Positions 1-64,000 of a DNA stretch of 64,000 nucleotides are shown in pieces (the first letter of the stretch is position 1; every line of letters begins with the position of its first letter). Under the pieces are notes generated by a model that was not told the DNA's origin, did not search any database, and worked only from the letters and a program-made list of their open reading frames with translations. The stretch comes from Parelaphostrongylus tenuis. Taxonomy: Eukaryota; Nematoda; Chromadorea; Rhabditida; Metastrongylidae. Position numbers and translations under genes: made by a program. The DNA lies in assembly GCA_019055375.1 (NCBI GenBank), contig JAHQIW010000200.1, positions 1 to 64,000 of the forward strand. The letters are read 5' to 3'.

Positions 1-168
1 TGGAGATATCTGGGAGGGTAGCAGCACTGACTTGATACATCGGTAGACCACTACGATTCATTATAAAGGCTAGATCTGCGTCAGTCACATCAAACGACGC
101 TAGAAAATGGAGACAGATGTATGCGCATCTCTCAGAGAATAATAAATGTCAGGAGCTTCATCCTTTCA
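1..168 (+). mobile_element. SINE-A (tRNA-derived), 3' part, cut by window edge
   Basis: Matches the body and tail of the window's main SINE family: the segment resembling 'gggaggatagcagcactgac', then 'cattcagtcacctcaaacgaag', then the terminal 'gagctt(t)atccttt' block at 150-168. The tRNA-like head lies outside the window. Orientation is head-left. The copy is decayed. Confidence 0.65.
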
Positions 169-169
169 G

Positions 170-1229
170 CTTTATCCAAAGAGCGCCAGGAGCTTTTAAG
201 GCAGATGTTTCTAATTCATGTGTAGTAAAACTGACTTTTACATTGAAATCCGTTCCAGTACGTCTTTGTTTTTGCTCTCTATGGCGCACCTAGTTGAGTG
301 CGTTGCTTGACTCTAGGTTTCCAAACTACATAAACTTTATAAAAAACGCAGAGTGGTGTATTCTTCCGTCAATACATTCGTTCCCCTATCCCTCACAAGA
401 GATTATTTATACTATACCAGACCTATTTCAACCACTGTTTCTACCGTTTTGGCAAATTACACAGCTTTTTGTTTTGCAGAGAATGGTAAGACACAGAAAA
501 ATTATGACCAGTTGGCGCTTTAAAATGTTTGGGGGTATATTCAAGTGCTGCTGCTAATTTATCCAAGCTTGCCTTTCTCAAACAGTGTTATTGTACGTGT
601 ACTTTGCTGGATTCAAAGAGCAGGAGAAGTAGGACCTTATTCTTAGCAAACTTTTCGCCTGAGGATGTCGCGTTTCATCTATTCAACCCAAAGAGCTCTC
701 ACGGTTCTGTAGCTATCAAAAATGACAGTTCTTCAGAAAGTTTAGAGAATTCTTCTTGGATTCTATTTCTGTGCACACATTGATACTTGTTTGAATCATG
801 TTTTCCGTAGGTGCGCGTTTTGTATGCGATGGATGAAAGGAAATGTAGTTAATCAGTATATACTTATTGCCTGGCGTTCGCTACCACTTTGTGTTGTTGA
901 CGTTCTTGGATGGGTCGGCATGAACATTCCGGAATAAAAGCTAGATTGTTTGCTGTATCTCCTGGGTACACTTTATGTAGTATGAGTACTGAAAACGCGC
1001 ACTTTCAAAAGTTATGTTTCGAAAAGCTATGAGTAGGTGCATAGGAAGAAAAATATAAGGAGAAACATTTAGACTTGATGCAAAATTAGCCATTCTCAAT
1101 GGCTGCAAAACGAGAAGAACTCCTCGGATTAGATTCAGTGGAAAAGCGAACGCCTCAGACGATGAGCCTAGTGAAAATAAGGAAAAATTTCTCCTCCTCA
1201 TTCCCAACAAAATAAGCGCAGGTATCAAA
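170..1229. other. No gene recognised
   Basis: Two short open frames on the plus strand (294-557 and 529-783) show no recognisable domain, biased composition or splice context. I see no repeat family that recurs elsewhere in the window. Confidence 0.4.
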
Positions 1230-1500
1230 CGCCGTTCGAGAAGAGCGGATTGAATAGTTCAGTAGCAGCAACTGAAATATTTTGAAGCACGTAAAGAGGT
1301 AGCTGGTCCGTAAACGATTGCATGGTCATTTCTGCGAAACAAATACTGTTGAATTTGCCATAACGATATGGACAGTTGCATGAGATCTGATGCGGCACTC
1401 CTAGACTCTTGTAAGGTGTGCGGGAATGAATACACTGACGAAACAGATGGACCACTCTGCAAATTCCAGGCTCTCTCCTTTCCCATAAAGTCCTGAAACA
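1230..1500 (+). pseudogene. Penelope-like element GIY-YIG endonuclease relic
   Basis: Read on the plus strand, roughly 1363-1458 gives SCKVCGNEYTDETDGPLC. This parallels the SCxxCGEEYIGETxRPLC-type core of the GIY-YIG endonuclease found at the C-terminus of Penelope-like retroelements, and aligns with the better preserved copies at 35.97-36.36 and 36.57-36.99 kb. Just upstream, LVRKRLHGHFCET matches the region preceding the domain in those copies (LVQNRFYDRLC) but in a different frame, so at least one frameshift is present. Inactive remnant. Family assignment is by motif only. Confidence 0.5.
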
Positions 1501-2575
1501 GCAATGCCAATGTGTTCTCCGTTTTCCAACGAAATATTATCCATAACTGTAGTAATTTTCGGCATTTGCTTGATAGTATCTGAGTTTTCAAAAAACTATT
1601 GGATTTACACCTACTTTGGTGTCTATGAAGGTGTTTCAGGTAGTAAGTAAACGTAGTAGTCACAATAATGCGCACTTGAAATGTAATAAAGCTTACTATT
1701 TTGTTATGAACATATATACCTGACCATCCCGGCATGCTCACGTATGTTAACGGACTAGAATCACTCTGTCGACTGACAAGTTCGGACTTCAGGAAATATT
1801 TATGAAATTCAGATAACCACATTCACTGCAGATGACTGCTTTTTTGTGCGAAGCAGTCAGTTCAGAGTAAGCTTGAATCCTTCAACATGGAAAATTCCTC
1901 AAACGTAGGATTTGAAAGATTCAGTAATCTAATGTCAATATCGTCACAGTATGTCAATATCATATAATTAATTTTCATTGCAACGATTGCTTACACCGTG
2001 TTGAACTAAAAATTTTACTTAAGTGAAGATAATCCACAACAAACTAGTTATTAAATTTTGCTCATTGAAACAAGTCTGTCACGAATTTGCAGAAGAATGT
2101 TGCTAACGGACGCCTGCGCTGTACAATAGCTGTTTGACCGTGATGCCATGCCACTTTGGAGAGAATTAAATAATTTTATCAACTCTCGTCACAATGTACA
2201 GGTATATTGTATCTGATGAAAGACACCGGTATTTCTGGCAAAAGCCTCCGATGCCGTTACGGAGACGTCTTAGTGTTTAGGATCAGATGCATGTCGATGA
2301 TTCAAACATTTTCAATAAACAGTAGCGATGCAGGCAGTATTGACAAATAGTCTATGCGTACTATAACAATTAGAACATAAAGAGATTATTCAAATTAAAA
2401 TAGATCTGAGGTGAGCGCTCTATCAAGACAAACGATCATTGCGGGTCGTCCTAACAACATGAACGATGGTTAAACAATCACTGGTATGACATTGGCATGC
2501 TGAGAAAACGAGAAACCACAGAAGGACACGACAAGCGCGACGAAGAAACAACGAAATGGTTGATCGCTGGCTAAC
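1501..2575. other. No gene recognised; region 3' of the ground-like gene
   Basis: AT-rich DNA without a supported ORF. It lies downstream of the stop codon of the minus-strand ground-like gene (stop at 2578-2576), so its right end should contain that gene's 3' UTR. I did not find a convincing AATAAA site that I could place with certainty. Confidence 0.35.
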
Positions 2576-2877
2576 TTAGTCCTCCCAGGTCAGCGTATGA
2601 CGAGTACCAACACGTAATTGGCAGTTCCGTTTACCGTACCAGTTCACGTATGCGAATTCAGCGTCCGATACGATAGAGTTAAATCGGCCACCGAACTTTG
2701 ATGATGCATCGGCTTCAATCTTTCGCGCCGCATCCAGATTATCCTGAAACGTCAACATCATCAACACTTCAAAATGAGGTCAAATAGCTCTCGAATGTGA
2801 AAAATTCTCAACAACCGTTAAGCATCACGTGGAGTGGCGGATATCTTTGTTTCGCTAAAATTTAAAGACTATGTATT

Positions 2878-2915
<38 letters not shown>

Positions 2916-5900
2916 AAAGGTGCGCAAAAAGTTTTGTCAATTTTCTATTTCCTTGATTTTTTTCCTTATAATTTCTTTCACTTTTTATTTATTTTTTTTC
3001 CCGTTCCTTTTTATTTCCTTCAATGATATAATATCTATGTCTAACTTAGTGTTGATAATTATATTGAATTAATTGTTTACTTTTGGTCTAGATTCTATTT
3101 TTCATTTGTCTATTCAGGCATGCTTAAGTTATGGGTCGTAAAATCATCATATCGCAGTAGTTGAGTTGCACAAGACGGGAATGAAAACGGCCGGTATGCT
3201 AAAATCGGCTGCTTAAAACCAGCAAGTCTCTACAGAGCCGCGAAATGCTTCAAAGAGATTAGAGAGATTGAAGACCGTCTTTGAAAAAGTCGTCCAACCA
3301 CCTCATCTAGTTTAGAAAACGCTCAGAAGATCCCTTGACAAGTTCAACGAAATCCGAAGCGTTCGATGTGCAAATATCTCACGAAGTTCGAAATCAACGA
3401 GCGGAGTCTTCGAAGCATTGCCAACAAGCTGAAGGTGCGCAGCTGCAAGATCCTGTGTGTTTACTTTGTAGACAAAAGGATGAAAGAAGAACGGCTTCTT
3501 AAAGCTGCCGTGTAAATCGTTTGATCACTGGTGTTTGTTTGTCGGAGGTGCTTTTCACGAGTGAGAAGAAAATCACGGTCAATTACCTCACAATCACCAC
3601 AATTGACGCAAACTTCTCAAGAAAGGTCAACAGAGTCCGCAGTAGCAAAAACCATGGGCCGCCGTCATTTTCCGCTCTCTGTGATAGTCTGAGCCGGCAT
3701 TTGCGCCACCTGAAGGACGCCGTTGGTCTTCATCAACGGAATCGTCTAAATCAACGCTGCCAGCTATCACCAGCAAATTTGAGGGGGCTTACTGGAGCCT
3801 TGCTGTGCTGCCGTGCTCAACACTTGGCGCCGACAGATTTACGTTTCAGGAGAACTGGGATCATACGCATTAGGCCCGTTCAACGAATGTCATCTGTCAA
3901 GAACAGTTTCCAGGCTTTTGGCGCAAAGGCATTTGGCCATCAAACTCGCCAGATCTCAACCTAATGAAATGCTCCCTGTAGTCCATTTTGGAACATAAAG
4001 TCTTGAATACTCGTTACACTAGCATAGACGCGCTTGAAACGTCTTTGCATGCGCACTGGATGAGATTAAGGTGTGCAAGGATCGTTGGAAATTTTTGCAA
4101 GCGACTTCGTAAATGTCTAGATGTCAAAAAGGCAATTTTGAAATTTTTTTACAAACTTCTTTGCTTATCGTTGTAATTGTTGACCTAACAAACGCCACTA
4201 TTTTTTGATTGATCGAATTCTATTTGTTTATGCAATATCTTTATATTGTTGAAATACCTGAAAAAATTGACAGAGCTTTTCAGGCACCCTGCATGTATAT
4301 TATATATATATATATTACATATATATATTATATTTATATTTATATTATATTTATATATATGCATATGCATTCAATATTTCAGCTTTTGAGATGACAGCCT
4401 TCCAATGCTTATGCCTGAATAGTGAGATATGTGTATAGCTTGGCTGGACAACGCTATTTCAAACGCAATCCATCTCTTACCTTTTCGGCCAACAATGCAT
4501 TTTCAACTACCGCTTTTAGTTCCGCGTCTTCACAGTTACCTCCATCGCCATCTTCATTCGTATAATCAATTTCATTCGTTCGTGGAGAGGCCTTCTGAAA
4601 TCATTAGTAATTGTCGAGTTGTTGAGTTGATTTCTAGCCGAGTTGATTGTTTATGAGATCGTGATCACTGTCTTAAAACGAGCGCCTACGCACATACGAT
4701 CAAAATACTGTCAGACTTTAATGAGTATTTAAAAGGAGTCTGACATTAATCACCATATAGATCATTATAGTACTGCGTTATAATAATAAATAGATATAGT
4801 TCGAGATAAACTCACAGTAGACGCAAGCGTTTTTTGCTCTTCGACTATGTCATCATAAGTAGACTCCACTAGAAAACAAATCATAGTTCAGTCTGGCCGT
4901 TTCTGTTAGAAAAATCAAAAAAGTTGAAACGTACGTTTCGCACTATCAGATTCCGGAATTGCCGTTGAGGTTTCCGGCAGTAAGAATCTCTGAGACTGAT
5001 CAACCTATGTTGAACTGTTACATGAATCGGCAATGCTACAGTTAATTCTGCAGAAGTTCAACAAGCCGCGACTTCTATTTAAGCATTAAGTATTTTTTGA
5101 ACAAGATACATTAGTTCTTGAAGATAGATAGGATTCTGTAAAATTTTGCCAAAATGTGATGAAGAATTACGAAAGCGATTAGCTGAGTTGATGAAAAATT
5201 CATGGTTCAGAATGTTTTCTCACCTGCTTAAAGCCAGGTTTTGGGCGTTTTGGTTCAAACTGAAGACCTTGATATGGGGCACCTCCAACGCCACCTGTGA
5301 TAGGCTTCTGAAGCGGTGGCGGTCCTCCTTGATAAGCTGGTTGAGGTGGAATCACAGGTGGTGGGCCAACTTGGTAGGCAGCCTTGCCCATAGGTGGTCC
5401 TAGTGGGAAGGGGCCTCCAGCTACATGAGGTTTGAACGGGAGGCTGATAGATGGCACCTTTTACTGCAGGTTGGTATGGAGCAGCATAGGGAGCCTGAAA
5501 TCAAGATGAGTTCATATCTCAAGAGAGTAAGATTAGTTGAACACAACTATGCCTATTGGGCAATAATCGCCCTTTTCCACGCCACGTACACTTTATTAAT
5601 TATGTTTAATTTGAAGTTGAAAATTATTGTATAGATATTAAGAATTACTGGGCAGGTAGATCTCATGAATATGTGGTTTTTCGCAAACTTTATTCTTATG
5701 CAGATTGGTTAAAATCATAAAAAAATTTTTCCGTCGTACTTAGAAAAAATGCAGAACAAAAGATTTCAAGAGATAGATCAATTTTAAAAATAATGCATTG
5801 ATGATGCAACACTGGAAGCTTATAACATATATGTGACTAGAGAGAATTACTGAAACGAAAACTTTTTAATACCCGCATTATCTCACCAGTTCCAAAACTG

Positions 5901-8900
5901 TTCAGTGATATAATCTACATATTTCCTGTCGATCATGATCACCTAAATAGCATAAAGATCAACGAACCACTGGTAGTAGTGGTTGTGGTGGAGGAGGTGG
6001 CGGTGGTGGAGGTGGTGGAGGTGGAGGTGGCGGAGGTGGCGGAGGTGGAGGTAGCGGAGGTGGAGCTGGAGGTGCAAAATAAGGTGGAGGAGGAACGGCG
6101 TAACGCACAGGTGGTGGACCAAAGCTGAAAAGATGTAGCAGAGTATTCAGCGAAAAGTTCTCGAAAATTGGGATAGCCACAGAAATAAAGTACTGACAGT
6201 CACGCTCTCTCTAAACTCGAAGCGTCATTTGGGCTCTTCTGCCTTCGAAATAGTCTGAGTGAATGGTGGGAAAATGCCAAGTATCATATAGCTGCATATT
6301 TCAAACAAGCACAGCGCATTATTAGAAATTTTTTGTGAAAATTAAACAGCTAATGAAAGTGAGAGATAAATTTTTGGAGTGGAGGCGCAATAACGACTTT
6401 CTCAAGCGATTTCCCTTATCAGTGAATTCAATGTATCAATGATGATGTGTTAAACAAGGTCATTGTATCACTTGAAGCTTATTGTGATTCTGCTCATGAA
6501 GCGCTGATCAAATTTCTTCATATTTCTAGAAGGTTTCTTCAGTGACATCGATTGTTTCTAGAGAGATAAAAATCAAGCTAAAGATTTCATGTCACTTTTA
6601 CCTTTTCCTGAGGTATGCGCCATGCATTCGTCTTCAATTTTCAATCCCTGAGGAATGCGCCATGCATTCGTCTTCAATTTTTATCTTCTTTTGTGGAGGT
6701 TGAATGCATATCTGGCTTTTACAGTGACTCGCGGTGGCCTCCCGCTGAACCGAGTCAGTGCTACCTATCCTCCTAGACAAGTCTGAGACCAGTCTGGTAC
6801 CAAATTACCGACCCCGGAGGGATGGATGGCTTGGTGAGCCATGAGCGCGCGATCGAACTATTGACTTCGTGTGAACTATTGACACAGAGCACCTCTAACC
6901 ACTGCGCCACATGCGCTCATCATCCAATAATATTACGATAAGTATAATGGGATGAGGTAAGATTTGCAGCTCAGCAAATAGCCAATATTAGGAATAAACT
7001 TTGAACGAGGAACTTTGGACACACTACCATCGAAAGTCGTGAAAAGTATCTGGTGGGATCAACGACAGACTGAGTAGTCCTAGAATATAACACTACTTGG
7101 TATTTGAAAATAGAACTTTCTTTGAAGAACTAAACTATACCTCTTTACTTTGGAAGACTAGAAAAAACATGACTTGTCGATTTTTGATGTTGAATTAGAA
7201 TAATAAGGGGTAAGTACTTCCAGCGCTCATGACAAGATACACTAAACAAGCTCTGCGTGTCCTATCGTAAGAAACAACGCAACAACGCAGAAGCTCCATT
7301 ATGAACAACATGGTGTTCGAGCAACTGTAGCTCATTGCCACTCCTCAGATATATGATACAGAAAATTAGCTGCTCTATTGAGCTCAGCTCTCTTCATGTG
7401 ATGAAAAATTGCATTAAAATTGATACAGTCGAAGCTAGTCTACCGAACAAATCGTACACAGAATCTTTCCATGCACATTTTATTGGAGACCGTAACTACA
7501 TGTGATGCCCGTGGGGAAAGCTACACCTTCTTTATGACGATCGTTGAATACTGTGTCATGCCTAATTCGTCTCAAACAATGTTGTTTCGAGGAACGATGA
7601 CTGACATTTCGTCTCGCAATTGACCGTGAAAGGAACGGCTACTCCACGAAATGCCGATCTTCGGCGCCGATTCTTACCATTAAATTGAGGTTCTGTAGTG
7701 CAGCAACATCAAAACAACATACATACATACACATACACACATACACACATACATACATACACACATGATACATACACACATACATACACACATGCATACA
7801 TACATACGTACATACATACATAGATGCATACATGCATACGTACATACATCACATACACATAAATACACTCGAAATGTATCCAACTAGGGATCGAAATGGA
7901 TTGGCTAAGCATCAAATTTGCAATGAAGCAGGTTTCATGTCGTGGCAACATCATGTTAAATAAACGCTTCGTATAACCAAGTGGAAAACATGTTTTCGAC
8001 AGGAAGTTCGTACAACATCATTGCAGCGTAGTGCAGTGATGATAGAATGACCACGGTGGTTGTTATGTGAGAGTGGATATTAGGCCCTATGGTCAACACG
8101 ACGACTTCTCGTTCGGCAAGACCATTACTGCCCAGAAATACTTGCCTTATAGTATAGACATACCTCAAAGCAACAAGACGTATACCGTTAATCAAGACGA
8201 TTCTACTCGACTAAAGTGAAATACAATGACCGCTACCTGTCACAAAATATGTTGACATATTTGTCACGAAAGTTTCTGTGAGATGAAACAGCCAGGACTG
8301 AAGTTTCTTAAAGAACCACAAACGTTTATACAGCGATACAACGAGAGAAGTCATTTATGTGCTTTGTAGGGGAAATTCTGCGCACCACTCCTTTCCCTTC
8401 TCTTCGTTATCGTCCGTCAGTCTTATCAGCACAGAGAGACAATAGAGATAAGGAGAAAGTACGCCAGATTGTTCTTAAGTATATGAATGCATTATTGATA
8501 TGTTAACGACAAAATCAAGCACATAAATATGTTGTTTTCGTGAGGTAAAGCAACGAGAGAGAAATATCAACATTATGGAAGATAGCTGGGTGAAGATCCA
8601 GGAATGAGGATTATATCGTCGCCAAGCTACTTACCAAAGTAAAACAACCCGAAACTACTGAACTTTCAAAAACCAACGTCATCAAGGAGAATCTCTCAGA
8701 AACGACTTTGTCACAATTCGTTCGGCTACTGTAGTTGAGAAATTCGTCGTTTCACAAATACCAATTGCTGCGAGCGTATTTGAACCGGATTTAGGTGTAC
8801 GAAGTTGAGGACAACATATTACGTGGGCGGCGAAGAAGAAAAAAAGCAAGAACGGCATCCGTCTAGTGAAATAATGCGATAAATCAAAGCAACATTTCAG

Positions 8901-10735
8901 CGGACGATTTCAGGAGCATGAGCGAAGCGGACGTGACAAAAAACGCCTATCAAGCTTATTAATCTAGAGTTTCTAATGAGCTTTCTTCATGCTGATTGCG
9001 TGTCATCACAGATCATCCTACAGGAAGGCTGGTTACGGATTTGTGTGCGCGATTACATAGAAAAAGGGATGAGGAAAATCGTTAATTAGCACACCGTTCT
9101 CTCTCCGGTCTAACGGAATTAGTTGACAATGAAGTTCAATCGTTAAATGGGCTAATTTTCTTAGCGTAAAAATGGTGAGTACATGCTACGGAGTGAAAGG
9201 AATCAGATGGTACCAAATCACAGCCATTAAGGCAAATTTGCGGAAAATTGACTATAGGCCGCAGTCGAGTCAAATGTTATCTCCTTGTTTCAAATTGCTT
9301 TTCCACAAGAACTTACGGAGCGTTTACCCTTTCACTGTTGTCCGAAGCAACTAGTTCGCTCCTGCTGTCATGCAGGCGATCGTTTCACTCTTTTATGCGA
9401 TGACAGCTATCACTGTCGAATGAGTCGCTCTAGGTTCAAAGCATTAGCCATCAGACATAAAGAGATCTCGTCCGACTTTTAGCAGATTGAAACAGCCAAT
9501 CCTAATTACAAAACTAGAATACTACTTCTTTCAACGGAGGATCGTTTTAACTATTTCTTTTGGCAATTTGCCAATGGCTCAAAGAGGGGATTCTTTCTGA
9601 TAGTTCTAGTGGATTTAGTGATTTTTCGTGATTTGCATGTTATTCACAAAGCACTCTTCTGATCTCCGGTTAGATTTTCAACAAGAATTGAAATATGTGT
9701 TTGAGCAGCTCCAAGTAGATGATCAACTATTCTTCGTTTATCTAAAATCCCTTTGACACCTTGTTCAAAGGAAACTCCTGCTGATGCATCCAATCTGATT
9801 ACACTGGGTTTCGATAGTATCAAAAAAAAAAACGACGGTAGAGAAACTTGTTCGAAAACTAGCCAATGATAACCAAAAAAGAGCTGGAAGAGAAGATAAT
9901 TCCTTCATGCATCATTGCATGCACTATACATATCACAACTTTTCTCGTCCTTAAACACATCACGTTCCGTGCAGATCAGCCTTAAGGTCATTGACAGCGA
10001 ATTCAAAACAAACATTGCATATATGAACGAACGTCGTTCGTATTCGACGACCGAAAGCTGTTTAATCCAGCTATTTCAATAGATACAAATATAGATGCAA
10101 ACTGGGTAAAGATGTGAAAAATGTGTGTATGGTAGAAAGCGAAGTTTAGAAAGAGAAGTGACCCTTTAGATTGGAGAGATGATCCGCTTTTTCCAAAATT
10201 GCGCTAAATCAACACTTTAAAGCCTGAAGTTTACAGTAAGAAAAATAAGCGATGAGAGTATGACATGGCTTTTAAGGCGACTTTAGTCATTTTGTCAGTA
10301 AAATATAAATAAGACGAATAATGATTATGCCCTTGTGAGGTGCAAAGGAAAATTCCGTAAAGAAATCAAAATCAACTTCTTCACGTGAGGTGCTTTGTTC
10401 AACTAGTCAAAATTCTTCTCAAAATTTGAACTGAGCTATAAAACAGGATAAATACATAAAATTCTACCGACCTCGGAGCGGGACACGGTGGAGCGGCACC
10501 ACAAGCCGCCTGCGTAGATGAACAACAGCCGGCACCTCCACCACCTAGAAATGAATCACTGAGAGCATCACAAAAGCAGAACCAAAAGCAAAAGTACACT
10601 TATGCATTCATATTTCAAGCTGTTGGTTCTTTTCAGAGCATCGAAAGTTTGCACGAACTTTAACCGTTTCCTTAGGATCAGCATCTACTGCCATAACAGG
10701 AGCAGCATCAATACGATTCGCGTCTTCAAGATCAT
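2576..10735 (-). CDS. Secreted proline-rich protein with C-terminal ground-like domain
   Basis: Seven exons with matching phases: 10735-10689, 10558-10472, 6124-5971, 5494-5224, 4989-4935, 4868-4816, 2743-2576, giving about 277 residues. The start MILKTRIVLMLLLLW is a short signal peptide. It is followed by a Gly/Cys-rich segment (GGGGAGCC...C), a long polyproline run in exon 3, a Pro/Gly/Tyr-rich linker in exon 4, and an acidic linker (YDDIVEEQ). The C-terminal 55 residues (ARKIEADASSKFGGRF, DAEFAYVNWYGKRNCQLRV) resemble the nematode ground-like domain of hedgehog-related proteins, which are extracellular and cuticle or moulting associated. Several usual ground-like cysteines are missing, so the family call is moderate. 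Exon 4 needs a one-base correction near 5429-5449 to stay open. The exon 3 donor could also be at 5968. The start follows a T-rich stretch ending in GAG that may serve as a trans-splice acceptor. Confidence 0.72.
2879..2912. repeat. (TA)n microsatellite
   Basis: About 17 TA units directly left of the mariner-like inverted repeat. TA repeats resume on the far side at 4294, so the transposon appears to sit inside a TA tract. This fits the TA target preference of the Tc1/mariner superfamily. Confidence 0.9.
2917..4291 (+). mobile_element. Mariner-like (Tc1/mariner superfamily) transposon, decayed
   Basis: The left end at about 2919-2950 (ggtgcgcaaaaagttttgtc, then aattt) and the reverse complement of the right end at 4255-4290 (gggtgcctgaaaagctctgt, then caattt) form imperfect terminal inverted repeats of about 30 bp. 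Both ends abut TA-rich sequence. The interior carries a broken transposase reading left to right (separate entry). The element is about 1.37 kb, a normal size for this superfamily, and lies in the last intron of the ground-like gene. Stops and frameshifts mean it cannot be autonomous. Confidence 0.8.
3130..4176 (+). pseudogene. Mariner-like transposase, broken
   Basis: The clearest part is about 3930-4176: GIWPSNSPDLNLMKCSL, an in-frame stop, then SILEHKVLNTRYTSIDALETSL. The SPDLN segment, followed by a short spacer and W/S-ILE, is the third catalytic block of Tc1/mariner DDE transposases, with the D of SPDLN as the last acidic residue. Upstream, 3521-3964 preserves a stretch around 'sekkitvnyltit', equivalent to the DEK(I/L)FTV block, with frame changes between it and the C-terminal part. 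The N-terminal DNA-binding half (3140-3500) is only faintly readable. Nonfunctional. Confidence 0.7.
4294..4362. repeat. (TA)n / TATATT-rich microsatellite
   Basis: Imperfect TA and TATATT repeats flanking the right end of the mariner-like element, continuing the tract seen at 2879-2912. Confidence 0.85.
6601..6919 (-). mobile_element. SINE-A (tRNA-derived)
   Basis: The head is at the right end: the reverse complement starts GCGCATGTGGCGCAGTGG (box A like), followed by a box-B-like motif. The body contains the conserved stretches 'ggagggatggatggcttgg' and 'cctcccgctgaaccgagtca'. The left part carries an internal tandem duplication of about 50 bp: the 'ctgagg(t/a)atgcgccatgc' block occurs at about 6608 and again at about 6649. 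It lies in an intron of the ground-like gene, same strand as the gene. Confidence 0.85.
7712..7863. repeat. (ACAT)n / (ACATAC)n microsatellite
   Basis: About 150 bp of acat/acac units with a few tgcat and tacgt interruptions. Three open frames on the minus strand across it are pure repeat translations (alternating Y, V, C, M) and are not genes. Lies in the second intron of the ground-like gene. Confidence 0.92.
7960..10470. other. Intron of the ground-like gene, no further feature
   Basis: Part of the long intron between exons 2 (10558-10472) and 3 (6124-5971). No second gene, RNA gene or recurring repeat was recognised. Short ORFs here have no domain features. Confidence 0.45.
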
Positions 10736-10739
10736 TTTC

Positions 10740-13600
10740 TCAAAAAATCGTCAAAGCGCTTTCGAATATTAGCTCTAATGTAATCTAAAAACATATTTTG
10801 AGTCTCTTAAGAGACTACACTGTTTTAAGAGAGGCTTCAAAAGCAATTGAAAAGGAAGGTATAGCTGTTATTTTTGAACCATCTTTGGTGGCATGTCGTC
10901 TACCAACACCAAGCAGAACGCCGCTTAAAAAATGCTAGAGTTAATACTTTTTCCGGTTTTTACCGGACACAACGATGATCTGGATGTGGTAGATCTCTAA
11001 TTAAACCACACTTTGCACAGAACAAAGAAAAGCAAGACTTTTCCGATTTTACCACTAAACGTAAATAATCAAAAGATCAAAAAATTAAGGATCACAACTT
11101 CAGCAATAAAATGACTAATGAAAGCAGCCCAACAGAAACGACAATTCTAACGAAAATCAAACGAATGAACGCACAAAAATCTTACCCAAACAAGCCAATG
11201 CAGGTCCAACGACGTTTAGCAATAAAGGTAGAAGTAACATTGGCTTTTCTTGGGGTTTGTACGAATGAAGATGATTTGGGCGCTATTGTTGGCGATATGC
11301 CGCAGGCTCAAGCCTTTTCTAGGCGCCGCCCGGATAGCACCGCCCACATACGGGGTGGGGAACTGCGAGATAGGGAGAAAATCCGGGGTGTTGGAATAGC
11401 TGCTTCATAATGAGACGGTAAACGCCATTGACAACGACGGCAAGACTGTTCTGACCGGACAGTTGTTATTTACATAAGATAGGTAAGGCTTTTTTCCCCA
11501 CAAAAATGGAACACTTAGACTATTATCTAAACGGAAAAAACTTCACTACTTTAGAACCGTATATTTCTGGCCAATCTGCAAGATCATTATTCCTTACGAA
11601 TTATTATTGACACTATTTCGTTTCTGCCGCGATTTTACTGCTTTCGGTTGAGTTACTTATTTGATTGGCTAATTCAAACTTACGATATCTAATTTAGGGC
11701 AACGCAACTATGTGTCAATCAAAACTAGATGTATCTTTATCCTTACAGGCAATACTTTACTCAGGTGTCGTCTTTATCGTCGAGAGAGGCTCATTATTGT
11801 AGCTATGACTTTATATTCTAATTTTAATCCATATAATGGCTTGCAAATGACTTGAGGTATGAGGACCTATTTTTCAATCATTCCAAATCCGGTTAAAGTT
11901 TGTTTTCTACGACATAGATTCGTTGTTGAGCTCCAGAAGAAGGATCGAATCAGTAATTAAGTTGTCATTGGACATTATTAGCCATTGCACGATACGGCTT
12001 CTCATCCTCACTTGATGATTATATCAGATTTTCTACGTAGATATCAGACTGAAAAGTGCAGAACCACGCCAATAGGGATAATGTTAAAGTAATCCACTCA
12101 AAAGTTTCCGACTTATGATGTCACTCATTTACATCTATACGCACAACCTTAGAATGATATTGGTTAGTTAGACAGTGGAGAAGCGTGCTCTTATCATTTT
12201 CGTCTTCTACAAAAACCATCGTCACACTCACAGGAACCGTTTTTTACAGTGTTTTATCGTGAATCGAGCCTATCTGAACGCTTCTGCGACGTTCGTAGGA
12301 CATGCTACGACGATGAGACTGACTATGATTGATCTTGTGTTACGAAATTCTGCTCTAACAACAGTTATGTTGATGACAAATTCATTTTTCGCAGTTCTGA
12401 TACGAACATGGCATCAAGTTGAACACAATGAAATGGACTTCGTGAAGCTACTTATGTTGAATAGAAGATGCAGATTGACCAGTCTGTTATGCTGTGAGAC
12501 AGTGTGATATATCAAAGAGTATGAACTATAAGAATCTTAGACTTTGCAGAACATCTAGACGAATATCATAGAGATGGAGATTTAAAAGAAACACGAGAAT
12601 CACTTCGGGAAAACCTGATCGCGCTGAGGATTATTTAATAGCGTGTGTTCGTTTTTTACTACTTCGACTGCTTTTGAAACTGCATCTACCGCTTTCTCCT
12701 ATAGTTCCGGATCTCCAATTGATTTACTCGTAGATAAGTGTAGTCTTCCACTCTTTTATTTTGTAAAGTGATTTGAATTTGTGACAAAACTTCGTACACT
12801 GTGGACATTTTCCATAGTGTAAAGTTTATATGTATTTTTATATTGAACAAGGTTTCAAGTTTGGAAAAGCATTTTCTGCGCTTTTTTTTTCTCTCCAATT
12901 ACTTCAAATCTTCTCACTCTCACCTTCATTCTCCCACGGCAGTCAAACAGAGCGTACTTCTGGGAACCCGTTCTTCTTCGCAGTTTCATTTTACTCAGAC
13001 TTTTACAGAATACGATGAGCAGTAAGAGGATTGGCCTTTCGATAGGAAAAAAATGTTAGAGCAGGAAGGATTTTTTGGTGATAAAGTAGCCAAAATCATG
13101 TTCTGCTGAACTTTTGTTGATTCGAAACTGGATCTACTCTCTAATTGATGTGAATTTCAACGGCTTTTGAAGATATTGTTCAAGGACTCTTCGTAGCTGG
13201 ACAGCGATCAAACCACACCAGTGGTCATAAGCTAACCCGTCATCTCCCCTCTCTCATCACCTACAATTAGCAGAACGCGCCATCAATCTAACCACTGTAA
13301 AATGTAGAGAGAACGGTAACAGCTACAATGAACGTGAAAAGAAATTCCAAAGTAAATGTTGTTCTCAGCGAATGCATAAGAAGTTGTCGTCTGAGACTGT
13401 TCGTCACCTGAAACTTCGCGATAAGGTGTGAGAGAGATTATGTCGCGTGATTAATTTGTTCTTATTACTTTTCGTTATGTGAATGAGTGCCGTTCATATT
13501 TAGACGTAAGAAACAACTGGTACATGAGGCGATTGAGATCCTTGTGCAATTAGACGCTCGCGATAGATCGTGGTTAATCGTCGTGCTTGGATCGGCTTTT
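10740..13600. other. Presumed upstream region of the ground-like gene, no gene recognised
   Basis: AT-rich. A 99-codon open frame at 11111-11410 (plus) crosses a locally GC-rich patch (about 11270-11400), and a 110-codon frame lies at 12175-12507. Neither has a recognisable domain, plausible splice context or repeat relatives in the window. Promoter elements of the minus-strand ground-like gene should lie just right of 10735, but no motif is diagnostic. Confidence 0.4.
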
Positions 13601-13641
13601 ATGCGCTAAATTTCGACAAGTGAACAGTGAACAGCTATATG

Positions 13642-13782
13642 CATTACAAACTTCTCATCGTAGTAATGTTGGGAACTTACCAATGTCGTACAGTATTGCG
13701 CATCGGGAGTTCATTCTCCTATGGCGATTGCTCGAAGTACAAGGCTAAGAATTTCGACATTCCGATCCAAAAACTTCAGCAG
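13642..13782 (+). CDS. Possible first exon of a small secreted protein
   Basis: From the in-frame ATG near 13639, MHYKLLIVVMLGTYQCR looks like a signal peptide. It is followed by a polar stretch with two cysteines and ends at LQQ before a GT (cag|gtgtca) that could be a splice donor. No following exon could be identified and no family is recognised. The frame continues past the donor to 13857 through an A-rich stretch that looks noncoding. Signal-peptide-like ORFs arise by chance in AT-rich DNA, so confidence is low. Confidence 0.2.
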
Positions 13783-13899
13783 GTGTCATCTTATCAAAAA
13801 AAAAAAACTGACCAGTTGGCTTCCATCGGCTACCTTTTGGTTGAAAAAGTGCTTTAGCTTATGATTTAGTAATTTTAACTGTATGTAACACGGATGACA

Positions 13900-15030
13900 G
13901 GATCTTGTGTGGATTCCAATTTCCCTTCACGATGATAAAGAGGATTAACTTTTTGTGGTGTCACGAATAGTTGGCGAAGGAAGTAGAGCGCTTGCGCATT
14001 TGAATAGGAAATGAGACGCGAAGTCATAACAAAAAAGATTGAGAAGTAGAGGCCGCGATCCTGTAACAGGAAGTTCAGAGTTGCGAACACAGATCACTTG
14101 AAGCTACTGAATAAATTTCAAAAATACAAAAACGAATTGCAGAAATGGATGCCACGTTATCATATGTGTTCTCGCGTAATATCTCGGAGTGATTTTTTGA
14201 TAGAGAGCAACGCACTAATCATCCTTGTGAGCTATGCACGATTGATCTCGCAAGGGTTAAACTTCTAAAGACCAATCAACCACGACGTGGCTTGTCATTC
14301 ATTGAAATCAGTGTTTATTTAATGGCCAATAGTCATCTTCGACGCAGAGAGGTACTCTCTTAGATCATCGTTCTATTGTTCGGCTGAAGAGAAGGCAATA
14401 AGGATTGTAAACGGCTTAAAAATATCTGAAAAATTTTTCTAAAGGGATTAATTTGCCAGACTTGAGTACACTTCAATGTAAGTGCCCTACGTTATAAGTT
14501 AACTCAGTGCCGTTGGTCTGCACTTGAAATGCTGGGTTCAAGACTGCTCGATTGCGGTGAATATGTAAAGAAGCTATTAAGTTTCCTTTGTGGTTTCTAA
14601 GCTTCGTGGTTTTTTTGTTGAGATCATGGAGGTGCTTGGTCTACTAGATTGAAGTCAACTAGATCTTTCCAGACTTTGGAGAAGAAGAAATGCTCCGAAA
14701 CGTGACTATTTTCATATAAATAATGAAATAACAACCTTGTTTTTGTTTATCAGTAAAACAGTGAGTTGTTGACACTGCTGAGATCAGTAGAAAATACGAC
14801 CTGAGAATTTCAACTAGAGAAACTAAGTATTGCATACATATTATAATTTATAAAGTCTACCGCATAAAAACGGCGGTGATCATTTGCACAATTTCACCAC
14901 GATTTGCTTATCATTTTTTAACTGCTTCTTTTAATGAAGGCAAACGATTTTCATGGCACCTGTGTCAGCCTGCTATGTTAAGCGAAATCTTTGGTGAAAA
15001 CAACGATAGTAAAGTAAACCATAAAATAAT
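13900..15030. other. No gene recognised
   Basis: AT-rich sequence without a supported ORF or a repeat family seen elsewhere in the window. Confidence 0.4.
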
Positions 15031-15035
15031 CAATC

Positions 15036-15206
15036 AGAAAAAATTTTATTTGGCCGCCGCTTGCGGTGGTATGATCTTATAACGTACCCAATAATGTATT
15101 GGGTGCTGTGCAAAAAACATTTGCATCAGCCGGAATTCGAACCCAGATCTCACTCTTTCGGAGAGCGTGTGCTGAGCCGTTTCACTACCGACGCTCGTTT
15201 TGCACG
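15036..15206 (-). mobile_element. SINE-B (tRNA-derived), full copy
   Basis: The head is at the right (cgacgctcgttttgc side). The reverse complement contains GGTTCGAATTCCGGCTG, an RNA polymerase III box B. The left end carries the family's tail: 'ccgcttgcggtggtatgat', 'taccca-ataatgta' and 'gtgctgtgcaaaa'. A second tail-only fragment of the same family follows at 15325-15400. Confidence 0.75.
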
Positions 15207-15321
15207 TCGATCTTTCTACAGTACAACGCGTTATTTGTTAACAGCCAACCGCCGACGGTCTGGCGGCAACCACTATAGGTTGAACCCACTTATGCTGACA
15301 GATAATGGGTATCAATTATCA

Positions 15322-15402
15322 TTCGGGATTCATTTTATTTGATCTCCTCTTGCGCTGGTATAATCTTATAATATACCCAATACTGTAGAGTGCTGTGCAA
15401 AA
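15322..15402 (-). mobile_element. SINE-B tail fragment
   Basis: Repeats only the 3' tail signature of SINE-B ('attttatttgatc', 'gcgctggtataatcttata', 'tagagtgctgtgcaaa'). Truncated before the tRNA-like head. Confidence 0.6.
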
Positions 15403-16888
15403 CCATAAAGAACCATACGAAACCATAAAATACATCTAATTACAGGTGTTTTACCGGAATGTCAAATCCAAGCATTTAAATTCTACGGAGTAGTCTCATT
15501 TCAAACACTGTTTCGTTGGAATTCAAAGAATCAGAGTCAACAGAGAAACAAAGGGAATCTTGCACACAATTTTTTCCTTTATATAAATAATGCTTTCTGA
15601 TTATTCAATGTTAGGAAGCTACTCGCAAATTCTGAGCGAAAACTTCTTTGGTTCATTTACTGCGAAGATCACAAACATTCAATTGTAATAGATCATTACT
15701 AGTACCTTAGTTGTCCGAAATCTTGACTCTTACCCCCGAAAATTCAGATTTCTTTAACTCTGCGAGAACTTCTACCAATTCACTCGCTGTTGATTTACGA
15801 ATATCCTGGATATTTATTGGAAAAAAGGAACTATACAATCATAGAAAGTAGGCGTTGATGAAGATCCAAGTGTATGGTAGCCGTGTTTTTCTGCGTCCTC
15901 GTCGCTACAGAAACCCCAGAATCATTGAGGCACCGTAGAACCGAAATAATTGAAGACTTTAGAAATTGATGAGCTCATAAGAAGTGATTTGTCGCATCAA
16001 TGTGTCTCATCAAATATGTGCATGTATTCCTCATGAAACCCTACTATGTTAAATTTCTCCCAATTCCGAAAATGTTGATAATGCTATAATACGGAATGCA
16101 CCAGGTATCTTTATAGAGAAGAACTGCATATTTCAGCCGCTTTTACCCTAAGTAAAAAATTTGGAAGTGAGCTATGATATACTGGCCCGAAGATTAAGCA
16201 ACTAGATCCTACTTGGTTATGCATGTATTGAGACCACTGCGTAAAGTTATAAAGAGGTTATAATCTCAAAAACAAATTTTGTTTAATCAGGTTATGAATG
16301 TTGCTTATTTATATCAGAGATTCTTCACAATTTCAAAGTCTGCCAAGACTTTTCGTCAGAAAATATTTGAGTAAAATGACGGTTCTCGTGTGTTTTAAAG
16401 AGGTTCCTCGCATAGTTGCACAACACTGAAAGTGTGGAAATTGTCCGCATACGTGAAATAGAAAAATACTAACATCATAACTAATATTCTCTGCCTACGC
16501 AACTTTTTTTAATTGTTCAAGCCACCCTGTTTAGAATCACTCGAATTTTGCAAGACAATCTATGTCAGATAGTACATATCATGATGTCCTTGTGAAATTC
16601 TCTTATGATGAAGCACCGCAAAAATTTTGAGTTCTAGCTAACATTGAACGTATGTGATAGAGTAGACTTCTCTGGTGTTAATATGGCACCTGATACGATC
16701 CCTACTGGGTATCACCTTTCCATCTCGCCCCACTGCGTCAATCTGAACTGCCGCTCTTGAACTCACGGAGTGTAAGATCAGAAATTTTCCTCTGACGTCA
16801 CAAATAAAATTAAGTCCAATGAATTTCTGTCATTTCCACTGTTTTCGAGTTAAGAATGTGGCAAAGAAGTCTGTCAAAGCTTTGATAA
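15403..16888. other. No gene recognised
   Basis: No convincing ORF, RNA gene or recurring repeat. Confidence 0.4.
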
Positions 16889-17045
16889 ACGTGGAAACGA
16901 TGACAGCGTCGGTAGTGCAATGGTTCAGCACGCGGTCCCGGATAGATTGAAATCTGGGTTCGAATTCCATCTGACGTAAGTCCTTTTGCACACCACTCTA
17001 CAATAATCATACCAATGCAATAGGCGGTCAAATAAAATGAATTCT
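16889..17045 (+). mobile_element. SINE-B (tRNA-derived)
   Basis: The head at the left reads 'gtcggtagtgcaatggttcag' (box A position) followed by 'gggttcgaattcc' (box B). The tail holds 'tttgcacaccactctaca', then 'caataggcggtcaaataaaa'. Nearly full length at about 155 bp. Confidence 0.8.
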
Positions 17046-17049
17046 GGTT

Positions 17050-18070
17050 GCTTAAAAACGATGACAACTTGTTCTCATAGACATGCGACAATAACTTAGT
17101 GAGGACGCTGCCGTAGAGGGCCTAATGCGTTACAATCGTCGGTTAGTCAGCGACGTCGAAGGTTGAGCTTCTTAGTCCAGCTAGTGTTCTCGCGGCGAAG
17201 ATGAAAAACGGCAGTTTGAAGGTCTACGTGTTATTCTTGATGTCCTGTTCAAAGTTTGCAACGAGCAATGGGACAGTTTTTATTTTTCGGTTGTTAATTG
17301 CGCTTTATAGCAGACCGCCTTTGACCAATCGTCAACCAGATCGATTTCCTATTAGGTAGAAACGTAATGAACAACTTACATTGAATAGTCTCAGTGCGAC
17401 TTAACCATAGTTTGCCCAAAAGTCCTCTCAAAAATTTTTCTAATAGGACTTTATTGTTCACAATTTTACATTACTTTCCCGTGTGATTAAATTTTTTACT
17501 CGTCAAAAGGTCAAGGTCATCGATGAAAAGAAGAAGCTAATACAACAAATACAAGTATGAACAAATATATCCAATAACATAATAGTACGTTCAGCAACTG
17601 GATCACATCTGTGAGCCATATATGGCTCATACTCCTGTTACTTTTCTCCACAGTAGTCCACTATCAACTCCTACTCATAGCCGAGCTACCGGATGGAAAT
17701 TTTGAGAGCTCTTTCGTTGCATGGATTACGCAACTGAGAAGGGCTGACTTCTTGCTATGTAACATTCATTGACATCCTGGAACAAGCAATGTGCTGAAGA
17801 TTATAGACGATATACAAATGGTAAAAACGACACACGGATCAACTATAGCATATTGCCCAATCAAAGCGTTTGATCGAAATCAGTATCGCTTGAATGATCA
17901 GCTTCAAGGCGACTAAATTTTCTTGACGTTTTCACTCTGTTGTTCGACTTAAAGCGTGGGATAAGGGCTCGAATATACGCTGAGGAGCTTAAAAAACTGT
18001 CTGAAACAGCCACAATTACCGTATCGACTTACACTATTGCGTATGTGCGGCACCTTGGGGGATATAACAC
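17050..18070. other. No gene recognised
   Basis: No supported ORF. One frame at 17940-18131 runs into the SINE-A copy at 18072 and is not a gene. Confidence 0.4.
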
Positions 18071-18071
18071 G

Positions 18072-18345
18072 TTTGGCGCTGATCAATCGTTGAGGGATGC
18101 GATTTGCATGCAACTCTATGAAGCATCGTAAAGATGATTTAATGCATTTCCGACTCGTACAATGACTTGCGGTTGTCTAATAATATGTCAAATCAGTGTT
18201 CTTAACACGCTGGACAAGTCTGATGCCAATTTGTCAACTCTATAAGGAAAAGCGAAAGGCTCGCTAAGGTGCGGGAAAGGCACACTTTAGACTCAATTAT
18301 TGACTACGGCGCATTACAAAGTATCTCTAACCACTGCGCTAAGCG
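18072..18345 (-). mobile_element. SINE-A, old diverged copy
   Basis: Reads 'ggcgctgatcaatcgttgag', later 'ctggacaagtctgatgcca' and finally 'ctctaaccactgcgctaagcg', in the order of the SINE-A reverse strand. Strongly diverged, with an indel-rich middle. Confidence 0.7.
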
Positions 18346-18349
18346 AATA

Positions 18350-19798
18350 CATAATGTGATGACATAGTCGTTATGCGTTCAACATTTAGCTCATAAATTC
18401 GGCTGAACATCCGAGCAATCAGTTGCTGGCGCACGTCTTCTAATACCATGAAGCTGAAGATGTCAAAATGGGTATTCGCTTAGCACCTCAAATGCCAAAC
18501 ATCCGAGCAAAAAGACTGAGCTTAATTGCATTAACACATAATTATTCATTTGTATAAGCCGTTGCATAGAGTGTAGATTACAAACTTTGGTTGATTCTGT
18601 CTGCTGTCTCTCATCCAACTACAACAAATGAGGCATAAAAACTCCCTTCATTGATCAAGGAAAATTTCGTTTTCTTGATAAATGGTGAAGTTGATTCGTT
18701 CTGGAGCACTAAGGAAGTTCTACTAATGATTTTCCGGGCTTCCACTGCAGATAGTCGCATTGTGAGAGGGAGCTTTCCCACGAATCCGGTACCGATTTGA
18801 GGAATAAGAAATGGGTGAAGGCTTGATTGGCACGAAATGGAATCGATTTGCTTGCGCGTGGAGGCGAATATGTGACAATATTATTTTCAGAGGGTAATTG
18901 AAGATGAACAATCATTTAAGACTAGGTTATAAATAAAAACATTCCAGCAATCTTTGAACATTGATTTCAAAAACAATCCAGTATTTGCGAGCTTTTTTAA
19001 AATTTTTAACAGTTGACGCTTAATAATGCTGGGTTGGCGCAAAAGCAGTTGAGGAAAGAACCGGGTCGGTTTGCAATTACTTTCATAATTTTCGCCGAAT
19101 GGCGAGAGTGGTTGAAGGTCGACGTTGATCTTTTTGCAACATACTGTGGAGTCTTAGGGGGATCAGCTTCAATGATTGCTCTTCCCATGACTTCTGATTA
19201 GGTTGATGCATGCAAAAGTGATTGCGGTTTATGCAGTGTTGAAATGAGTCTTCTTTACGAAATTTCTCGTAAAACCACTGCACCTTAAGTTCGTTAGGAG
19301 TTCCTAAGCTAAATGCGTTGTTAATGTTGTGAGTTGTCTCTGCTCTCAGCGACCCATTTTGAACTGACGGTTTGAATTACCAAATACTTTAGCTCCAGCC
19401 AAAATCTTTTCCAAAGGTCTAACAGCTACAAATAAACAGCATGTAATTTTTCTAAAGCGAGAACTGCGCATCAAAATAATTTGTGATATATAAAATATAT
19501 TTCGATACCAGACGGCTCATTTCAACAATGCACAAACCGAAATTACTTTTCCGCTAATCTTATGTACACTCTCAAATCATGGATAGGCAGCGCAATAAAA
19601 AACAGTTCTTAGTTAGTCAGTATGGCAGAAACCTGTTATGGAAAAGTGATGATTTTCAAAGCGAATTGCTAACAGGAAGTTTTTTTTACTTCGTCCTAAA
19701 ACATTCCGTCCCATGATTTATTCAATGCTTCAATCACACAGCACTTGAAAAAATTGTTATAAATTCTTTTATCAAGCTTCTGAATGAATCGCTTGTGA
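18350..19798. other. No gene recognised
   Basis: Several overlapping 60-68 codon frames on both strands at 18709-18915 and 19006-19283. None has a domain or splice context. Confidence 0.4.
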
Positions 19799-20290
19799 TC
19801 ACTGTGCACGAACAGGGTGTCGAAGTTCAGATTCAAGATTGAAGATTCCATTACTAATGAAAATCAGCGTGATGGCATTGTACGTCTCCACCCTTAATCC
19901 TAATTCCCACGATATTAGAATGTTTATACTGAGCGGAATAATAATGAATACAAGGACAAAATTTTGAACTGATGATGTGGTCAGGTAGAATTTCCGAAGT
20001 ATGAGGTGTTTTGAGCGAAAATCAAAAGAGATCGAGACAAAACACAGTGCGTTAGAAAGATAGAAAGATAGAAAGTGGAAAAGAAAGAGGAAGAGAGCTA
20101 TAAATATCAAAATAATAACTGAGAAGTACTCCAAAGCTATGGACAACTCTAACAGGACCAAAATAGGATTCAGATCGCTGAAAAACTGAACGATAACCAA
20201 CAGTGAACATCTCAAACCGGTTATGGAGGAGATTCTTGCTCGACTAAAAGTGGATTGTTCGGGAATTTTTGCAACACATGCCGATTCCAT
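19799..20290 (-). pseudogene. Hydrophobic ORF, possible chemoreceptor remnant
   Basis: A 163-codon frame with at least three strongly hydrophobic stretches (around residues 27-50, 53-78 and 115-140 by eye), separated by short basic or polar loops such as DFRSKHLILRKF. The composition and spacing recall nematode serpentine chemoreceptors, perhaps the sre group, but I see no diagnostic motif. No flanking exons were found. A splice acceptor (tttttcag) could trim the start near 20180. It may be a relic exon, a real single-exon membrane protein, or a chance ORF in T-rich DNA. Confidence 0.3.
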
Positions 20291-20781
20291 TAATATTCAA
20301 ATCACCTCATTAAAAAGCATCGACAATGTAGATGAAAAAGGCATTGATGAATGTGAAAGTATTCTAAAACGGACAAGTACAACCAACATATATCGGCGCC
20401 TGAACAGCTCACATGTTGATAATCATTTTCTTTTTTAACACTTAATCACTTAATCCTATACTTAGTGACTTTTCATCTAGCACTAGTGCAAGAGATGCAA
20501 ATCGATTACTGGGCATAATGCGACCATAGGAGCAGTAAAAAAACTATTTTTAAAATCAAACAATGTAGTTTGATCCTTCAATAAGGTCTATTAAGGGCAC
20601 TTATACAGTGCAAGTCATGCGTTTCGATCTTATTTCTAGAATAAGGTGTAATTTTATACTGATATCCAAATCAATATTAAATTATGTAATCTACATATGC
20701 TTACAGTGTAATTAAGCTGGGGCACACATCTGTTAACACGACCTTGAGAAAAAAGAAATGGCTAAAACGGGTACCATCAAT

Positions 20782-21285
20782 TTTGAGAGAGACCTACCGA
20801 CCTTACACAAGCTTTGAATAAGAATCAGTCCACAAGATATTTTCATTTTCACTTTCATTATGGCTAGTGCGAGCTCGATATCGACTGCTCATCACCTGTA
20901 TCACCTGAAGTCCCGTTGATCGTCGAGTGACTCGAGCGGGTACCAGCAACACTTCCATTTTTCCCTATCGCGTGCAAGAGTAGCCCAGTGGGTCTTCTTC
21001 GCTCAAGGGATTCGATGAGCATCATATCTCTTTGCTTCTATCTATAGCTCATAAGAAAATTAATGTAGATCAAGAAGATATCCCATCATTGGCCCAAACG
21101 GCTTCGTACAATATATAGATAAGTAAATAATTGAATAAATCAATATATATATATTATATATATGTACGGATAATATGAGCAGTCGATATCGAGATCGTAC
21201 TGGTCATAGTAAAAGTGAAAATAAAAAATATTCTCTGGGGTAATTTTTATCCAAAACTTGAGTGAGGTCAGTAGGTCTCTCTCAA
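20782..21285. mobile_element. Inverted-repeat (foldback) element with nested LINE fragment
   Basis: The left arm (about 20782-20891) and the reverse complement of the right arm (about 21177-21285) match over about 110 bp. Both read gagagagacctac..., then ...ttttcac-tt..., and end at cgatatcgactgctca. Between the arms sit an RTE LINE 3' fragment (20886-21056) and a short TA microsatellite (about 21142-21165). This implies insertion of the LINE tail into an existing inverted-repeat element, or a LINE-tail-containing foldback. A second TA run follows at 21287-21302. Confidence 0.75.
20886..21056 (-). mobile_element. RTE-type LINE, 3' end fragment
   Basis: The reverse strand encodes the C-terminal end seen in the copy at 33.36 kb ([12 protein letters not shown], then ARDREKW, then the basic C-terminus) and finishes with the same 'caggtgatacaggtgat' terminus. 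Severely 5' truncated, as is typical of target-primed reverse transcription products. Confidence 0.8.
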
Positions 21286-21309
21286 ATATATATATATATA
21301 TTTGTTTGT

Positions 21310-23050
21310 TTATTTATTTATTTGTCTGACCAGTAACTCATATTTTAATTCTCTCCCCATCTTCAACTACTGTTCCGACGCGAACTGTAGCAAAATCTCG
21401 CACTCCAAATCTCTTCGCACAATTTTTACAACAAAAAATCTCACCAAAGATGATAAGTGGTGTGAGGTCAGTTGGAAAGTCAAGGTAGCGACCTCGTATA
21501 TGGTTTAAGCTTTGAGCTTGGAGATCCGAATTTGGTCAACTTTTAATCACAGCGTTTGTAGACGAAACCATACCATTAGTTGCCTTTTTGCTTATCTGTG
21601 AAAGTTGAAATCAACACAGCACGAAATTAACGGTTCATTCTAGACACTGCTGTAAGCTGAACGATTGAAAACGCTTGGTAGAGGTGTACCAAGTAAAGAA
21701 CGTAAAGTCTCATACATACTATGGTGCCTTTTCTTTCAAAGTTTTTAATAGACATCTACCGTCTCACTAAGTTCTCCATTGGCTTCCGCTTTCAATGAAG
21801 CTGAAGACCCACTTTTACAAGGGAGTTCACTTCTTCAAGTAAATCAGCCGGAAGGCTTGAGCTTTCTGCTGAATTCTTGGCATATCATGTATAGCTTGTT
21901 GGGTTCTTCAAGAGTAAGTAACAAAGCCCATTCGTTGAAAGTCAGGCCAAGTAGCTTGGTTTTTTCCTGTCAGCTATTTATACGTACGGTTTTGCAGGAA
22001 GTCATTCAAAAGATCCAATAAAAAGTGTATGCGTAAGGACATTAACATAGATATCCGTAAGTTCCGCAATGCATGAGCTGAATATAAAACCTAAAAAGAC
22101 GCAATTTAGACAAAGGAACCACTTCAGAAGGCGACAGTAGCGTTTAAAAAAAACCCATGACGCAAGTGACCACTTATCCACTGTCTCGCAGATACTTAAA
22201 ACAACTCGCTACTCAAATCGCTTACATGAGGAAACTTTGCAAGATTACACTGCATTTTTGGTTTTAGTAGTATTTTTAGTCAACCTTTCTAGAGGAAAGT
22301 GCATACTACACAGCTTTTGCGACTATTTGCGAATATTTAACAAAACCTTCCGACATATGTAGAATCACTGAAAACACACTAAGTATATGGCTTCGCTTTG
22401 TAGATTTGACGAAGATCAGAGATTAAACTTAGTGACTATTTTATCCATCGTAGCCAAATCTGCTAGAAATGTGTCAATCCAAACGAACAAAGGGACCGAC
22501 TGCCGGAACCGCAGGGATTTGAGCAGTGACCATACACGCCATTTCAACGACTCATTGCATTGCGCCGCACATTGCATGTAGTTGCTCCCGGGAAATTTGC
22601 CTCCGAAGAGGTCTCCAAAACATGACATCTCTTCTGGACATTCACTTCCCATCTCGATACGATCGATCTTACGCTTATTCGCGTCAGTAATATGTGAAAT
22701 GCTCCGAGATGAGGTGGGTGATGGGGTTGAATGCATCGCTAATATCCACAGATGCCATCCCTGTCTCGGCTGTGCTAGATCTAGGTGTATCTCCTAAGGG
22801 ATCCTTCATATAGTCGAGTCGACTCCAGTGAACATTTAGAGGCGATTGTATGCACATCTGAGCAATATAATGAACGAGGGGCCTCTTATAGTGGCAAGCC
22901 ATTATTTATACTTCCCATAACAAGTCAGCTATAGAAGCACACTGGAGCGATAGAAGAGTTAAGCACGGATTGCTCTGCACTACGCGTCTTCTGGTGGAGA
23001 AAATATTCATGCAGACTCGTTTGCATGGATGTATGTGGACTGTACCTTAC
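21310..23050. other. No gene recognised
   Basis: ORFs at 21779-22021, 22387-22581 and 22416-22736 (opposite strands, overlapping) show no domain. Left unassigned. Confidence 0.4.
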
Positions 23051-23054
23051 AATC

Positions 23055-24265
23055 GATGATAGGCTAAGACGCATAAGACAAATGAGCTCCACGTCTTTAC
23101 AGAAAAACTCGACAAATTATCCTTGCTTATGCCCACGATCTTTTTCAATCTGAAAAAAACCTTTGATTGAGTGAAAACAAAAGCGGTTGTAGAGGCTCTG
23201 GATAACCAGGGCGTCCCTACTCGGTGCATAATGATCCTTCGTGATCGATATAAAGATTTGATGACCAAAATATCTCCATTCTACAAGAATATCACCATAG
23301 ACGTGAGAAGAGGGGTTCGATAAGGCGATTCAATTTCGCCAAATATTCACTGCCACCCTCCAAAATGTCGTGCGAACATTAGATTGGGACGAAATGGGAG
23401 TGAAAATTGGCGGTCGGCAATCAAACCATCTTCCCTTTAGTGATGATATCGTCCTCACAGCACTAAGCGTTAGCCAAGCGGAACGGCGTTGATCGATTTC
23501 GACAACGCCTATGGAAAGATTGGTCATTAACTAAATCTAACAAAAACGATGTTCATGAGGAACGATGGGTTTTGAATGCTCCATTCACGCTCAACGGAAC
23601 GAAAATCTCCGAATGCTCCAGTTACGTCTATTTAGGTCGTGAAATCAACATGATGAACGACCTAGCTCCAGAGTTGAGCAGGATGAAACGAGCGGCTTGG
23701 GGAACGTTTGAGAGCATCGAAGATGTTGTAAAAAGAACAGAGAACATCCGATTCCGTGCCAACCTTTTCGACTCGACGATTATCCCTGCCATAATGTAAA
23801 CAGCAGAAACCTGGTCGCTACGTAAGCAGGATTAAAGATCACTTGGCGTCATTAAACGCACAGTCGAAAGGTTGATGGTAGGAGTATCCCATATCTCGCA
23901 AATGTGAGAAAGAATGCGAAGTTCCGACCTACGACAATGATTGAAGATCAGAGACGCCGTTCTTCACGCCAAGATATCGAAAATAAAGTGGGCCGACCAC
24001 GTGATGCGCTTCAAGGACAACCGATGGACGAGAGCCGTTACCGACTGGATTCCTCGGGACATCAAGCGCTCTACAGGTAGACTACCGACCCGTTGGTTCG
24101 ATTTCTTCTTGAAAGGTATAGAAGAAGAATATGATGCTCAGCGAATCCATAGAGCAAGGAGGACCCACTGAGCTACTCTTAAGCGCGATAGGGAAAAATG
24201 GAAGTGTTGCTGGTATCCGCTCGAGTCACTCGGCGATCAACGGGACAACAGGTGATACAGGTGAT
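23055..24265 (+). pseudogene. RTE-type LINE, reverse transcriptase 3' half, broken
   Basis: A second, more decayed copy of the element at 33.35-34.52 kb, on the opposite strand. Readable blocks include the finger/palm segment around 'ttcaatctgaaaaaaacctttga' (DLKKAFD), then NAPFTLNGTKISECSSYVYLGREINMMNDLAPELSRMKRAAWGTFESIEDVVKRTENIRFRA in pieces at 23572-23799, and [36 protein letters not shown] at 23941-24171. Several frameshifts and stops separate them, and the catalytic FADD is altered (the region at about 23437 reads SDD-like). Ends at the family terminus 'caggtgatacaggtgat' near 24262. Confidence 0.85.
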
Positions 24266-24269
24266 GCCC

Positions 24270-27200
24270 ACGAAAGGAAAGATTAGTGCGATTTTTTTCC
24301 GTTCCAAACACATGCCCCACACAAAAGAGTCCTTTAAGCCAAAGCCATCATTAGGTGATTCCTACAAAGAATCTATTGAAACGATAAAAAATATGCTTCT
24401 GTGATATATGCTAGAGTCACCGTTCACTAGAATTTTTATAAGTGGGAAGTGGTAGAGCTCATGAGGCCTTGACAGTCCTTTGTATGAATATACGCAGGAT
24501 TTCTCCTGCCTTTCAGGTTGATGTGACTTGGAATCGATGCCGAAGAAGCAAATATGACAGAGAAGATCAAACTACTTCTTAGCCAAATAATAAGCATAAT
24601 CGATTGCTGTGTGAGGATTGAAATGTTTTTAAAGCCTCGATCGAGATTCACTACGGGTCTAAGCGAATAGTGCTTCACTAGACAATTTCGTCAATCGTAA
24701 GTTCAGCAGTTGGGACGCAATGCTTATCTAGCCGATTAACTGACTTCAACGTCAAAAATAAACATTCGAAGAGTTGAATCTGCAAAGTCTGGTCTTGAAC
24801 TAATTTCTTTCTGAGTGTTAGAGCTCATCGTAATTAAGGTATTAGCGCCTTTATCCACACCAATATTAAAATATGGACGTCATTCGTTCGATCTAACTGG
24901 ATCTTTGCGTGACGTTAAAGTCGTTAGTGAAACGGATGTAGGTGGAGTTACAAATGTCAACAACATAAAATCAACCAACCTGAACCGCTCTTTATACCAC
25001 CCATAAAGTTCTGTAAGGTGATTAAAGTTGGAATTTAATTATTTTTGCAGGCAAAAAATGCTTGATCAGTTTTGACCAGGGTATCTAGAGTCATTTTAAC
25101 TAAATTCAAGTGCAAAAATGTTTGTGAGAAGTGATACTGTGTTAGCCACAGCATTCCAGAAGACATTCCTTCAGCGTGTCTATAGGGAATGGATTTATCC
25201 TGTTCATACAATATTGAACTCTCGTCGCCAATGAAATATGTAAGACAGCCTTCAGCCACAATCGTCCCGAACTCTTACTAAGTCATTGAAGCCTCCTGCG
25301 CCCCGTCATCCTCTACCGGACTATTGCTGGTCATTGACTTTTTCTGAGAATTTCATCTCACTCAAATACATCAGCGATTAAATCGAACATTGAAGAGCTT
25401 AGTTTCTACAAGTATCGCATCGTTTGTCGACTTTTCAGCTGATTAAATTATATCGACGGTGAAATTCACAGATTTAAATAGTTGAGCGGTTGAATAGATG
25501 ACTAACTTGCCACTAGTCGGGCAATTCATTCAGCTAGATTAGCAAGACTCCTACTTCCATAGGAACATTTAGTTCTTATTCATTAACGCATTCTAGCAAT
25601 TCCAGCTCTCTACATATGAGCATTAATGACACCGTAAGCCTAATTTTAGTGGAGACTTGTTCTGTAGTCCACAGTTGACATGTTCGCTGTCTTTCCTTTC
25701 GTACGGTTTTTTCTTGGAAAAATGCAGCTAAAATGGTGCTAAAACGCAGAAATAACAGCCATTTGATACTTAGAAGCTAACAAAATAGTTCCTGCTTCCG
25801 CAAATTTATAAACGCTTGGCGCTTCAATAGTGAGCGCTTTATCATCGATCGATTCCTCAAAAAAAAAAGATAGATTTTATGGTGACAGGAGATTTTAAAG
25901 GCACGAAGCAATTTCAGACAGGCATGGAAAAAACATGATCAAATATGACAACGTTCCAGACTTTTTGAACATTCAAGACATTCTGAACGGATGGTGTTCT
26001 GGTTCCCGTTCACACTGTTAACAAGTGAGATCTTTTATTCTATTGTAATGTAGGAGATAAGATGTTTCATTTACAATATGACAGTACAGATTCAGTTCGC
26101 TTGTGTTCTACAATACCTTCAGTTTTTGGCATATTCCACGAAGTAGTGAATTTGTAAGTTACCTTTTTGAGTAAAATCGAAAAAAGATAATTAAACATCA
26201 CGCACGACCTCATCATGTCCGGATTTTACTTTTCTGACAGTCCTTTTTTTACTCTCCACTGAACCATCACTGAATACTTAGTGTTCAGCAAAATATATGA
26301 TATACCAAAGAGGACGCTTATAGACATGTTGTCATACGCTCCTAATGTTGACTTGATCTTGCTTCCTAAGCTAATTATGCCCTCCGTCTCCCGCAGATGG
26401 CAATATGCCACGAGACTTGTCTGAGAAAACAAAAACACTTAGTTGATACATCAGCAGGCTACCGGAAGTCGTTGTATGGCGATGTACATCCAATCATAGC
26501 TGCGATGCTCTACGCTGAATTCTTTCTTTTTATGTTTACAATGATAATGCCGATAAAAAAGAAGGAAAGGAGAACTGGGTGATTTTATTCAGAGCATCAA
26601 AAGTGCACGCAAACTAATTCTCTTCTCGATTCAAGAAAATCGATTTCCAGGATGTCACAGTCAATTGGTTAGGATAGGGACGATAAGAAAAGCAAGACAC
26701 GAACAGCAACATGCGAACATTTGATTGGAAGATGATTTATGAGCATCATCAGCACGGTTCACATTATAGTAAATGACATCCAGCTATCTGAAACACGTTT
26801 CTTTCTTGAAAAAACGATTCAGCCAGCCCTGTTGGATGATTTTACAACATAGAAAAGAATTTATCAGAAGCGAACAAGAATAGAAATTCGCGCGCATAAT
26901 GCGCAGCTCGGACTAAGTCTCATGACCGACTCCGACCTCTCGCTACGGCTTACTGATAGGCAGCACAATGTTTCGACACCTCTATGACAAAATTCAGCTA
27001 TCAGTAGATCCTCAGGAAAGAATAAATGTGGACTTGAAAGAAACATAATTATAAGGCAACAAATAGTGCTTACTACAGTCCATTAGAACTTTCTGCCTGG
27101 AAACGCCCTATTTTCTTTGAGAATTTTGCTGATTTGAGAACAGCAATTGTACAAACTCATCTAAATAACAAATTATCTTACCAAGAGACTAGCTAACTAT

Positions 27201-27614
27201 TGAAATCAAGGTAATCTAAGTCGTCCTAATTCCGTCTTCAGCCCTTGGTTTTTTACTCCGCAGGAAGAAAACTGATGATTTCCTGATTGGGGTTTCATCC
27301 TTATCGACAGAGACCCAGATACGAATTTAGAGCTCAATCGAGAGTTCTAATTTAATGTTTTATGCTGCTTTCCTTGCTAAAGATGCTAAACAGAAAACGC
27401 TAATAGTGGAGAGTGTTTGACAGGGTTCAGATTATGCTCGAGGAAAGGTTGCATTACTTCGGTGACTAGTGATAAGAGAAAGTAGATAGCCATGTGATTA
27501 AGCTATTGTAACGTCTACAACCAGTTAGGTCAGTGCTACTGTATAAAATGTCGCTTTCAGCAAGGACATCTACGATGGTGAGGAAACAGCTAATTAAGCA
27601 TATTTGCCAGTTCA
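24270..27614. other. No gene recognised
   Basis: More than 3 kb of AT-rich DNA with only short ORFs and no repeat recurring elsewhere in the window. Confidence 0.4.
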
Positions 27615-27906
27615 ATATAAAGCTCTAAAAGCTCTCGGGTTGATCAATAACTGAAGGATGCGCCTGCTTTCGTCTTCAATTTTCAACTTCGTTCGAGATT
27701 ATTGAATGCATATCTGGCCCTTACAATAACTCGCGCAGGTCTCCCCGAGTCAGTGCTGCTTATCCTCACAAACAAGTCTGAGACCTGTCTGTTGCCAGTT
27801 CACCGACTTTGGAGGGATGGATGGCTTGGTGAGCCATGGGCGCGAGGATAGAGCCTTTAACCTCGTGTGCGACGCAGAGCACCTCTAACCGCTGCACCAC
27901 ATGCGC
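27615..27906 (-). mobile_element. SINE-A (tRNA-derived)
   Basis: Near-complete copy: 'aaagctctcgggttgatcaa' at the tail end on the left, 'ggagggatggatggcttgg' in the body, and 'ctctaaccgctgcaccacat' (reverse of box A) at the right. The middle lost the usual 'cgctgaac' segment. Confidence 0.85.
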
Positions 27907-27909
27907 AGT

Positions 27910-29904
27910 TTGATATATGTGACGAAAACGAAAACTGAAATTCCGGATACTGTTCTCCGTCTACTTTTATTTCAATGTTTTTTTAAGTGCAAAACACGAA
28001 GTTGTTACTATTCAACTTATTTCAACAAGTAACGTCTTACTGGTTTCACTTTCTTCAGACTCTGGAAAGGTCAGATTGTCTGGAACCTAGTCAGCCAAAC
28101 ACCTTTGTAGTCAAACAGAAAAATCATGATATGATCAGGCAAAAAACCAAATAACTTTTCCACACACACACACAGCTGTTTGAGTCTTCCACTGAATCTA
28201 CAATAACAGATAAGTAGGCTTTGAAGAAAGTGAGACTGCCAAAACGTCAACTGTTTGTATAATAATGTTCTAAAACCTCGTGTCTGGTTTAGGAAGAGAA
28301 TAAAGAAAAATTAGTAGCTTCTGCTTCTGTGAAGTTTGTATTTTCTAGAGAGATGAAGCTAGTACGCTATGCAAATCATTTATTTTCTGATCATGCTGAA
28401 ATCTTTTGTATTCAACTGTAGATTTATTTATCTCTTCTAATAGGGAAATAAATCTCGGTAGTCATTTACGTCACCCACAATCCCACTCCACTAATCACCA
28501 TACGACTCAAGTCACACCAGCATTCCTTCTATGACACATAAGAGTTGGGAGAAACGGGAATAATCGTATGTTTTAAATCCTGCTGGCACAAAAATAGCAG
28601 CATGTTCTTTAGTGATTTATGACATATTTGGACGTCTATCAGCTCTCATTGATTAAATGTGGAACACCTTTGCTGTAGGCAAATAAAAACCGGTTTTTAT
28701 ATACTTTGCAGTCACTTGAATATAAACTTCCAACCGAATCCGGCACAGATCAGAAAGCGAATTCATCCTTTTCACCCACTTAAGTCATAGACTCGTTTTA
28801 GTCCACTTTCCGCTACCTAAGCCTGCGCCATTTACGCTCGTGACTAACCGGCTCGAGATTTGTGGCTAATGTGAAAGATCCGTTGATTTCCAGAAGAAAT
28901 TTTATTTAGTCTTTGAGAAGATCAAGGACTCACAAAAAATCTGCTGCTTTAAAACTGAAATTTCACGGTAAACTCTAGGTTCCAATTGCCTTTATGCCAA
29001 GAATTTTTCGTTAATAGTGTCTGCGGTGTCAAACTGGGACTGCAAAATTTATTCATCACGGCGAACTCAAGCAAAGAACCTTGTGGCAAGTAAATTACCT
29101 ATTTTGAGTTAGTAAATTCCGAGCTGTTTCAACGGCGAATTATTCATTCCATAATTAATCGAAAGCAGAGCAAAAGGCTTGATGAAAGCAATAACGACGT
29201 TCTGTGCATCAGATAAATAACATAAAGGTCTCTTCGAAAAAACTCAATGATCGGTAATTTGAGTGAATATTGGCTATTGTATGAAAAGTTCGGATATAGA
29301 AATATCAAAATTGATTTGATATAAGCTCAAAAATCGCTTCAAATTATGGCAGCACCGCGTTTCAATTATAGAGCGTCTCAACGCATACTAAATTCAGTTT
29401 ACGTATCATTCATACCCATAGAAGAATAAAGCGTGATTTCTTTCACAAGTCACCCCAATTATCACTTCTCATTCCTTTCATTTATATGTTTTATTTTAAT
29501 CTTCTTACATTCGTCCTCCGCATCACAAAGATCTTCCAACACTTTGCGTGTTTCTTCTGCTGTTTGAAATTCCGTCTCTTTCGTAAATGACGCAGAATGA
29601 CGGTCGAGACGATTCTTCCAGCAATCACGGAGGTAGTCGGGTCTACGGCGTTCCTTAGGGCGTTCTTTGATTGATTGTGAAAGAGTATTAAAGAGAGGAT
29701 CAAACCAGCGCTGTGCTTCACACCTCATCAATCACTTTATCACCTTCTTAGTTGCATAAAATATTGTGCGTTATCGAAAAAGCAGAAAGTTCACGGCGGC
29801 GACACAAAGGTCTTCGACATTTTGAGACACAAGGGTTTTCCAACATTCTGAAAAAGTTGCTTATAATCTATTGGGCCAGACGGAGAGAAGCGCGCAGTTT
29901 TGAA
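27910..29904. other. No gene recognised
   Basis: AT-rich. The minus-strand ORF at 29462-29731 overlaps a short segment ('acggcgttccttagggcgtt', about 29645-29666) shared with the SINE-C copy at 44.6 kb and is not taken as a gene. Confidence 0.4.
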
Positions 29905-30192
29905 TGCCTTAAGGGATAAAGGATAAAGCGTTTATTTGATCAATCTTTGAGATCTGCACTATGCATTTGATTTCATGAAGTATCCTTAGAGTTGATTAAA
30001 CATAGAACTGTATTCAAAGTGACCTACGGGTGGCCTACGCGGTGTATCATGCCAGTGATGCGATCATTTCAAACAAGTCTAGTACCGAGTTGCTAGCACC
30101 GGATAAATGAAAAGCTCGGTGAGCTTGGGAAGCAACATAGAATCGACGATCGCGTGTGTACTGCAGTGCATCTCTAAGCACTGGGATACACA
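29905..30192 (-). mobile_element. SINE-A, old diverged copy
   Basis: Begins 'gggataaaggataaagcg' (tail repeat), later 'gatgcgatcatttcaaacaa', 'agctcggtgagcttgggaag' and 'gcatctctaagcactggga'. These are in SINE-A order but strongly diverged. Confidence 0.65.
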
Positions 30193-30194
30193 CG

Positions 30195-33100
30195 TCCTCT
30201 TTTCGACATTATCCACTACAATTTGATCCATTTTTGTCAACATTTCTGAAGATCTCTCTAGACTTTTTTTGATACTTTTCACTGAACTATAACTGTCATC
30301 TACAAAAGCAGTTTGACACATCACATTCCAGTTGATTAGCCAAATAAAGAAATAGCTGCCGTCCTGGGCGAAACCCAATCAGCATGACAAATCCTGTCCG
30401 ATTCATAGCAGAGGCAAAATACGAACTCCTAAATTACGCAGACTCTGATGTTCACATCGTAAAGTTCAAAGGTTGAAGAGCATGCTGTGATCGTTCCACG
30501 AGACTTTCGAACTCTTCACGTCCAATAGTAGTTACGGCTAAAAACTATCTTTTAACGAGATTCATAATATCACAAGTCAATAAAATACATCATGAAAGTC
30601 GCAAACAAGATTACCGTTAGGTATTGAAATCATCCAAATTTCAGAGCCACATTCTTCTCCAATTCACATAACAAAATTGACGGAATCGCTCTTTTCTGCA
30701 ATTACATTCCAAGTGAAGCCGGTCTTCGGCACCATTCAGGAAAACACGATGCTGACGTAAGCCGCCTGTGAACAGATCACCACTTGGAGACGACCCATAA
30801 TCGTATCATCAGTGGAAATGCTCATCTCACAGTCCGTTACCGTGACGAATAGAAACTGAATTAGCAGTCTTTCAATGAAATGGAAGAACTTGGAAAGTGA
30901 CGGATTTCGCTCACGGACGCAAAGACATTTTTAGGCACATCAATTCAATAAAGGTGAAAATTGAATCGAATCATAATGAGCTGTAACATAACATTAAAAC
31001 CAACTAAAGATCCAGAAAATAGAAGGCTGAGATACCCTCGTTGTTGGTGATTATATGAACAAAGAGGAAAGTAAAAGTTCTCCCCCCTTTTCTTTTTATG
31101 ATCTTTCAAATCTTTCTAAGAACTTGTTTCGTTTGATGGCACGGTTAGTACAGCGACAACCATGCCTCCCATTATGAACAAGGCCTTGGTTTGACGTGAA
31201 AAGGAACCTTTCAACCTCACAATCTCAAAATCGGATAGTTACTCATAAACTTGTTTGCAATCAACGTACTTGGGTTAATCGGTAAAGCGGGCAAACGCTT
31301 AAGATCAAGATCTGGGTACACCTTGCCACCGCTATTCCAATGCTCAAGAAAGAATCGACATTAGCAGTTCCAACGACATTCAAAAGAGGACAAGAAATTT
31401 CAAGCTACTAGCGAACCCTCACACAATTATCCGAAGGTGTCTGTGAAATATGGATGCAAGAATACGAGAGAAATTTACGAACTGATGGGATCCGCACAAT
31501 ATCTGTTATATCAGATTACTTTTCAGAAAAGGTTTCCTGCAGTACTGACCTTCGCGTTAATCACTTTATATCACTTTATTTGACGAGTACCGCAGATTTT
31601 TTACTGCATGGGTCTTATTACTTATAAGCATTCCATCTGTCTCCTCGCTTGCTTGAGGATTTCTCCTTCACACGAACGGTCTAGAATGATCGTCGAACAT
31701 GTCTCGTTGCAGCCTCGAGTATACCCAAGCTGAGGCAGTTCTCTAGGACGTTTGTTATTGATTGGCGAAGTGTTGGGAGGCTGGGGAATCACTCCGGATC
31801 GAGCCGCACCGAGCATCGGCAGCTGACTCGGCCAGGTGATCGCCTGCGTATCAGGAGAGCTGTTAGCTTTGTTCTCTACCATACCAAAGATCAAGACGAA
31901 TTTGACCTATTATCAAACATGAAACGACTGTAACCGATCTTCATGTAAAGACATCAGATTTTTCAGTGCATTGTGAAAGTGGTGGATTTGTCAATGACAG
32001 TAATCCACATACGACCACAGTAATGCAATTCAGGTATTGTTGTTGTTTGTTGTTATTGTTGTTGTGCTGTTGTATTGAAAAGTGAACTGAACACTCTTTG
32101 CTAGTGGTAACGAATTGTTTGAAAACTCTTATCAAAGCATAACTGAATAGAGTGCACTTGCTTTTAAGACTGTAATTCAATATTTCAGAAGCTTGTAGCT
32201 ATTTGGAGGGATAAGGGAAGACTTTGAGCAAACTGATTAATCTAATGTATTTCACAACATTGATAACTCTTTTACTATGAAGTAGCATTCGTATTACCTG
32301 TTCGGCGTTGTCATTCAGCACCATTACTGAGTGCCCACAAGTTTTCAATTTTGTTTGTCAAGACAGAAAAGCTGCACGCTGTGTCTCACTTTGGCTGACA
32401 GACACATAAAACATCCTATTTAAGTACGATGCCAGCTTCTTCCCTTTCTATTGCTTTCTTTTCTATGGCGGGGACATAGCTCTAAAAAAATGCCCGCATT
32501 GAGGAGAGTTCACTGACAGATCTGTAGACTCCTTTGGTAGTTTCGTTTGCCGCGCTGGAACGATGGACTCAGTATCATTGTACAACATGAGCTTACATTC
32601 ATGATCAGCCAGGGCAACGATTGAACAAACGACAACGTCAATCATAAAGGCGCTTTCAACCACTGCACTAGATCTCCCAAGATCAAAAAAGCGAATATGA
32701 AAAATTCGAATTGAAAAACCTCTACTTGTATATTCACTATGTAATAGACAATTTATCACAACACTAGAGCCTAATTACAGGTTCCTGAGAATCTCAAAAT
32801 TATCGTTTTCTTCTTGATGAAGGAAAAACGCATGTTAAAAGATTTATTAATCAACCGTGCATCAAATCGCTCGATTCTATGAAGATGCATCTTTAGACAA
32901 AAAGTAGGTATATAAAATTTAGCTGGAAATCCACTCAAAAACTCGTTTATGGAAGTTCCCATTTCAGATGTCATGTTAATGAGTTAGACAGCCGTTTAGC
33001 GGTGACATATTTCACCAAGTAATCACCTATCAGAGCGCACTTCCAGAAAGAACACTCTGTTCCGACCAAGTGCTCGTGAGAGCTCGTGTAGAAATAACTG

Positions 33101-33340
33101 CTACCTTCTGATAGAGAATAATAGGTGTTTATTACTCATGGTTATGCGAATTTTCGCAAGTCAAATTGAGTAAGAAGACAATTTTCAATTCAGACCAGTC
33201 CATATTCTTGCCTTATTGCTCAGTAATTGAAAATCTTAGATGAAGCCTCTTTAGAAAATCTCCAACCTCAGCCACTCGTGATTTGTTGTCATGCGACCGT
33301 TACCCATGGAAATAATAATATTCGCGTGTGAATGCGTCTG
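30195..33340. other. No gene recognised
   Basis: Contains a TTG/TTA-rich simple stretch (32036-32071) and a 90-codon minus ORF at 31622-31894 in a locally GC-rich patch (residues such as LGYTRGCNETCSTIILDRSCEGEILKQARRQMECL in part). That ORF has an unusual, possibly genuine composition but no recognised domain. Confidence 0.4.
32036..32071. repeat. (TTG)n-like simple repeat
   Basis: Imperfect ttg/ttgttatt units, translated as N/Q runs on the minus strand. Not coding. Confidence 0.75.
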
Positions 33341-33344
33341 CAGC

Positions 33345-34520
33345 TTGAGTACTATCACCTGTATCACCTGTCGTCCCGTTGATCGTCGAGTGACTCGAGC
33401 GGGTACCAGCAACTCTTCCATTTTTCCCTATCGCGTGCAAGAGTAGCCCAGTGGGTCCTCCTTGCTCTAGGAATTCGCTGAGCATCATATCTTTCTTCCA
33501 TCGCTTTCGTGAAGAAATCGGACCAACGGGTCAGTGGTCTTCCTTTAGAGCGCTTGACGTCCCGAGGAATCCAGTCGGTAACGGCTCTCGTCCATCGGTT
33601 GTCGTTGAAGCGCATCACGTGTCCGGCCCACCTTATTTTCGATATCCTGGCGTGTAGAACGGCGTCTCTGATTTTCGATCGTTGACGTAGGTCGGAAGTT
33701 CGGATCCTTTGTCTCATTTGCGAAATACGGGATACTCCTAGCATCGACCTTTCGACTGCGCGTTCGATAACGGCAAGTGATCTTTCATCCTGCTTACGTA
33801 GCGACCAGGTTTCTGCTGCATACGTTAGGGCAGGGATAATTGTCGAGTCGAAAAGGTGGGCACGGAGTCGGATGTTCTTTGTCCTCTTCACTACATCTTC
33901 GATGCTCTTAAACGTTCCCCAAGCCGCTCGTTTCCTCCTGCTCAACTCTGGGGCTAGGTCGTTCATCATGTTGATTTCACGACCTAGATAGATGTAACTG
34001 GAGCATTCGGAAATTGTCGTTCCGTTGAGCGTGAATGGGGCATTAGAAACCCATCCGTTCCTCATGAACATTGTTTTCGTTAGATTCAGTTGAAGACCGA
34101 TCTTTCCACAGGCGTTATCGAAATCAGTCAACATTCGTTCCGCTTGGCTGATGTTTGGTGTTATGAGAACGATATCGTCAGCAAAGCGAAGATGGTTTAA
34201 TTGTCGACCGTCAATTTTCACTCCCATTTCGTCCCATTCTAATGTTCGCATGACGTTTTGTAGGGTGGCAGTGAATAGTTTTGGCGATATTGTATCGCCT
34301 TGTCGAACCCCTCTTCTTACGTCAATGGTGATATTGTTGTAGAATGGAGATATTCTGGTCGTGAAATCTTTATAAAGCTCACGAAGGATCATTATGTACC
34401 GAGTAGGGACGCCCTGGTTATCCAGAGCCTCTATAACCGCTTCTGTTTCCACTGAATCAAAGGCTTTTTTCAGATCGATAAAAGTGAGACAGAGTGGTTG
34501 TTTGTACTACAGGAAACTAC
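33345..34520 (-). mobile_element. RTE-type LINE, 5'-truncated, best copy
   Basis: An open frame on the minus strand runs from just after a TAG near 34525 to a stop at 33364, about 385 codons. In order it shows TFIDLKKAFDSV (RT block with the first catalytic Asp, about 34445-34490), VRRGVRQGDTISPKLF, LRFADDIVLI (the FADD catalytic box), LGREINMMNDL, and a basic C-terminus ([36 protein letters not shown]). These are the middle and end of the RTE clade reverse transcriptase. The endonuclease domain and the N-terminal part of the RT are missing. The 3' end carries the family's short tail of repeated ggtgatac(a) units at 33348-33375. No frameshift is present across this portion, so it is a recent 5'-truncated insertion. 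Confidence 0.92.
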
Positions 34521-35690
34521 CATATTAAATAGCTTTTATCCTCTAGTTTTTTTGCCCTAGGAGTGCGTTGTTCAACTTCACTGCTGATTTTTTCATATGA
34601 TATATTGTTTTTTTGAATTCGTCGCATAATTCGTGCGGGGCGATGAGATTCGATATCACTAGAAAAGTTTTATAAGGCCATTTTCCTTAATTGGAATGCT
34701 TTATGTCCCAAGATTCCTACTTTCCAGAGAGCTGCACATTTTGGATGACTACGCTTCTTTAGTTGGTTTTTCTGCTTTCTCTGAATAAGTCATGCACTAA
34801 AATATACTATGCAGAAGATAAATTACTCACCTGCATGGTAAATATTGATATCCATCGGATGTGATGTCGGATCACATCTCTCATGTAATTATGGGCAGCT
34901 CAGATCGGCTAAAGATGGTTTATTGAAGTTATTTGAGAAGCTGGACTGGAAGTACAATAGAACGTTTTGAAGCCATTCAGTCAATAACAAATGTATAGAA
35001 CACCTCAATTAGTGCCCATATCTAGTGACAAATGCTGCCTTGATAAATGATGTTCAAAGCGCAATATACTGAATAATACAAATACTTATCACCATGGAAG
35101 GATAGAGCAAAGTATGTTCTGTATTTCTATAAAGGTTTCAAACGTCTGAAATTATACTGATAATGAAAATTGTGAGAGTGATCGATGTAGGTATTCGTAT
35201 GCAGTCTGGAAAACTATGTTTGGCACTTCCATCGCCTGTAATTCAGAATCACAATGATGACTTCGAGATATATGTAAAGATATCACATCAAAATTGTGAG
35301 ATCTGTGTCGTAGTATTTGATTTTGGGTGTACAAACTGGTAATTTAATTCATTATGTGACGATTTTCTGAATGATCATCGATTAAATTATGCTATTGATT
35401 ATTGGTTAAATGACCATTCTTCGTAGCAATAAATAAGGAATAAGAGGGATGCTCTTGATACAGGAATGAGTATAAACAGAGTGAAATGTGGATAAATATA
35501 AATAAGTTAGCATAAAATCGTTTCATAAGAGTCCCAAATATGATTTTTTCTAAGCATCTGGAACTCTGCTCTGAAATGTGGTGTTAAGAATAAAGCGTTG
35601 GCAGTATTTCCAGGTTGCAGTGATGAAACAATATTCGTATCATAATACAATGGTTGTATCAAAAGTTGTTACCTTAAGACAATAGAATAA
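34521..35690. other. No gene recognised
   Basis: AT-rich, no supported ORF or recurring repeat. Confidence 0.4.
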
Positions 35691-35969
35691 GGTCTCTTTT
35701 ACAACTTATAGAGTTCCCAACTAAACTTTGAAATTTGATGTCTAACGTTTCGACGGCAACGCCTTCGTCGAGGACTGGACGTACATATCACACCATATCT
35801 GTTTATCCACTTAATATTTCTAAGCATCAAGAATCCAATAGAAAGGAAATCATCAGTCCAGTCATTTTAAAAAGCCCACCTTATTACAGTTATATGAGGA
35901 GAGCTCACCGGTCTTGTGTGGCACTCTTTGAAGTATGAACCATACTCAGACTAAAAGATGAATCTAAGA

Positions 35970-36400
35970 CAAGGTGCCATATCACTCGTTATGTTCAGGC
36001 ATTCTCCCTCCTATTCATCTCTGGCCTTTTACGGTCTATCCAAAAGCTCCAAGGGCTTTTCGCGCTGTTGTTTTTGATTCTTGCCCCAGGATTCTAACTT
36101 CCACATCAAAGTCCATATTGCCATGTTTTCTACTCTGTGCGCCTCTAAAAGCTTACTTGATCAACCAAGCTGTTGGCTTTTTCCAGTGTTATTTCTGCTG
36201 ATCCAAAGTGGTCTTCCTGTCTCGCCAATGTATTCCTCACCGCATGTTTTGTAAGAGATCAGGTATATTATACCCAAACTTTATGCAATCTCCTTCTCCA
36301 TTGTTTGGGAAGACTACACAATTGTCCAGTCTTACGCAGGCAGTCGTAAAAGCTGTTCCAAACCAATTGGCGACTTTCTACGATTTCTACAGAGTTTCTC
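35970..36400 (-). pseudogene. GIY-YIG endonuclease relic of Penelope-like element (left half)
   Basis: On the reverse strand, pieces in different frames correspond to the plus-strand copy at 36.57-36.99 kb: a region like NSFYDCLRKT, then 'tataatatacctgatctctt' (IYLIS-like), then a segment equivalent to CGEEYIGET (aacatgcggtgaggaatac, attggcgagaca), then a basic region followed by 'cctggggcaagaatcaaaa'. Frameshifts and stops break it. Confidence 0.65.
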
Positions 36401-36567
36401 CACCCCTTTGTACTTAAACACATTTAAGTCTGCCTATTGCGTTCGTTATAGAAGGCAGTTTCAAAAATATCTTCTCGTCTGGATTTGAAACAATATCGTT
36501 TTCGTCATTCATGTTATGTAGTTTATCTCACCTTATTGACCTGACTTCAGTAGCAGCTCTTTTGTAT

Positions 36568-36995
36568 TTATCTGAAATGGCTAACTTTCGCGCTAGACGT
36601 AGTGACTCTCTTCCTCAGTCTTGCCAATTGGTTCAGAACCGCTTTTATGACCGTCTGTGTAAGATTGACGACTGTGCAGAATGTCCTAATGGTAGAGAAG
36701 GAGAATGCATGAGTTTGGGTACAATATACTTGATCTCTTGCACAACATGCGGCTGAAGAATACATTGGCGAGACAAAAGACTACTTTGGATCCGCATCAA
36801 AGAATACTTGGATGGGAAAGCCTACAGCCAAACAAGTAAGCCTTTAGGGGCGCATAAAGTAGAAAAACATAACGATACGGACTTTCGATGTGGTAGTAGG
36901 AATCCTGGGGCAAGAACTAAAAACATCAGCGCGAAAAACCTTTGAAACTTCTTGGATAAATTGCAAGAGACCAGAAATGAAGTAGGAGGGAAGAA
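36568..36995 (+). pseudogene. GIY-YIG endonuclease relic of Penelope-like element (right half)
   Basis: Open to TIYLISCTTCG, then a one-base frameshift near 36755, after which EEYIGETK and RIKEYLDGK can be read in neighbouring frames. The pattern has a Cys-rich prelude (CKIDDCAECPNGREGECM), IYLIS, CxxCG, EYIGE and an IKEYLDG helix. It matches the GIY-YIG domain fused to the C-terminus of Penelope-like reverse transcriptases. Broken, so not active. Confidence 0.75.
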
Positions 36996-37269
36996 TGCTT
37001 GAACACAACAAGTGATATGGCACCTTATCCCAGAATCATCTTCTAGTTTGAGTGTAGTTCATTTTTCAAAGCGTGTCACACAAGACCGGTGACCTCTCCT
37101 CATACAAGTGTAAATAAGGTGGGACTTTTCAGAATGTCTAGACTGCTAGTTTCTTTTCTACTAGATCATTGATGCACACGAAATATCAAACCAGCAATCA
37201 GATATGGTATGACATGTACGTCTAGGCTCTGACGAAGGCGTTGTCACTGAAACGTTAGTCATCAAATTT

Positions 37270-37900
37270 TGAAGAAGAAAAAGTGCCAACCTCGTGTAGG
37301 TATCAAATAAGGAGAAGGGCATTTCTTAAAAAATTTTAAAATTCTTTAGTCATGTCGAGGTTTAGAGATAGTCGCACATACATTTGAGCTATCCTAAAGG
37401 TTTAGTATTTCCAAAAATTCTCTCCAATTATCGCTGGAATGGCATCGCAGTGCAGTGTGTGGTATCATTTTTGAGGAACAGTTCGTTGTTTTATGATTTT
37501 TTTGGCACGTTTCAATCAAAAACAGTCTTTATCGAATTTCTTCCTATCACACTTTCTCTTTAACTGACGATTAAACCCTCCCTGGTAACGATAGAAATTT
37601 GAATTACTGGGAAAACTACCAAACTGTTATTGTAACGCCCTGCTCTCGCCACTCTCGCCGCACGGTCTCGCGGCCCGCCAAGCAGGAAATCAGCATGGTT
37701 CCCAACGTGACTAGTCCATGATATAGAAATCCACACAGAACTAACGAGCCGCGTCATACTTTAGGTCGGTGTTACGGTAAATGAGGTTATCCAGGGGCTT
37801 AGCTTGATTCATGTTCGCATAATTGATGACAGCGTATTCTGATATCATTTGAAAGACACTTTTTGAATGACAAAAATTCCACTGCCCAACATTAGTAGCA
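37270..37900. other. No gene recognised
   Basis: A short GC-rich stretch at about 37625-37700 stands out from its AT-rich surroundings but has no recognised identity. Confidence 0.35.
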
Positions 37901-38196
37901 CGAAGGATAAAAGAGTGAAGCTCTCGGCGTTGATCACACCATGAGGAATACGACATACATTGAACTTCATCAAGCATCGTTAGAGATGACGGAGTGCATA
38001 CTTGGCCTTTACAATGGCTCGTCAGTCCCCTAGCGATGTATCAAGTCAGTGCTGATATCCTCCTAGACAAGTCTGGTACCAATATGCCAACCCCAGATGG
38101 GCGGAAAGCAGAGTGTGCCTAGTGTGGGACCGAACCTAAACCACTGACTACGTATGCGTTGCACGGCGCCTGAATTTACCACGCCACACGCGCTCA
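37901..38196 (-). mobile_element. SINE-A, diverged copy
   Basis: 'aagctctcggcgttgatcac' at the left tail, 'ctcctagacaagtctgg' and 'accaatatgccaaccccaga' in the body, and 'taccacgccacacgcgctca' at the head. A faint further copy in the opposite orientation may follow at about 38378-38500 ('ctgcgcccatgaccaaccaa'). Confidence 0.75.
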
Positions 38197-38499
38197 CTCT
38201 AGTATAGTATCTCTATAGCGAAATTGAAATTTATTTGGACGTATGTTTGGGATACTTTACATACCAACGACACCACTTTAACCTTTTTAGATTCACAGAA
38301 ACCATAATCATAGACGTTCAATGATTTCCTTCTGATGACGAAACTATCAGGTGATTTCATGATCGCATCAAGAACAAAGTGCGTGTGGCATATCTCCTCA
38401 AAATGCCCTGAGATATCAGTGCTCTCTGTTTTAATTCTGCGCCCATGACCAACCAAGCCCTCCACTTCATCGGATACCACAAATTGAAACTATAGTTGT

Positions 38500-41300
38500 C
38501 TGAAAAGATAGATTACAGTAAAATGAATCTTGGTTTGCTATCGTATTCTTTATACGGGTCATATAAGCATTCGTTCACTTCTGCGATGCTTAATGGAGGT
38601 GAATGGCACATTCTGTTTCAAAGGGATTGATAACCCTTCGGCTTCCGCGTTAATATTCCTCCTGGTATCCGACGCGGTCGCCGAGTGGGCAGGACGCGCT
38701 ACAATGACAGTGCGGTAGTTTTCTAATTAGATTTGGACTTTTATTATCATTAAAGGAAGTTCGTCCTTAGGAAATGGCAGATTATGATATAAGAGACTTA
38801 TGTAGTCTGTAATATTTCTATTTATTCATACTTCTACCACAATTATCATCTATCTATCATATCGGCAGCAATTCATCTTTGCACATAGCCGTAATCGATT
38901 AAATAGCTAAATGACTAAATGCATTGTCATTTTATATTTCTGAAATCGTATATAGCGATGTAAATCTCACAGTTCTAACAACCTCTCATTTCATTGAAAA
39001 CCAAAAAGTCATGATAGTGATTGAGAATTGAAAGACAATAGATAGTTTGGCAAAAAATGATGCCACACATTGCATGCGATTTCACTTCAATTAATAATCC
39101 TCAATAATTTTTAAAAATTTGTGCGTTTCAGGAGTTCCAGCTTTATAGAATTATAGAACAGATCTTTCTCCATCGTTTTATGGGTATTGACTTCATTAAC
39201 CGTTTATTCTGTAGTATGAGCACATTTTATCATTTGTAATTTGACAGTGAACACGCGCCCGATTCTACGCCTCTACGAATTTCTTTCTTGATGAATGCCT
39301 TCAAGAGAATTTCTCGCACCACGTCTAACTCCAGCTCCCTAAATGACTTCAATATGACTACGTGCAATGAGGCTTTCAAAGACTTACAGTACATTAGAGA
39401 CCTCCTAGTCCGCCCAACTGTCCTGTGGGTATACTCCTCCATTTATACCTATAAGTTTCATACAAGAACTGTCAAATCCTTGCAGACTCATAGTTAAGAC
39501 TAGTCTTCTAAGCAGTTATAAGGAAGAGTATGTCCAAATGATATTTTGGGTCAAAGGGTTTTTTATGCCTGCATATAAGGACTAGGAAGGTCTGCTTGGT
39601 CGCTTTTTGGGAAACAGGAACGATGAGGAGATTAGTGACGAAAGCCGAGCTGATTAAGATACGTATTGTTGGAAAGATGAGATATGCTGGCACGTGCACA
39701 AGGAAAGTGTTGTCACTTGGAACAAACCTTCTGATGGGGAAAGGAAGGCGTTCAAGGCCGCGTGGTTGTTAACGTATCAAGAACTAGTCGACTTCTACGA
39801 ACTTTTCTTATCGATCATATAACACTTGTACCTTTACAAAGCATTGATGTATGATCGTGCAGGCACACCCGACCAACTTTCCACAGATTCTTGTGAAGCT
39901 GCTAGTGGCACAAATTGTAAGAAAAGTATGACTAGATAGCTATTCTGATTGAAAGGTCTCGTACGTCAGAAAAGTGTAAAAATAGCTTGTGGACTTCCTC
40001 CAAAGATGTATTCCACTCTGCTCACTGTTCGATCATTCGGCATTCACTGTCTTCGGAAGCTCGGCTTCGGAAGTGGTCGTCAAAGAAGTTATGACCGAAA
40101 ATCTTACCCGACTCTTCAACGACGACGAGATGTGTTCACGATGACCAAATGCTCAGGTGCCAAAATCCAACCGACTTCTACGAACTGTACATGGACGATG
40201 TATGGGAGTTGACTGTAGAACAGACAGTTATATATGCATGGTGATCAAAAGAATGACAAGTGGGAAAAGGTGTCCTCATTCTCTCAAGGTAGGCAACAAG
40301 AATGCGTAAGAGTTGAAAAATAATAAAATTTCCTAAAGATGTCACCTTCATTTGAAGAATACGGATTCTTAAGGCGAGTGGGGGTTGATTTTACTAGCCA
40401 TAGAAATTTTCTCAGTACCCTGTTATGTATTCGGAACAATAAAGTGTCCCCCTTATTTAAACCTTACTATATAACTACCCACGAAATTCTCTGTGAAATT
40501 CAGGCAACGCGCTGTCTCTCCCCGAAAGCGAGACGTGTTTTCCTCCTCGCTGGTACTGTGCACTAAGAAGGCTTCTCTAAGAACTAAGTTAAGTAGTACT
40601 AAAATCTCTATTTCTCCAATTATCCAATGATTACTACGAGTCTAGTGAAAAAGATTCGCTCGATAAGAAGGCAAGGAAACACGATGCGATTTTATTCCCC
40701 AGAATTCGTAATAAAACATGGAGATTTAGGGGACTCCTACGCGTTCGTCTCAATAAAATTACCTTTTTGGAAATTTTCTCCATTTGTGGTGATAAAGTTT
40801 TTTTAGAATCAAAATTCCATCAAGTAGGTTTTAGCAAAGCCACTCTAAACTTGAAACGACGATCTAATACTATATGAAGGCAAACCGTTTCCTTCTTTTC
40901 GTTAATAGAACGCACACTTATAGTCTTTGCAGTAACAAAGCAATATTTGAATCAGAATATGTCAGACTACCGAATGGTCACTGAAATATAGATGGGAAGA
41001 GCAAAAAATGTCATTTAGCAGCGGGTGATATGTTCTTTTTTGGAAGGAAAAGCTTTTCTCAGTAAAACATGAGAGCAAATTCTCAAAACATTCGCATTCT
41101 TCTTACTAAAAAACCGTGAAGAAAATTCTTACATGATGCTGCATCATCTCATCACAACAATGTCTCATTAAAACCTGCATTTCATTACTTACAGGGAAGG
41201 GGGCGGTATGTTCAAACCGTCTATCCTACCTCCATCCTGAACATCAACTAAGCCATAATCATTTTTTTTCATTCGGCTGTTTTCATAGACCTCGCTCAAA
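38500..41300. other. No gene recognised
   Basis: ORFs at 39288-39497, 39949-40212 and 40339-40566 were examined. None shows a domain or matched exon boundaries. Locally GC-richer patches at 39720-40160 could be old transposon, but I cannot place them. Confidence 0.4.
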
Positions 41301-41361
41301 GAAAGGTAATCTGATAACGATATCTTGAGCCTATCATAAGGTCCGTTATGTCACTTATACA

Positions 41362-41402
41362 GTGTTAGACAGCTGTTTCGGCTTTGCTGCCCCATCACTG
41401 GC
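41362..41402 (-). ncRNA. Decayed hammerhead-ribozyme-like motif
   Basis: Reverse strand: GUGAUGG in place of CUGAUGA, stem II GGCA/AGCC around a GCAA tetraloop, GAAA, then AC-AGCU-GU and C (GUC triplet). Two core positions differ from the functional consensus, so catalysis is unlikely. Same layout as the intact copy at 53384-53426. Confidence 0.5.
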
Positions 41403-41734
41403 ACGGTGTCTTTCGGTTCAGCCAATCCCTTACGGGGTGATAACTCACTCCCACATATAAAGGAATCGATGCCGAACAACAAATCACCACAAGTCAGGTG
41501 ATGAAACTCCCGGATATCAGAGTGACCAAAAGTTGAGATCGTGGCTGGACTGTCTATAAAAAAGTCGAATGAAGAAGTAAAATTTATTTTACGAGCCACG
41601 AGCTCAACTGCTAGTCACTGCGATGTCGTGGAATTTTATCATCTAACCTGCAGTGATTTGTTATTCGGCGTCGATTCCCTTGTATAAGGGTTTAATCCTC
41701 CTGTAACTGAGGATTGTCTGAATCGAAAGACACC

Positions 41735-41775
41735 GGGCTAGTGATGAGGCTGTAATGTCGAAACAGCTGTCTATA
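41735..41775 (+). ncRNA. Decayed hammerhead-ribozyme-like motif
   Basis: Plus strand: GUGAUGA (first core base changed from C to G), GGCU-GUAA-UGUC as stem-loop II, GAAA, stem III AC-AGCU-GU and a GUC triplet. Stem I pairs weakly. Probably inactive. Confidence 0.5.
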
Positions 41776-42585
41776 TAAGAGCCATAACACACCTTATGAT
41801 AGGCTCAAGATATGGCATCAGATTATTAAGCTATAATCGCGCGTTTGGAATCACGTTCAGTGTAGTGAATTCACACATGCTGAGCGTTGGCCCAACCACC
41901 CCACACAAAAAAGGCAAAAAGAAAAGTTCAAGGTACCCGAGTATCGTCTGAGCGATATAATTGACAGCCGCAGCGTCAACACCCCTTTTACTGCAGCCTA
42001 GACTGCCCCACGTAACTTATCAGAAAAGGTACATTTTCTCAGTTATCCTTATTACCAATCCAACCCAAAGAGCACATCACTTTTCACCGTTCACCACTAC
42101 AATCCCTCTCTAAAGTGCCAGAAGGCTTCTTTTGATTGTATGGATGACCATACCACAACTAACTATACCTCTGCTAGCACACATAAAAACAACTGCGAAT
42201 ATATATTAACCATTGCAACATTATACAATGCTTCACTTAGAAAAGTATAAGACGAAATGAATTCTCAAAGATCAGCAACAATGGAAAATGAATAGAATTA
42301 GCACTGATTGAACAGCCCAGTTCCTAGAAGGAAGCGCTTTCTTTCAGAGTACTTAGACCTCTCTGACAGTCATACCTTGCAACAACGACCAGTTTATCGG
42401 TTAAGAGTTAAGACAGTCATTATTCACTTCATCATCACCCCAACTTCTACTTGATTGTAGGAAAACTCACATTTTTTTAATCAAAATATAGATTAACAAG
42501 CATCAACAGAATGTAGGAACAACAGCGAGGGACTCTAACCGTGGAAAACAACTGACATTATAATAACAAAAGACAGTAAACGACT

Positions 42586-45500
42586 TCAGTCGCTCTCATC
42601 TCCACTATCGCCTTGATCATTTTTTTCATTTTCTTCATTGTTCGCCTTTCGCTCCTTCTTCCTCGCTTCACGACTTGCCTCTTCGGCGTCCATTTGTTGA
42701 TCCAAGCCTTTGGGTGCAACCAGTCCATCCTAAATAAAAATGGATCATTTCCATTGTCCTCAACCTGTTTCAGCCCTTTGGAAAAAAACGCCTTTTTTGC
42801 CTTCCTGAGTTTCAGTAGCCATTCGATAGCTCAAATCTCGAGATTTCAAGAGTGTATTTTACTTTTAGAATGTCTTCATCTGCGCTGTAACAGTGAATAC
42901 AAAAACCATACTTCACACTCGGGGAATTTTCGCTGGACGAAGCTTTTTTCCTGTTTATCATTCGACAACTTAAATTTCAACGATTTCAATTATGTACTTG
43001 TTTCTGAAAAAGGTTTCCTTCGCTGCAGCAACCAAAAATCATTGGGTCCGCACTCGGCGCCCATCCATCGCGCAGCGCGATTCACATGAGCCGTCTGATT
43101 TCTGTTTTTGATTTAGGATTTTTTCTCCGCTTTGAAAAACTCCAGAGAAAACATAAAACTATACTCTAAGACTCACTCTTTACGTTCATATGCTTTTCGT
43201 GTATAGGCTTAGGCGGATTTACTGAGTTACTTTACTTTACCGGACAATGTGAAATGAAAATGGAAAGCCTAAGCCCACAGAGCTACAAAACAAAGTCTCC
43301 CTACAAATAGCTACAAAATCATCTGAATTTATGCAATCAAATAGTCGTTATTTTTCAAAAGCGTGGCGGAATGGTGCCAATATTGCAAAATCCCATTCAT
43401 ATACTGGAGGAAAGAATGCGCTCCGAGTGCGAAACGTATTTTTTTTTTTCGACAACTACAACGCAATAAGAAGTATTTGTTGAACATCAAATACATCATT
43501 GAAATCGTCGAGATTCAGGCTAACGAATGATTACTAAAAATCTTAGAGAAAAGTTTTGTCTAACGAAAATACCTCGATATGTACCATATTTTTATAGTCT
43601 TGAAGCAGCACGAAGGCCATTTTGAAAATAGAGTATACTGCAGAAATTCTCAAGATTTAGGATAGCAAATGATTATCAAAACTAGAAAATAACAAAAAAG
43701 AACGCTTTTTTTCCTAAGGGTTTGAATGAGGATGAAGATAACGGAGAAACATCATAAGAACTTGCGAAAACGTAGGACTGACATGACTTTTCATGCTTAG
43801 ATTTGTAATGTGACTTACATCATCTTCATTCTCACTCTCGTCTTCATCTTCCTCGTCGGAGCCCTCTTCTTCAATTTCAGCCAACTCCAACTTCTTTTTG
43901 ATATCATTGTCGTCCACATCGGTAACGACTCGTGCCTGAAATCATTCGAGAATATACGTAATAATGAAGACATTTTGAGTAATGTTGTAGTTGCAAGAGC
44001 TCACCTCCTCTTTTATAGAAAACTTCCCACCATACTTTTCTATGGTTTCTTTGACGACATTGAGAGCGGCATTGACGGCGCTAAGCCCATGTTCCCTATC
44101 AAGTGTCTGCGTGGTAACTACGAAATGAGGAGCTGCGATGAGGTTGATCTAGAGATTAAAGAGATGAAATGAGATCAACACTTCACTAAACTCAATCATG
44201 AAACGACAAATACAAAGTCTACGAATATCATCGACTCTGTAAACCTCTACTAATCAAAGTAGAAGGGATAGAGCAGTGGTTAGTGATGTGGTGTATCAGA
44301 AAGGAAGGCGATAAACAAGGACTGATTCGATCCTCTCCCCCAGTTCGTGCAATCAAACGAACGCCTTAGCGATCGCCTTGGCACGGCTACCTCTAAAACT
44401 GCAAGGAGAATCACCTCGACCACCCTTCTACGCCATGCATAAAGGAGACAAAATACCCAAGCACCAAACGAAGGAGCACGCAAAAATCATGACGATCCCT
44501 GGGAAGGATGAATTAGAGGAATGGAATCGAATACAGAAAGTGCTGTGATCCGAACAAAGCACGTCTCCTGGCAATCTCGAGATCAGCCTGGCTGTGGCGT
44601 TCCTTAGGGCGTTCGTTGCCCGCCGGAGAGTGGTAAGGGGGAGGGAAGCGGGATTTAGCCCGAGTACGCTGCGATGAGTATCACAACCACTCGGCCACGA
44701 CGCCCCGTGCGATGGCGAGTCGTGTAAAATACAACAGAATAAATCTAAATAGAAAGTATCCGAAAAAACATATTTTCCCCAAAGTACAACGTTCATCCGC
44801 TCGATCTCGGTAAAACTCTAATCTCGATTCCGACACATTATGTAAAGCCGATTCACCTAAGGAATGGAAACTAATCAGTCTCTGGGCGAAAGATTGTCGA
44901 AGTGGTAAAAAGATGGGGGCCCGTTTGCGACGAGAAGATTTGGGAGTAGGAGCTTTGCGTCCAAATTCTACTATCTTGAATACGATAATTTTTCTTATTC
45001 GACCACTTTTAGAGGCATTATGATATTATAGATATACCCAATGAAGTAGAGTGAAGTGCAAAGCTTTTGCGCCAAGCGGGACTCGAACCAAAATCTCACT
45101 CTATCCGGGAGCGCATGCTCTAACCCCTTACACTACTGACGTCTGCTTCTGCCTGGCTATACTTCAAATAATGTTAACATTTTACAACTATCAGTCGCTG
45201 TAGTCTCTGTATACTTGGAGGTCTACAATTTTTTGATAACAGCTCTTGTCTCCAATGACTGTAACATTACTCAAGACTAATCAACGAAAATTCTTATTCA
45301 ACCGCTCTATGAGAGTACTGGTATGATGGATGATATGACTATATAGCCAATTATGTAAAATGATTTAACAAAACTATGAACCCTAGACGTGGATCGAACC
45401 CGCGTTACACCTTCTACGGGAGCGCATGCTACCCAACTGCCCTAACAAGGCTCCGATCTTGTTACCACTCTTTCTGAGTTTCAAAGATTGACACATCACT

Positions 45501-47499
45501 CTACATTATTGGATATGTGATTACAATATCATACTACCGCTAAAAGGGCGGTTGAATAAGAAATCTTGTTGATTACTTATATCCAATATCTGTTAGCGTA
45601 ACTGGAATCACTGCTAATATGTACTTACCAGAGCAAAGCGAGAACAGTTGGTTGCTGACAAATCGATTGTTTGTATCGCAGAAAGGGAGCAAAAGAGAAG
45701 TCTCCGTAGTGCAAATGGTTGGCACGCACCCCAGGAAAAGGTAAAAGGTGTGTTCGATTCCCGTCTGAGGTTCTAGGTTACGCAGATGCAGAGCAAGCCG
45801 CGGTCCCAAAAGGTTTATATTTGTTCAGTTTTTCCTCTTATTTCACTGGTTAGTGCCTAAACCAAATTTATGTCGAATTTCAGATTGCTATAGAGACAAT
45901 GACCGTTTTATCGCAAAGAATGAGCAAGTAGTAAACTCAGTTAATCACTCCCATTCAGCTCATTTGTGGAACACTTTTTCAGTCTTTGACTTTCCATTTC
46001 GCCTGAAGAAGTCGAAAGATGTCTTGCTTACATCTCATAATTATTGTTTGGACGAACATGTTATGTGATCCGTTATGGGCTCTTGTACAGCCCGATACAC
46101 GTGTTTCGGCCTTACAGCCTCGTCAGTCTAGCAGGCCCTTCGTCTTTAGCCAATCCTCTCGGGTGCCCCTACATTCCCCTACAAAATGCAAGCGACGACG
46201 AAACATTTACATAGTCGCCGTAAAGGGAAAATCACTAGGTCTGGCAGAGTTTGACACTCGATTGCTCTTTGCTGGTAATTGACGGCAACTGTGTAAATCG
46301 TTCGTCGTTGCCTATTCTCACAGAAATGCCAGCCAAGAGTAATCGAGAGTCAAACACTGCTGACTCAGTGGTTTTTCACTTGACGGCGATTGTGTAAATC
46401 AATTGTCGTTGCCTACTCTTTATAGAGGGATGTAAGGGCCCCGAGAGGATTGGCTAAAGACGAAGAGCCTGCCCAACTGACGAGGCTGCAAGGCCGAAAC
46501 ACTTGTATCGATGCACAAGAGCCCATAACAGACCAAATGACATGTTGGTTGAAGTATTATCAGACACATTGAAATTTGAGCGTGGTCTTGAGAAAACACT
46601 CAAAACAAACGATATAATACCCTACTTACACTTATTCTCCTAAAAGCTTTCGAATATATACGCATTGATATCGTCCAATGAATATCGCTCCTCATCACAT
46701 TCCCTTTTCATACCACGCAAAAAACTTTGGAAACCACAGTTCAACTTTGAACCAATATCAATGATACATCGACTTTGATCTCTTTTCTCTAACCTCTACA
46801 GCTTAAATTGAAGACGAAATTATGTGAAGAAAGAATAGCAGAAAACGTTAGAACAAAGTATGCAGAGCACCATGCTAGGGTACTTGGTGTAAAACTTCGA
46901 TACTAAGTCCGAAAGGAGACCAGATTAGGACAATTGATAATAATTGAACAAAATTGTAGTATTTTTGGGCAAAATTTCCTAATCGTAAAGGGCGAGGGGG
47001 CCTACCCATAGCAGCTAATCCAACAGAACATGCAAAACGTTGCAGTGAGAAGAGGAACGCGTTGATGATAGATGGCTAGAAGCTCGATATACCCCATTTC
47101 TCTACATATATTCTCTTTCAATGAAATAAACTAATTCGACGGACCTTGATTGGCATGGTGTCGGTAGAGCAGTTCTTTCCAGCTATCAATGCGCTCTTGA
47201 TCGCATCTATGCCTTCATAGGAGAAGCATGACACTTCGATATCGGCACGAATCTGCAAAGAATTTTGTTTTTCTTAGAAATTCTCTTCCGGGGGAAAAAA
47301 ACACCAACGACAGCGCCAATAGACTCGTCGTGAATTTATAAGCGCCTGTATGTTCAAGAATGTTGAGTGATAACAAAGCAAGAAAGCGGTAGTTTAATGA
47401 TTAGAACACGCACTCGGTGAAATGGGATTCAACTCCTGCTTGAAGCTGAATTTTGCATATCACTCAGCATCCTTGGATATAAAGAACTATCCTATAGTA

Positions 47500-47549
<50 letters not shown>

Positions 47550-47902
47550 TATACATACATATATACGTATATATACACATATATATGCACACAAAATAAA
47601 TAAAAAAGCTCTCGGCGTTGATCAATCCCTGAGGGATGCGCCATGCATTCGACTTCAATTTCTAACTTCGTTTGAGGTGATTGAATGCATATCTGGCCTT
47701 TACAATGACTCGCGGTGGCCTCCCGCTGAACCGAGTCAGTTCTGCTTATCCTCCCAGACAAGTCTGAGACCTACCTGGTACCAATTTACCGACCCCGGAG
47801 GGATGGATGGCTTGGTGGGCCATGAGCGCGAGATCGAACCATTGACCTCGTGTGCGACGCAGGGCACCTCTAACCACTGCGCCACATGCGCTCCTATATA
47901 TG

Positions 47903-47937
<35 letters not shown>

Positions 47938-50177
47938 GCGTCACATGCATATACGTACATGTGTATACATATAGACATATATACACATGTATTTTACACC
48001 ATTGTTCGTTCCATTAACATATACAAAGAATACCATGGAAAGAACCACAAGTGAAAAGTCACTTCCAGGAAATTTCTTCGAATTTCAAGTACAGAGTAGT
48101 TCAATTATATGCCACGTACTATGTTAGCGTGCGTCTGCTGACGAAGCCTTTACTGATTTTAACTCTCTCAAATTTTCAATGTAGCCTGAGAGATTGATCT
48201 CCTATCTCTCTTCTCCTCTCAGCCTTTGAAGCAACTAAGCCATTCATATGGAGATAATATGTTTGCATGTATGTTCGCCTACTATAGCGAGAAGATAAAG
48301 AATTCACGAAAGACCAATACCTTGACAGCTTGAGGAGTGAGCTTTTTCCTGATATCTTCTAATAGTGCCTCCCTAACTTGAGGTGTAATATCACATTCAT
48401 CGAGTACATGAGGATCCCTTAACACTAATTAAAATACAAAATTTATCAATAAAAAGGGCAACAAGGTAACTGAAATAGGAGTACTCACTGAAATAACACA
48501 ATGAAGCCCCTAGAAAATGACGAAAAACTCACGAAATAGCCCTTTTGAAAACGTCATATGCGGCTGCTTTCTTCTTCTCCTTTCTATCAAAATACCAAGC
48601 TGTTCTCATGTATAGATCCTTGAATTTCAATGACTGATGTTATAAAATCGCCGTAAGATATGACGTGATAGTAGAAACAATGATGCTTAACCCTTTGGAG
48701 ACCGTGGACCCAACCCTCTGCGTCCCTAACCTCCAGTGTGTTGCACCTAGTGAAGCAGACCCTGAGTCTAAGAGTGGCACACCGTTCCTTGTAACAATGG
48801 CACGCTGGGGGTTGGAGACGCAAAGGATTGGGTGCGTCCTCCCGAAATGATTAATTGAAGAAAAGAAAATGAAGAAAGGAGAAGCAGTGACCTCCAACTG
48901 TTCATCCTTGTCATAGCCAAGTTGCTCAGCGACATGCCGTAAAATGCTGGAAATGAATGATGAAAAACTACTTTACACTAGCACAATTTTGATGTTCCTC
49001 TAACAAAACTGTTGGCTAAACGAAGAAATAACAGAACCTGACCCAAAGAATTCCTTATTTTACCGCTTTAGTGGCACTATTAAGCCATGATTATTTTCAG
49101 AATGTTGAGTTACATGCAGAACCTTCGAACTTTGAGCGGAAATTGAACCTGTGTCTTACTCTTTGCGAAGGCGCATGCTAACCACTGTAATATCGAGCTC
49201 CTTTTACCTGCTCGCCTCCGTAAAGGGTGAGACACGGGTTCAACTCCCGCTTGAGGTTCAAAGTTTTGCATGTAGCTGAACATTTTTGAACATATAATTG
49301 TAATAGAAGAGCGCATGTGGCGCAGTGGTTAGAGGTGCTCTGTGTCGCACACGAGGTCAATGGTTCGATCTCGCGCTCATGGCCCACCAAGCCATTCATC
49401 CCTCCGGGGTCGGTTAATTGGTACCAGGCAGGTTTCAGACTTGCCTGGGAGGATAAGCAGAACTGATTCGGTTCAGCGGGAGGCTACCGCGAGTCATTGC
49501 AAAGGCCAGATATGTATTCAATCACCTCAAACGAAGTTAAAAAAAATTGAAGTCGAATGCATGGCGCATCCCTCAGGGATTGATCAACGCCAAGAGCTTT
49601 ATCCTTTATCCTTTTGATTGTAATATAACCTGGCACTCTTTACATTGGTGGCTCATTGACCTGGCACTTGAAGTCTGATGACATAATTGGAAAAAGAGAT
49701 TATTAACCCACCTGTTGATCGCTTTCGCCTTAGCAAATCGCTCCTCGCAAAGAATCAGATCCTTCGAATAGACTCGTCGTTTTGATAAATCGATATAGCC
49801 TGCAATTCTAAGATGTTCTTCTGCTGAAACGATGATAAATCTCCGAAAGGAAGAAGCTCGGACACACCTTTATCTTTGTCAACTCGAATAACGACAACGC
49901 ATTCACTCCGCCCTACTCGTATCAACTTGTTCACCGACCGGATGCGTCGACGAGATAGCTCCGACAGCAATATCATACCCTCTAAAAATTGCTATAGCAG
50001 AATAGAAAGGACGAAAAATAGACAAAAAGAGAAGAGAAAAAGGAAACCACCTTTCCCGTTGTATTCCGAGAGGCTCACATAAGCACCCATATCGGCTATC
50101 TGTCGCACATTCACCACCACAGTCTCCTCGACATCCGGGAAATGATTCTCGTAGAATCGGCATCGGATTGTTGTCAT
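42586..50177 (-). CDS. eif-2alpha: Eukaryotic translation initiation factor 2 subunit alpha
   Basis: Ten exons, all phases consistent: 50177-50051, 49981-49868, 49799-49712, 48946-48892, 48618-48533, 48417-48321, 47252-47145, 44148-44005, 43935-43819, 42729-42586, giving 359 residues. The N-terminal S1 domain opens with [19 protein letters not shown] and holds [12 protein letters not shown], whose second serine (residue 52 counting Met) is the regulatory phosphorylation site of eIF2 alpha kinases. The helical domain ([31 protein letters not shown]) and the C-terminal alpha/beta domain ([39 protein letters not shown]) follow. An acidic tail with a basic insert ends at SGDESD. It acts in the cytosolic ternary complex with GTP and initiator tRNA. 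A TTTAG acceptor lies 5 nt before the ATG, suiting trans-splicing. The gene lies 564 bp downstream of phb-1 on the same strand, compatible with an operon. Introns hold SINEs and two foldback elements. Confidence 0.96.
44280..44425 (-). mobile_element. SINE-C-like fragment
   Basis: Shares the 'caatcaaacgaacgccttag' and 'ctgcaaggagaatc' types of blocks with the tRNA-Ser/Leu-like repeat family at 44.55-44.72 and 58.9 kb. Limits and orientation are uncertain. Intronic in eIF2 alpha. Confidence 0.4.
44548..44722 (-). mobile_element. SINE-C (tRNA-Ser/Leu-like head)
   Basis: The reverse strand near 44700 reads GTCGTGGCCGAGTGG, a good box A of the tRNA-Ser/Leu type, followed by 'tgatactcatcgcagcg'. 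The body contains 'gttccttagggcgttcgttg' (also seen at about 29.65 kb) and 'tctcctggcaatctcgagat' (also near 59.06 kb). A distinct family from SINE-A and SINE-B. Intronic in eIF2 alpha. Confidence 0.6.
44998..45152 (-). mobile_element. SINE-B (tRNA-derived)
   Basis: The tail at the left contains 'tacccaatgaagtagagtga'. The reverse-strand box B is GGTTCGAGTCCCGCTTGG and the head lies at 'acactactgacgtc' on the right. Intronic in eIF2 alpha. Confidence 0.75.
45295..45562. mobile_element. Inverted pair of SINE-B-like fragments
   Basis: The left half (45295-45460) is tail-to-head on the minus strand, with reverse box B GGTTCGATCCACGTC ('gacgtggatcgaaccc'). The right half (45495-45562) is a plus-strand tail fragment ('cactctacattattggatat', 'accgctaaaagggcggttga'). 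The whole reads as an imperfect palindrome. Confidence 0.55.
45690..45800 (+). mobile_element. SINE-B head fragment
   Basis: 'ctccgtagtgcaaatggttgg' (box A position) and 'gtgttcgattcccgtctgag' (box B) spaced as in SINE-B. The usual tail is replaced by other sequence. Confidence 0.55.
46090..46132 (-). ncRNA. Hammerhead ribozyme motif (left arm)
   Basis: Reverse strand: CUGACGA (46126-46120), stem II GGCU/GGCC closing a GUAA tetraloop, GAAA, a 2-bp stem III AC/GU with loop ACGU, cleavage triplet GUA, then UCGGGC. Stem I pairs GCUAGA with UCGGGC, with one mismatch and one wobble. All invariant core bases are present, so it may be active. Confidence 0.7.
46471..46511 (+). ncRNA. Hammerhead ribozyme motif (right arm)
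   Basis: CUGACGA at 46477-46483, stem II GGCU/GGCC with GCAA tetraloop, GAAA at 46496-46499, stem III AC/GU with loop ACUU, triplet GUA. Core intact, but stem I (CCCAA against UCGAUG) pairs poorly. Confidence 0.6.
47378..47470 (+). mobile_element. SINE-B-like head fragment
   Basis: 'agcggtagtttaatgattag' followed by 'gggattcaactcctgcttga' at box B spacing and a 'tttgcatatcactcagcatc' tail. This is the variant also seen at 49.2 and 54.7 kb. Confidence 0.5.
47503..47548. repeat. (TA)n microsatellite, left half
   Basis: About 23 TA units left of a SINE-A copy. A matching TA tract follows the SINE at 47905-47935, so the SINE appears to have inserted into one microsatellite. Confidence 0.9.
47602..47893 (-). 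mobile_element. SINE-A (tRNA-derived), near-consensus copy
   Basis: Best full copy: tail 'aaaaaagctctcggcgttga' at the left, body 'cctcccgctgaaccgagtca' and 'ggagggatggatggcttgg', and reverse-strand head GGCGCAGTGGTTAGAGG (box A) with GGTTCGATCTCGCGC (box B). About 290 bp. Intronic in eIF2 alpha and flanked by TA repeats. Confidence 0.93.
47900..47995. repeat. (TA)n / TATACA microsatellite, right half
   Basis: TA units followed by degenerate tatac/catg repeats to the right of the SINE-A copy. Confidence 0.85.
48687..48854. mobile_element. Short foldback MITE, copy 1
   Basis: Terminal inverted repeats of about 50 bp: the left reads ttaaccctttggagaccg..., then cctctgcgtccctaacc. The right, reverse complemented, reads ttaatcatttcgggaggacg..., then tttgcgtctccaaccccca. 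The outer TTAA on both sides may be a target duplication. Related to the copy at 55266-55411. Lies in an eIF2 alpha intron. Confidence 0.75.
49082..49296. mobile_element. Inverted pair of SINE-B-like heads
   Basis: The left half is on the minus strand ('gaatgttgagttacatgcag' to 'ggcgcatgctaacc') and the right half on the plus strand ('gcctccgtaaagggtgagac', 'gggttcaactcccgcttgag', 'tttgcatgtagctgaacatt'). Together they form a head-to-head palindrome of about 215 bp. Same variant as at 47.4 and 54.4 kb. Confidence 0.65.
49309..49614 (+). mobile_element. SINE-A (tRNA-derived), near-consensus copy
   Basis: Starts gcgcatgtggcgcagtgg (box A), with 'aatggttcgatctcgcgctc' carrying box B, body 'cctcggg'/'ggtcgg' and 'gattcggttcagcgggaggc', and ends with the tail 'agagctttatcctttatcc'. 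Opposite orientation to the eIF2 alpha gene in whose intron it lies. Confidence 0.93.
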
Positions 50178-50740
50178 CTCTGCTAAATAAATAGCGAGAA
50201 CATCATATGTAACTATACCCTCAAATTACTAGAACCCTCTCAAACCTCCAGATTCCTATGTACAGCATAAATCTTCAACCAAGCCTTAATGAAAGGAACA
50301 TTCAAGCATGAGAAATACCAAAAACGATAATCCAAAAAAGTTACAAGACCCCAAAAGAAAACCCCAGGTGTAACTGAGATACAACTGCCGTCGACTCAGT
50401 CATACCATTTGAACACCTCAAACTTGGGATATCCAACTATTAAATAGCAAATTCTCTATCCGATAATGAATCGTATGGGGATTTCCCTATGAAGCAACCA
50501 GATTCCCTAGATCCTATAACGATTTATTCTGAAAAAATGTAAAAATTCGTCAACAACAAGTCCTAAAAGATACTGTGGGATTTCTATAACAAGGTGAACA
50601 ATGGTATAAACAACATGTGATACAGAAAAAGGAAGGGAAATATGCACGATGATCGAGTAAGTAGGAAGGATCAAAGACACATCAGCAATCTATCCGTCAT
50701 ACCGGCAGCCAGCCACCTTCGCTAGAACTCATCGGCTACT
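50178..50740. other. Intercistronic region between phb-1 and eIF2 alpha
   Basis: About 560 bp between the phb-1 stop and the eIF2 alpha start, both on the minus strand. No repeat recognised. It must hold the phb-1 polyadenylation signal and, if the pair is an operon, the downstream trans-splice site. The acceptor TTTAG lies at 50187-50183. Confidence 0.5.
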
Positions 50741-53700
50741 CTATTGTGGCAGATTCAGCAACACGTTTTGATTAGCGGGGAGATATGTGACATTCTTTGA
50801 CTTCGACATACGCTCAGCAATCTCTTCGGCAGCTTCAATTTTTCGCAACTCTACTAAAGCATCTCCAGCGTCAGCAAATGCCTAAAGCATACAGCTTCAA
50901 ACTTTTTCTAATCCTCTTATGACAATTAGAAAATTAGAAAAAAAAACAGTAAAAAGTACTTTGCTCAGTAGTTTGGCGGCCTGTGCATCTCCTTCTGCCG
51001 TGGTGATAGCAGCGATTTTCATCTGTTCAGCTTTCTCGACAAGATAACGGGCTTTTTCCGCTTCTTGCTGTGCTACTTGCTTCATTTCAACGGCCTCCGT
51101 AAACTCACGTCCAAATGATAAGTGAGTCTGAAAACTTATAGATCATTCCAACCTAAAAAGAAAGGAAAATTTTCGGCATTGATCAATAACTGAGCGATCC
51201 GCCATGGATTTGTCCTGATTTATACATGGTATCGTTTGAGCTGACTAAACGCATTGCCAGCCATAACAATGACTTGTGGTAATCATCTAACGATGTATTA
51301 AATCAGCTTATTGTCCTCCTAGAGAAATCTAGTGCCAATTTGCTGTCACCACCGGATGGAGGGCTTGGCGAGCCTTGAGAGCAGGATCGAGCCATCGCCG
51401 ACGAGTGTCGCGGGACACCTTTTACCACTCTATGCCACACTCGCCCAATATAAATTTAGCATTACTCTACTATATTGATTCAATCTTAATCAAAACTTAC
51501 AATAGAAATGTCGTCCAAAAGAAGCCCAAACTGTGCCGCTCGCTGAGATAAAGCCAATGAGACGCGCTGTGAAACTGTCTCACGTTGTGTGATCATTTCG
51601 TGTGCATCAAATTGAGCCTGAAAAATACTCAAGAAAAGGAGTTCAAATTCAACTCCAGGCTGATTCAATTGATAGCGTGAAGCTCGTTAATGAAAAACTC
51701 AGACTTAGGACTGACTTGAATACATCAAATATTGCTCTATGATCCCACAAAGTTGAGAGAAGCAAGAATGATTAGATAACACAGTTGAAAGCAAAATACT
51801 TCGCGAACGGGAGAACTTACAGTTCACTAGAACACTTGCAATCACTAGCTACTCAGAATGTCTTCCGCTAGTCTGAGACTCTTCATAGAGATCTCAGTAT
51901 ATTGCCTGCTATGACACATATCATAGAAGCTCTAAATCTCTGATGCTCTTGGCATCGATCAGCACCTACGAGATGCGTCATGCATTCAACATCACCAAGA
52001 TTCATTTGAGGTGAGTGAATGCACATATGATCCTCACAAAGAGTCGTGGTAGCCTACCGATGTATCAAGTCAGAGCTGCTATCCTCTCAGACATGTCGGG
52101 TACCAAACCCCTGACTCCGCAGGAACAGGTATGGTGAGCCTTGGGCGCTGGATTGAATCATGCATGTCGCAAGGCACCTCTAAACACAGAGACAGATGCG
52201 CACTTCTTCTTCCATATCACCTGTACCACCTGACGTCTCGTTGATCTTCGAGTGACTCGAGCGAGTACCAGCAACTTTTCCATTTTTCCCTATCGCGTGC
52301 AAGAGTAGCCCAGTGGGTCCTCCTCGCTCTAGGGATTCGCTGAGCATCATATCTTTCTTCTATCGCTTTCGTGAAGAAATCGGACCAACGGGTCAGTGGT
52401 CTTCCTTTAGAGCGCTTGACGTCCCGAGCCAGTCGGTAACGGCTCTCGTCCATCGGTTGTCGTTGAAGCGCATCACGTGTTCGGCCCACCTGATTTTCGA
52501 TATCCTGGCGTGCAGACCGGCGTCTCTAATTTTCGATCGTTAACGTAGGTCAGAACTTCGGATCCTTTCTCTCATTTGCGAGATACGGGATGCTTCTTCC
52601 ATATAATGTTCAATAATTCGAAGTTATCGCAAACTTCGCATTGGTTCCGATGCACAAATGAGGACGGGAAACGTAAGTTAGAAGCTAGTACAGCGGTATT
52701 TATGAACTGGATAGATCACAAAGATACATGAACCACAGCATTCTCACCACAACTGCCTTCAGAACCTCATTAGTAATCGATGGTAATACTCTTTCTGCAT
52801 AATCCAAACCAATATTGAGATAGATATTAGGAAGTTTCGTCGGATCTGGTCGATGAAGTATTCGCAGCGTTATAGATACGTTTTGGAGATCTGAAAAGAA
52901 ATGAACGACTACTTCAGGAAACAACATCGGAATTGATTCAGTAAGCACAATAGGTTGTCTTTCAGCAGATACATTCAGATGAAAGGTTTTCAGAAATATC
53001 GAGGAACCGATAAACTAGGTACGTGTAGATTGTTCTTTTCGTTGCTTACTAGTGGTGGACGCTTTAAATAGTAAGAATTTGGGTCAAGAACGGCAAAGAA
53101 TCCACTGAATAACATATTATACCTTCATTTCGATTGTTTTGTTAGGACCACGCTCAAATTTCAATAGATCCTTTCATGATTATTTGAGCCACCTTGTCAT
53201 GTGGTCTGCTAAGGGCTCTTGTACAGCCCGATACACGTGTTTCGTCCTTAGAGACTCGTCACTCGGGCAGAACCCGTTGTCTTCCGAAAAGAGTGTAAAA
53301 CGTTCGTCTTTGATAACTCTCTGTAGGGAGAGTAGGGCTCTCGAAAGAACTGACTACAAAACTATCGAAAGACGACGGGTTCTGCCCGACTGACGAGTTT
53401 GTAAGGACGAAACACGTGTCTCGGGCTGTACAAGAGCCTTTACCAGACCATATGACATGTTGGCTCAAATAATAATGAAAGGAACCAATGAATAACACAC
53501 CTTACAATAATTCATTCTATATATTCAAGAATGTTGACATGCAAAAGACTCTAAGGCAGGTATTGAACCCGCGTCTCAGCCTTTCCGGAGGCGAATCATT
53601 TTTATTTTTCATGTACATCAATTGAGAAAGTCAAACACACAGCATAACGCGAGTTATCCAAAGCAACACTGGACCCAAATTTTGCCAACCAATAGGTAAG

Positions 53701-55598
53701 AAAATTTTCCCTTTCGATCTTCATGTGAAACACGATGATCAGCGACAATAAACCGGTACGAAATGGGCATCAAACCTAATAGTCGCGCACAAGCACTGAC
53801 CTTTTGAAAACCAAATGGTACTTTTCTTACTGTGCCCGTACAACGTCAAATCTCACTCAGCTACTGTAATGGCGGCGCCGCGTCTCGTGGGAAAGCAGGC
53901 GCGGACAGTCAGACAAGCATGCACAAGTATGCAAATGCCGCCTCCTGCGAGTGCCCTATCACCGCTAGTTCTCAAAGCGTCGCTTCAGTGTATGAAATCA
54001 CGTAACAAGAATTACCTTTACTTCCCGTAATAGTTGAAATTACTCTAGGCGTTGAGCGGATATCGAACAGAATGGGCTTCTGAACCCAAGGAACAAGGAA
54101 ATGAGTTCCTTCACCGACAACGACATCTTTCACACCGGCAAATCGATCGAAAATTACAGCTCGTTGACCTCCATCCACTATAAATGGAGATAGAGAAGAG
54201 TACAAGTGTCTCTAGTTACAGCTTAAAACTTGTAAATATAAAACTTTTGCGCACTTTTTGACTAATAAACAGTCGTGGGAGAGCACTAGCTATGCAGCGA
54301 GGCAAACACAGGGGTTCTCAATTACTCCCTTCGAAGTTCCAACATTTTAGGAATATGAAAGCAATCTGAGCGATATATAGAACTTTGACCCTCGGGCGGG
54401 AGTTGAACACGCATTTCAGCCACACGTGTGGGTGAGGGGGGGGGGGGGGGGAGGTGAGGTAGTGATACCACTGCACCATCGAGGCCTGTGGTCTGTCATC
54501 AGTATTCTAGCCTTTGGTCGTCATCAGTATTTTCGTGACATAAGGTATCGCAACTGTCAGCAACCTACCGCCAACAGGTTTTGTATGGAGAGCACATTAC
54601 GGCGTTGAACCCAGATGAACTGACAGAGCCAATGGATATATATCATTTACACGACTTCTTGTTTAATTTCAGAGCAGAGCGGGTGACTCGGTGGGTAGTG
54701 GTCGCACACGTTATCGGTATGAGTGAAACAGGGGTTAAACTTCCAACTGAGGTCCTGAGTTTCGCTTGTAACTCAGCATCTTTGGACACTCAATTGTGGC
54801 ATCATATAGTGCATCAGAAAGTTTAAAACCTTTTCCGAGTGATATACAAGTGGCTCCACAAATATCGGCGGTATCGCAAGCTTCATCAGAGCCACACGTC
54901 ACGTACGGAGCCCCACCTTATAGCAGGGATCGGAAGACTTTTTGGTGATAGCACGTGATCGTGGCTATCAGCATCTTTCACCATTATCACCAGCGTCTCC
55001 CCATCCCTGCTATAAAGTGCCCTTCTTCGTCTTTTTCTTCTAGAGAGAGAGGAAGAGAGAGAGAAGGTAGAGAGAGAGAGAAAGAGAGAGAGAGAAGAAG
55101 AAGAAGAAGAAGAAAGGAGAAGCCCCCTCCCTCCCCTCTCTGAACTTTGTGTGGGGCGTGTGGCTCTGATGAAGAGGGAGATATAGTCGATACGGCCAGT
55201 GACATACCAACCTCGAAAAGAGATTAAACATCATTAAGGACCACACTGAATGTTTATAGCGAGATTTAACCACTTCGGAACCACGGACCCAACTCTCTGC
55301 GTCTCTACCCCCACAGTGCACAACAAGTTCTATTGTCAGACGTCATTGTTAGACGCAACACGCGGAGGGTCAGAGAAGCAGAAGGTGGACCCATGGTCCG
55401 AAAAGGGTTTGAAGTCGATTGAATGACCTCGGATTACTATTCTAGTGGCGGCACATTAAAAAAAAATTCTAGATTGTTATATGAAAAGGTTCAAACCTCA
55501 CCATTATAGAGTGCCGACTGAGCAACTCCACCAGCTATAGCAAGGCCGACACCAAGAGTGCCAAGTCTTCCAAGTAGTTTCTGTGCAACTGCTGCCAT
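50741..55598 (-). CDS. phb-1: Prohibitin 1
   Basis: Six exons with consistent phases: 55598-55502, 54177-54016, 52890-52748, 51617-51501, 51127-50960, 50881-50741, giving 275 residues, the usual prohibitin length. The N-terminus [20 protein letters not shown] is the hydrophobic inner-membrane anchor. The SPFH/PHB domain follows ([66 protein letters not shown]), then the coiled-coil ([35 protein letters not shown]) and a C-terminal [17 protein letters not shown]. It forms ring complexes with prohibitin 2 in the mitochondrial inner membrane, stabilising newly made proteins. A perfect TTTCAG acceptor ends 2 nt before the ATG, a strong sign of spliced-leader addition. It is divergent from rpl-27A and upstream of eIF2 alpha. 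Confidence 0.97.
51161..51446 (-). mobile_element. SINE-A, diverged copy
   Basis: 'ttttcggcattgatcaataa' at the left, 'ctcctagagaaatctagtgc' in the middle and 'taccactctatgccacactcg' at the right, in SINE-A reverse order. In phb-1 intron 4. Confidence 0.75.
51943..52203 (-). mobile_element. SINE-A, diverged copy
   Basis: 'gatgctcttggcatcgatca' at the left, 'gatgtatcaagtcagagctg' in the middle, and 'ctctaaacacagagacagat' at the head. It directly abuts an RTE 3' end at 52208. In phb-1 intron 3. Confidence 0.7.
52208..52600 (-). mobile_element. RTE-type LINE, 3' end fragment
   Basis: Reverse strand reads [51 protein letters not shown] in pieces, matching the C-terminus of the copy at 33.36 kb, with a small deletion before LARDVKRS (the TDWIPRDVKRS region). 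Ends with the ggtgatat(gg) type terminus at 52208-52225. 5' truncated. Confidence 0.88.
53226..53268 (-). ncRNA. Hammerhead ribozyme motif (left arm, one core change)
   Basis: Reverse strand: stem I GCCCGA/UCGGGC is perfect. The core is GUGACGA, so the first core base is G rather than C. Stem II is GUCU/GGAC with loop CUAA, then GAAA, stem III AC/GU with loop ACGU, and triplet GUA. The core C-to-G change should cripple self-cleavage. Confidence 0.65.
53384..53426 (+). ncRNA. Hammerhead ribozyme motif, intact by eye
   Basis: Stem I: GCCCGA (53384-53389) pairs perfectly with UCGGGC (53421-53426). Core CUGACGA at 53390-53396. Stem II GUUU (53397-53400) pairs GGAC (53405-53408) around a GUAA tetraloop. 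GAAA at 53409-53412. Stem III is AC/GU with loop ACGU, and the cleavage triplet GUC ends at 53420. All invariant core nucleotides of the hammerhead are present. Beyond stem I, further pairing with internal loops is possible on both sides. The very short stem III is the type reported for hammerheads in Penelope-like elements. Confidence 0.8.
53520..53592 (-). mobile_element. SINE-B-like fragment
   Basis: 'attcaagaatgttgacatgc' then 'ggtattgaacccgcgtctca' (reverse box B) and 'ctttccggaggcg'. Same variant as at 49.1 kb, truncated at the head. Confidence 0.5.
53810..53995. other. GC-rich patch in phb-1 intron, unidentified
   Basis: A stretch much richer in G and C than the surrounding intron ('ggcggcgccgcgtctcgtgg', then 'ctcctgcgagtgccctatca'). 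No coding sense on either strand fits phb-1. Probably part of a mobile element, but no second copy is in the window. Confidence 0.35.
54345..54500 (-). mobile_element. SINE-B-like copy with poly-G insertion
   Basis: 'gacccta'-like box B in reverse ('cgggcgggagttgaacacgc') and head 'taccactgcaccatcgaggc', interrupted by a run of about 20 G residues at 54434-54452. The G run may be a local expansion or sequencing artefact. Confidence 0.5.
54665..54795 (+). mobile_element. SINE-B-like copy
   Basis: 'gactcggtgggtagtggtcg' in the box A position, 'caggggttaaacttccaactg' in the box B position, and 'ttgtaactcagcatctttgg' tail, as in the 47.4-kb copy. Confidence 0.45.
54871..55190. mobile_element. 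Foldback element containing a purine-rich microsatellite
   Basis: Left-arm blocks 'cttcatcagagccacacg' (54881-) and 'caccttatagcagggat' (54913-) recur in inverted form at about 55155-55175 ('cgtgtggctctgatgaag') and 55005-55020 ('atccctgctataaagtg'). The space between the right-arm blocks is filled by (GA)n/(GAA)n at 55040-55115. The arm ends read gtggctctgatgaag, then cgatac, which looks like a decayed hammerhead (CUGAUGA ... GAUAC). Confidence 0.6.
55040..55116. repeat. (GA)n / (GAA)n microsatellite
   Basis: Nearly pure purine run of about 75 bp. The open frames over it (E/R/K runs on plus, S/L/F runs on minus) are repeat translations. Confidence 0.9.
55266..55411. mobile_element. Short foldback MITE, copy 2
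   Basis: Left end ttaaccacttcggaaccacg, then ctctgcgtctctacccc. Reverse complement of the right end: aaacccttttcggaccatgg, then ttctgcttctctgaccctcc. Same family as 48687-48854. In phb-1 intron 1. Confidence 0.72.
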
Positions 55599-55600
55599 AG

Positions 55601-55606
55601 CTGAAA
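55601..55606 (-). promoter_or_regulatory. Trans-splice acceptor of phb-1
   Basis: TTTCAG on the minus strand followed by two bases and the ATG at 55598. The consensus nematode acceptor with almost no 5' UTR suggests spliced-leader addition here. Confidence 0.65.
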
Positions 55607-56230
55607 TTCACAAAAGGATGAACATCGTACTCGCCACATTCGCCTAGATGATGGAGGAGATAGAACATCAGCTGTGATACAAGACAAGATGTATTTTTAC
55701 CGCTCCGCTACGGCGTTTAGCAAAAACAGTACACGCGTGTCCGAGATTGGTGCGATTCTCGAACAAAAATTTGGCGCCAGCAAAGACTGTACTCATCGGT
55801 TTGCTCTTTTGAGTCACATTACTTGGTACTTAGACAGCTCGCCCTCACTGATAGTGCGGACCCAAACACAGGAAAATCTTGCGGGTTTAGCTGTTTCGTT
55901 TCCTGGGGTTTCGAAGTAAGCTCGACCAGGGATTCCTTAGGTTGTCAGTACACCCAGTAGTCGACGGCCTTTGTGGATCAGAGGGAGATAACCACCTTGC
56001 GACTAGGCGATCATTTCTGGGACGGTTTACTCTTAGTTGGGCCTTCCGAGTGGGAACGTCGGACCCTATTTTAGCTTGGGTGGACGTGCTTGGGGTTGAA
56101 CATCCCGTTGTCTTTGCAGTCCGACACCCAGGAACACTTCCCAGCCCCAACGAAGCGGTCAACCATTTGGGCGTTGTATCGAAACATTCTTGTCCAGCTT
56201 TCCATCCTCTCCCACCTTACTATGGCATTC
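55607..56230. other. Divergent intergenic region, GC-rich unidentified segment
   Basis: Upstream of phb-1. A GC-rich stretch at about 55920-56220 is open on both strands (55942-56235 plus, 55887-56162 minus) without a recognised domain. The right end abuts a SINE-A tail (aataaaggataaagg). It may be an unrecognised repeat and should include phb-1 promoter sequence. Confidence 0.35.
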
Positions 56231-56525
56231 AATAAAGGATAAAGGATAGAGCTCTCGGCGCCATTCAATCCCTGAGGAATACGCCAAGCATTCGTCTTCA
56301 ATTTTTAGGCTTCGTTTGAGGTGATTGAATGCATATCGGGCCTTTACATTGATTCGCAGTAACCTCCCGCTGGACCAAGTCAGTGCTGCCTATCCTCCCA
56401 GACAAGTCTGAGACCAGTCTGGTAGCAGTTTATCGACCCAAACGCGATGAATGGCTTCGTGAGCGATCGAACCCTCGACGTCGTGTGCGACGCCGAGCAC
56501 CTCTAACCATTGCGCCACATGTGCC
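56231..56525 (-). mobile_element. SINE-A (tRNA-derived)
   Basis: Tail 'aaaggataaaggatagagct' at the left, body 'acctcccgctggaccaagtc', and head 'ctctaaccattgcgccacat' at the right. Confidence 0.88.
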
Positions 56526-56739
56526 CTATATGCACTTATGGTTTGAAAATTTATAAAGTAAGTCATTCTGTTGGATTTATAGGATCTGACTGAGCGGACT
56601 GCATGTCAAATTCGACCTTTCCAGGCTCTGAAGAGGGCGATAATCGCCAATTAGCCTCTATCATCACTGAAAGATCGGGGATGCGCTCAAACCGTCACAA
56701 CTCAACGTTCACGCTTCGTTCAACTTGAGAACAAAACTA

Positions 56740-56885
56740 CTCAATGATGTGGAGTGCTGTGCAAAAAAAAGCGTCAGCCAGGCCTCGAACCCAGATCTCA
56801 CTCTTTCCGGGGGCGTATGCTAACCGCTGCACTACCGACCATCACACCATTGCAAGTGGCAGCCAAATAAAAAGAATTCTGGCCA
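56740..56885 (-). mobile_element. SINE-B (tRNA-derived)
   Basis: 'gatgtggagtgctgtgcaaa' tail side, reverse box B in 'gcctcgaacccagatctcac', and head 'taaccgctgcactaccgacc'. Confidence 0.78.
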
Positions 56886-57004
56886 AAACTACCACCGTAC
56901 GGAGATCGCCTGCCAGTCGATATCGATTTCCTCGGCGTGATTTAGTCGATGTTAATCTGCTCATATCGTCTTGATGCAAACGGATTTCAATCGAAAATCA
57001 TCTT

Positions 57005-57262
57005 TATTTGACCGCCGATTGCGGTGTAATGATGTTTATGAATAAACCCAATGATGTAGAGTGGTGTGCAAAAACGTTTGCGTCAGCCGGGATCCGAACA
57101 CAGATATTACTCTTTCCACGAGCTTGTGCTTAACCGTTGCGCCATCGACGCTCGTTTTGCACTCCACTCTTTCCGGAAAGAGTAAGATCTGGGTTGGAAT
57201 CCCGGCTGACGCAAACGTTTTTGCACACCACTCTACATCATTGGGTTTATTTGAACAAATTT
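57005..57262. mobile_element. Inverted pair of SINE-B copies (palindrome)
   Basis: The left copy, 57005-57150, is tail-to-head on minus ('accgccgattgcggtgtaat', 'tagagtggtgtgcaaaaacg', head 'ttgcgccatcgacgctcg'). The right copy, 57165-57262, is on plus ('tccggaaagagtaagatctg', 'ggaatcccggctgacgcaaa', 'gtttttgcacaccactctac'). The arms pair over about 90 bp. Confidence 0.8.
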
Positions 57263-57339
57263 CATTAAGAAAGTCCAGATGGCCCAATTTCACGATTTTC
57301 TTTAGAAAAATTTTGAGGATGACGTCATAAACGGATATG

Positions 57340-57660
57340 ACCGAGTACTATGGAAATACAAGAGAGCAGTAAGCGAGTCGGAGAGGAGCAGAACTCTTAG
57401 GCGGACAGGTCGAACTACTGAGAGAAACACCTGAGCGCAAATGTGGACCAATCGCAATCGAGGACTTTAAAGGACCGATACGGGAATGGGCTGCTAAGCA
57501 GTTGTGTCGTCGGCCTTCACCACATATCGACACGTTGTGAGGGCTACTACGAAGGGAGCAGTTCCCTACGTCTCGTTGTCGGAGCGCGGAGGAATTTGCC
57601 GCAACCTCCCTAAAACAATTCGCCCTGGCCAACTTCATCCAATTTTTCGGCCTAATTTCT
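57340..57660. other. Open segment of unknown identity
   Basis: Locally GC-rich. The plus strand at about 57390-57530 reads ELLGGQVELLRETPERKCGP and on to FKGPIREWAAKQLCRRP, protein-like in composition, followed by a stop. The minus strand has a 96-codon frame (57348-57638). Neither is recognised. It could be an old transposon fragment. Confidence 0.3.
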
Positions 57661-57718
57661 GTGATTTTTTACTCTTCGCTTATTTTTAAATATTCTTGTG
57701 GTAATAAAGAGTATTACA

Positions 57719-57980
57719 GCGTGTGTGGCGCAGTAGTTGGAGCTGCTCTTCGTCGCGCACGAGGTCGATGGTTCGATCTCGGGCTCCGACTCATTAAGCC
57801 TTTCAACCCTCTGGAGCCGGTAAATCGATGCCAGACTTGTCTGGAAGGATAAGCAGCATTGGTAGGCTATCATAAGTTCTTCTAGAGGCCCCAAATGCAT
57901 TCAGTCGCCTCAAACGAAGCTAAGAATTGTATATAAATGATTGGCGCACCACTCAGGGATTGATCAACGCCGAGAGCTTT
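57719..57980 (+). mobile_element. SINE-A (tRNA-derived)
   Basis: Head 'gtgtgtggcgcagtagttgg' and box B 'gatggttcgatctcgggctc' at the left, end 'gattgatcaacgccgagagc' at the right. The middle is shortened. Confidence 0.85.
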
Positions 57981-58025
57981 TGAGAGCTTCCAGTAGATCG
58001 AGTCAGCCAAGTGGTAAGTATAAAT

Positions 58026-58334
58026 AAAGATAAAGGATTAAAGATAAAGCTCGCGGCGTTGATCAGTCCCTGAGGATGCGCATGCATTTGTCTTCGGCTT
58101 TCAACTTCGTTTGAGGTGATTGAATGCATATCTGGCCTTTGCACTCACGGTGGCCTCGCGCTGAACGGAGTCAGTGGTGTTTATCCTCCCAGACAAGTCT
58201 GAGACCAGTTTGGTACCAATTTATCGACCGCGGAGGGATGGATGGCTTGGTGAGCCATGAGTGCGCGGTCGAACCATCGACCTTGTGTGTGACGCAGAGC
58301 ACCTCCCTCTAACCGCTGCTCCACATGCGCTCTC
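58026..58334 (-). mobile_element. SINE-A (tRNA-derived)
   Basis: Tail of repeated (a)aagataaagg units at the left, 'ggagggatggatggcttgg' in the body, head 'ctctaaccgctgctccacat' at the right. Convergent with the copy at 57719 (tails facing each other). Confidence 0.9.
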
Positions 58335-58647
58335 AAATCTTCAGAGCGACACTTAAATTTAAAATTCAGCCTCTTTGTTTTTTATTAGATAGGTTCATTA
58401 TTGTTCACCTTTATTTAGTAACATTATCTTTACTTGCTCGTTTTTTTGTCACAAATAAAGATAGTGGAATTAAATTAAGGTGAACGATAACGAATCCATC
58501 AAATAAAAAAATTGTTCCCTAGTAATTTTACTCGTGTGTTACACTATTTCCTTGTAGTTTCACTCTATTTGGTCAGGCCAGGCGCTCTTGTGTTCTAATT
58601 CGTGGTACTTGTGTGTTCTATAGCAATATTTGATCTATTGAAAAGGT
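58335..58647 (+). promoter_or_regulatory. Presumed promoter and 5' leader of rpl-27A
   Basis: AT-rich, repeat-free 310 bp before the rpl-27A ATG. It contains an imperfect inverted repeat ('gttcattattgttcacctt' near 58390 against 'aggtgaacgataacgaatcc' near 58480). A possible trans-splice acceptor (ttctatag) ends at 58623, 24 nt before the start codon. Confidence 0.45.
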
Positions 58648-60801
58648 ATGGCCCACGCCAAAAGGAAGACTCGAAAGCTTAGGGGTCACGTGTCTCACGG
58701 GCATGGTCGTATAGGAAAGCACCGGAAGCATCCCGGAGGTCGCGGTAAGGCAGGTGGTCAGCACCATCACAGGATCAATCGCGATAAATTCCATCCTGGT
58801 CTTTTTGGAAAGGTCATGTTCCGTTTTTGGATCCTTTAGTTATTTAGAGAAACTGCAAACAATAATTACTACTGGATTTTTCTAATGGTTACCGTTGGTT
58901 ATCAGTTATGAGGTTGGGGGGAGGGGGCCATGGCCGAGTGGTAGTGATGCTCATCGCAGCACGGGTTGATCCCCCCCCCCCCCTCCCTCCCCGCCTTCTG
59001 ACACTATGGCAGTTAGCAAGGAAAACCTTATGGAATGCCACAGCCCAGTTATCCTGGAGATTGCAAGGAGATATGCTTCTATTCTTCTAAGCTATAGAAG
59101 AAGGACATGATGCTCAGCGAATCCCTAGAGCGAGGAGGACCCATTGGGCTACTCTTACACGCGATAGGGAAAATGGAAGTGTTGCTGGTACCCGCTCGAG
59201 TCACTCGACGATCAACGGGACGACAGGTGGCAGGTGATGCTTCTGTTATCGTTCAGGAGGAAAACGAAGAACGATTCGAACGCTAGGAGTACTGGTATCC
59301 ACACAGTAAAATCTGATGAGCCATGTAAGAATTATCATGGTATTTGATTTAGATCACCACTGTTCTCAATTGATGGGGAAAGGAGGGAGGGAGTTAGTGG
59401 GTGGTTAATGGTACAGGCCATCAGAAAGCCAAATTTGATTCGCCATCCTCCAACCACTCGTCTTCATTCAGTCAATGTACGCCTTACGGAAGTCCTTAAC
59501 TCGAATTCCTCTGAATTCGCTGGATTTACCCGATCAGCACTTTACGTCACTCGCGAACAAATTCTGGATTAGTCGTAACAGCCCCAAAATGTTCAACGAC
59601 CTCTGTGAATGGTAAGTTCGAGGATGCGAGGAACACGGTTTGATTGATAGAAGAGATTTGGGATTTGCACAGTAAGAAATGTAGTGACTGGTCGTTTAAA
59701 ATGAAAAAGGTGTTGGTTCTATTCAATTTTTGTTAAACGATAATGCCTGGTGCAACGGCTTAGCACATGGTCCCGGAAAGAGTGAGATGTGGGTTCAAAT
59801 CCCGGCTGACGCAAACGTTTTTGCACACCACTCTACATTATTGGATTTATAGAAACATCATATCACCGCAATAGGCGGTCGAATAAAATGATTTCTGATA
59901 TCGCCTGGGTTGAAGAAAAATCGGTCTTCAACATTAAATCACTTCATTTTGTTCGATATGTTTGAAATATACAGTTGTTGTTAACCACGTTTCATGTTCA
60001 GGTTGGTATGCGAGTATTCCACTTGAATAAAAATCACTATTATTGTCCGACGGTGAACGTTGATCGATTGTGGTCGTTGGTTCCTGAAAAAATCAAGGAG
60101 CAAGCCACACCTACAAAAGCTCCGGTTATTGATTGTGTCAAGGCTGGCTATTTCAAGGTAAGTTCATCATACAACCTCTTGAAAGTCTTCTCCTTCCTTC
60201 TTGGCGCTTCTATCTACTTAATGGTAGTAGTGTATGTAGTGGAAGGTATATAATGTCCTTTGGATATTCGGGTCTCCTTCGGTGCTATTCTGTTCTGTCT
60301 GTTGAGTAGTATCATCCTCTGGACTCGAGACACTTCACAACTTGTTATACTCTTAAACTTGCGGTACTTTATTACAAGTTTTCATTCTAGCTGAACGCAA
60401 AAATTTTGATCTCTTCCAAGCAACATCTTTCAATAATAATTGACGTCGAACAAACAAAAATACCTTAGAATTTTGAGTTCATAGGCCTTCAAGTTTTTCA
60501 TAGTTGAGTTTTGTGTTTCCAAATAGAAAGTTAGCAAGCCAGTTGTTGCTTTTTACACTATCAACTATATCTTTCTCAAAATGTCAGTGTTATCATTTTT
60601 CACATATCCTTGCTGTTTAACACGCTCCAATATATGCTCCCAACATAGTATTTTGCTCTTTTCTTCGATGGCTTTTTTTTTCAGGTGCTTGGAAAAGGTT
60701 TACTGCCAAAGCAGCCCCTCGTTGTGAAAGCAAAGTACTTCTCTCATGAAGCCGAAAACAAAATCAAAGCAGCTGGAGGCGCTTGTATCTTGGTGGCATA
60801 G
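58648..60801 (+). CDS. rpl-27A: 60S ribosomal protein L27a (uL15)
   Basis: Three exons: 58648-58812, 60002-60157, 60685-60801, all phase 0 joins, giving 145 residues, the usual length. The highly basic N-terminus ([35 protein letters not shown]) is the hallmark of L27a/uL15. Then come [20 protein letters not shown] in exon 2 and [19 protein letters not shown] with a GGACILVA end in exon 3. It is a component of the large ribosomal subunit. Intron 1 is large and carries SINE-C, an RTE fragment and SINE-B. The next gene on the same strand, rla-1, begins 225 bp after the stop, which suggests an operon of ribosomal proteins. The upstream neighbour phb-1 is divergent. Confidence 0.97.
58905..59070 (+). 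mobile_element. SINE-C (tRNA-Ser/Leu-like head)
   Basis: 'catggccgagtggtagtgat' carries box A and 'gcacgggttgatccc' box B, followed by a poly-C run (58971-58984) and 'ggaatgccacagcccagtta'. Same family as 44548-44722. In rpl-27A intron 1. Confidence 0.65.
59097..59237 (+). mobile_element. RTE-type LINE, 3' end fragment
   Basis: Encodes the last part of the RTE C-terminus ([20 protein letters not shown]) and the terminal 'cgacaggtggcaggtgatgc' end. 5' truncated, in rpl-27A intron 1, immediately after the SINE-C copy. Confidence 0.85.
59738..59895 (+). mobile_element. SINE-B (tRNA-derived), near-consensus
   Basis: Head 'tggtgcaacggcttagcaca', box B 'gggttcaaatcccggctgac', tail 'tttgcacaccactctacatt' and 'caataggcggtcgaataaaa'. 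In rpl-27A intron 1. Confidence 0.85.
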
Positions 60802-60966
60802 TCTGCCATTTGTTGATTTTGTGTCTTTGAACAAAGTCGTTTTAAAAGCTTGTGTTAGTAGCAGTATCGTAGATTGTAGCATACAATGTACTTATCTATA
60901 TGAACTCAGCTGTTGAATGCACGGTTTCTGTCTAATGGTGATACAATTGTTCGATGTAAAATCTGA

Positions 60967-60972
60967 TTTCAG
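60967..60972 (+). promoter_or_regulatory. Probable trans-splice acceptor of rla-1
   Basis: TTTCAG 165 bp after the rpl-27A stop and 54 bp before the rla-1 start. Its position is what a downstream operon gene would need for spliced-leader addition. Confidence 0.5.
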
Positions 60973-61026
60973 CCCTTGAGCGCTTGTCCTCTTCGGAGCT
61001 AAGGCTTTTTGCAACTTGCACTCGAG

Positions 61027-61576
61027 ATGGCTTTGAATCAGGAAATGGCTTGTGTGTACGCTGCTCTCATTCTTCAAGACGATGAGGTAGCTATCACTGG
61101 TGACAAGATCGCTACACTCTTGAAGGCTGCCAATGTTGATTTCGAACCTTTTTGGCCAGGACTGTTCGCAAAAGCGGTTGAAGGAGTGGACGTTAAGGTG
61201 AGTGGAGCAATCTCTTCACTGATTATACGGACTTTGTCTACATTAGCACTATTAGCAGAATTTGTCGAAAGTTCTTATCAGCGAAGGCGATTGTATGGCT
61301 TCTGCAATTCTAGTGTTCACATTAGGCTGCGCCACCTGCGTATCAGTCAAATTTCTCATGTGTTCTCTTTATAGATTGTCATAAATATCATGATAACTTT
61401 AGAACCTCATCACTTCCGTGGCATCCGGTGCAGGATCTGCCGGTCCGGCGGCTCCTGCTGCAGCTGCAGCTGCGCCTGCTGCTGCGGCTGAAAGCGCACC
61501 AGCTCCAGAGACTAAGAAGAAAGAAGAGCCTAAGGAGGAGTCTGACGACGACATGGGTTTCGGACTTTTTGACTAA
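61027..61576 (+). CDS. rla-1: 60S acidic ribosomal protein P1
   Basis: Two exons, 61027-61197 and 61403-61576, joined in phase 0, giving 114 residues. The N-terminal dimerisation domain reads [40 protein letters not shown]. The second exon begins [11 protein letters not shown], continues as an Ala/Pro-rich hinge, and ends with the signature acidic tail [13 protein letters not shown] shared by P0, P1 and P2, which recruits elongation factors to the ribosomal stalk. The [13 protein letters not shown] motif and the length mark it as P1, not P2. An AATAAA polyadenylation signal follows at 61601-61606. Probably the second gene of an operon with rpl-27A. Confidence 0.97.
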
Positions 61577-61600
61577 GATCCTCGTTTGTTAATTGTTACA

Positions 61601-61606
61601 AATAAA
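61601..61606 (+). terminator. Polyadenylation signal of rla-1
   Basis: AATAAA 25 bp after the rla-1 stop codon. Confidence 0.75.
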
Positions 61607-61846
61607 ATTGTTATAAATAATTGTTCACTACTGTTACGTAGGTCTGAGTGTGTAGTCTTATTTGCAATTCTTTATTAAGATTAGTTTTTACCCGCATAGA
61701 AATAGCTTTCAGCCAGTTATAACTGTTCTAAGTGGATCACTTCGGCTCTCATTCGCAAACCTTCTTGTATGCGACGCATCCGTTTTGTGTGCCTCTCTCG
61801 ACCTGACGTTAAGTGTTCCTGACATTTTTATTAGAATTACATGATT

Positions 61847-62222
61847 AACACTTAGAGTCCACTGCCTGATTTTGTATGGTTGATTTTGTTCATCCTTAAT
61901 TTTCTTCTAGACTTTCTGTGAATTGGAGCAGCTAGCCTGACACCAAAGTAAGGTTGTGCACATGCTCCCTTTAGCGGCAACCTTGAAGCGAGCTGCTCTC
62001 GTAGCTACAAAAGGTAATTGATCGCCTCAGGATGCGAGGAAGAGCACTTTTGGTTTGACGCCTGGTACACTGAGTAAGCTATAAACCGAATACCAAAAGT
62101 ACAGGAAGTAGTCTTTGCCAGAACTAACAAGGAGTAAGATAAAGTAATACTTATGCGTGATGGTCAGCCTTCACCTTTATCCTATTCATAAGTGGAATCA
62201 ACCACATCAGACTCTAAGTGTT
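61847..62222. mobile_element. Short element with 13-bp terminal inverted repeats
   Basis: AACACTTAGAGTC at 61847-61859 is perfectly inverted at 62210-62222, and the similarity extends inward (tggttgatt on both sides). The interior of about 350 bp has no coding sense. MITE-like, family unknown, single copy in the window. Confidence 0.6.
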
Positions 62223-63472
62223 GAAAAGAATTGTGAGAACGCTAAAGATTCGAAGAAGCATCCACTCACCTGCTAGTTCTGATGATGAGAGCGAAAGAGG
62301 TCGTTTTATCACAAAAACGCTTTCATCGTGCAAAGCTGGTCAGTACATAGGAAGTGTCTAAACTCATATAGGTGAAAAGATTTCTGAGAATTCATTCTTG
62401 TAATTAGTATTATGTAGAAATACTATCGATTATGCTTTCGGAACGCTAGCATAGGTTTACCATCAACGTTTCACGGGTTCAGCCAAGTCCTTCAAAAACT
62501 AACAGTAGCACGTTGTCACTGCTGCTATTATTTTCCTATTCGTACTACTATGCTTTCTTAACGAATACAAGGGTGTACAATACAGGAGGTGGGGTTCTAG
62601 AGTTGATTTCATCAGAGAGCGCGTTCCGATAATTCCTTATCGTAGTACTTGATGTAGGGGAGATTCGGACTGCTATCAGTCGCGAAGCAGACGATTAATG
62701 TAAGGTGTAGAGACGGTGAGATCGACAGTTCGTACCGTTTGCAGGTGTGGTTTTTGTCCGATACGGTTGTGATGCTGGTGGGTGGTTCTGCGCAAGTTGA
62801 CCAGCTGATGTACTGGGGACATCGGAAAGCTTCGAAGGCGGTTGGGAAGGAATATCAGCCACCTGAAAAGTCGAAGCCTATAGAAATAGCACAAAACAAT
62901 TGTGAGACGGACAGATGTGGACGTATCGTCAACATATAAGATATGTACTGCGTCTAACGATCAATTTCTGTTGAGAATACGTATCTGTCAAAGCTTTTTA
63001 CAACAACATCGTGTCAAACTTATGAACAGGAAAGATGCTATCATTTAAAATTCGTTCCGATAAAATAAAGTCACATTACAAAATCAGTGAGACTTGAACT
63101 ACAGTACAACCATTCTGAGATAGGGGCAGAGCTGTTCGTGTGGTTGAACAAGCGTTACTGTCTCCGGGAGCTCATTAAATTTTTCACCATAACATCGCGA
63201 GATTCGCTCTGTCTTCCTCTTGACTATGTTTTAGTCTGTTCATTAGCTGTCAGTAATCACCCATCAATTGAATTTAGGCTGTAAATACTCTGCTGAAGAT
63301 TGGATTGGGATCAAAGAAGTGAAATACGTAAATATAATGCACTTACTAAACTCTGAAACTTGAACCGAGAAAATGAAAACTCCAGCGTATGCAAAAGAGT
63401 ACGATTTAGTTATAGTTACTATGGTGACAACTAGCTCGAGTAAGTTTGAAAACCCTTAGTACAATTCATCTT
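62223..63472. other. No gene recognised
   Basis: ORFs at 62739-62939 (plus) and 62676-62894 (minus) overlap and have no domain. The same holds for 63087-63284. Confidence 0.4.
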
Positions 63473-63650
63473 CTATATACTCACTGGTGGCTGAGTGTCG
63501 GGCACTAATGGTGAATCACGTTTCTGTGCGTTGTCCTTCGATTCGCGTTCAGCCGATGTAGGATTCTCCTGGATTTGTGGCATTTCTCGATTTCCTTGCG
63601 TCGTCTTAGTACGCGGTACGTCGCCATTTGAAGAAGCATGTCTTCTATAA
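63473..63650 (-). CDS. Possible 3'-terminal exon of an unidentified gene
   Basis: From a splice-acceptor-like TTTTATAG at about 63656-63649, the minus strand is open to a TAG at 63475-63473. It encodes a hydrophilic, low-complexity-like end (HASSNGDVPRTKTTQGNREM, then DNAQKRDSPLVPDTQPPVSI). The composition is more protein-like than surrounding ORFs, but no upstream exon or domain was found within the window, so the gene would continue to the right. Confidence 0.3.
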
Positions 63651-63837
63651 AAGAAGATATTAAATTTATTATATGTATCCATTTAAAGTTTTTCGAGAGT
63701 TCTTGAAAAAATAAGTGTGTTTTCTTCCTACATGCCTTCAGTAAATATTCATGTATTCACGAGTTAATTAACTTTCTAAACACCTCACTCCTTCAGCTAG
63801 ATTCAAATCGTATGTACTAGTTCTAAAGGTCATCAAG

Positions 63838-64000
63838 CAGCGTAAAGACAACTGAATGTATATCTGATATTTATAATGACTTGTGGGATCTTCCCGGCTT
63901 CTTAAGTCAGTTTTTCGTCCTTCTAAACAAGCTTGATGATTCACTGACCCATAGGTGAGAGTTGGTCTGAGGTGGGAGAGAAACAATCGACAATGTATAT
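63838..64000 (-). mobile_element. SINE-A, diverged, cut by window edge
   Basis: 'gaatgtatatctgatattta', 'tcttaagtcagtttttcgtc', 'acaagcttgatgattcactg' follow the SINE-A reverse order. The head would lie beyond the window. Confidence 0.6.

Follow-up and report, generated by a model that had tools for sequence, protein, structure and literature searches.

The locus considered here, from Parelaphostrongylus tenuis, raises two questions: what kind of element carries two oppositely oriented hammerhead ribozyme motifs inside an intron of a prohibitin gene, and what machinery inserted it there. It was analysed within a 64,000-nucleotide stretch of DNA (the window), in which the insertion and its surroundings are as listed below, with positions in the repeating unit counted from C3 of the hammerhead core.

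53103..53115, unstranded: left target-site duplication CCACTGAATAACA
53113..53287, minus strand: long (left) arm, unit -25 to +149 relative to C3
53116..53484 (ends approximate), unstranded: foldback insertion, delimited by the inverted repeat, the unit coordinates of the arms and the target duplications
53226..53268, minus strand: hammerhead motif of the other arm, with core change C3 to G, RF00163 26.0 bits, below the cut-off
53290..53483, plus strand: short (right) arm, unit -99 to +93 relative to C3
53384..53426, plus strand: intact type I hammerhead motif, RF00163 35.1 bits, cut-off 34
53485..53497, unstranded: right target-site duplication CCAATGAATAACA
53972..54211, minus strand: prohibitin (Band_7) exon frame flanking the intron with the insertion, PF01145 26.0 bits, cut-off 23.6

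The hairpin of about 340 bp that a first-pass annotation had described proved to be real. Its arms (53160-53287 and 53365-53492) are 128 nt each and 88% complementary, with a spacer of 77 nt, and the RNA of 53150-53492 had a folding energy of -214.3 kcal/mol (z -23.9), which none of 100 shuffled sequences equalled. The insertion consists of two head-to-head partial copies of a unit of approximately 320 bp, and its arms are unequal, with unit homology reaching +149 from C3 on the left (53113) and only +93 on the right (53483). The flanking duplications, CCACTGAATAACA and CCAATGAATAACA, are identical at 12 of 13 bases. The foldback has a GC content of 0.444; none of its four frames had a Pfam match, and neither a reverse transcriptase (RT) nor a GIY-YIG endonuclease frame was found in it.

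The earlier reading that the plus-strand motif retains all bases of the hammerhead core was checked with the Rfam Hammerhead_1 covariance model (RF00163), and the motif scored above the cut-off. Stem I consists of 6 bp, stem II of approximately 4 bp, including two U-G pairs, capped by a GUAA loop, and stem III of 2 bp, in agreement with the stem lengths and tetraloop that had been reported; cleavage would be expected after position 53420. As had also been claimed, the opposite arm carries the motif with a single core change, and the cleavage base there is A, not C. Formation of the intact plus-strand hammerhead within the full hairpin costs approximately 59.5 kcal/mol (-154.8 versus -214.3 kcal/mol). 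Stem III lies inside the palindrome ACACGUGU, which might allow two copies to dimerise, and dimer pairing of this kind has been reported for amphibian and Penelope motifs in a review (PMC7761336). A viroid-like agent, with a ribozyme in each polarity, was also considered and was rejected, as nothing beyond the symmetric hairpin spoke for it.

The intronic position of the element was supported by the exon frame at 53972-54211, which matches Band_7/SPFH. More minus-strand frames, down to 50741, resemble prohibitin by eye, and one of these scores for Band_7 below the cut-off; the frame at 52700-53014 had no Pfam match. The prohibitin sense strand is the minus strand and carries the motif with the C3 to G change, not the intact one. 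In a Penelope hammerhead, C3G has been described to abolish cleavage (PMC11167929). Self-cleavage of intron RNA, which the first-pass annotation had regarded as possible, is unlikely in prohibitin pre-mRNA because the motif in the sense orientation has C3 replaced by G and because the intact motif could form only at the expense of approximately 59.5 kcal/mol of hairpin. The antisense (plus-strand) transcript may cleave itself against the same hairpin cost. As a ribozyme, the element at 53116-53484 is probably silent in the prohibitin intron.

Two older foldbacks are present elsewhere in the window.

46040..46619, unstranded: second, older foldback, C3 of its hammerhead-like cores at 46126 (minus) and 46477 (plus), short end at +86, long end at +147
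about 41320..41813, unstranded: third foldback, decayed and from a related subfamily, with a C3 to G change in the hammerhead-like core at 41741, stem III palindrome ACAGCUGU

Neither gave an Rfam hammerhead match at E values up to 5, and a clear target duplication was found in neither. Further hammerhead-like subfamilies were observed in locus L011 (2283) and locus L066 (3468) in addition to window position 41741, with stem III ACAGCUGU in two of them, which suggests that this genome contains several related families.

The window match lies only 1.1 bits over the cut-off, and RF00163 signal below the cut-off was present in 11 of 14 control genomes (over the cut-off in none of the 14), both of which could be taken to mean that the hammerhead motif is a functionless chance match. 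That reading is scarcely credible, as dispersed copies show the core again, with changes in their stems that compensate one another. Among 58 distinct hammerhead motifs that were aligned, 40 had all 11 core positions and 18 had a changed core; the cleavage base was A in 40, C in 13, T in one and G in one, with a gap in three. The pairs of the three stems were formed in 92.2% of cells in this alignment, and pairing fell to 30-52% when the partners were slid by one to three columns. Doubly changed compensating cells numbered 18, compared with 3.7 in shuffles (as high in 0 of 500), and the number of pairs with a compensating change was 5, compared with 2.7 in shuffles, a value reached by 28 of 500. 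Also against a chance match, stem II has the form GAUC-GCAA-GAUC in one subfamily and GGC/GCC in the second window foldback (46040-46619), and a relative scores 38.0 bits. The 18 changed cores weigh on the other side, as does the finding that a motif exceeded the Rfam cut-off in only 3 of 11 related loci scanned. With regard to a contact between the stem I loop and loop II, the main family is compatible with a 7-bp outer stem I that spans a 6-nt bulge, and cross-subfamily duplex energies did not separate.

The family was searched for in the source assembly (481.5 Mb, 5105 contigs). At least 97 matches were obtained with the hairpin as query (40 scored of 3337 first-look candidates), at least 132 with the ~320-bp unit (40 scored of 4219 candidates) and at least 69 with RF00163, at least 20 of them over the cut-off (74 scored of 119811 candidates); all of these counts are lower bounds from which no copy number is derivable. 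The window foldback belongs to a large dispersed family. Direct tandem units were found with periods of 320 bp (L010 and L016), 317 bp (L018) and 319 bp (L024), and at 24 of 40 places, by a hand count in the unit-query search, an opposite-strand piece adjoins a direct unit. The two units that were measured have GC contents of 0.409 and 0.404; the unit has no RT or endonuclease frame, and the longest stop-to-stop frame in a 500-nt slice is 89 aa. The repeating unit is a non-coding monomer of 317-320 bp that contains a single type I hammerhead and in places forms tandem arrays, and the hairpin is not the unit. The earlier description of the element as belonging to a mobile family in a nematode, short, without coding capacity and equipped with a ribozyme, was upheld, and the searches of the assembly returned dispersed copies. 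The foldback insertion of L003-L009 lies within a larger repeat that also bears Penelope-type hammerhead cores, with stem III CGUACG.

Redundant copies were dropped before ends and junctions were counted: L003-L009 were treated as one insertion, L030 as the opposite-strand version of L026, and L020 together with L022 as a single locus, whose duplication score was that of its better copy. Target duplications scored 9 or more at 21 of 28 loci, compared with 0.5% of 738 mismatched flank pairs, and at 15 of 21 loci after merging; the commonest duplication length was 12 bp. The unit pieces, 71 in number, ended in two main classes, 27 of them 88-112 from C3 (mode 95) and 24 of them 138-158 from C3 (modes 147 and 148), while 7 continued into the next unit and 13 ended elsewhere. 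One long and one short end were combined in 18 of 21 non-redundant insertions (P 0.001 if the ends were independent), two short ends were seen in the remaining 3 and two long ends in none; the irregular locus L013 was left out of this count. The inner junctions that passed the filter were distinct in 21 of 22 cases, with overlaps from -36 to +5. In most insertions the foldback is newly made, with a partial unit laid head-to-head against another. Since L021 and L029 have one common junction and different target duplications, an existing foldback may on occasion be copied.

A foldback or MITE-type DNA transposon, with the hairpin as mobile unit and a transposase acting on the inverted ends, would account for the long inverted repeat, the dispersed copies and the target duplications. 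It is a highly improbable source of this family, however, as the two ends of one insertion differ, direct tandem units exist, and distinct internal junctions are not expected if a hairpin is cut and pasted. The same junctions, together with the 317-320 bp tandem monomer, removed the 340-bp hairpin from the role of mobile unit in which the first-pass annotation had cast it. Two further patterns were examined in the insertion data and discarded. Apparent ends approximately 50 nt from the unit start in the unit-query search resembled a third end class close to the hammerhead cut, but in four small stretches the homology extended as far as the normal short end, and we take these ends to be an effect of the cutting of candidates. 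Among the loci of the hairpin-query search the positions of the two inner junctions added up to a nearly constant value; this was absent from the unit-query table and probably arose from query selection.

The scars were compared with those of Penelope-like elements in the same genome. Locus L034 contains a reverse transcriptase frame with RVT_1 and GIY-YIG domains, and its RT as query gave 27726 first-look candidates in the genome, 86 of which were scored. Among the best 30 of the 27726, 26 had 99-100% identity and 27 were stop-free in the matched stretch, and Penelope open frames extend up to 902 aa. A search with the L034 protein named Ancylostoma, Haemonchus and Necator near the top (best 120 of 246 hits), and Angiostrongylus was 71% identical over 61% of the query among the matches listed. 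Taken with the snoRNA ceN88 in the window, these relatives suggest a strongyle-like nematode as host. A pattern search detected a core of the form CUGAAGA...CGAAACGUC in 28 of 30 loci; on the basis of its core letters and of the literature on Penelope hammerheads, we take it to be Penelope's own short hammerhead. It gave no Rfam match at E values up to 10 in the one Penelope locus scanned. In L046, the Penelope ORF starts 109 nt after C3.

The hammerhead was present in 40 of 48 matched Penelope terminal-repeat pieces, and 13 of these 40 ended 95-112 from C3, 18 ended 140-156 from C3, 7 ran on and 2 ended elsewhere (copies not merged in either count). The two ends of the Penelopes lay 97-109 and 142-154 nt after C3 of their own hammerhead, and both ends could be placed in 7 loci. 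In all four insertions with an inverted terminal repeat (L039, L042, L055 and L063) a long end was combined with a short one, and the duplication, of 12-13 bp, was perfect; the three insertions that lack this repeat (L040, L043 and L048) had duplication scores of 8, 6 and 5, compared with 7 or less in 42 mismatched pairs. The link to Penelope-like elements made in the first-pass annotation gained support from these data, as the ends, the end pairing and the duplications of the ribozyme family match those of the Penelopes of the same genome. Downstream of the hammerheads, the unit resembled the Penelope terminal repeat in sequence no more than shuffles did, and the two had no significant shared fold, which counts against use of the unit by a Penelope protein; the AC-rich region after the unit hammerhead had no significant fold in six stretches (z -1.5 to +0.6). 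That end positions, pairing, orientation and duplication length are common to two elements without detectable likeness in that region points to one machine.

The similarity of the scars might also be explained if the ~320-bp units themselves served as terminal repeats (pLTRs) in a Penelope subfamily, autonomous now or formerly, and were left geneless; they would then be parts of a Penelope rather than separate satellites. Penelope insertions, as described in PMC3846280, have pLTRs in direct and in inverted orientation, one of which bears a tail, and duplications of 8-10 bp, and direct and inverted repeats with one tail are the form seen here; four Penelope pLTRs also stand in a row in L065 with a period of 231 bp. 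This explanation was judged unlikely, although it retains some weight: the unit replaces the terminal repeat in none of 30 Penelope loci (L037-L066; best 30 of 27726), it is separate where it is present (L037 and L041, with diverged pieces in L047 and L059), and it is without likeness to the pLTR. The row in L065 (621-1517) has a hammerhead core in each repeat and looks like a retrozyme array.

Twin priming by LINEs yields target duplications as well as head-to-head joints at which there is little homology. If LINE retrotransposition had produced the inverted copies in this way, such joints and duplications would be expected here too, and the likeness to Penelope would be coincidental. An inverted joint inside the insertion and a target duplication are indeed shared by this family and twin-primed LINE insertions, but the two fixed internal end classes, one each in 18 of 21 insertions, set it apart, and the long and short ends match those of the same-genome Penelopes, so that we consider LINE twin priming very unlikely.

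The explanation that we favour, and regard as probable taken as a whole, is that the family consists of non-autonomous, retrozyme-like satellites that are inserted in trans by a Penelope-type RT/GIY-YIG protein. According to this explanation, the ~320-nt non-coding unit would be transcribed from tandem copies, the hammerhead would cut the resulting multimer into units, and a host ligase may close the units into circles. A Penelope-like RT/GIY-YIG protein, for which this genome has numerous intact copies, would then take the unit RNA in trans and would cut both target strands approximately 12 bp apart. Reverse transcription would start inside the RNA at two sites, located approximately 95 and 148 nt downstream from C3, and in most cases each of these starts would supply one end of the insertion. 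The two cDNAs, joined at variable points, would form a foldback of head-to-head copies, one arm being long and the other short, and tandem copies would stem from templates that exceed one unit. The ends, the junctions and the duplications in this account are observed features, and the enzymology is a proposal. The insertion at 53116-53484 would be one such product, placed in a prohibitin intron. For the PAc protein, cutting and extension of both strands have been reported, with two internal starts defining the tail (PMC11167929). We also suggest, tentatively and at somewhat less than an even chance, that animal retrozymes in general are Penelope satellites and that Penelope integration is a concerted two-strand reaction in which a single enzyme complex primes on both strands of the target and each of the two internal RNA starts is used once. 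If this were true, a long and a short end and a duplication of approximately 12 bp would be expected whichever RNA was copied, and the foldback would be the regular outcome of integration rather than an aberrant one.

Metazoan non-LTR retrozymes, as Cervera and de la Pena describe them (2020, PMC7229834), are non-coding tandem units of 150-450 bp. Other hallmarks of retrozymes are a canonical hammerhead, in which the stem I loop contacts loop II, and circular RNA of unit length in abundance. The present unit is like them in being non-coding and tandem (317-320 bp), in having one type I hammerhead and a GC content below 50%, and in target duplications longer than 4 bp; it is unlike them, as they are presented there, in its palindromic stem III of 2 bp and in the form of its single insertions, most of which are head-to-head foldbacks that combine a long end with a short one. 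The word 'inverted' occurs 0 times in the main text of that paper. The family resembles Penelope-like elements, so far as the anatomical descriptions in PMC3846280 and PMC11167929 extend, in its head-to-head repeats with a tail on one end, its duplications of 8-13 bp and its hammerhead upstream of two end positions, but its unit encodes no RT or endonuclease, and, unlike in the Penelopes of this genome, its hammerhead is a different one and its sequence is unlike their terminal repeat.

Published work already covers retrozymes, the hammerheads of Penelopes and their inverted repeats, and mobilisation of retrozymes by Penelopes has been proposed on the basis of shared traits and co-existence. 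What is added here is the evidence from insertion scars for the Penelope-retrozyme link, in a nematode; no prior report of retrozyme insertion scars matching Penelopes was found in the literature at the level of titles and the beginnings of abstracts, and nematodes are unmentioned in the main text of two retrozyme papers. The family adds a nematode to the hosts of retrozyme-like elements. The match of the scars makes mobilisation of retrozymes by Penelope directly testable with purified protein and unit RNA, the end-pairing test can be run on any animal genome, and the results point to a machine that may copy ribozyme-bearing elements in animals.

Penelope-like sequence was also found in the window itself.

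35954..37258, both strands: Penelope-like RT/GIY-YIG coding remnants, by tblastn and blastn

A decayed piece of Penelope terminal repeat lies at 37214-37258, with a hammerhead core near 37229 (blastn). Penelope-like RT/GIY-YIG remnants were also observed at 173-1457 on both strands, and a short Penelope terminal-repeat match at the hammerhead core was seen at 56620-56639 (95% over 20 nt). A weak partial match to a foldback arm at 20585-20632 (73% over 48 nt, E 0.08) is perhaps an old fragment. The nematode H/ACA snoRNA ceN88 was identified at 60190-60335 (89 bits).
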